Shown here: positions 1 to 32,087 of the stretch, one piece after another
How the letters are laid out: each line of letters starts with the position of its first letter
Numbering within the stretch: position 1 is the first letter of the stretch
From: Patescibacteria group bacterium
Lineage (GTDB): Bacteria; Patescibacteriota; Patescibacteriia; UM-FILTER-42-10
Assembly (NCBI GenBank): GCA_018825385.1
Contig: JAHJEX010000002.1
Span: 1 to 32,087 of the forward strand
Direction: 5' to 3'
Length of the DNA stretch: 32,087 nucleotides
Notes under the pieces: generated by a model
The model's database searches: none
The model's input: only the letters and a program-made list of their open reading frames with translations
Told to the model about the DNA's origin: nothing
Translations under genes and position numbers: made by a program

Positions 1-1
1 A

Positions 2-649
2 GTTCATCATACAAATGAGATTGCCCAAAGCGAAGCAGCAAACAATACCAAAATGGCTAACTATTGGTTGCATGGAGAGTTTTTGATAATGAAGGATGAG
101 AAAATGGCAAAGTCAAAAGGTAATTTTATTACTCTGCAGACTTTGAAAGAAAAGGGAATCAATCCCCTAGCCTATCGCTATTTATTACTGACAACCCACT
201 ATAGGTCAAAGCTAATATTCAACTGGAAGAATTTAGATGCTGCTATCAGTGCGCTAGATTCTCTATACGAGCAGTTCAAAAAACTGGATAATGCGGGGGG
301 TGAAAGCAACGAAGATTTTGAAAAGCAGTTTGTTGCTTCAATCAATGATGATTTAAATACGCCAAAAGCGCTAGCACTTGTTTGGAAGCTGTTAAAGTCC
401 AGCTTACCTTCTGCCACCAAAAGAGCAACCCTATTAAAATTCGATCAAGTATTAGGTTTACAGTTTGCCAGTCAGGAAAATATAAAACTGGAAGTGCCTA
501 AGCTTGTCAAAACATTGGCTACAAAAAGGGAACGTGCTCGTCGGGCAGAAGAATTTGAAGAAGCAGATCGTTTGAGAAAAGAAATTGAGGAAAATGGATT
601 TACCGTAACCGACACGGCAAACGGCCCTAGAATTACTAAAAAGAAATAA
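2..649 (+). CDS. cysS: Cysteinyl-tRNA synthetase, C-terminal part (5' end outside window)
   Basis: Charges tRNA-Cys with cysteine in the cytoplasm. The frame is open from base 2, so the gene is cut by the window edge; 215 residues remain. The first residues read VHHTNEIAQSEA, matching the HHxNEIAQSEA block of class I CysRS. It is followed by the ATP-binding signature KMAKSKGNF (KMSKS motif, near bases 101-127) and the helical DALR/anticodon-recognition region to the end (for example DDLNTPKALA). The ATG at 53 is an internal methionine, not the start. The stop overlaps the next start (TAATG at 647-651), so the two genes are probably translationally coupled. The family assignment is secure. Confidence 0.96.
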   Translation, partial: VHHTNEIAQSEAANNTKMANYWLHGEFLIMKDEKMAKSKGNFITLQTLKEKGINPLAYRYLLLTTHYRSKLIFNWKNLDAAISALDSLYEQFKKLDNAGGESNEDFEKQFVASINDDLNTPKALALVWKLLKSSLPSATKRATLLKFDQVLGLQFASQENIKLEVPKLVKTLATKRERARRAEEFEEADRLRKEIEENGFTVTDTANGPRITKKK

Positions 650-1218
650 TGCTATTTTTAGAGCTAGACCAGCTTTTGTTCGAAAACATTTATCAGGCTA
701 TTCCCCATAACCTGTTTTTTGATTGGTTGTTCCTTTTCTTTTCATGGCTAGCTTATCCAAAAATTATTTGGATCCCCCTGGTCATCGGGTTTTTGATATT
801 TATTAGACAGCACAAAGGTTGGATAATGTTTGAAGCGGTAATTGCAATGGGAGTAGGTGTTATCGCAAACGAGTATATTTTAAAAAGTATTTTTGCCCGT
901 ATTCGCCCATTCGAATTTTACGAATCAATCCAAACAATAGATACAACTGCGAATGGTTTTTCCTTTCCTTCTAGCCATGCATTAGTTGTTTTTAGTTTTA
1001 TTACTGTAGTAATCCTTTCTACCAAAAGCAAAAAGATTCATGCAGCACTAATTGTTTTTGCATTATTAGTAAGTATTTCTCGAATTTATTTGGGCGTTCA
1101 TTTTCCAGTAGATATAATAGCTGGTGCGATATTTGGGATTCTCCTTGGATTCCTTGCGTCAAAATTTCTTCCAAGATTCTATAAAAGAGTATTTCATAAG
1201 AGACTAAAAGTAAAATAG
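649..1218 (+). CDS. PAP2-family membrane phosphatase (undecaprenyl-diphosphatase-like)
   Basis: Integral membrane phosphatase of 189 aa. All three PAP2 motifs are visible: K79-x6-R86-P87, P107-S-S-H110, and S144-R145-x5-H151-x3-D155. H110 and H151 are the expected catalytic histidines. Five or so hydrophobic helices surround them. Small PAP2 proteins of this size often dephosphorylate undecaprenyl diphosphate (BcrC type), recycling the cell-wall lipid carrier; phosphatidylglycerophosphate or another lipid phosphate is also possible and the sequence does not decide. The start codon overlaps the cysS stop by one base, so it is probably co-transcribed with cysS. A terminator follows at 1225-1258. 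Confidence 0.88.
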   Translation: MLFLELDQLLFENIYQAIPHNLFFDWLFLFFSWLAYPKIIWIPLVIGFLIFIRQHKGWIMFEAVIAMGVGVIANEYILKSIFARIRPFEFYESIQTIDTTANGFSFPSSHALVVFSFITVVILSTKSKKIHAALIVFALLVSISRIYLGVHFPVDIIAGAIFGILLGFLASKFLPRFYKRVFHKRLKVK

Positions 1219-1224
1219 GTAAAC

Positions 1225-1258
1225 AAAAAATCCTGCATTAACAATGATAGGATTTTTT
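1225..1258. terminator. Bidirectional intrinsic terminator
   Basis: AAAAAATCCT (1225-1234) pairs with AGGATTTTTT (1249-1258) across a 14-base loop. It carries an A-tract on one side and a T-tract on the other, so it can terminate both the cysS-PAP2 transcript and the convergent gene that ends at 1264. Confidence 0.8.
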
Positions 1259-1263
1259 AATCT

Positions 1264-1833
1264 CTAAATATCGTATTTGTATCTTTTCTTTGCCGCAGCA
1301 CCTCCCTTTATCATAATCATTAGAACTATCGGAGCTAGTACCCAAATAAATCTTGTTACATCAGTTGTAAACAGAGTCTTAGTAAGCGGAGCAAGTCCTT
1401 CCACTGCAGATTCAGGTAGGAAGGACAGGGTAATGCTAATCAATAGGCCAACATGTAAAATACTAAATACAATTACCTGCCACCATTTGCCCCTCTCATC
1501 CGAACTGGCTACCGTAGAAATCAGAGCGGAACGGGAAAGCATAAAAAATAGCGCAACAAAAACAGCTACAAAAGCTGTTATTTTAAACACGAAAAATTGA
1601 TTAATCCCGATTTCTGCGGTTGTATCACTCAAAAACGGCGCAGTGTTAATTACCGCCATCGCCATGTAGATGCTGATTAGAATGACAATAATTCGATCCC
1701 GACCCAGTGACATGCCGTAGAGTAGCGCAGCGACAATAAAAAACAGGATAATAAACAAGTCCCAAGTTGGTTCTGACCAGTTGAAATTAGCAACCCATGA
1801 ACCAGTATCCGCAACGACAGTTGAGAAAAACAT
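1264..1833 (-). CDS. Five-helix integral membrane protein, unknown function
   Basis: 189 aa that I do not recognise as a named family. Five hydrophobic helices are visible at about residues 25-42, 48-67, 80-99, 116-138 and 160-176. A short N-terminal outer segment contains GSWVANFNWSEPTWDL, and the C-terminus is basic (KKRYKYDI), suggesting a cytoplasmic tail. No catalytic motif is apparent. The start is supported by a perfect Shine-Dalgarno, GGGGAGG, 6 bases before the ATG. An extended -10 promoter (1877-1905) lies just upstream, so it is transcribed separately from the dnaJ cluster. It converges on the PAP2 gene and shares its terminator. Confidence 0.75.
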   Translation of the reverse strand: MFFSTVVADTGSWVANFNWSEPTWDLFIILFFIVAALLYGMSLGRDRIIVILISIYMAMAVINTAPFLSDTTAEIGINQFFVFKITAFVAVFVALFFMLSRSALISTVASSDERGKWWQVIVFSILHVGLLISITLSFLPESAVEGLAPLTKTLFTTDVTRFIWVLAPIVLMIMIKGGAAAKKRYKYDI

Positions 1834-1876
1834 TGTATTCCTCCCCTTTTGTTTTATTTTAGCTGATTACTTACTG

Positions 1877-1905
1877 AGTATAACATAAAATCAAAAAATA
1901 GGCAA
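1877..1905 (-). promoter_or_regulatory. Promoter of the 189-aa membrane protein gene
   Basis: On the minus strand: TTGCCT (1900-1905), a 17-base spacer, and TATACT (1877-1882) with an upstream TG (extended -10). The -35 box lies inside the stem of the terminator at 1887-1921, so the end of the heat-shock transcript and the start of this one physically overlap. Confidence 0.65.
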
Positions 1906-1921
1906 TGACTTTGCCTATTTT
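1887..1921 (-). terminator. Terminator of the dnaJ-end transcript
   Basis: AAAATAGGCAA (1895-1905) and TTGCCTATTTT (1911-1921) form a perfect 11-bp stem with a 5-base loop. Read on the minus strand, a T-rich stretch follows, as in an intrinsic terminator. It lies about 150 bases past the dnaJ stop, beyond the hairpin repeat pair. Confidence 0.75.
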
Positions 1922-1982
1922 GCTGTGGATATCTAAAATTAGCTCAAATCACTCAGTTTTTCTAGCAAATCCTTATAAAAAG

Positions 1983-2050
1983 GTCACTCTGAACTCGTTT
2001 CAGAGTCTACACCAATTACTACACGGATCCTGAATCAAGTTCAGGATGAC
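1983..2050. repeat. Inverted pair of GTCA-type hairpin repeats downstream of dnaJ
   Basis: Copy 1 (1983-2008) runs GTCACTCTGAA ... TTCAGAGTCT. Copy 2 (2025-2050) is the same 26-bp element reversed, GGATCCTGAA ... TTCAGGATGAC. Each is an 8-bp hairpin with a 5-base loop, and 16 bases separate them. Related copies lie at 7460-7501 and 9330-9421. Confidence 0.85.
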
Positions 2051-2072
2051 ATAAGAAAGAAAATGTGTTTGA

Positions 2073-3149
2073 TTATTCACTTCCCGTCAGTTTTTCAAAT
2101 AATTCCTTTTGCTTACGTGTCAATTTATCCGGGGTTTTCACAATAACTTCAACCAATTGATCTCCTCTGCCACGGGCGTTTAGATGAGGAACACCTTTGT
2201 CTTTGATTTTGAATACTTTTCCAGATTGAGTGCCAGAAGGAATCTTTAATTGCCCCTCGCCATCCAATGTATTCACTTTAATTTTATCGCCCAGTGCAGC
2301 CTGTGAAAAGCTAATTTCTGAGACACTGAAAACATTGTCACCGTCCCGTTGAAATTCGGAATGCGGTTTTACTCTAACAGAAACATACAAATCTCCTGCT
2401 ATGCTACCTCTCTGCCCGGCTTCACCTTCACCGGAAAGTCGGATTGATTGGCCATTGTTAATTCCAGCCGGTATTTTAATCTTAATACGCTTATTCGCCC
2501 GATCCACACCAGTACCGCGACAGGTTGGGCATTTTTCTTTAATGGTTTTACCTTCACCTTGGCATTCCGGACATACAGCCCGCGTTCTAATCTGGCCTAA
2601 AATAGTTCTTTGCACTTGGTCCACCTGGCCAGAGCCTCTACACATCGAACAATCCTCTATGGCGCTTCCCTTCTTGGCACCGGAACCACTGCATTGATCA
2701 CAGCTGACGGTCTTATAAAGTTCCACCGTTTTTTCTGCCCCAAAAGCCGCTTCTTCAAAAGTAATCTGCATTTCTGTTTCTACGTCCATTCCTTTCTGTT
2801 GTCTCGCACTAGCCCTTCCTCTGCTCCCACCGAAAAAATCACCAAATATATCTCCTAAATCGCCAAAGTCAAAATTTACATCATTCCTACCACCCCAGCC
2901 AGAGGCTGGTCCGCCTTCGGCGGAAAAACCGCCCTGCTGGTCAGCCGTAGATCCGAACTGGTCATACTGTTTGCGTTTCTGCTCGTTAGAAAGCACCTGG
3001 TAAGCTTCGTTTGCTTCCTTAAACTTGACTTCATCACCGGTACTTTTGTCCGGATGAAACTGGTGCGCCTTCTTTCTAAACGCTTTTTTTATTTCGTCTT
3101 GCGATGCGTCTTTAGCTACGCCTAAAATTTCGTAATAATCTTTTGCCAT
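2073..3149 (-). CDS. dnaJ: Chaperone DnaJ (Hsp40)
   Basis: Co-chaperone that delivers unfolded substrates to DnaK and stimulates its ATPase. 358 aa with the full class A layout: J domain (about 1-70) with the essential H32-P33-D34; a Gly/Phe-rich linker (about 70-115, FDFGDLGDIFGDFFGG); a zinc-binding domain with four CxxCxGxG repeats (CDQCSGSG, CSMCRGSG, CPECQGEG, CPTCRGTG, about 150-215); and a C-terminal substrate-binding beta domain. Length is normal for the family. It is the last gene of the hrcA-grpE-hsp20-dnaK cluster, separated from dnaK by three genes of other function. A hairpin repeat pair and a terminator follow. Confidence 0.97.
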   Translation of the reverse strand: MAKDYYEILGVAKDASQDEIKKAFRKKAHQFHPDKSTGDEVKFKEANEAYQVLSNEQKRKQYDQFGSTADQQGGFSAEGGPASGWGGRNDVNFDFGDLGDIFGDFFGGSRGRASARQQKGMDVETEMQITFEEAAFGAEKTVELYKTVSCDQCSGSGAKKGSAIEDCSMCRGSGQVDQVQRTILGQIRTRAVCPECQGEGKTIKEKCPTCRGTGVDRANKRIKIKIPAGINNGQSIRLSGEGEAGQRGSIAGDLYVSVRVKPHSEFQRDGDNVFSVSEISFSQAALGDKIKVNTLDGEGQLKIPSGTQSGKVFKIKDKGVPHLNARGRGDQLVEVIVKTPDKLTRKQKELFEKLTGSE

Positions 3150-3161
3150 AGTTGCTTTCTT

Positions 3162-4301
3162 TTATTCCAGAGTTACAATCTGAACGTCCTTTTTTTCTTC
3201 ATTAATCTTTACAAATTTTGATACTTGCAAAATAGCAAACAATGAAGACGCTAACATATTAATTAATGCATGAAAAACAAAACTGAATATATTCAAGGCA
3301 AAAAATAAGCTTAAAGCCAATAATGGCGTTATGAAATCCTCGTATGGCCCTAAAAACTGAAATGCATACTTGCGAATTATTTTTGCAATTACGCTTGATA
3401 TGGTATCAGTCCCCTCTGCCTCAATGTCCATGCTCTTTAAAAACTCATCCCTTGCATCTGCAATCTGTGCTTGGAATACATTTTGCACAATATCTGACGA
3501 TACCAAATCCTCTGTTAAAAGCGTATCGCTGTACAAGTTGTCCCTAATTTCTGGAGGGAGCAAATCTATATTCACTTCACCAGATTCAACTTTACTGCGA
3601 AGTTCTTCTATTAAGGCCGTTCCCTCTTCTACTTTTGGATTATCAAAGCTGTCTTCCAATTCCTCATTGAGCTGTCCGCTGATATCCTCTACCACCCCGG
3701 CACTAATTTCAAAAATAAACTGATCCAGCGTTTTATCCGGGTCATAGCCCTTGATCTGGGTAGGAATAATTTCGTTAGCAATATTAGTGGTGCTGATAAT
3801 CAGAGAATCAATTGCTTCTCTGCCGGAATCTCTCTCTTGGTTAGTAGTTGTGAAATAATACAGTAAAGAAATAGAGAGAATAATCGCAACGATCACCCCG
3901 CCCAGTCCCCAACGCATGGTTTTGAGTAAAGAGAATTTGATTCTTGCCTTTACTTCAGTACGAATCCGGTGAGCATAATACACAAATATCAGTATTTGCA
4001 AAAGCGAAATAACAAGTAGCCATGGAGAAAACGGGAAGAAAAAGAGTAGCGGAAAACTGGATAGAATCCAGATTGGCAACTGAACCATTTCTCTATGGAC
4101 AACTGTTGCTGTAATGCTGATCAACGCCAGATATAAGCAAAAAGCCACAACAGGAAATATCAGCCTGACTAATAGTTGCAATATTGGCATAGATCCCGAG
4201 GACCATTCCAGGTTAAAAACAGTGGACAAAGAATACCAAGCAAGCACGCTGGCTAGCACAGTAACAACGCCTAAAATGACGATCTTGGCTTCTTTATTCA
4301 T
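3162..4301 (-). CDS. Multi-pass membrane protein with a large extracytoplasmic domain, unknown
   Basis: I do not recognise a family. About 379 aa from the preferred start. Hydrophobic helices lie near the N-terminus (VILGVVTVLASVLAWYSL and three more before about residue 160). They are followed by an acidic, mainly helical soluble stretch of roughly 150 residues, then a C-terminal hydrophobic pair (FITPLLALSLFFALNIF and following). The frame is open up to an ATG at 4343, but that start lies inside the DUF3467 gene. The ATG at 4301 (MNKEAK), 19 bases after the DUF3467 stop, gives a more normal operon arrangement; neither has a clear ribosome binding site. It sits between DUF3467 and dnaJ in the heat-shock cluster, so heat induction is plausible but unproven. 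Confidence 0.75.
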   Translation of the reverse strand: MNKEAKIVILGVVTVLASVLAWYSLSTVFNLEWSSGSMPILQLLVRLIFPVVAFCLYLALISITATVVHREMVQLPIWILSSFPLLFFFPFSPWLLVISLLQILIFVYYAHRIRTEVKARIKFSLLKTMRWGLGGVIVAIILSISLLYYFTTTNQERDSGREAIDSLIISTTNIANEIIPTQIKGYDPDKTLDQFIFEISAGVVEDISGQLNEELEDSFDNPKVEEGTALIEELRSKVESGEVNIDLLPPEIRDNLYSDTLLTEDLVSSDIVQNVFQAQIADARDEFLKSMDIEAEGTDTISSVIAKIIRKYAFQFLGPYEDFITPLLALSLFFALNIFSFVFHALINMLASSLFAILQVSKFVKINEEKKDVQIVTLE

Positions 4302-4320
4302 TTCTTTTGGTTTTAGTTTT

Positions 4321-4647
4321 TTAACCTTTAAAGCCCACCTCATGTGGAGGGGCTTCTGCCTCTTCTATTTTACCAAAATTTGACTCATAGCGCTTGATAT
4401 TCTCCTGCAGAGCTGTAAGTACGCGCTTCATGTGGCCTGGTGATGTTTTTACGCGGTTTGTTACAACTCCCACGCCTTCTGCCATGTGAATGTTGATAAA
4501 ATCAATAGTGAACTCATCTTTAGTATGCATTACCCGCATACTATTGGCATAATTAGGACCGGCTAATACATTTTCCGGAATCTTAATTTGCATTTGGCGT
4601 TGTTGTCCTCCGCCTTGAGGGGGTTGTTGGTTTGGTTTGTCTGACAT
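4321..4647 (-). CDS. DUF3467 family small protein
   Basis: 108-aa soluble protein. An N-terminal Pro/Gln/Gly-rich stretch (PNQQPPQGGGQQRQ) is followed by the DUF3467 core: IPENVLAGPNYANSMRV, then EFTIDFINIHMAEGVGVVTNRVKTSPGHMKRVLTALQENI in two blocks, and YESNFGKI. Known members are short proteins of undetermined function with the same N-I-x-K-Y-E-x-x-F-G ending. No catalytic residues are evident. It lies inside the heat-shock cluster, upstream of the 379-aa membrane protein gene. The family call rests on my recognition of the core pattern. Confidence 0.82.
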   Translation of the reverse strand: MSDKPNQQPPQGGGQQRQMQIKIPENVLAGPNYANSMRVMHTKDEFTIDFINIHMAEGVGVVTNRVKTSPGHMKRVLTALQENIKRYESNFGKIEEAEAPPHEVGFKG

Positions 4648-4679
4648 AAATTTATCCTTAAAAATTAATACTTAATTAG

Positions 4680-5294
4680 TTACTTTAAAAAGAAATCTAG
4701 CAAAAACTCCTTTCCATAATAATATAAAGTGATTAGATCAACAACTAATGCAATTAAAGTTAAAATGCCTATTCCATTAATTACACTCTCAGTAGTTTCA
4801 CTAATCGATATATTTGCAACTTTATTCTTTTTGCCACTAACATTGAAAGTGTCTCCTAAATTAAATGTATTATTAGTATTACTAGTTTCTTTCCCCGATA
4901 TTTCATTTTTATCTGATACTTTTATAGTTTCTTGCTCACCTATATCTATACTAGTATTCTTCTGATATTCTGGCTCAACATTCTCGAATTCTAGAGCAAT
5001 TGATTTATGATTTCTATTAAACAAATCTATATTTAAAGAATTAATATTAACAAAATCTAAATCCTTATCTGGATATATTTCAAATAATTTTTTTTCCTGA
5101 AACAAATTGAGTAATCCATCTAAAAAATCGGGACTGATTCCTTTTTCGTAAAATTTTGATACTTTTATCCTATACCCTTTCCTATTCTCAGGATTTCTTA
5201 ATATATACTCGTTAATGCTATCAAGTATTCTTTTTTTATCTAAAAGAGCATTTCTTTCTTGTACCAATTCATTTTTTGACTCATATTCTGACAT
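4680..5294 (-). CDS. Unknown 204-aa protein with C-terminal membrane anchor
   Basis: No family recognised. The N-terminal 110 residues are charged and soluble (starting MSEYESKNELVQERNALLDKK, possible coiled coil). A low-complexity, Asn/Thr/Gly-rich linker follows (NTNNTFNLGDTFNVSGK), then one strong transmembrane helix near the C-terminus (GILTLIALVVDLITLYYYG) and a short basic end: a tail-anchored layout. The gene is visibly more A+T-rich than dnaK or grpE beside it, and dnaK is separated from it by a 34-bp palindrome and a partial repeat. This suggests a later insertion into the chaperone operon. Confidence 0.65.
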   Translation of the reverse strand: MSEYESKNELVQERNALLDKKRILDSINEYILRNPENRKGYRIKVSKFYEKGISPDFLDGLLNLFQEKKLFEIYPDKDLDFVNINSLNIDLFNRNHKSIALEFENVEPEYQKNTSIDIGEQETIKVSDKNEISGKETSNTNNTFNLGDTFNVSGKKNKVANISISETTESVINGIGILTLIALVVDLITLYYYGKEFLLDFFLK

Positions 5295-5370
5295 AAATAA
5301 TACTTCTCATTATGCACTTTACCAAATTTCACTGCCCCGCCCCTCACGGGCATTAATTATTTTACTTGCA

Positions 5371-5404
5371 ACGGTAGGCGAGAATACGTATTCTCGCCTA
5401 CCGT
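5371..5404. repeat. 34-bp perfect palindrome after dnaK
   Basis: ACGGTAGGCGAGAATAC (5371-5387) is followed directly by its exact reverse complement (5388-5404), with no unpaired centre. It lies 12 bases past the dnaK stop. No T-tract follows on either strand, so it is not a standard intrinsic terminator; an RNA-stabilising or processing hairpin, or a mobile palindrome, is more likely. Confidence 0.85.
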
Positions 5405-5416
5405 ATTAATTGTTTA

Positions 5417-7378
5417 TTACTTTTTCTCGTCGTCGCTCTTCTTCTCTTCACCTTTCTTCTCTTCCTCAAATTCACCTTCTACCGGCTCCTTATCGCCTTC
5501 CTTCTTCTCACCAGTATCCCCTGAGCCTGTCGAAGGGCCTTTTCCTTCTTTAGCCTTTTTGTCTGCTTCTTCTTTCTGTTGCGCTTCATACATAGCTTGG
5601 CCAATCTTCTGAGCAACTGTTGAAAGTTCTTCTGTTGCTTTTTTGATTGCTTCTACATCATCTTTATCTTTTACTTCATTAACCGCTTTTACCTTTTCTT
5701 CTACAGCTTTTTTATCATCTTCATTTACTTTATCGCCACCTTCTTTGACCGCTTTTTCAGAAGTAATAACCATAGTCTCTGCCATATTGCGGGCTTCGAT
5801 TAGTTCTTTCTTTTTCTTATCCTCATCAGCATGGATTTCTGCATCTTTTTTCATTTTGTCTACTTCGTCATCAGAAAGTCCAGAAGATGCTTCTATGCGG
5901 ATGCTTTGTTCTTTGTTGGTTGCTTTATCTACCGCCTTTACGCTCAATATTCCATTGGCATCAATATCGAAGCTTACCTCAACCTGAGGAATACCACGCG
6001 GTGATGGTGGAATACCATCTAGAATAAACCTTCCTAGAGATTTATTATCAGCGGACATCTCACGCTCACCTTGCAGTACATGAATTTCTACAGATGTTTG
6101 ATTATCAGATGCTGTTGAGAAAATCTGACTCTTGTTTGCTGGGATAGTGGTGTTCTTATCAATAAGCGGAGTTCTAACACCGCCTAATGTTTCTAAGCCC
6201 AAGGTAAGCGGAGTAACGTCCAGTAACAGAACGTCTTTTACTTCTCCCTGAAGCACGCCGGCTTGAACAGCAGCACCGATTGCTACTACTTCGTCCGGGT
6301 TTACAGTTGCGTTTGGCTTTTTGCCAAAGAATTCTTCCACTTTCTTCTGGACCAAAGGCATTCTGGTCTGACCACCAACTAATACAATTTCGTTCATATC
6401 TTTTGCCTCTAATCCAGCATCTTTCAATGCTTTTCTGCATGGCTCCAATGTTTCTTCGACAAAATCACCAACAATTTCTTCCAATTTGGCTCTGGTTAGT
6501 TTAAGCACCATATGCTTTGGACCGGAATCGTCGGTGGTGATAAACGGTTGATTAATTTCCGTTTCCTGAGTGGATGAAAGCTCGATTTTCGCTTTTTCAG
6601 CCGCTTCTTTGATTCTCTGCAGAGCTAAACTGTCTTTTGAAAGGTCAATTCCCTGATCCTTCTTGAACTCATCCAGAATCCATTGCATTATCTTCTGATC
6701 AAAATCATCGCCACCAAGGTGAGTATCACCATTAGTCGCTTTTACTTCAACGGTATCATCACCGATTTCCAAAATGGAAATATCGAATGTTCCACCGCCA
6801 AGATCATAAACTGCAATCTTTTCATCTTTTTTCTTGTTGAATCCGTATGCCAGCGCTGCTGCAGTTGGTTCGTTGATAATTCTTTTTACATCAAACCCGG
6901 CAATTTTACCGGCATCTTTGGTTGCCTGTCTTTGAGAATCATCAAAATAAGCAGGAACAGTGATAACTGCTTCTGTTATTTTTTCGCCTAGCTTGTCTTC
7001 GGCATCTGCTTTTAATTTCTGCAAGATCATAGCAGAAACTTCCTGCGGAGTGTGTTGCTTATCACCCATTTTGACAGTCACACCGCCGTTAGATTTTTCA
7101 ATTTTGTAGGGAAGAGTTTTAGCGTCATTTTGAATTTCTTCTTCTTCCCATCTTCGTCCAATCAGTCTTTTCACAGAAAAAACGGTGTTTTCCGGATTGG
7201 TTACGGCTTGTCTTTTGGCCAATTGGCCTACTAAACGTTCACCGCTTTTTGAAATCGCAACCACAGAAGGGGTGGTACGGTTTCCTTCTTTATTTTCCAG
7301 CACTTTCGGCTCGCCTCCTTCGACTATTGCCATGGCTGAGTTGGTGGTACCTAGATCGATACCTAATATCTTTGACAT
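5417..7378 (-). CDS. dnaK: Molecular chaperone DnaK (Hsp70)
   Basis: ATP-driven chaperone, 653 aa. Nucleotide-binding domain: GIDLGTTNS (6-14), the phosphate-2 loop [10 protein letters not shown], and [10 protein letters not shown]. Substrate-binding domain: [17 protein letters not shown], then the helical lid. The last 60 residues are a low-complexity Lys/Glu/Gly tail ending [10 protein letters not shown]. Within it [10 protein letters not shown] is encoded by a copy of a dispersed repeat (5518-5539). The ATG is preceded by AAAGGA about 9 bases upstream. It follows hsp20 after a 166-base gap containing hairpin repeats; a weak internal promoter in that gap is possible. HrcA/CIRCE control from 9222-9248 is expected through read-through. 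Confidence 0.98.
5518..5539. repeat. Dispersed repeat core inside the dnaK coding sequence
   Basis: The minus strand reads CCCTTCGACAGGCTCAGGGG, an imperfect palindrome of a type I recall as an intergenic repeat in many bacterial genomes. Here it is in frame and gives residues PSTGSG in the disordered DnaK tail. Confidence 0.6.
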
Positions 7379-7459
7379 ATTTGTTAATCCTTTCTTAAGA
7401 TTTTTTACTTATATATTTTAGATTAGGAGTCATGCTCTTTTGAACCCGGGCAGTGAAAT

Positions 7460-7501
7460 GTCATTCTGAGCGAGACGAGAATTCGTCGAGTCGAAGAATC
7501 T
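7460..7501. repeat. GTCA-type hairpin repeat between hsp20 and dnaK
   Basis: Starts GTCATTCTGAG and ends GAAGAATCT, with a nested stem GACGA ... TCGTC. It is enclosed by a perfect 13-bp inverted repeat, GGCAGTGAAATGT (7449-7461) and ACATTTCACTGCC (7506-7518). An 11-base piece of that flank, ATTTCACTGCC, recurs at 5326-5336 on the other side of dnaK. A second short hairpin, CTAGAGC ... GCTCTAG (7518-7536), lies next to it. Confidence 0.75.
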
Positions 7502-7544
7502 ACCTACATTTCACTGCCTAGAGCCAAAAGCTCTAGATTTGTTC

Positions 7545-7988
7545 CTACTTGGAATCTTTTTTCTTAATATTAACTTTTATTGTTTTTGGTTTGACATGCT
7601 CAGTTTTTGGAATAGTAATTTTCAATATTCCATCTTCAAAATCAGCATTTGCTTCATCACCCTGTACTGACACAGGTAGTGCAATAGCACGATGAAAATG
7701 TCCGCTTCTCACCTCTTTTCGGTAGTATTCTTTTTCATCTACCTCTGATTTCTTTTCCATAGAACCCTCCATGGTCAATACGTCATTTTCGATTGAGATG
7801 TTTACGTTTTCAGGATCAACTCCGGCCAGTGCAGTCTCTACTACTACTGCATCTTTGGTCTGATATACGTCAATTGCGGGAATAAATCCTTTTGCCATAC
7901 CTGGCGTATATTCTTCCATGAATTTGTCCATGTCTTCCCATGGTTCCATCATTGGTGGTCTATATTGCATAATTCTCATATTTTTCAC
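7545..7988 (-). CDS. Small heat shock protein, Hsp20/alpha-crystallin family
   Basis: ATP-independent holdase that binds denaturing proteins for refolding by DnaK. About 147 aa. A short Met/Pro-rich N-terminal arm (QYRPPMMEPWEDMDKFMEEY) is followed by the alpha-crystallin domain (about 35-140): PAIDVYQTKDAVVVETALAG, NDVLTMEG, the YYRKEVRSGHFHRAIALP strand pair, and DGILKITIPK. A short C-terminal extension follows, without an obvious IxI motif. The first possible start is GTG at 7988, 8 bases after the grpE stop; an ATG three codons in (7979) is the alternative and neither has a clear ribosome binding site. It lies between grpE and dnaK in the CIRCE-controlled cluster. Confidence 0.94.
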   Translation of the reverse strand: MKNMRIMQYRPPMMEPWEDMDKFMEEYTPGMAKGFIPAIDVYQTKDAVVVETALAGVDPENVNISIENDVLTMEGSMEKKSEVDEKEYYRKEVRSGHFHRAIALPVSVQGDEANADFEDGILKITIPKTEHVKPKTIKVNIKKKDSK

Positions 7989-7996
7989 TTTAATAA

Positions 7997-8494
7997 TTAT
8001 TTAGAAACTTTTACTTTCGCAGGTTGGATTACCCTTCCATTTAAACGAAAGCCGGTTGTTAATTCTTCTACGATTATTCCTTTCTCCTGGTCCGATTCTA
8101 CTTCTTCTACCGCGTCATGTATTTCCGGATCAAACTGTGCTCCCACTGTCTCCACTTCTTCAATCCCCAGACTTTTTAAAATATTGCTTAGATTACTCTG
8201 TATGTGCCCAACACCGATTAACCAGTCAGATTTTTTAATCTCTCCAGGTACATGCTTCATTGCCTGTTTGAACTGGTCAACAAGAGGAAATATGTCCAAA
8301 AGCATTCCGGCATTTGCAAACTCTATCAGCTCTTTTTGTTTTTGTTCTTGCTCCTTTTTGAAATTGATATAATCAGCTTTGGCTCTTTTCCATCCGTTCA
8401 GGTATTCTTCTGCCTGGTTTTGAGCAATCTCTAGCTTAGTTGGAGGATCAATTGATTGCTCCTGCTCCTGATCCGTATCTTTAGCTTTTTTCAT
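7997..8494 (-). CDS. grpE: Nucleotide exchange factor GrpE
   Basis: Exchanges ADP for ATP on DnaK. 165 aa. An N-terminal charged coiled-coil (about 20-75, AEEYLNGWKRAKADYINFKKE) is followed by the family motif LLDIFPLVDQFKQAM and the C-terminal beta domain with the signature-like FDPEIHDAVEEV ... GIIVEELTTGFRLNGRVIQPAKVKVSK. Length is at the short end of the family. It lies 9 bases after hrcA and just ahead of hsp20, so it is surely co-transcribed and under HrcA control. Confidence 0.96.
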   Translation of the reverse strand: MKKAKDTDQEQEQSIDPPTKLEIAQNQAEEYLNGWKRAKADYINFKKEQEQKQKELIEFANAGMLLDIFPLVDQFKQAMKHVPGEIKKSDWLIGVGHIQSNLSNILKSLGIEEVETVGAQFDPEIHDAVEEVESDQEKGIIVEELTTGFRLNGRVIQPAKVKVSK

Positions 8495-8503
8495 AAATAT
8501 TAA

Positions 8504-9205
8504 TTACAAATTAGTAATAAGTTCTTGGGTATATTTGATTAATGCTCGGTTATGAGAATAGTTCATTCGCATTGGACCCAGTATTGCTATTAAACCTTCT
8601 TCTTTATCACTCTGGTATTTGGTTAAAATGGTACTGCAACCCTTACCAAATGGGTTTTCATTTCCCAGAAGTATATGAATATCAGGACTTATCTTATCAA
8701 AAATCCCTTCCACCGCCTCATCCAGATGATCCACGATTTCACTTAGATTATAAATAAGATCAAGCTCCGCAAATTCCGGCTGGCGAAAAATATTAGTTAA
8801 ACCAGTATAATAAATATCTCTAGGTGCAAATCCTACTACTACCGCGCCATTAGAAAGAGTTGCGACCTCTTTTGCTACCTGTTTTACAGCCATCAAATGC
8901 TCTTTCTCCGCTTTTGACATCTGTTTCAGCTGGTTCTTATGTTTATCGTTCAAATCCTCATCTTTCACAAAATTATCAATGTAGAAACGGTATCCCTTTT
9001 CCGTAGGAATACGGCCTGCCGAAGTGTGAGGATGGGTCAAGTATCCCTCTTTCTCCAGATCCACCATTTCATTTCGGATAGTAGCCGGAGACAGTTTAAA
9101 ACCACCTCTACCAACCAAAAGATTTGACCCAACTGGACTGGCAGTTTTAATATGTTGTGTGATTATTGCCTCTAAAAGGGCTTTTTTACGATCATTTATT
9201 ACCAT
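8504..9205 (-). CDS. hrcA: Heat-inducible transcription repressor HrcA (short form)
   Basis: DNA-binding repressor of class I heat-shock genes, recognising CIRCE. 233 aa against about 340 in Bacillus, so it is a reduced form. The N-terminal winged helix is intact: SPATIRNEMVDLEKEGYLTHPHTSAGRIPTEKGYRFYID (in two adjoining blocks, about 38-77) is the most conserved HrcA stretch. The C-terminal part retains the ending GLIAILGPMRMNYSHNRALIKY, but the central GAF-like and dimerisation region is shortened. A perfect CIRCE lies 16 bases before the ATG, giving autoregulation. It is the first gene of the chaperone operon. Confidence 0.95.
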   Translation of the reverse strand: MVINDRKKALLEAIITQHIKTASPVGSNLLVGRGGFKLSPATIRNEMVDLEKEGYLTHPHTSAGRIPTEKGYRFYIDNFVKDEDLNDKHKNQLKQMSKAEKEHLMAVKQVAKEVATLSNGAVVVGFAPRDIYYTGLTNIFRQPEFAELDLIYNLSEIVDHLDEAVEGIFDKISPDIHILLGNENPFGKGCSTILTKYQSDKEEGLIAILGPMRMNYSHNRALIKYTQELITNL

Positions 9206-9221
9206 ACATCTATTTCGATAA

Positions 9222-9248
9222 TTAGCACTCTAACACTAAGAGTGCTAA
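9222..9248 (-). promoter_or_regulatory. CIRCE operator (HrcA binding site)
   Basis: TTAGCACTC (9222-9230), 9 bases, GAGTGCTAA (9240-9248): a perfect match to the CIRCE consensus. It begins 16 bases upstream of the hrcA start and covers the predicted transcription start. Confidence 0.97.
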
Positions 9249-9251
9249 TTT

Positions 9252-9279
9252 AGTATATCACAACAAAAAAAGGGGTCAA
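9252..9279 (-). promoter_or_regulatory. Promoter of the hrcA-grpE-hsp20-dnaK operon
   Basis: On the minus strand: TTGACC (9274-9279), a 16-base spacer, TATACT (9252-9257). The predicted start falls inside CIRCE. The -35 box is part of the dispersed repeat at 9265-9297. Confidence 0.8.
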
Positions 9280-9297
9280 CCCCCTCTTTCAAGGGGG
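9265..9297. repeat. GGGGTCAA dispersed repeat, copy 1
   Basis: AAAAAAAGGGGTCAA followed by the hairpin CCCCCT ... AGGGGG. A second copy with the same layout is at 13916-13947. On the minus strand the repeat reads as hairpin, TTGACCCC, T-tract, and it provides the -35 box of the hrcA promoter. Confidence 0.75.
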
Positions 9298-9329
9298 AAA
9301 AATCGCTCATTTTTGATACTTTCTCAAAT

Positions 9330-9421
9330 GTCATTCTGAATATCTCGACCGTGCTCGACACGGGCTTATTTCAGAATCTATAACTTATAAATAACAGATG
9401 CTGAAACAAGTTCAGCATGAC
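9330..9421. repeat. Inverted pair of GTCA-type hairpin repeats upstream of hrcA
   Basis: Copy 1 (9330-9379) runs GTCATTCTGAA ... TTTCAGAATCT with a nested stem CCGTG/CACGG. Copy 2 (9396-9421) is the reversed 26-bp form AGATGCTGAA ... TTCAGCATGAC. With CIRCE, the promoter and the terminator at 9443-9495, they fill the 347-base gap between hrcA and the M23 gene; no further gene is visible there. Confidence 0.85.
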
Positions 9422-9442
9422 ACTAATTACAACTTCCAAATT

Positions 9443-9495
9443 AAAAAAGGGTATTCCTGAAGATATATTGTCAAACATATCTGCAAAAATACCCT
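9443..9495 (-). terminator. Intrinsic terminator of the M23 peptidase gene
   Basis: Outer stem AGGGTATT (9448-9455) with AATACCCT (9488-9495), inner stem AGATAT (9461-9466) with ATATCT (9477-9482). Read on the minus strand it ends in a run of six Ts (9443-9448). Confidence 0.85.
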
Positions 9496-9552
9496 ATGCA
9501 TAGAGGACGCCCATCCAATGTGCATTGTTGTCTTTTGTTTCACCACGACCCA

Positions 9553-11589
9553 TTACTTCATGAGAGTCAGCTTTTGCGTCTCCACCTTCTCCCCCGCTTT
9601 CACGCGGCAGAAGTAAACGCCCGATGCATGATGCTCTGCATTCCAGGAAACCATGTGTCCGCCCGGTCCTTGCTGCTCCGAGAAAATGGTTTCCACCCGC
9701 CTTCCAGCTAGGTCGTAGATCGAAAGCTCCACGTGACTGGCCGCGTCCAGGTTGTAGGAGATTTCGGTCACCGGGTTGAACGGATTCGGGTAGACCGTCA
9801 GATTCAGCTTCTGAGTGGGAATCACCTCCCCTTCTTCATCTTCATTCAGATCCACATCACCGGGATCAACAATCATCGACTTCAGAACAGAACCGTTCCC
9901 ACGTTCCAGGTGAATAGCGGTGATTTTGGGCTTGCAGTCCGCTATGACAGTCAAGGTTCGCCAGCCGGTTCCCAAGGACTTAGACAGATGAATGGTTCTT
10001 TCAGCGCCACGTTGACTGTTACCATCCAATGAAGAGCTCCCGCTATTCCATCCGGAACACGCTGTGCCATCCAGAATGAACCTTGCATCATCGTCATCGC
10101 TCCCAGCAGCGTAGTGGTGTGCCCTGCCCTTGATGGTGAAAGTGTAGGTATCCGCCACGTGCACGTAGAAATGGTGCGTGAACCACGTATAGCAATTACC
10201 TCCCGGCGCCTGAATGGTCTTCACCATGTCACAGAGCAGCCAAGGATGATAAGGCACCACCAGCACGTTGAAGACCGAAGGACTACGGTCAGCATAAAGC
10301 TGAATCGTGTTGTTGCCCTGCACGAAGTTATGGGTAGTAGTAATTGTCTTAGTGTCCGGGCCCAGAACCGCTCCGTCAAGCGCTTTCGCTCCGTTCCAGT
10401 TACTCACGAAATTGCCGTTGATTTTCAGCCTGAGGTCCGAGTCATCTCCGGCGCAGGTGTAACTGGCTTCACCGGTCACAAACACCGTTACCCGGTCTGC
10501 AACCGGCATGTTCACGATGTACGTCTTCCAAAGCTCAGCTGATGTGTCCCATCGCGCCTTGATGTTAGGGCGGATGTTGTAATACGGCACCACGTTGATC
10601 CGGAAGTGCATTCCTCCCCAGTTATCCAGCAGTCCACCGGTTGCATGATACGGCCGGAAGTAGATGTCCTTCGTTGTACCACTTTGTGCTGTATCCGGCA
10701 CCTTACCGGTGAAGATAAACCAAGCATTTTGACCCTGCGCAACGTTCGTAGCATTCGGTGACACAACTCGCTGACTATTGATCCAGAGTGGGGCAGACCC
10801 AGTCCCAGGATAGAGCCAACTGTTCACGACACCACCACTTGAATCGCAGGAGCGCAACTCGATGTAGTTCGAGTTACTCACACCGCCGATATTTTTCCAG
10901 TCTGTGTTGCCGGTGTTCTTGTAGGAAACGGTGAAGGTGAAAGTTTGACCGGGATACAGCGGAATTGCCGCATTCGGGTCTTGGGTGTGGTAAGTGCAGG
11001 AGTAATTCGCGTACGGACCGAGATTATTGCACCACGCTTGCGGATCTTCATACCAGTTTTCCACCGTGGCTTGTGACTGGAATGAAGAAGTGTTCCAGTA
11101 CGCACCATTGTGTGGATTATCGTGATCCGCTTCTCGAATTTCCCAGTGAAGATGAGCATATTGTGCACTTGTTCCACTGTTACCCATCTCCGCAATATGA
11201 TCTCCTTTTTCAACAGTGTTTCCAACAGAAACAAGCGTTGAATTGAGATGACCATATTGGCTGAAAACTGTCGTCCCATTGTAGTTGTGTTCTATAACCA
11301 TACATAGCCCAAAGCTTGTATCGTTTCGAATATCAACTACAAGACCATCCGCGACCGAAAGAATATCCCAGTCAAGATCCTGGTCTTGACTTGTACCAGC
11401 TCCGTTGTAGTCAAAACCTGGGTGATAACACCCTGAAATTGAAGACCACTCATTGAACTCATAGCCATTCGCTACATAGTCGTTCATTGGCTGTTGAAAG
11501 CCACTAGTTGCCTCCGGGACTCCATCATGTGCATTGCTTGCAATAGGAAGAATAATTGCAAGCAGCAGAATCGCGATTCGTGCTTTCAT
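9553..11589 (-). CDS. Secreted M23-type peptidase-like protein with C-terminal type IX sorting domain
   Basis: 678 aa from the ATG at 11589, chosen because GGGAGG lies 6 bases upstream; a GTG one codon earlier is too close. Signal peptide 1-20 (AILLLAIILPIASNA). The M23/LytM metallopeptidase domain (about 30-200) has H56-x3-D60 (HPGFD) and H146-L-H148 as expected zinc and catalytic residues. Next comes an Ig-like domain resembling the NBR1 central type (YPGQTFTFTVSYKNTGNTDW), then two related beta-rich repeats with AGDDSD and AAGSDDDDARF. The C-terminus is a type IX secretion sorting domain: YPNPFNPVTEISY, ELSIYDLAGRRVE, SGVYFCRVKAGEKVETQKL. Such tails are typical of Bacteroidota and relatives. 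The gene is clearly richer in G+C than all neighbours and carries its own terminator: probable lateral acquisition. Confidence 0.9.
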   Translation of the reverse strand: MKARIAILLLAIILPIASNAHDGVPEATSGFQQPMNDYVANGYEFNEWSSISGCYHPGFDYNGAGTSQDQDLDWDILSVADGLVVDIRNDTSFGLCMVIEHNYNGTTVFSQYGHLNSTLVSVGNTVEKGDHIAEMGNSGTSAQYAHLHWEIREADHDNPHNGAYWNTSSFQSQATVENWYEDPQAWCNNLGPYANYSCTYHTQDPNAAIPLYPGQTFTFTVSYKNTGNTDWKNIGGVSNSNYIELRSCDSSGGVVNSWLYPGTGSAPLWINSQRVVSPNATNVAQGQNAWFIFTGKVPDTAQSGTTKDIYFRPYHATGGLLDNWGGMHFRINVVPYYNIRPNIKARWDTSAELWKTYIVNMPVADRVTVFVTGEASYTCAGDDSDLRLKINGNFVSNWNGAKALDGAVLGPDTKTITTTHNFVQGNNTIQLYADRSPSVFNVLVVPYHPWLLCDMVKTIQAPGGNCYTWFTHHFYVHVADTYTFTIKGRAHHYAAGSDDDDARFILDGTACSGWNSGSSSLDGNSQRGAERTIHLSKSLGTGWRTLTVIADCKPKITAIHLERGNGSVLKSMIVDPGDVDLNEDEEGEVIPTQKLNLTVYPNPFNPVTEISYNLDAASHVELSIYDLAGRRVETIFSEQQGPGGHMVSWNAEHHASGVYFCRVKAGEKVETQKLTLMK

Positions 11590-11664
11590 CACGAACCTCC
11601 CTTTCTTGTTAAGTTGTAAACGTTCTATCCTACCAACTACATCACTCTATATTTAACCAGCTCA

Positions 11665-12306
11665 CTACTGAGTTATCATTAATGTAGAATGCATTACATC
11701 AATTATCTTTTGGTACTCTAAAGAAGTTGGAAAACCTGTGTCTGGATTTGCTTTATACGGCATATAAAGACTATAATCATCAAATTCTATTGTTAAATTT
11801 CTGTATTGTTGATCAACAGATGTATGTGTAACAAAAATCTCTTTTGCATTAATACCATTTGTAATAATAGAATTTATTTCATCAACTCTATGATTTTGAA
11901 TTGTATTAACATAGTTGACCACCTCATCAATTCCTCCAGAAATTCTGCTTATTAGAAAAACTGAATCTTGAATCTCTGGGGGAGAAAAATACACACTATC
12001 TTCATATTTACTAACTTCCCACTCAAATGGATACTGAATTGAGATACCATACTCCTCATTCGTATACGTCTCCCAATCACTTGTATCCACAGCAGAATTG
12101 GTGTTAGTTGTCGTATTCGTATTCACAGTAACATTTGTATTCTCACTCATCACCTTATTTGTATTGTTGGTATTGTCATTTGTTCCAGAAAATGAATACC
12201 ATAAAGCACCGGCAATAACTAATATTACTACCACAAAGGCGACTACTACGCCTGTTCTACTCCCTTTTGTTGGGGTGGGAGTGCTGTTATTATTGGTTTC
12301 TTCCAT
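11665..12306 (-). CDS. Membrane-anchored PsbP-like protein (single domain)
   Basis: 213 aa. A short cytoplasmic N-terminus and one transmembrane helix (about 19-40, TGVVVAFVVVILVIAGALWY) lead into an Asn/Thr-rich linker (NTNVTVNTNTTTNTNS) and an outward-facing domain of about 130 residues. The domain starts DWETYTNEEYGISIQYPFEWEV, the Y-x-YP-x-x-W pattern of PsbP-like lipoproteins common in Patescibacteria. No cysteine lipobox, so the anchor is the helix. It is paralogous to the 445-aa gene upstream and shares with it the same promoter-proximal leader. AAAGGA lies in front of the ATG. Function unknown; a binding role outside the membrane is a guess. Confidence 0.75.
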   Translation of the reverse strand: MEETNNNSTPTPTKGSRTGVVVAFVVVILVIAGALWYSFSGTNDNTNNTNKVMSENTNVTVNTNTTTNTNSAVDTSDWETYTNEEYGISIQYPFEWEVSKYEDSVYFSPPEIQDSVFLISRISGGIDEVVNYVNTIQNHRVDEINSIITNGINAKEIFVTHTSVDQQYRNLTIEFDDYSLYMPYKANPDTGFPTSLEYQKIIDVMHSTLMITQ

Positions 12307-12334
12307 TGTTTTATTCCTTTCTCAAATTAAAATA

Positions 12335-12366
12335 GACGGCAAAATCCAAAAGATTACGAGGCCGCC
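12335..12366 (-). promoter_or_regulatory. Leader hairpin followed by U-tract (attenuator-like), copy 1
   Basis: In the transcript GGCGGC (from 12361-12366) pairs with GCCGUC (from 12335-12340); an inner AAUC/GAUU pairing is possible. The stem is followed by UAUUUUAAUUU. The adjoining block 12358-12390 is 30/33 identical to 13798-13830. Confidence 0.55.
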
Positions 12367-12393
12367 CAATATGTTCTGTTTAGTCGCATTTTC

Positions 12394-12422
12394 ATTTTAG
12401 CGTATTTGAATGACTAGGTCAA
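12394..12422 (-). promoter_or_regulatory. Promoter of the 213-aa PsbP-like gene
   Basis: On the minus strand: TTGACC (12417-12422), a 17-base spacer, TAAAAT (12394-12399). The -35 box begins 3 bases after the stop codon of the upstream paralogue. Confidence 0.75.
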
Positions 12423-12424
12423 AT

Positions 12425-13762
12425 TTATATCCCATCCGTTACCTCAAAAGTTCCTAACATAGTTAAATAGATATTTCTGAAATCATCTTTAGTCAAATCA
12501 AATACTTCATCGTCAGTATAAGCATAGTACTGGCCTTGTATAAAAACGGTTTGATCGTCTGATACAGAAGCGTAAATCTGTTCTATATCATCATAATCCT
12601 CATAATTACCATAACCTATACTCTCTTTTAACTGGTAAGGATAATAAACTCCCGATCCTGAAGCATCGACGATGTCCTGAAGAGGCCCCTCTCCTGCATA
12701 GAATATTTGAACCGGATATATCACTTCATAAATATCAGATTCAGGGCCATATCCAAATATACAGCACTTAGGTTTAAATCCTACGGTTTCATCTTGATAT
12801 TCTACTTCCTCCCAATCATCCGGATACTTTATTGTAAATTGATATGGTTCATTCCCTATGGGCTTTTTTTTATACGTCTTCCATCCTGAAGTATCAATAC
12901 CATGGAATGCAACAGGTTCTTCGATTTCTATTATTTCAAATGTCGCAAGAATCGCCTTGAATTCCTCAAGTGGAATTGTGCTAAGACTTCTATTGCGGAA
13001 AGCTATGCCGGTTATCTGTTTATTATCTAGATTAAATATGGCACCAGTTTCCTTTCCATCGGCAAAACTTGCTTCAACAAGAATACCTTCAGTGTTTACT
13101 GCCTGTATTGTATCCAGCAAAGCAACCTGTTTTAACTGATCTGGAGGATCTTCCGGCCAGCTTGGTTTAGACAATAGCATAAAATAATCAGAATTCACTT
13201 GGGTATAACCAGAAGTATGTAAAAAATCTGCTTCTTCATTAAAGCGATAATAATCAAATGAAGCTCCACCAAAATCTAATTGGTATTCTCCCATAATAAA
13301 AGATCCACTAAATGCTTTTCCAGTATCTCCGTCCCCAATGCCATCATTGAAGCCTCCAAATTTAGATGGGTACTTAAAACTAAATCCAAGCTGTTTGTTT
13401 TCATATATTTCCCAATCATTCATATCTTCCGCAGTTAATATTGATGCATTAGTATTGGTTTCTATATTCGTATCATCATCAACCGCAACATTGGTATTTG
13501 TTGAACTGTTTGCATTGCTATTCACTGTTTCATTAGAATTATTGTTTGTAGCAGCATTCACGTTTTCATTTATCACTACATCAGTATATTCATTTACTCT
13601 ATTCACATTCCCCTTCACCACAATATCAAAACCGCTGTCTTCATTTTCCGTAGCAATGGTGAACCATAAAAACCCCGATAAAATAATTAAGCCTGAGGCT
13701 GACAAAATAATTAAGCCATTCTTTTTTCCCACTTCCTTAGCCGGTTGTTTTTCTTTTTCCAT
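12425..13762 (-). CDS. Membrane-anchored protein with two PsbP-like domains
   Basis: 445 aa. One N-terminal transmembrane helix (about 14-36, NGLIILSASGLIILSGFLWF) and a long Asn/Thr/Val-rich spacer (about 50-110) precede two outward domains. Domain 1 starts near DWEIYENKQLGFSFKYPSKFG; domain 2 starts near SGWKTYKKKPIGNEPYQ, followed by FTIKYPDDWEE. Both have the YP-x-x-W/F signature seen once in the 213-aa neighbour, so the pair probably arose by duplication. A pair of cysteines in domain 2 (KPKCCIFG) is notable. It has its own promoter (13834-13863) and a leader nearly identical to its paralogue's. No enzymatic motif seen. Confidence 0.75.
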   Translation of the reverse strand: MEKEKQPAKEVGKKNGLIILSASGLIILSGFLWFTIATENEDSGFDIVVKGNVNRVNEYTDVVINENVNAATNNNSNETVNSNANSSTNTNVAVDDDTNIETNTNASILTAEDMNDWEIYENKQLGFSFKYPSKFGGFNDGIGDGDTGKAFSGSFIMGEYQLDFGGASFDYYRFNEEADFLHTSGYTQVNSDYFMLLSKPSWPEDPPDQLKQVALLDTIQAVNTEGILVEASFADGKETGAIFNLDNKQITGIAFRNRSLSTIPLEEFKAILATFEIIEIEEPVAFHGIDTSGWKTYKKKPIGNEPYQFTIKYPDDWEEVEYQDETVGFKPKCCIFGYGPESDIYEVIYPVQIFYAGEGPLQDIVDASGSGVYYPYQLKESIGYGNYEDYDDIEQIYASVSDDQTVFIQGQYYAYTDDEVFDLTKDDFRNIYLTMLGTFEVTDGI

Positions 13763-13787
13763 AATATTTTCTTTATTTAAACAAAAT

Positions 13788-13807
13788 AAACGACCGTGAG
13801 GCCGCCC
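13788..13807 (-). promoter_or_regulatory. Leader hairpin followed by U-tract (attenuator-like), copy 2
   Basis: In the transcript GGGCGGCC (from 13800-13807), loop UCAC, GGUCGUUU (from 13788-13795) with G-U pairs, then AUUUUGUUU. It occupies the same place as the hairpin at 12335-12366, between promoter and start codon. Confidence 0.55.
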
Positions 13808-13833
13808 AATATGTTTTGTTTAGTTGTATTTAA

Positions 13834-13863
13834 ATGATAGCGCATTACTGTAAATCGTGTCAA
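13834..13863 (-). promoter_or_regulatory. Promoter of the 445-aa PsbP-like gene
   Basis: On the minus strand: TTGACA (13858-13863), an 18-base spacer, TATCAT (13834-13839). Confidence 0.7.
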
Positions 13864-13915
13864 ATAAATATAGTTCTATTATATCGCATACCTATCCTAT
13901 TACATATACATTGTC

Positions 13916-13947
13916 AAAAAAGGGGTCAAGTCCCTCCTTTAAGGGAG
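13916..13947. repeat. GGGGTCAA dispersed repeat, copy 2
   Basis: AAAAAAGGGGTCAA followed by a hairpin TCCCT ... AGGGA. Same layout as 9265-9297, with C-G pairs of the stem exchanged for T-A. The rest of the 303-base gap 13763-14065 holds the leader and promoter of the 445-aa gene and a probable -10 box for the plus-strand gene. Confidence 0.7.
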
Positions 13948-14011
13948 CAGGATCCCTTTATTAACCTCATACTATTTACTTCTCTACTGTTTTATGCTAA
14001 TCTCCTGGTAA

Positions 14012-14017
14012 TATAAT
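14012..14017 (+). promoter_or_regulatory. Probable -10 box of the small plus-strand gene
   Basis: A perfect TATAAT 48 bases before the chosen start. No good -35 box is visible at the right distance, so this is tentative. Confidence 0.4.
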
Positions 14018-14065
14018 AGTGAAGTTAAATTTACAATTAATCAAAATTCTATGGGAGAAGGAAAA

Positions 14066-14368
14066 ATGGGATTACCAGATGATTTAAGGCAACAAGGTAA
14101 AGAAACATCTGAGTTAAATATGCTTCCACGTTTTCTGGAATTGGTGGGCCAAGGTTATGAGGAAGTTACTGATGCTGAGATTGTAGAAAAGGTGAGAGTG
14201 ATTCCTCCAGACGGAGTAGTTGAGGAACATACACCTGATTTGGGCAGTTTAAGTGGAGATCCTGATTATGATTATGAGGTAGTACTAGATGAATCTGGTA
14301 CCAGTGAAATCATGCATGGTAAGCCAAAGTTTGCACTATTAAGAAAACTAAAAGAGCAAGTAGAATAA
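14066..14368 (+). CDS. Small acidic soluble protein, unknown
   Basis: 100 aa from the ATG at 14066, preferred over the ATG at 14051 because GGGAGAAGG lies just in front of it. No family recognised. The sequence is hydrophilic and acidic: MGLPDDLRQQGKETSEL, a middle DAEIVEKVRVIPPDGVVEEH, an Asp/Tyr-rich DPDYDYEVVLDESG, and a basic helical end KFALLRKLKEQVE. No transmembrane helix or signal peptide. It is a single-gene transcript: divergent from the PsbP-like genes, convergent with the ABC operon, closed by the terminator at 14387-14414. Confidence 0.65.
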   Translation: MGLPDDLRQQGKETSELNMLPRFLELVGQGYEEVTDAEIVEKVRVIPPDGVVEEHTPDLGSLSGDPDYDYEVVLDESGTSEIMHGKPKFALLRKLKEQVE

Positions 14369-14386
14369 ATTCAATATACATATTAT

Positions 14387-14414
14387 AAAAACCGCCCCAG
14401 AAGGGCGGTTTTTT
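14387..14414. terminator. Bidirectional intrinsic terminator
   Basis: AAAACCGCCC (14388-14397), a short loop, and GGGCGGTTTTTT (14403-14414). It separates the small plus-strand gene from the convergent ABC permease gene and works in both directions. Confidence 0.9.
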
Positions 14415-14430
14415 GAATAATTTGTTTGTT

Positions 14431-15243
14431 CTAATCGCTTTTTCTAAATAGCAGTACGCCAATAGACACCATTACGGCGCCAAACACAGCCACAATCCCT
14501 AAATCCATTAGAATACTTACCTTTTCACCAAATAGTTCTAGACTAAGATTATCTACTAGGAACGCTGGTGCATCCATAAATTTAAATGCTACTTGCCTTA
14601 TCAGGTCCACCGCATATGAAGCAGGATTCATTTTCGCTAGAATTTCCATCCACACTGGCAAATCATTGAGTGGAAAAAGTGCGCCAGAAAGAAAAAACAT
14701 AGGCATCATCAAGAAGTTCATAATCATCTGAAATCCTTCTGTCGTCTTCATGCGGGAAGCAACCACTAACCCAATTGAGGTCAGTGCAATAGCAGCCAAA
14801 AACATTACTGGGATCAATGCAAAAACCAGTCCAAAGCTGAGCTTGATCCCAACTAAGGGAGCTAAAAATAGCATTACTGTTCCCTGGATCATAGCAGTAG
14901 TTGATCCGCCTAGTATCTTTCCTAGGGCAATAGAAGATCTGGATACTGGAGCAACTAACACTTCTTTCAAAAATCCGAACTGCCGATCCAGAACAATCGA
15001 CATTACCGAAAATATGGAAGTAAACAGAATAGACATTCCAATTACACCCGGAAACAGGAATTGCAGAAAGTCAAATTCAGCGCCCGCACCGCCCATGCTC
15101 AATGTTGACTTCATTCCAGATCCGAACAAGACCAGCCATAGTACCGGCATAGCCAAAGAAGAAACTAATCGGGTTTTTACCCGCCAGTAGCGGATCATTT
15201 CCCGAAGCCAAATAATATATATTTCTTTCATTAATTTCATCAT
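14431..15243 (-). CDS. ABC-2 type exporter permease
   Basis: Membrane half of an ABC exporter of the DrrB/ABC-2 family, 270 aa with six predicted helices. N-terminal IWLREMIRYWRVKTRLVSSL is a typical amphipathic entry. Further conserved features are FLFPGVIGMSILFTSIFS, DRQFGFLKEVLVAPVSRSS (the cytoplasmic loop that contacts the ATPase) and FFLSGALFPLNDLP followed by MNPASYAVDLIR. The gene starts one base after the ATPase stop, so the two are translationally linked. Substrate unknown: drugs, lipids or polysaccharides are all carried by relatives. Confidence 0.92.
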   Translation of the reverse strand: MMKLMKEIYIIWLREMIRYWRVKTRLVSSLAMPVLWLVLFGSGMKSTLSMGGAGAEFDFLQFLFPGVIGMSILFTSIFSVMSIVLDRQFGFLKEVLVAPVSRSSIALGKILGGSTTAMIQGTVMLFLAPLVGIKLSFGLVFALIPVMFLAAIALTSIGLVVASRMKTTEGFQMIMNFLMMPMFFLSGALFPLNDLPVWMEILAKMNPASYAVDLIRQVAFKFMDAPAFLVDNLSLELFGEKVSILMDLGIVAVFGAVMVSIGVLLFRKSD

Positions 15244-15244
15244 T

Positions 15245-16222
15245 CTAGTGTCCTCCTCCTCTCATTTTCATCTGCTTTTTTGCTTTGTCTCTCGTTGACG
15301 CTTCTTCCTCACGAATCTCTTTACCGGTTAGTTTAAGGAATACGTCATTCAAAGTCGGTTTTCTATTGCTGATGCTAGCTACACTAACAGACAGCTGTTT
15401 AAACAGCTGAGGAATAAATTCCTCACCGTTTTCTTTTGTAATCATCAGTTCACCATTTTTGGCATTTACTTCTGTTTGGAATTTCTCCATAATTTCTTGC
15501 TTTGCTTTTTCATTATCTTCAGTTTTTAATATTATTACGTCTCCGCCTACCATTTTTTTCAATTTTTTTGGCGTATCAAGTGCAATTATTTTGCCATTAT
15601 CCATAATAGCTATCCTGTCGCAGTATTCTGCTTCATCCATATAATGCGTAGTCATAAACATGGTAATATTTTCTTGCTGTCTTAACTTCATAATATAATC
15701 CCAAATATGGGCTCTGGTTTGTGGATCCAGCCCAATTGTTGGTTCATCTAAGAATAGTACTTGGGGATAATGCAAAAGTCCGCGGGCAATTTCTAATCTT
15801 CTTTTCATTCCTCCGGAATAGGTTTCGATCAGTTTTTTTTGCTTATCTTCCAGTCCAACCATTTTCAACATTTCGTCTATTCGTTTTGCCATTTTGTCCG
15901 CAGGCACTTTATACAGCCAGGCATGAAAGCGAAGGTTCTCCCTAGCCGTTAGCTTGTCGTCTAATGAAGGGTCCTGAAAAATTATGCCGATTGACGAGCG
16001 AACTTTGTCTTTTTCTTTCAATACGTCAAAATCATTTACCAAAGCTAGTCCCGCAGTTGGCTTCAAAAGAGTTGTCAGCACGCTGATAGTAGTAGTTTTT
16101 CCGGCGCCGTTTGGCCCCAAGAATCCAAAAATCTCTCCCTTCTCGACAGAGAAGGAAATTTTATCAACTGCTGTATTGTCCTTATACTTTTTTGTTAATT
16201 CCTTAACTTCAATGATACTCAT
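15245..16222 (-). CDS. ABC exporter ATP-binding protein (DrrA-like)
   Basis: Energises the permease encoded next to it. 325 aa. Walker A GPNGAGKTT (36-44), Q-loop near IFQDPSLDD, signature YSGGMKRRLEIARG, Walker B VLFLDEPTIGLD, and H-switch TTHYMDEAEYCDR are all intact. The C-terminal 100 residues form the DUF4162-like extension of DrrA-type exporters (ISNRKPTLNDVFLKLTGKEIRE), ending in a basic tail with MRGGGH. It lies 4 bases after the AbrB-type gene and is co-transcribed with it. Confidence 0.95.
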   Translation of the reverse strand: MSIIEVKELTKKYKDNTAVDKISFSVEKGEIFGFLGPNGAGKTTTISVLTTLLKPTAGLALVNDFDVLKEKDKVRSSIGIIFQDPSLDDKLTARENLRFHAWLYKVPADKMAKRIDEMLKMVGLEDKQKKLIETYSGGMKRRLEIARGLLHYPQVLFLDEPTIGLDPQTRAHIWDYIMKLRQQENITMFMTTHYMDEAEYCDRIAIMDNGKIIALDTPKKLKKMVGGDVIILKTEDNEKAKQEIMEKFQTEVNAKNGELMITKENGEEFIPQLFKQLSVSVASISNRKPTLNDVFLKLTGKEIREEEASTRDKAKKQMKMRGGGH

Positions 16223-16226
16223 TATT

Positions 16227-16493
16227 TTATTTCGCTCCTTTTATATCTTTTCTAATCTTTTCTACTCTACTCACCATTTTCTCAGTCATTTTGTCTAATA
16301 ATTTATCAATGTCGTCTGATTTTACCAGTCCAACAAATTTGTCGAGCTTACAGAACACCAGGAGTTTGTCTCCAGTTTCTAGATTCATTCTTTTGCGTAC
16401 TTCGGCTGGAATTACCACTTGACCTCTTTCACCTACAGTTGTTGTACCACATACTTTGTGGTCTTTATCTTTGTGAATATGTTCTTTTGTCAT
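16227..16493 (-). CDS. AbrB/MazE-type (SpoVT-AbrB) transcription regulator
   Basis: 88-aa DNA-binding protein. The swapped-hairpin AbrB domain is TTVGERGQVVIPAEVRKRM (about 18-36) followed by LETGDKLLVF. The C-terminal third is helical and basic, possibly for oligomerisation. The N-terminus is unusual: HIHKDKDHKVCG (residues 5-16) has three His and one Cys close together and could bind a metal; this is inference. First gene of a three-gene operon with the ABC exporter. The operator-like repeats at 16503-16534 between its promoter and start suggest autoregulation. Could be an antitoxin by fold, but no toxin gene accompanies it. Confidence 0.88.
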   Translation of the reverse strand: MTKEHIHKDKDHKVCGTTTVGERGQVVIPAEVRKRMNLETGDKLLVFCKLDKFVGLVKSDDIDKLLDKMTEKMVSRVEKIRKDIKGAK

Positions 16494-16502
16494 AGTATTG
16501 TG

Positions 16503-16534
16503 GATAAGTATGATAAGTATGATTTTCCATACTT
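16503..16534 (-). promoter_or_regulatory. Operator-like repeats before the AbrB-ABC operon
   Basis: On the plus strand GATAAGTATGA occurs twice in overlapping direct repeat (16503-16513, 16512-16522), and AAGTATG (16515-16521) is mirrored by CATACTT (16528-16534). They cover the predicted start of transcription. Confidence 0.55.
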
Positions 16535-16535
16535 C

Positions 16536-16563
16536 ATTATATCTCCCCTACTTTTTCTGTCAA
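16536..16563 (-). promoter_or_regulatory. Promoter of the AbrB-ABC exporter operon
   Basis: On the minus strand: TTGACA (16558-16563), a 16-base spacer, TATAAT (16536-16541). Both boxes are consensus, so the unrepressed promoter should be strong. Confidence 0.88.
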
Positions 16564-16570
16564 GGATGCA

Positions 16571-16600
16571 AAAAAACAGCCTGTCTATCAAAGCTGTTTT
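16571..16600 (-). terminator. Intrinsic terminator of the rodA-plsC-glycosyltransferase operon
   Basis: AAAACAGC (16573-16580) pairs with GCTGTTTT (16593-16600); read on the minus strand it ends in a T-tract. It touches the glycosyltransferase stop codon, and the next promoter begins 7 bases further on. Confidence 0.85.
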
Positions 16601-17887
16601 CTATTTTCTTCTTTCGCTTTTTTTCGCTGATTTTTGTTGCATCTCCAAAAAATGTTCTACAATATCTACCGCCCGATGGCCATTTCGATATAATCGGACC
16701 GTTTTTTTGAATTTTTCTGCATTCCGTTTGTATTTAACATCGGTCAGAACCTTTTCAACTGCCACTCTTATCTCAGCCGGTTTTACATCCAGTGCATCTT
16801 TTAGCAAAGAATTCGGACTGACAAATGACGGTTTTAGGGGATTTAAATTTATCCCGCACTTTAGTCGTTCAATCCGTTTGGCATTGTACCACTGACCATA
16901 ATTATGAGGAATCACTACGCAAGGTTTGCCGTATTTCAGAGCTTGCATTACTGTTCCATGCCCGCCATGATGAACCACAACATCACTTATCTTGCATGCT
17001 TTTTGACCGGGTAGATAAGTCTCTGCCCAAACGTTTTCTGGTAATTTTCCGATTTTGCTCTTTTTAAAATTAGGACCGAGGCTTACAATCAACTGATAAG
17101 GAGTATTGGCAACCGCTTCTATGGTACTGTTAAGCATCTCCTGATTATAGATCGTGCCACCAAGAGAGAGGTAAATAATTGGCCGTTTTTTATCCAGTTT
17201 TTTAAACCAAGCCGGCTCTTTTTTCTCAAATCCCTGCCAAAATAGCGGACCAACAAAATAGGCATCTTCCGGAAGTGGCGACAGAGAGTTATATTCCGGA
17301 ACATCAGCTACCAGTTTCAAATCTGCATCATATTGGGCATAAACTGACGCTTTGGCAAATTGATCAGAAACCTTATGAAATGGCACCTTCATTGCTTGCC
17401 TAGAAATGAAATTTACAAAAACCCAGCCAATAAAGTGATACACTTGGTTTAGGAATTTTCTTTCTGAAAGGTCCAGTCCGTTCCCTTTCCAGAATTCTTT
17501 TAAATAAATGGAATTGGCAATTGTGATCCAGGGAACTTTCTTAATGCGTGTAGAAATACAGGCAGTGGTCCTTTTATCAGAGATTACAGCATCCGGCTTA
17601 TATTTATCTATAATATTTAAATCTTCCTGAACGTAATTAGAAAGCAAGTCTAAATATTCGTTTTTGCGTGTGAATTTATATTCTTCCGCCACATCAAAAC
17701 TGGTCGAAGGTGAAAGAGTATATGTTCCGTATCCGGCTTTTCTTACAAATGCGCGTTTATCCAAGCTTACAGCAAATCGCATGTGGTATTGTGATTTTGG
17801 CAACAAATCCGCAATTGCTAAGCATCGGGTAATATGCGCCAGCCCGTCGGAATGCGGAAGAAATAAGATTTTCTTTCTTTTTTTCAT
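16601..17887 (-). CDS. Glycosyltransferase, UGT/MGT type (GT-B fold)
   Basis: 428 aa. Transfers a sugar from a nucleotide donor to a lipid or small-molecule acceptor. The N-terminal acceptor domain begins KKILFLPHSDGLAHITRCLAIADLL, with a His near residue 13 in the usual catalytic-base position. The C-terminal donor domain has IYLSLGGTIYN and the donor-binding signature VVHHGGHGTVMQALKYGKP, followed by VVIPHNYGQWYNAKRIERL. The gene is three bases after plsC and co-transcribed with rodA, so a glycolipid or cell-envelope role is likely. Actual donor and acceptor cannot be read from sequence. A basic tail (KKSAKKSERRK) ends the protein. Confidence 0.88.
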   Translation of the reverse strand: MKKRKKILFLPHSDGLAHITRCLAIADLLPKSQYHMRFAVSLDKRAFVRKAGYGTYTLSPSTSFDVAEEYKFTRKNEYLDLLSNYVQEDLNIIDKYKPDAVISDKRTTACISTRIKKVPWITIANSIYLKEFWKGNGLDLSERKFLNQVYHFIGWVFVNFISRQAMKVPFHKVSDQFAKASVYAQYDADLKLVADVPEYNSLSPLPEDAYFVGPLFWQGFEKKEPAWFKKLDKKRPIIYLSLGGTIYNQEMLNSTIEAVANTPYQLIVSLGPNFKKSKIGKLPENVWAETYLPGQKACKISDVVVHHGGHGTVMQALKYGKPCVVIPHNYGQWYNAKRIERLKCGINLNPLKPSFVSPNSLLKDALDVKPAEIRVAVEKVLTDVKYKRNAEKFKKTVRLYRNGHRAVDIVEHFLEMQQKSAKKSERRK

Positions 17888-17890
17888 AGT

Positions 17891-18508
17891 TTAGTATGGG
17901 TACTGTTTACCAGATAGTCTGGATATTTCTTTCATTATATCACCTGTAACTATTTCTAGCAGTTCTTTGGTAATTTCTTGATTATAATATTTCTCAAATA
18001 AAATTGGCTTACCTACTTTTATTTGTGCTCTGCTGACCCCCTTAAAAAAGTCCTTAAATGATTCTTTCACAGTTGAACCATGCGGACCATCAAGCCCAAC
18101 TGGCACAACCGGAACTTTATTTATAAGTGCAAGTCTTGCTACACCGGTTTTCCCTTTTGCTAATTCTTTTTTTGGATTGGCTTTTCCCTCTGGAAATATA
18201 GCAACCACCTCACCCTTTTTCAATACTTCTCCCAAGTTTTCCAAACTTCGCGAAGGATTTTCTGTGTCAATCGGAACAGCTTCAAATATTTTATAGTTGC
18301 CCGTTTTAGAAAGAAAATAAAAGTGACGAGAAATTGTTTTGACTATCGGAGTGATCATTATATACTGATCAAAATAACCCACATGATTACAGGCAATAAT
18401 AAATGCTCCATCCTTAGGAAGATTTTCGCAGCCCACTGGCTGCCTAGAAAGAATACGTACGATTAAATACAGTGGGCTCAAGATCCAGGAATTTAGTCGG
18501 ATAGTCAT
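17891..18508 (-). CDS. plsC: 1-acyl-sn-glycerol-3-phosphate acyltransferase (PlsC family)
   Basis: 205 aa. Second acylation in phosphatidic acid synthesis, at the inner face of the membrane. Motif I NHVGYFD (H42-x4-D47) is intact. Motif III is FPEGKANPKKELAKGKTGVARLA, and VPVVPVGLDGP is motif IV. The N-terminal hydrophobic stretch (WILSPLYLIVRIL) probably anchors it. Slightly short for the family but complete in motifs. Acyl donor and exact acceptor are uncertain; many Patescibacteria lack full fatty acid synthesis, so it may remodel scavenged lipids. It lies two bases after rodA and three before the glycosyltransferase. Confidence 0.92.
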   Translation of the reverse strand: MTIRLNSWILSPLYLIVRILSRQPVGCENLPKDGAFIIACNHVGYFDQYIMITPIVKTISRHFYFLSKTGNYKIFEAVPIDTENPSRSLENLGEVLKKGEVVAIFPEGKANPKKELAKGKTGVARLALINKVPVVPVGLDGPHGSTVKESFKDFFKGVSRAQIKVGKPILFEKYYNQEITKELLEIVTGDIMKEISRLSGKQYPY

Positions 18509-18510
18509 GA

Positions 18511-19620
18511 TTACAGTTTAAGGGATTTCCTACGCGAGTAAATGCTTTCAATAATACCAATGGACAATAAACTCATCATTAGAGAACTTCCTCCGGCACT
18601 GATAAACGGCAGAGGCAATCCTGCTACGGGCGCCAAGCCTAAATTCATCCCGATATTAATAAACATTTGCACTGTTATCATTACCAAAATTCCCCAAGCA
18701 ACATATATCCCAAAATCATCCTGAGCAGCGCGAATAATTTTTATAATTCTCCAGAATAAAAAACCAAACGCAGAAATTACAAACAATGATCCAATAAATC
18801 CTAATTCTTCTGCGATCACAGCAAAAACAAAGTCAGTCTCTTTCGCTGGTAAAAAATTCAGGCGACTTTGCGGTCCTAATGAGAGTCCTCTTCCCCAAAT
18901 TTGGCCAGACCCAACAGAAATAATCGACTGACTAACATTGTACCCTTGTTCTAAAGGATCACGCGTTGGCTGAATAAATGTCAGGACTCTATCTTTTTGA
19001 TAATCAGCAAGAAAAAACCAGCTAACAAAGATAGTAACCAACATTACACCTAAAATCATAAATATATGAGATTTTTTGATTCTGGTAAGCCACGTCATTC
19101 CAATCCATATAGCTATGAAGATTAATGCTGATCCTAAATCAGGCTGCAATAACACCAGTACCACCGGCAAAGCAATAAAAAGTCCGCTGATTAAAACACT
19201 TTTAAAAGAAAAAGGCTCAGACGCTTTATGAGCGAGATAGCGAGCCAAGAATATAATCACCAAAATTTTTACAATCTCGACCGGCTGAAAAACTTGACCG
19301 AATATTGAATACCATCCTCTAGTTCCGCGTACAGTAATCCCAAAAAAAAGCACGCCCAGTAAAAGTGCGACTCCTACCCAATAAATAATATTGGCATATC
19401 CTCTTAGGATCCGATAATCAAAAAAAGCCAGGGTAAACAGAAGTATTAACCCTAGACCAAAAGCTATTCCCTGCGTGATCAGCAGGCTGAACGCCCCCTC
19501 TTCTGTATTGACTGAAATACTGTAGATTGCTAACAGACCAAATACTACAAGAATAACCACGGTACTGAATAAGATCCAGTCAAACTTTTTAAATTGAGAA
19601 AAATATTTATCAAATATCAT
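18511..19620 (-). CDS. rodA: SEDS family peptidoglycan glycosyltransferase RodA
   Basis: Polytopic peptidoglycan polymerase for cell elongation, working with a class B penicillin-binding protein (none is encoded in this window). 369 aa, about ten helices. Conserved features include the loop GTRGWYSIFGQVFQPVEIVKI, LLQPDLGSALIF, the long extracellular loop with PTRDPLEQGYNVSQSIISVGSGQIWGRG, then SLGPQSRLNFLPAKETDFVFAVIAEELG and PLPFISAGGSSLM near the C-terminus. This fits RodA better than FtsW by its size and the PAKETDFVF motif. It follows the 285-aa membrane protein gene and begins the rodA-plsC-glycosyltransferase run. Confidence 0.95.
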   Translation of the reverse strand: MIFDKYFSQFKKFDWILFSTVVILVVFGLLAIYSISVNTEEGAFSLLITQGIAFGLGLILLFTLAFFDYRILRGYANIIYWVGVALLLGVLFFGITVRGTRGWYSIFGQVFQPVEIVKILVIIFLARYLAHKASEPFSFKSVLISGLFIALPVVLVLLQPDLGSALIFIAIWIGMTWLTRIKKSHIFMILGVMLVTIFVSWFFLADYQKDRVLTFIQPTRDPLEQGYNVSQSIISVGSGQIWGRGLSLGPQSRLNFLPAKETDFVFAVIAEELGFIGSLFVISAFGFLFWRIIKIIRAAQDDFGIYVAWGILVMITVQMFINIGMNLGLAPVAGLPLPFISAGGSSLMMSLLSIGIIESIYSRRKSLKL

Positions 19621-19646
19621 ACAGATCTGGGAAAGTAAATCAAACT

Positions 19647-20504
19647 CTAGAATTCAACATCTGAGTACAGCATGTCTGGATCAAGAGCATTAACCTCTGG
19701 AACAATTTTAATATTTGTTACCGACCTATACTCCTCTCCCCAAGAAATGCCTAGCTGTTCTGTTTCCAAAGCTCCAAATCTATTAATTATAGCCTCGTTT
19801 AAGGCGACCGGGGTATTTCCCCTATAAAGCACTACCAGAAATTTTACCTTCCAGAAATTATAAACAGTATTATTCTTTATGTTCGCTGTGACACGAGTTG
19901 AATAGGAAGTGTACGTACCTTGGTCACCCACAATCGGGATAAGCTCCACCTTATTATCGCTTATTTCAAAATCTAGTTTAGGTTCCTCCGCTGGAGATTC
20001 AATCCTTTGCCATCCTATAGAATCAATTACAAACTGAACTTTAGGCTTTTGCTCGGCACTTTTAACGGTATAGTGAAAAATAAAACGTTGCTCTTGAGGG
20101 AGAAGAAAAGTTGTTTCAGTATCAAGATCGGTTTCATCTACCTTGAAATGGAAATTCACTGACGAAGCCATCCATTTTTCATTGGGATTTTTTAGCTCCG
20201 TTATCAGGTGATATGTTTGTGGCTGCCCGACAACCGGAATAAGTTCTGTATCAACTATTTGGATATTTTGCGGAGCATTTGCTTGTTGATATGCAGTGAA
20301 ATCAACTATGGGCTGACTTATTTGACTTGGTAGGGCAATGAATCTTCCCCATGTGAATAGAATGACAACAACATTGAATAGAATATACAAAAAAACGGCC
20401 AAATCAGCCAATGCAAGCATTATGACCCACCATTTTTTTAGTTGATAACGATGGGTTACCCACCAAATACCTATCTTAAGTTGTTTATCACTATAGTCTG
20501 CCAT
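19647..20504 (-). CDS. Single-pass membrane protein with two beta-rich repeats, unknown
   Basis: 285 aa, no named family recognised. Basic N-terminus, one transmembrane helix (about 25-52, WWVIMLALADLAVFLYILFNVVVIL), then an outward region with two related beta-sandwich-like halves. The first contains IVDTELIPVVGQPQTYHLITELKNPNEKW and the second contains NKVELIPIVGDQGTYTSYSTRVTANIKNN (positions about 92-120 and 184-212). The shared VELIPIVG-type block suggests an internal duplication. AAAGGA lies 8 bases before the ATG. It heads the rodA operon, so an envelope role is likely; the first half resembles FxLYD-type domains, weakly. Confidence 0.7.
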   Translation of the reverse strand: MADYSDKQLKIGIWWVTHRYQLKKWWVIMLALADLAVFLYILFNVVVILFTWGRFIALPSQISQPIVDFTAYQQANAPQNIQIVDTELIPVVGQPQTYHLITELKNPNEKWMASSVNFHFKVDETDLDTETTFLLPQEQRFIFHYTVKSAEQKPKVQFVIDSIGWQRIESPAEEPKLDFEISDNKVELIPIVGDQGTYTSYSTRVTANIKNNTVYNFWKVKFLVVLYRGNTPVALNEAIINRFGALETEQLGISWGEEYRSVTNIKIVPEVNALDPDMLYSDVEF

Positions 20505-20577
20505 GTTGAGTTCCTTTGTTTAAAAGTACCATAAATGAGCAAAAAAAAGAAGTATTCTACAAGCCATTCAAAAGATA

Positions 20578-20586
20578 TGATATACT
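20578..20586 (+). promoter_or_regulatory. Extended -10 promoter of the 114-aa gene
   Basis: TGATATACT (TG-n-TATACT), 35 bases before the ATG at 20621. The -35 region is poor, as is usual for extended -10 promoters. Confidence 0.6.
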
Positions 20587-20620
20587 TATAAAAAGTGATC
20601 TAATCCTTTAACATATTACA

Positions 20621-20965
20621 ATGGTAGAAACAAGCAAAGATGTTCTTTTTCTCGTAATAGCGCTGTGCGTATTTATTGTTACAGTGTTTTTTGTCTGGAT
20701 TATGTACTATATCGCACAGATACTAAAATCTTCAAAAGAGATGGTTGAAGAGGTAAAAAACAAAGTAGAAGAATTCGGAAATTTGCTGACTACACTGAGA
20801 GAGAAGGTTACACACTCAACCACTATGCTTTCAACAGTTGCAAAAGGTGTTACCGATTTACTAAGCATGTTTAAGGAAAAAAGATCCAGAAGAAAAGATG
20901 AATATGAAGAAGAATACGAAGAGGAAGAAGCAGTAAAAAAATCTAAGCGCAAAAAAAGAAAATAG
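20621..20965 (+). CDS. Small membrane protein with coiled coil and charged tail, unknown
   Basis: 114 aa. One N-terminal transmembrane helix (about 8-33, VLFLVIALCVFIVTVFFVWIMYYIAQ) is followed by a helical, probably coiled-coil stretch (ILKSSKEMVEEVKNKVEEFGNLLTTL) and a highly charged end: EEEYEEEEAVKKSKRKKRK in part. The layout resembles DUF948-type proteins but I would not assign it firmly. It has its own promoter and terminator, so it is a single-gene transcript divergent from the rodA operon. Confidence 0.7.
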   Translation: MVETSKDVLFLVIALCVFIVTVFFVWIMYYIAQILKSSKEMVEEVKNKVEEFGNLLTTLREKVTHSTTMLSTVAKGVTDLLSMFKEKRSRRKDEYEEEYEEEEAVKKSKRKKRK

Positions 20966-20990
20966 TAATATAGATACAATTATCATCCAT

Positions 20991-21017
20991 AGCCCTCACA
21001 TGCATTGAGGGCTTTTT
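20991..21017 (+). terminator. Intrinsic terminator after the 114-aa gene
   Basis: AGCCCTCA (20991-20998), loop, TGAGGGCT (21006-21013), followed by TTTTT. Confidence 0.9.
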
Positions 21018-21024
21018 GGTCGCA

Positions 21025-21054
21025 TTGATTAGGTCGGCTAAAAAGTGTTATAAT
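21025..21054 (+). promoter_or_regulatory. Promoter of dnaE
   Basis: TTGATT (21025-21030), an 18-base spacer, and TATAAT (21049-21054) with TG one base upstream (extended -10). The predicted leader is only about 25 bases. Confidence 0.8.
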
Positions 21055-21084
21055 GGACAACTGTATTAACACAACTTATTGAGT

Positions 21085-24000
21085 ATGAGCTTTGTTCATC
21101 TCCATACCCACAGCCACTATAGCTTGCTCGACGGTCTGCCTAAGATTAGCGATTTAGTCGGCAAAGCAAAAGAACTTAAAATGGATGCCTTGGCCTTGAC
21201 GGACCACGGTGTTTTATATGGTGCAATTGAATTTTTTCAAAAGGCAACTGAAGCTGGCATTAAACCCATTATTGGTGTTGAAGCTTATGTGGCAGGCAAT
21301 GGAATGTATAACAAAAGGTCTAGGGTTGATGGTAGGCCCTATCATTTGATACTGCTTGCTAAAAATTTGACTGGGTATCAAAATTTAATTACCTTAACTA
21401 CCAAAGCTCATTTAGAAGGTTTTTATTACAAACCCCGTATTGACTGGGAATTACTGCAAAAACACTCTAAAGGATTAATTGCTTTAACAGCATGCTTGCA
21501 AGGTGAAATACCAGCCGCCATCAGAAATAGTGATCTGAAACACGCCGAAGAACTGATTAAAAACTATTCCAACCTTTTTGGTGAAGAAAATTTCTATTTA
21601 GAGCTACAACATCACCCTAGCCTCGAACAACAACATAAGGTTAACGAAGAATTGATTAATCTAGGAAAGAAACTAAATGTTCCTCTTGTTGCAACTAATG
21701 ACGTGCATTATTTAGAACCTGGGGACGCAGATCCACAGGATGTGCTTTTGTGTATTCAAATGAAGAAAAAGCAGGAAGAACCTGATAGGATTTCTTATGT
21801 TGGTGAGGATTTTTCTTTGAAGACGTCTGAGCAAATGACAAAAGACTTTGATTATGTACCAGAGGCTATCGAAAATTCTGTTAAGATTGCCGAAAAATGC
21901 AATTTGGAAATAGAATTCGGCAAGATCCTGCTTCCCCATTTTGAAACACCGGAGGAAAAAACGGCCGATGACTATTTGAGAGAATTATGCTATCAGGGGA
22001 TTAAAACGAGATTTGGTATTGATATACCCTCCGATCCTACTCAACAGAATATTGAAAACGAAAAAACGAAAACAATAGTTGAGCGGCTTGAATACGAATT
22101 AGCAGTGATACACAAAACCGGATTTGCCTCTTATTTTTTGATTGTACAAGATTTTGTTAACTGGGCTAAAGATAACAAAATAGTTGTTGGTCCGGGCAGA
22201 GGTTCAGCAGCTGGTAGCCTGGTCTCCTTCGCCTTGAACATTACAAATATTGACCCACTACACTATGAACTGATGTTTGAGAGGTTTTTGAATCCCGAAA
22301 GAATATCAATGCCTGATATTGATATAGATTTTGCCGATTCTCGCCGAGATGAAGTTATAAGATATGTTGAAGAAAAATATGGTAAAGATCATGTTGCTCA
22401 AATAATCACCTTTGGAACTATGGCTGCCAGGGCCGCTATTAGAGATGTGGGTCGAGTTCAAGCTCTTCCATATAACTATTGCGATCACGTAGCAAAAATG
22501 ATTCCTATGTTCATGACACTTGATGATGCTCTTATAAATGTTCCTGAACTGAAAGAATTATACAATTCAGATTCTGACGCAAAAAAACTGGTCGATACTG
22601 CAAAAAAACTAGAGGGAGTTGCACGTCATTCTTCTACACATGCCTGTGGAATTGTAATTGCCCCTGATCCTCTGGAAAAATATGTTCCTACTCAATATGC
22701 CAGTCAAGATGATAAAACTATAGTCACCCAGTATTCTCTTTATCCTATTGAGGATTTGGGGCTTTTAAAAATGGATTTTCTTGGATTAAAAAACCTTACG
22801 ATTTTAGAAAATGCGATTGATATTATTTATAAAACTACCGGAGAAGAAATTGATATAGATAATATTCCACTTGACGATAAAAAAACATACAAGCTGTTCC
22901 AAAAAGGCGATACTATCGGCGTATTCCAATTAGAAAGCTCGGGTATGACTCGCTATTTAAAAGAACTAAGGCCGACGGATCTGGAAGACATTATTGCCAT
23001 GGTCTCACTATATCGTCCTGGTCCTATGGAATTAATACCTGAATATATTGCTGGTAAACGCGGAAAGAAAAAAATCTCATACCTCCACCCAAAGCTTGAA
23101 CCTATTTTGAAAAAAACCTACGGAATAGCTGTCTATCAAGAGCAGATTTTGCAAATTGCCCGTGATTTGTGTGGATTTACGCTGGGCGAAGCAGATATCT
23201 TGCGCAAGGCTATTGGTAAAAAGATAAGAAAGCTTCTAATGGAACAGAGAGAAAAGTTTGTCCAGGGAGCAATTACCAATGGAATCAAAAAGCGCATTGC
23301 CGAGAGACTGTTCGACTTTGTAGAACCATTTGCCGAATATGGTTTCAATCGGTCACACGCAGCATGTTATGCGTTAATAGCCTATCAAACTGCCTATCTT
23401 AAAGCTAACTGGCCAGCTCAGTTTCTGGCCGCTCTTCTGACTGCAGACTATGGTAATACTGATAGAATTGCCGTAGAGATAGCCGAAACTAAAAATCACG
23501 GGATTGAGGTAGTTCCACCAGACGTTAACGAAAGTTTTTCTACCTTTACTGTAGTAAAAGAAAGCTTGCAAACTGATCAGCCCAGGATCCGTTTTGGGCT
23601 TATGGCAATTAAGAATATTGGCACAAATATTGTCCGCACGATCATTGATGAGCGCAAGAAAGATGGCCATTATAAAAATTTGGAGGATTTTTTAAGCAGA
23701 GTCCAAACAAAAGATTTGAATAAAAAGTCCCTGGAAAGTTTGATCAAATGCGGAGCCATGGATGCGTTTGGTGATCGTCAAACGTTGCTGGATAACCTGG
23801 AATCAATTCTAATTTATGCAAAGAACAGTCAAAGAGAAAGAATAAATGGACAAACCAACCTATTTGGCATGCTGCCTGCCGAGCATAGTCCTAAGTTGAG
23901 GCTTAATGAATCAGATCCGGCTGATAAAAAAACACGGCTTACCTGGGAGAAGCAGTTATTAGGAATGTATATTTCTGAACATCCATTAGAGGAATTTCGT

Positions 24001-24555
24001 GAACAACTTGAATTGCAAACAGATTCTATTCGAGAACTAAGCAATCACCCAAAAAAGAAAGCGACGGTAGGAGGTATTGTAAATGTTGTAAAGAAAATAG
24101 TGACCAAGACGAAAGAACAAATGCTATTTGTTACCATAGAAGATTTGACCGGATCCATGGAGGTGCTTGTATTCCCGTCTACTCTGAAAGAGAATCAAGA
24201 TATATGGCAGGAAGATAAAATGCTTGTAATTGCCGGCAAGGTCAGTACAAAAGAAGGAGCACTAAAACTGATCTGTGAAAAAGTGAAAGAATTCAATAGT
24301 CAGGATGCATCAGAATCCACAGAACAATCGGGAAAGAAAATTGTAATCCAAATAGCAAATTTAGAAAAAGAAATGCTAGATACTTTGAAAGAAGTTTTTG
24401 AGCAGCACGTGGGATCGCATAAAGTTTTTTTGATGTGGAAAAATGGTGGCAATCAAAAAACTATTGTTACCAAAACTTCAATTGATCCTAATGCTGAGGT
24501 GGTAAATAAAATCGAGAATATTGTGGGCAAGGGAACTGTAGAAATTACAGGCTAG
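21085..24555 (+). CDS. dnaE: DNA polymerase III alpha subunit
   Basis: Catalytic subunit of the replicative polymerase, 1156 aa, normal length. The PHP domain comes first (FVHLHTHSHYSLLDG, residues 3-17). The polymerase active site shows GPGRGSAAGSLVSFAL and the catalytic aspartates in MPDIDIDFAD (D411, D413), with HSSTHACGIVIAP and YRPGPMELIPEYI further on. The finger region contains YGIAVYQEQILQIA and FNRSHAACYALIAYQTAYLKA. A helix-hairpin-helix segment and a C-terminal OB fold (GGIVNVVKKIVTKTKEQMLFVTIED) complete it. Start ATG at 21085 is preferred over a TTG two codons earlier; there is no clear Shine-Dalgarno. A terminator follows. Confidence 0.98.
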   Translation: MSFVHLHTHSHYSLLDGLPKISDLVGKAKELKMDALALTDHGVLYGAIEFFQKATEAGIKPIIGVEAYVAGNGMYNKRSRVDGRPYHLILLAKNLTGYQNLITLTTKAHLEGFYYKPRIDWELLQKHSKGLIALTACLQGEIPAAIRNSDLKHAEELIKNYSNLFGEENFYLELQHHPSLEQQHKVNEELINLGKKLNVPLVATNDVHYLEPGDADPQDVLLCIQMKKKQEEPDRISYVGEDFSLKTSEQMTKDFDYVPEAIENSVKIAEKCNLEIEFGKILLPHFETPEEKTADDYLRELCYQGIKTRFGIDIPSDPTQQNIENEKTKTIVERLEYELAVIHKTGFASYFLIVQDFVNWAKDNKIVVGPGRGSAAGSLVSFALNITNIDPLHYELMFERFLNPERISMPDIDIDFADSRRDEVIRYVEEKYGKDHVAQIITFGTMAARAAIRDVGRVQALPYNYCDHVAKMIPMFMTLDDALINVPELKELYNSDSDAKKLVDTAKKLEGVARHSSTHACGIVIAPDPLEKYVPTQYASQDDKTIVTQYSLYPIEDLGLLKMDFLGLKNLTILENAIDIIYKTTGEEIDIDNIPLDDKKTYKLFQKGDTIGVFQLESSGMTRYLKELRPTDLEDIIAMVSLYRPGPMELIPEYIAGKRGKKKISYLHPKLEPILKKTYGIAVYQEQILQIARDLCGFTLGEADILRKAIGKKIRKLLMEQREKFVQGAITNGIKKRIAERLFDFVEPFAEYGFNRSHAACYALIAYQTAYLKANWPAQFLAALLTADYGNTDRIAVEIAETKNHGIEVVPPDVNESFSTFTVVKESLQTDQPRIRFGLMAIKNIGTNIVRTIIDERKKDGHYKNLEDFLSRVQTKDLNKKSLESLIKCGAMDAFGDRQTLLDNLESILIYAKNSQRERINGQTNLFGMLPAEHSPKLRLNESDPADKKTRLTWEKQLLGMYISEHPLEEFREQLELQTDSIRELSNHPKKKATVGGIVNVVKKIVTKTKEQMLFVTIEDLTGSMEVLVFPSTLKENQDIWQEDKMLVIAGKVSTKEGALKLICEKVKEFNSQDASESTEQSGKKIVIQIANLEKEMLDTLKEVFEQHVGSHKVFLMWKNGGNQKTIVTKTSIDPNAEVVNKIENIVGKGTVEITG

Positions 24556-24595
24556 CTACCCCCCCCTTTCGATAATGAACTAATTTTGGTATGAT

Positions 24596-24621
24596 AAGAA
24601 TGGAATAAAACCATTCTTTTT
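24596..24621 (+). terminator. Intrinsic terminator after dnaE
   Basis: AAGAATGG (24596-24603), loop of 7, CCATTCTT (24611-24618), then Ts to 24621. It lies directly in front of the next start codon (24628). TATGAT at 24590-24595 may be a -10 box for that gene. Confidence 0.7.
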
Positions 24622-24627
24622 AATATT

Positions 24628-25785
24628 ATGTCCCGAATAAAAAAGGCAAAAATTGAAAAATATTACTCTAAAGTAGCTTTCATATTTCTTGGTGTAGCAC
24701 TAATTGCTGTTGTTGCCATAGTTTATGTTTCACTTGCAAAAACTGTAATTACAATAAAACCAAGTCCGGAAGCTGTTAGCACCTCTTTTGAGATACAAGT
24801 TGTTTCCGATGAAGTTCAAAATCAGATGTCTGAAATTGCTTTGAGTGGAAGATTAGCGGAAAAGTCTATTGAAGAAACAAAAAATTTTACTAATGTAACC
24901 AGCCAGCATCAAGTAGAGGGAAAAGCTGAGGGAACAGTTACAATTCATAACAACTATTCCAGCACTCAGCCTTTAGTTGCTACCACCCGTCTGCTTTCCG
25001 AAGACGATGTTCTTTTCAGAACTAAAGAAACTGTTACGGTGCCAGCTGGCGGTCAGGTGGATGTAGAAGTCGAAGCTGACCAACCGGGTGAACAGGGAAA
25101 CATAGGGCCAACCCGTTTTACAATTGTTGCCCTATGGAAAGGACTGCAGGATAAGATTTATGCAGAAAGCAGCACAAGTATGAACAGCGGACTCCGGGAT
25201 GTCACAGTAGCTACCTTGCAGAACATAAACGATGCCAAGGAAGATCTGGCCTCGGAACTAAAAGAAAAAGCTATTGGGGAACTGTCAAGAGAAATAGTCA
25301 AAGAGCATTCAGAAGAAAAAATTCTGAATCAAGCAGTGACTTACCAAATCCTGGATGAGGAAGCGGACATAGAGCCAGATACCGAGGTAAATTCATTTGA
25401 AGTAACAAGTAGTATAAATATAATTGCAGCTGTTTTTGATGAAGACGAATTATTTGAACATGCAAAGCAGCTTCTCGCGGAGCAGGTACCAGACAATAAC
25501 GAGCTTGCCGGAACTGAATTAGCTCTCTTGCAGTACGAAATAAAATCCTATGATCTTGAAGAGCAATCTGCTGTCCTGAAAGTGACACTCAATGGAACCA
25601 CTTACGTAAAATTAACCAGTCCGATTTTTAAACGTGATAATCTTACCAACAGAGATAAGCAAGAGATTAAAACATATTTCTTGAACTTTTCGGAAATTCA
25701 GAACGTAGATGTGAAGTTTTCACCGTTTTGGGTCTTTAGATCCCCTTCCCTTAAGGACCATATAGAAATTGTTATTGCAAAATAG
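24628..25785 (+). CDS. Single-pass membrane protein, possibly baseplate-J-like, unknown
   Basis: 385 aa. Basic cytoplasmic start (MSRIKKAKIEKYYSK), one transmembrane helix (about 16-38), then about 345 outward residues. The middle has GKAEGTVTIHNNYSSTQPL and a beta-rich section ending in DQPGEQGNIGPTRF; this G-x-x-GN pattern is reminiscent of baseplate J-like proteins, an annotation often given to such proteins in Patescibacteria, but a phage role is not implied. A helical stretch (NDAKEDLASELKEKAIGEL) and a final beta domain follow. No Shine-Dalgarno is visible. It stands alone between dnaE and the T-box operon. Confidence 0.65.
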   Translation: MSRIKKAKIEKYYSKVAFIFLGVALIAVVAIVYVSLAKTVITIKPSPEAVSTSFEIQVVSDEVQNQMSEIALSGRLAEKSIEETKNFTNVTSQHQVEGKAEGTVTIHNNYSSTQPLVATTRLLSEDDVLFRTKETVTVPAGGQVDVEVEADQPGEQGNIGPTRFTIVALWKGLQDKIYAESSTSMNSGLRDVTVATLQNINDAKEDLASELKEKAIGELSREIVKEHSEEKILNQAVTYQILDEEADIEPDTEVNSFEVTSSINIIAAVFDEDELFEHAKQLLAEQVPDNNELAGTELALLQYEIKSYDLEEQSAVLKVTLNGTTYVKLTSPIFKRDNLTNRDKQEIKTYFLNFSEIQNVDVKFSPFWVFRSPSLKDHIEIVIAK

Positions 25786-25793
25786 TCTTGGAT

Positions 25794-25822
25794 TTGACAA
25801 TTAGTCTTATTTAATCTATCTT
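25794..25822 (+). promoter_or_regulatory. Promoter of the T-box / NUDIX / thrS operon
   Basis: TTGACA (25794-25799), a 17-base spacer, TATCTT (25817-25822). It starts 9 bases after the stop codon of the previous gene. Confidence 0.85.
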
Positions 25823-25838
25823 TAAACCACTTTCCAGC

Positions 25839-26021
25839 GATTGAGAAAGCTACCAACTTTCTTCCCTCTTCTCAGCAAGAAGGGATGGGTAAAACCACTA
25901 AACTAGGCAAGTCAATTTAATAATAAGCGCCTAATTCTTACTTTGTCTAAGACTAGGAATACGGGTGGAACCGCCCCGCCAATCTGCAGGGTCCCAGACA
26001 CAATAATAGTTTGGGTTTTTT
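25839..26021 (+). promoter_or_regulatory. T-box riboswitch leader (threonine-tRNA responsive)
   Basis: The T-box sequence CGGGTGGAACCGCC (25962-25975) is close to the AGGGTGGNACCGCG consensus; TGGA would pair with a tRNA ending UCCA. Stem I can close by GAUUGA (25839-25844) with UCAAUU (25912-25917), only 79 bases. The distal hairpin is UCCC-UC-UUCU / AGAA-GGGA (25863-25885). The unpaired 3' side holds the Thr codons ACC (25894-25896) and ACU (25897-25899), each followed by A. Stem III is CCUA..UCUUA / UAAGA..UAGG (25930-25957). Only 12 bases separate stem I and stem III, so stem II appears missing. The leader ends in a terminator at 25993-26021. The fold is by eye; the T-box call itself is strong. 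Confidence 0.88.
25993..26021 (+). terminator. T-box regulated terminator
   Basis: CCCAGAC (25993-25999), 9-base loop, GTTTGGG (26009-26015) with one G-U pair, then six Ts. Expected to form when tRNA-Thr is charged. Its overlap with the antiterminator is not obvious, so the switching geometry needs folding. Confidence 0.75.
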
Positions 26022-26035
26022 AATTTTCAAGGCCA

Positions 26036-26524
26036 ATGAAGGAATCACAATACTTTTGCGTCACAGATGTTTTCCTGGAAAACGAGTTAGGAGAAATCCT
26101 AATGATAAAACGGGACGGGAGCAAAGAAATTCTACCAAATGTTTATAATGGTCTTGGTGGAAAATTTGAAGCTGGTGAGACTCCTCTGCAGGCAGTATTG
26201 CGTGAAGCAAAAGAAGAGGCGGGAGTTAAGAATATTAAAAATTTACAGTTAAAAGCCAATCTTTCTGTTAAGGATAAATTCGGTTTTTGGCAGATCTATA
26301 TTTTTTATGGAAACGTTAAAAAACAAGATGTAGAGATTAAAGACAATTCGGAGGGGATACTCGAATGGATTCCAAAAAACAAAATGGGCAACTACGACCT
26401 TACTCCCGACACACAACACTGGCTCCCGGAAATGCTGGCAAAACCTGAGATTTTCCAGTTTGTTAAAGTCCAATATGACGATGAGTATAAAATTATAAAT
26501 ATTACTATCAAATCATTAAACTAA
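26036..26524 (+). CDS. NUDIX hydrolase
   Basis: 162 aa. Hydrolyses a nucleoside diphosphate linked to another group, such as an oxidised or non-canonical nucleotide. The Nudix box is complete: G42-x5-E48-x7-R56-E57-A-K-E60-E61-A-G63-V, within GGKFEAGETPLQAVLREAKE. The upstream strand VTDVFLENELGEILMIKRDG and the IYIFYGNV strand complete the fold. Closest in layout to MutT-like 8-oxo-dGTP diphosphatases, but the substrate is uncertain. AAGG lies just in front of the ATG. It sits between the T-box leader and thrS, 4 bases from thrS, so it should rise with threonyl-tRNA shortage, an unusual partner for an aminoacyl-tRNA synthetase. Confidence 0.92.
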   Translation: MKESQYFCVTDVFLENELGEILMIKRDGSKEILPNVYNGLGGKFEAGETPLQAVLREAKEEAGVKNIKNLQLKANLSVKDKFGFWQIYIFYGNVKKQDVEIKDNSEGILEWIPKNKMGNYDLTPDTQHWLPEMLAKPEIFQFVKVQYDDEYKIINITIKSLN

Positions 26525-26528
26525 TACT

Positions 26529-28328
26529 ATGAAAAAAGATATTCCAATTGAGGTTAAGCGTCATTCACTGGCGCATATCATGGCCGCTGCCATACTAAAG
26601 CTTTACCCAAAAGCCAAATTCGGTGTCGGACCAATTATAGATAACGGTTTTTACTATGATGTAGAACTGTCAAAAAAATTGGTCCCAGATGACCTGAAAA
26701 AGATTGAGAAGGAAATGATCAAACTGATAAATCAAAAACTCCCATTTGAACTTGAAGAGCTTCCTTTAAAAAAGGCTGTGGAGCTATTTACTGAATACAA
26801 GCAGGAATATAAAGTTGAACTTCTGAATGACCTAAAGCAAAAAGGTACCACTGGAATTTCTGAAGAAGAGTCACAAGATCTGGATCCTAAAAAGAAAGAC
26901 AAAGTTACGATTTATAAAACCGGAGATTTTATGGATTTGTGTCGAGGTCCACATGTAGAATCTACCGAACAGCTACAAAACTGTGCATTTTCTCTTGATC
27001 GCATTGCCGGCGCCTATTGGCGTGGTGATGAAAAGAACAAACAGCTAACTAGGATATACGGATTGGCATTTGACAGCAAAAAGTTATTACAAGAGCACAA
27101 GCACAATTTGGAACTGGCAAAAGAAAGAGACCATCGCAAGATAGGAAAAGAGCTCGATCTCTTTCATATTTCGGCTGAAGTAGGATCTGGCCTGCCCCTT
27201 TGGACTCCGAAGGGAACAATCATTCGAAGGGAACTGGAAAAATTTTTAACAGAATTGCAGGAAAAAGACGGCTATGAAGAAGTGATTACTCCACATATTG
27301 GAAAGATCGAATTATACAAAACATCCGGTCACTGGCAAAACTATAGAGAAAACATTTATTCTCCAATAAAGATTGATGGTGAAGAGTTTGTTTTGAGACC
27401 CATGAATTGCCCGCATCATATCCACATCTATTCTTCACAAATGCGCAGTTACAGACAACTTCCGGTAAGACTTGTTGAATACGGAACTGTATATCGATAT
27501 GAACAATCTGGTGAGTTGTCCGGGTTGGTTAGAGTACGCGGTTTCACAATTGATGATGCACATATCTTCTGTCGTCCGGATCAAATTATGGAGGAATTTT
27601 CAAAAGTGATTGAACTGATAAAAACCGTATTCTCAACAATAAAATTTAAAGATTTTGAAGCCAGAATCGGACTCAGAGATCCAAAGTCCAGCAAATATGT
27701 CGGATCCGATGAATTATGGGAAAAAGCAGAGAAAGAAATTGAAGAAGTTGTAAAATCAAAGAAAGTAAAATATATCAAGGAAGAGGGTGAGGCCGCATTT
27801 TACGGACCAAAACTGGATTTTGTAGTAAAAGACGTACTAAACAGGGAATGGCAACTAGGAACAATTCAGGTCGACTACAACTTGCCAGAAAGATTCAAAT
27901 TAGAATATAAGGGGGCTGATGATAAAACACACCGTCCTGTTATGATTCACAGAGCGCCTTTCGGTTCAATGGAACGCTTTGTCGGAATAATGATTGAACA
28001 TTTTGGCGGAGCATTTCCAACCTGGCTCTCCCCTGTTCAGGTGTACATAATTCCAGTCGGTAAAGATCACTTTAAGCATTCTGAAGAATTAGGAAAGCTA
28101 CTTAAATCAGAAGGCGTGCGTTCTGAAGTTGATTTGAATAGAGAAACTGTTGGATACAAAATCCGTAAAGCCGAAAAACTGAAAGTTCCATATATGTTAG
28201 TAATTGGCGACAAAGAAATTAAAGAAAAGATCTTAACCGTCCGATCTAGAGGATCTAATGCTGTAAAGAAAATGGAACAAGAGGAATTTATTAAAAAAAT
28301 TCAAAAGGAAATCAAGGAAAGAAAGTAA
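26529..28328 (+). CDS. thrS: Threonyl-tRNA synthetase lacking the TGS domain
   Basis: Charges tRNA-Thr. 599 aa, about 40 shorter than usual, because it begins directly in the editing domain. H12-x3-H16 (HSLAHIMA) and C138-x3-H142 (DLCRGPHV) are the editing and metal residues that clear Ser-tRNA-Thr. The class II catalytic core has GSGLPLWTPKGTIIRRELE, the zinc cysteine in RPMNCPHHIHIY, YRYEQSGELSGLVRVRGFT (motif 2), DFVVKDVLNREWQLGTIQVDYNLP and HRAPFGSMERFVGI (motif 3). The C-terminal anticodon-binding domain ends it. The NUDIX stop lies 4 bases upstream, so there is no room for a missed N-terminal extension in this frame. Confidence 0.97.
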   Translation: MKKDIPIEVKRHSLAHIMAAAILKLYPKAKFGVGPIIDNGFYYDVELSKKLVPDDLKKIEKEMIKLINQKLPFELEELPLKKAVELFTEYKQEYKVELLNDLKQKGTTGISEEESQDLDPKKKDKVTIYKTGDFMDLCRGPHVESTEQLQNCAFSLDRIAGAYWRGDEKNKQLTRIYGLAFDSKKLLQEHKHNLELAKERDHRKIGKELDLFHISAEVGSGLPLWTPKGTIIRRELEKFLTELQEKDGYEEVITPHIGKIELYKTSGHWQNYRENIYSPIKIDGEEFVLRPMNCPHHIHIYSSQMRSYRQLPVRLVEYGTVYRYEQSGELSGLVRVRGFTIDDAHIFCRPDQIMEEFSKVIELIKTVFSTIKFKDFEARIGLRDPKSSKYVGSDELWEKAEKEIEEVVKSKKVKYIKEEGEAAFYGPKLDFVVKDVLNREWQLGTIQVDYNLPERFKLEYKGADDKTHRPVMIHRAPFGSMERFVGIMIEHFGGAFPTWLSPVQVYIIPVGKDHFKHSEELGKLLKSEGVRSEVDLNRETVGYKIRKAEKLKVPYMLVIGDKEIKEKILTVRSRGSNAVKKMEQEEFIKKIQKEIKERK

Positions 28329-28352
28329 CAGGGTCCCAAATCAATATCAATT

Positions 28353-29636
28353 ATGCCAAAATATTACACCCTTGCTTTAGGGTGTCAAATGAATAAACTG
28401 GATGCAGAAAAGCTAGATGCGCTTTTGCAGGAAATGGGGTTTGAGCCGACTCACAAAGAAAATGAGGCTGATTTGATAAACGTTTTTGCCTGCTCAGTAA
28501 GACAGTCTGCGATTAATAGGATTGATGGAAGACTAAAAAAATGGAATAAAATTAGAAAACAAAGACCCCTGACTACTGTTCTTACCGGCTGCGTATTGCC
28601 AAAAGATAAAAAAGAACTCGGGAAGCAATTTGATATCTTACTTGATGCACATCAAATGCATACCCTTCCAAAGTTATTGAAAAAAAGAATACAAGATATT
28701 GAAGACATATTCCCTGAAAGTGACTATTTCAAGCTTCCAACAAAGCATAAATCTCCTTTTCAGGCATTTGTTACTATCCAGGAAGGTTGTAACAAATTTT
28801 GCCGTTATTGCGCAGTCCCCTACACCAGAGGCAGAGAAATTTCCAGACCTGCCAGTCAGATTGTAGAAGAGGTTAAGGATTTAGTAAAAAAAGGCTACAA
28901 AGAAATAACTCTCCTTGGTCAAACAGTAAATTCATACCAGAACCCGGAAAAAGGAAACATTAGGACATTTGCTGATCTAATAAACACTTTGGCAAAAATT
29001 GATGGAAATTTTTGGATTCGTTTTATTTCTCCTTACCCAACTGATTTTTCAGATGAGCTGATAGATGTTATAGCAACTGAGAAAAAAATATGTCCGCATT
29101 TACATATACCTGTTCAGGCCGGCAGTGATGACATGTTAAAGAAAATGCTAAGAAAATACACAAGAGAAGAATATTTAGATTTGATAAGGAAAATTCGAAA
29201 GCAATTACCAAATGTATCGATAACAACTGACATAATTGTCGGGTTCTGTGATGAAACTGAAGAGAATTTCAAGGATACGCTTGATCTATACGAAAAAGTT
29301 AAATTTGATATGACATATACTGCACAATATTCAAAAAGACCGGGAACACAAGCAACAAAACTTTTCAATGACAATATTCCACAATCGGAGAAAAAAAGAC
29401 GTGAAGTAGAATTAAATGATCTTGTAAATAAGTACTCGCTAGTAAACAACAGAAAGATGCTTAACAAGACAGTTACAGTTTTAGTCGAAAATACTAAGAA
29501 AGAATCACTATTTGGTAAGACTGACACAAACAAGCAAATTCTTGTTAAGGGAGGATCAAAAGATTTAATAGGAAGCTTTGTTTCTGTAAAAGTTACTAAA
29601 GCACTGCCATGGAGCCTCGAAGGAACATTGAAATAA
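28353..29636 (+). CDS. miaB: tRNA-2-methylthio-N6-dimethylallyladenosine synthase MiaB
   Basis: Radical SAM methylthiotransferase that adds the 2-methylthio group to i6A37 in tRNAs reading UNN codons. 427 aa. The N-terminal UPF0004 domain carries the auxiliary cluster cysteines in LALGCQMNKLDAEKLDALL (C11), NVFACSVRQ and LTGCVLP. The radical SAM cluster motif is GCNKFCRYCAVPYTRGRE. A C-terminal TRAM domain (about 365-427, KTVTVLVENTKKESLFGKT) binds RNA. It acts after MiaA, whose gene is about 1.2 kb downstream; the two are now separated by a foreign membrane gene and a GIY-YIG cassette. It starts 24 bases after thrS and may share its transcript. Confidence 0.96.
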   Translation: MPKYYTLALGCQMNKLDAEKLDALLQEMGFEPTHKENEADLINVFACSVRQSAINRIDGRLKKWNKIRKQRPLTTVLTGCVLPKDKKELGKQFDILLDAHQMHTLPKLLKKRIQDIEDIFPESDYFKLPTKHKSPFQAFVTIQEGCNKFCRYCAVPYTRGREISRPASQIVEEVKDLVKKGYKEITLLGQTVNSYQNPEKGNIRTFADLINTLAKIDGNFWIRFISPYPTDFSDELIDVIATEKKICPHLHIPVQAGSDDMLKKMLRKYTREEYLDLIRKIRKQLPNVSITTDIIVGFCDETEENFKDTLDLYEKVKFDMTYTAQYSKRPGTQATKLFNDNIPQSEKKRREVELNDLVNKYSLVNNRKMLNKTVTVLVENTKKESLFGKTDTNKQILVKGGSKDLIGSFVSVKVTKALPWSLEGTLK

Positions 29637-29657
29637 ATGTTTAAACTGCGCTCGGCT

Positions 29658-29681
29658 GATATGAAAAGAAATTTTCATATC
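29658..29681. repeat. 10-bp hairpin after miaB
   Basis: GATATGAAAA (29658-29667), loop GAAA, TTTTCATATC (29672-29681). No T-tract follows, so it is a weak terminator at best; it may stabilise the miaB mRNA end. Confidence 0.6.
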
Positions 29682-29700
29682 ACTCCTCGCTTGTTAAAAT

Positions 29701-29736
29701 AAAAAAACGCCCGTCACCTAGAAGGGAAAAGCGTTT
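29701..29736 (-). terminator. Intrinsic terminator of the 169-aa membrane gene
   Basis: On the minus strand AAACGC (29731-29736) pairs with GCGTTT (29705-29710) over a long loop and is followed by Ts. The stem overlaps the stop codon. Confidence 0.65.
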
Positions 29737-30244
29737 ACTGCAGGGCAACGAAGACCCTATAGACAATTAAGGCAATGATGAAAGAACGGAGTACGCTGGC
29801 GGCATACACGATAGTGAATCCCCTACGTAGTTTGAGAATCCGGGCTGCAGCAATTGGTGCTACGAACAGGAATGGAACCGGAATAGCAGTAGCGATGAAG
29901 ATCGCCATCTGAGGATACCCGTCATTCACAAGCCGATCAATCCTACGCGCACGCGCCTGCTCTATTGCCGACCATTGCCGCAGGCACCATTGTTCGAAAC
30001 GTGTTTTTTCCTTTCTGTACCCGTTCAAGGATATCGCGTCTCTGATCAGATCAGCTATGTGGTGACCGATGAACTTTGCGTAGTCCGGAAAGTAAAAAAG
30101 CAGAGCGATGCCAATACTGGAACCACAAAGCAAGATGAAGTATCCTTTCCAGAATCCGTATCCGGCAACGTAGAGCGCAATTGCAGTCGTCTGTTCTTGC
30201 CAAATAGCAGACCAAATGAAAAACAGTTCGTCCATCATGTTCAC
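29735..30244 (-). CDS. Small multi-pass membrane protein, unknown, probably foreign
   Basis: 169 aa. No firm family. Hydrophobic helices lie at about 20-55 (GYGFWKGYFILLCGSSIGIALLF in part) and in the C-terminal half (MAIFIATAIPVPFLFVAPIAAARIL, IVYAASVLRSFIIALIVY). Between them lies an amphipathic basic stretch with EKTRFEQWCLRQWSAIEQARARRIDR. The shape recalls small DedA/VTT-type proteins but diagnostic residues are not clear. Start: GTG at 30244 is 4 bases after GGGAGG; the ATG two codons on is the alternative. The gene is richer in G+C than miaB and miaA, lies against their direction, and has its own strong promoter and terminator. All this suggests transfer as a unit. Confidence 0.65.
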   Translation of the reverse strand: MNMMDELFFIWSAIWQEQTTAIALYVAGYGFWKGYFILLCGSSIGIALLFYFPDYAKFIGHHIADLIRDAISLNGYRKEKTRFEQWCLRQWSAIEQARARRIDRLVNDGYPQMAIFIATAIPVPFLFVAPIAAARILKLRRGFTIVYAASVLRSFIIALIVYRVFVALQ

Positions 30245-30293
30245 ATGACCTCCCTGTCTGGACGTTGAATTAAAGAGCGATTCGAAGTTTAAT

Positions 30294-30322
30294 AATATAT
30301 CATTAATTCTATCTTAAGTCAA
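30294..30322 (-). promoter_or_regulatory. Promoter of the 169-aa membrane gene
   Basis: On the minus strand: TTGACT (30317-30322), a 17-base spacer, TATATT (30294-30299). Confidence 0.8.
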
Positions 30323-30335
30323 TACAAAAACAGGC

Positions 30336-30375
30336 AACCATTACGAACTCCACTTAAGTGGAGTGAAGTAATCCC
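30336..30375 (+). repeat. ATTGC-family hairpin repeat, copy A
   Basis: AACCATTACGA, inner perfect palindrome ACTCCACTTAAGTGGAGT (30347-30364), GAAGTAATCCC. Outer arms ATTAC (30340-30344) and GTAAT (30368-30372) pair. It lies 22 bases before the GIY-YIG start. Confidence 0.8.
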
Positions 30376-30397
30376 ATTGCACTAAGCAAAGTTTTCT

Positions 30398-30694
30398 ATG
30401 AGAGATACACACCACTATACATACATTATGACTAATATTAGGCATACTGTTCTATATACCGGTATGACTAGCAATTTAGTAAAACGAATAGAAAGTCACA
30501 AAGAAAAAGTAATAGAGAAATCATTCACCGCTAGATATAATCTAAATAAGCTAGTATACTTTGAGCAATGTTCTACAAGACAACAAGCATTAGAAAGAGA
30601 AAAACAAATAAAGGCAGGATCAAGGAAAAAGAAAGAATCACTCATTAATAAAATGAATCCGGAATGGGAGGATTTAAGCGGATTATTATTCTAA
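30398..30694 (+). CDS. Single-domain GIY-YIG nuclease
   Basis: 98 aa, essentially only the catalytic domain. The GIY strand is YTYIMTN (8-14) and the YIG strand is LYTGMTSNL (19-27). The catalytic Arg is in LVKRIESHK (R30) with the following His34. The metal-binding Glu is probably within KLVYFEQCSTRQQALEREKQIK, and a basic C-terminal helix KAGSRKKKESLI follows. This is the UPF0213/YhbQ-like size class, known as structure- or site-specific nucleases, some of them mobile. No DNA-binding domain is fused. The gene fills the space between inverted hairpin repeats A (30336-30375) and B (30710-30751) and lies next to a duplicated miaA fragment, so a role in moving this cassette is plausible but unproven. 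Confidence 0.88.
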   Translation: MRDTHHYTYIMTNIRHTVLYTGMTSNLVKRIESHKEKVIEKSFTARYNLNKLVYFEQCSTRQQALEREKQIKAGSRKKKESLINKMNPEWEDLSGLLF

Positions 30695-30709
30695 AAATAT
30701 TTCTATAGT

Positions 30710-30751
30710 AACGAGATTGCCACGTCCCGCTTTGCGGGACTCGCAATGGTT
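30710..30751 (-). repeat. ATTGC-family hairpin repeat, copy B (inverted)
   Basis: Read on the minus strand: AACCATTGCGAG, inner hairpin GTCCCGC/GCGGGAC (30724-30740), GGCAATCTCGTT. Opposite orientation to copies A and C; it lies 15 bases after the GIY-YIG stop. Confidence 0.85.
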
Positions 30752-30760
30752 TAGATAAAA

Positions 30761-30811
30761 ATACAGAAATTAATTGTAATTTTAGGTCCAACCGCTGCCG
30801 GTAAAACCAGT
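30761..30811 (+). pseudogene. Duplicated 5' fragment of miaA
   Basis: 51 bases matching the first 51 bases of miaA (30873-30923) at 45 positions. The start codon is ATA instead of ATG. Translated, it reads IQKLIVILGPTAAGKTS against MQKIVVILGPTAAGKTS in the real gene, so the P-loop is kept. The remaining differences are synonymous (CAA/CAG, ACT/ACC, AGC/AGT) or conservative (Ile/Leu, Val/Ile). It ends exactly at repeat copy C. Confidence 0.85.
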
Positions 30812-30860
30812 AACCATTGCGAGGAATCCTGCTTAGGCAGGATGACGAAGCAATCCCGTT
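30812..30860 (+). repeat. ATTGC-family hairpin repeat, copy C, in the miaA leader
   Basis: AACCATTGCGAG, inner hairpin ATCCTGC/GCAGGAT (30825-30842), GAAGCAATCCCGTT. Same orientation as copy A. It ends 12 bases before the miaA start codon, so it forms the 5' leader of miaA. Confidence 0.85.
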
Positions 30861-30872
30861 CAAAATAATTAT

Positions 30873-31748
30873 ATGCAAAAAATAGTTGTAATTTTAGGTC
30901 CAACTGCTGCCGGTAAAACCAGCATGTCCTTAACATTGGCTAAAAAGTTTAATGGCTATATTATCTCTGCTGATTCTAGGCAGATATATAGAGGTATGGA
31001 TATTGGGACTGATAAGTTAACAAGGAATAAATGGCAAGGAATAAAGCATAGAATGATTGACATTGTTAACCCTGATGATGATTATAGTTTAGCCCAATAT
31101 CAAAAAACTGTATTTGCCATTATTAACGACCAAAAGAAGTTACTCCCATTTTTAGTTGGTGGAACCGGCCTCTACATTCAGTCAATAGTTGATAATTTAG
31201 ATATTCCTAAAGGAGGACCTGATAAAGTTCTGAGAAAAGAACTTAATGAGAAAACAGTGCAAGAGCTTTTCAGAATGCTTATTAAGATTGATCCAAAAAC
31301 GGCACAAGTGATTGATGAGAACAACAAAAGAAGGCTAATCAGAGCAATTGAAGTGTGCAAAACATCTGGATTCAAATATTCGGATCGGACAAAAAAGAAT
31401 AAGCCGGTTGTAAATGCATTACAAATTGGTGTAAAAATATCACGTGAAGAAATGTATAAAAAAATAAATAAGCGGGTTGATGAAATGATGGAAGAGGGTT
31501 TACTTGATGAAGCTAAAAAACTTGGTGAGAAATATGATTGGGATATTCCTTCAATGTCTGCAATCGGATATAAACAATTAGGACTATATTTCAAAAAAGA
31601 ACTTTCCCTTGATGAAGCTGTGGAATTAATTAAAAATGATTCTAGGCATTACGCTAAAAGGCAAATGACCTGGTTTAAGCGCGATAGCAGAATTAATTGG
31701 GTTAGCTCTGCTAATGAAGCTGAAAAGCTGATTGAAAGATTTTTGTAA
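30873..31748 (+). CDS. miaA: tRNA dimethylallyltransferase MiaA
   Basis: Transfers a dimethylallyl group to A37 of tRNAs reading codons that start with U, the step before MiaB. 291 aa, normal length. P-loop GPTAAGKTS (9-17), ISADSRQIYRGMDIGTDK (dimethylallyl diphosphate and tRNA contacts), VGGTGLYIQSIVD, NNKRRLIRAIEV, and the C-terminal DSRHYAKRQMTWFKRD are all present. The gene is intact, but its upstream region has been replaced or rearranged by repeat copy C and a second copy of its first 17 codons. No clear Shine-Dalgarno is visible before the ATG, and I cannot identify its promoter. Confidence 0.96.
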   Translation: MQKIVVILGPTAAGKTSMSLTLAKKFNGYIISADSRQIYRGMDIGTDKLTRNKWQGIKHRMIDIVNPDDDYSLAQYQKTVFAIINDQKKLLPFLVGGTGLYIQSIVDNLDIPKGGPDKVLRKELNEKTVQELFRMLIKIDPKTAQVIDENNKRRLIRAIEVCKTSGFKYSDRTKKNKPVVNALQIGVKISREEMYKKINKRVDEMMEEGLLDEAKKLGEKYDWDIPSMSAIGYKQLGLYFKKELSLDEAVELIKNDSRHYAKRQMTWFKRDSRINWVSSANEAEKLIERFL

Positions 31749-32087
31749 TTAGATTTTGAAAAGATTAAAGAGAACAGAAATCAAAACAATAGGTCCATGC
31801 TCGGTTATAGAGTCCGTCCTCAGTTTGTTTCAGATATTCCTGTATATTTGCTAGTATTAGGAGGGTAAAGTATACTAATCTCATCTGAAGTTCGCATAAT
31901 ATGCAAATTTTGGCAATATCAATGCAATTACTTCGGATAGAAACGAGTTGTGCGGAAATCGCTTCGCTCGTCCGCACAATGTGCTGCGCCTACCGCCGCT
32001 GTTGTCCTCGTCGCTCCGCGACATCGCACAACAGCGCCTATGCTCAATGTCGGTCTGACGACTCCGTCGCCATCCCACCACCGCGCA
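31749..32087. other. 339-base non-coding end with serial G+C-rich hairpins
   Basis: No convincing gene. The first half is A+T-rich. From about 31944 the composition turns G+C-rich and folds repeatedly: TTGTGCGGA/TCCGCACAA (31948-31956, 31971-31979); CGCTGTTGT/ACAACAGCG (31997-32005, 32028-32036) enclosing GTCGC/GCGAC (32010-32022); and GACG/CGTC near 32058-32069. It runs off the window end. It could be a structured RNA or a block of hairpin repeats. Confidence 0.6.
31848..31876 (+). promoter_or_regulatory. Candidate promoter facing the terminal hairpin region
   Basis: TTGCTA (31848-31853), a 17-base spacer, TATACT (31871-31876). It points toward the structured stretch at 31944 onward. Tentative. 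Confidence 0.4.

Follow-up and report, generated by a model that had tools for sequence, protein, structure and literature searches.

A duplicated miaA start beside a GIY-YIG nuclease gene in a patescibacterium as a possible scar of a mobile palindromic insert

In the window analysed here, a stretch of 32,087 nt that represents one contig of the 1.27-Mb draft genome of a patescibacterium (CPR), a broken copy of the 5' end of miaA lies upstream of the intact miaA gene, with a palindrome at the break. We see an even chance that this fragment is a miaA start that was split by a mobile palindromic insert and regenerated in complete form downstream, and that it represents one case of a class-wide pattern.

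Self-splicing introns, or integrases that rebuild the 3' end, are the usual invaders of essential genes and above all of tRNA genes. The pattern described below points to a third way, in which the gene is split, a hairpin is left and a complete gene start is kept after the insert.

Results

Gene neighbourhood of miaA

The relatives of the window miaA among named records are mostly Patescibacteria, and in several relatives (L011, L012, L014) miaA directly follows miaB. The nearest relative with a miaA gene, G002, belongs to the same family (69% protein identity) and also carries a VTT-like gene upstream of miaA (locus L008). Since neither a nuclease gene nor palindromes lie between these two genes in G002, its arrangement probably shows the empty state of the site. 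In G001, another genome of the same family (96% complete), a match to miaA was not found. A nuclease of the same subtype as that of the window resides between miaB and miaA in a genome of a different family (L171, G007:C2, about 1520-1804); no duplicated start is present there, and this gene boundary was apparently invaded independently. The own genome was read only in stretches around matches. At the end of the contig, a GC-rich, repeat-like tail (31940-32087 of the window) stands out from AT-rich surroundings.

Table 1. Features around the duplicated miaA start (positions within the window)
Feature	Position	Strand	Description
miaB-type radical-SAM methylthiotransferase gene	28353-29636	+	Pfam PF04055, PF00919, PF01938
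ORF with weak VTT-domain similarity	29735-30244	-	PF09335 6.5e-5, under cut-off
Possible remainder of a still earlier miaA start	30321-30330	+	AATACAAAAA; just left of palindrome A
Palindrome A	30331-30375	+	CAGGCAACCATTACGA...GAAGTAATCCC; left of the nuclease gene; read from the sequence
Standalone GIY-YIG nuclease	30398-30694	+	98 aa; subtype with NPxWxDL tail; PF01541 7.1e-16
Palindrome B	30710-30752	-	Inverted relative to A and C; pattern match 30715-30749
Broken copy of the miaA 5' end	30761-30811	+	Codons 1-17, ATG changed to ATA; 45/51 to 30873-30923
Palindrome C	30808-30860	+	Opens with the conserved bases CAGTAACC, which share CAG with the end of the miaA homology
miaA, intact	30873-31748	+	Complete second 5' end; TIGR00174 1.1e-86, PF01715 1e-76

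Two copies of the miaA start

The two copies form a direct repeat (30761-30810 and 30873-30922) of 50 nt with 90% identity and a spacing of 112, and inclusion of base 51 gives 45 identical positions out of 51. A second miaA start had already been noted in a sequence-only reading of the window, and the match withstands comparison with chance: the second-best match to the miaA start within the 32-kb window reaches 27/51, and the best matches in Markov-shuffled windows had a mean of 27.7 and a maximum of 31/50. The similarity begins at the start codon, with 3/12 identical positions immediately upstream of both start codons, and the duplicate extends up to the first bases of palindrome C. A complete working gene end hence adjoins a broken native end, a feature of fungal mORF-type elements. 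The nuclease ORF is located upstream of both copies, i.e. outside rather than between them. The two-start arrangement of miaA occurs in one genome only, as the 109 other miaA loci yielded no second miaA start; a duplicated start without nuclease in many relatives, which the sequence-only reading had named as evidence against itself, was accordingly not seen. A third copy, the stub left of palindrome A, is suggestive at most and was not accepted, as its agreement with the fragment start (9/10) is not significant (shuffle P 0.17 to 0.37).

Besides the lost start (ATA in the fragment, ATG in miaA), the copies differ by three synonymous changes (CAG/CAA, ACC/ACT and AGT/AGC, fragment first), the T of the last being part of the adjoining palindrome, and by the exchanges TTA/ATA (L/I) and ATT/GTT (I/V). 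The five non-start differences are thus indeed all synonymous or conservative, as the sequence-only reading had stated, but as evidence of selection they are weak. Its further proposal, that the cassette arrived at miaA from a related genome with the fragment as co-converted foreign flank, we consider unlikely. If all five had arisen in the fragment by random mutation, so benign a set would have P = 0.026. However, when polarised by eye against G002, which is not a close relative, two differences (plus the lost ATG) fall on the branch of the fragment and two on that of miaA itself, so that both copies carry derived changes and the benign pattern is no longer significant (P = 0.24). A point in favour of a foreign flank is the amino acid pair at codons 4-5, which in the fragment is LI, the commonest pair among the other miaA genes (36/93), whereas the working copy has IV (7/93). 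Since LI is so common, the pair weakly suggests that the fragment was once a working miaA start; it is silent on any donor. The comparison with related miaA genes that the sequence-only reading had suggested places the fragment closest to the miaA of its own genome (45/51), and G002, at about 36/47, is a distant reference. Co-conversion in its ordinary form exchanges the flanking sequence, which alone would not result in two copies; an insertion within the gene, followed by regeneration of its 5' end, is the better fit.

We regard it as very improbable that the arrangement is an artefact of assembly or binning. The assembly is a draft of 90 contigs with 4.6% contamination, and the duplicate lies 1.2 kb from a contig end, but the copies differ at six positions, the arrangement is an ordered one and similar arrangements are present in many other genomes.

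Palindromes and the window nuclease

Palindromes A, B and C are members of one family, of which the genome contains about ten exact copies. The GIY-YIG gene is flanked by A and B, the fragment lies between B and C, and C stands between the two copies of the miaA start. Pairing between the arms of B and those of C encloses the fragment (fold z-score -7.3). No flanking duplication was detected at the other examined palindromes of the family in this genome (best score 23 versus 75 at miaA), and for this reason the palindrome family was rejected as a general maker of duplications.

The GIY-YIG catalytic domain of the window ORF scores over the Pfam cut-off, and the nearest relative of the nuclease in the tree is L177 of G002. 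Relatives that share the NPxWxDL tail (L336-L365) adjoin palindromes of the ATTGCGAG/GAAGCAATC type at about ten times the background, with 4.19 half-motifs of the window palindrome family per kb for this subtype compared to 0.43, and these nucleases may mobilise the palindrome family. A partnership of the nucleases with CGTC-REPs is not claimed, given that a strict scan returned only weak enrichment (0.47 versus 0.12 per kb). RAYT proteins were likewise rejected as mobilisers, since the palindrome motif is near none of the five stronger of six Y1_Tnp matches in the genome. As regards group I intron RNA structure, an Rfam search gave no match of any kind in 29600-32087, and 20 nuclease or palindrome loci of the own genome returned only tRNAs and one L10 leader but no intron.

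Split tRNA genes beside GIY-YIG nucleases

Our survey comprised 153 nuclease loci from the own genome and its class, with 158 standalone GIY-YIG ORFs. In the own genome, 17 GIY-YIG matches were detected; several directly precede a tRNA gene and have a broken piece of this tRNA at their other flank. Across the survey, 55 of the 158 ORFs have a tRNA gene at most 400 bp downstream on the same strand, compared to a single one on the opposite strand, and a partial copy of the same tRNA is present upstream of the ORF in 34 of 54 testable cases. The score of at least 28 used here is a lenient cut, a null from mismatched pairs having its 95% and 99% levels at 29 and 38; about half of the cases lie well above it, with identities such as 35/35, 36/36 and 37/37. 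Of the 20 remnants in which the tRNA start is preserved, 11 break off at positions 33-39 in the anticodon loop and five at positions 15-24 in the D loop. The inserts mostly begin with a hairpin at the break, and most of these duplicates start within three bases of the tRNA start. Outside the class, a small sample from the phylum gave 7 of 29 with a tRNA gene directly downstream. The subtype of the window nuclease is never found beside tRNA genes (0/17, compared to 51/131), and the tRNA cases therefore belong to other subtypes.

Individual loci with a GIY-YIG gene directly 5' of an intact tRNA gene and broken 5' pieces upstream are L045, L044, L047 and L053 in the own genome and L069, L190, L258, L301, L265 and L299 in relatives; their breaks lie in tRNA loops, and hairpins open the inserts. 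At L071 and L265 the nuclease ORF extends with its last codons into the 5' part of the intact tRNA gene, similar to the segB/tRNA-Tyr microhomology reported for phage T6.

Split protein genes in relatives

In G002, the glycyl-tRNA synthetase gene glyS (L068) consists of a remnant (MIEREENNLMEKIVSLAKRRGF), a GIY-YIG ORF between 19-bp inverted repeats and a recoded start (MLQQNLMEKIVSLSKRRGF). As in the tRNA cases, and other than at miaA, the endonuclease ORF resides between the two copies. The glyS gene of G001 carries a short insert without nuclease gene at nearly the same site, and this nuclease-free split comes nearest to the situation at miaA. In both genomes the working copy has SLSK, in place of the SLCK or SLAK of most other genomes. 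Compared with the outgroups G012 and G008, the G002 remnant shows 5-6 differences and the working copy 10-12, so that the remnant is the closer of the two, in agreement with a native end beside a replacement of the fungal mORF type. The two glyS copies differ in the manner of functional copies.

In G028 (L229), two GIY-YIG ORFs are found in consecutive prepilin-like genes, the first with inverted repeats around it and similar gene starts on both sides. This resembles the other splits, but natural paralogues may be involved.

Duplicated 5' ends of target genes beside GIY-YIG genes hence recur (34/54 tRNA cases; glyS of G002 and G001), and in this respect the link to a nuclease drawn in the sequence-only reading stands, while co-conversion as the route is unlikely.

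It could also be imagined that a break or a replication slip copied about 50 bases of the own miaA, that the palindromes were inserted later and that the outer copy decayed. Such a local duplication would agree with the own miaA being the closest match to the fragment. The genome does contain broken tRNA copies in tandem, each together with its own upstream flank (tRNA-Gln at L044 and tRNA-Ser at L053), and SegB of phage T6, also a GIY-YIG enzyme, drives tandem amplification at tRNA genes (PMC13096335). However, one would not expect a duplication at random to run exactly from the start codon to the palindrome, and the divergence of the two glyS copies is larger than a simple duplication would suggest. 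We therefore hold local duplication to be possible but rather doubtful.

Discussion

According to the explanation we prefer, the fragment would be the earlier 5' end of miaA, which received a mobile hairpin element, palindrome C, behind codon 16. The full 5' end that lies directly downstream of the element and runs from the start codon onwards would be a replacement; as it is joined to the rest of miaA, the gene remains intact, and the former start would decay upstream of it. If palindrome C entered the gene and a complete 5' end followed it, the exact ends of the duplicate would be explained. The miaA locus would be one case of a pattern observed across the class, in which GIY-YIG cassettes with or without a nuclease gene split tRNA loops, glyS, probably a prepilin gene and miaA, the break being marked by a hairpin and the insert being followed by a complete gene start. 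The miaA fragment is probably a nuclease-free member of this split-gene pattern.

The duplication with its exact ends, the palindrome at the break, the intact miaA and the wider pattern are all observed; several steps of this explanation go further. A nuclease of the window family may have cut the miaA start, the insertion and the replacement of the start may have been one event, and the replacement start may have come with the element and not by local copying. With the nuclease gene positioned outside the two miaA copies, a direct role of this gene in the duplication is something that we only infer. This position speaks against the explanation, as do the lack of duplications at the other examined palindromes of the family, the absence of the window subtype from the neighbourhood of tRNA genes and the occurrence of the miaA arrangement in a single genome.

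The dozens of tRNA scars in relatives suggest a selfish DNA that splits essential genes and leaves a complete working copy. One could propose, tentatively and with somewhat less confidence than for the split of miaA, that mobile GIY-YIG cassettes of Patescibacteria enter tRNA loops or conserved gene starts with a hairpin and a recoded 5' end, and that the miaA fragment is a scar left by a member that lacks the nuclease gene and was mobilised in trans. Since such cassettes would bring a replacement 5' end, they could parasitise essential genes without killing them. If true, this would account for the many standalone GIY-YIG genes and the broken tRNA pieces retained in the tiny genomes of Patescibacteria, and the pattern gives a concrete test of the role of these common, uncharacterised nucleases.

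Comparison with known systems

A literature search, mostly outside subscription journals, retrieved no description of GIY-YIG cassettes that split tRNA genes or gene starts in Patescibacteria, but related features are known from several systems. Like REP and REPIN sequences (PMC3116915, PMC3733652), the window palindromes are short and often arranged as inverted pairs, B and C being such a pair around the fragment, and the core of palindrome C has the CGTC plus stem form of a REP. Unlike the known GTAG REPs, whose partners are RAYT transposases, the window palindrome family adjoins GIY-YIG genes.

SegB is a free-standing GIY-YIG homing endonuclease of T-even phages that makes breaks at tRNA genes and causes tandem amplification (PMC13096335). 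The location of a free-standing GIY-YIG gene beside tRNA genes is shared with the loci described here; the phage enzyme, however, amplifies whole units, with neither split tRNAs with hairpins nor a link to miaA.

Within the same phylum, rRNA genes of CPR bacteria contain insertions, mostly at the top or base of stem-loops, some of which encode GIY-YIG proteins and match no intron (PMC11270868). These resemble our cases as GIY-YIG-encoding inserts in structured RNA genes, whereas here tRNA and protein genes are affected; a regenerated 5' copy is not mentioned in the parts of that report considered here.

A likeness in overall design is to fungal mitochondria, in which mobile endonuclease ORFs carry replacement gene ends (Allomyces atp6; Glomus atp6, atp9, cox2 and nad3), in that case C-termini, and the native ends persist as remnants with synonymous divergence (PMC3630166). 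In both systems an endonuclease element splits a conserved gene, a complete substitute end is kept and the native remnant stays. The fungal mORFs, however, concern the 3' ends of mitochondrial protein genes, whereas in Patescibacteria it is the 5' ends, mainly of tRNA genes, that are replaced, with hairpins at the break and, in the case of miaA, without an endonuclease gene between the copies.
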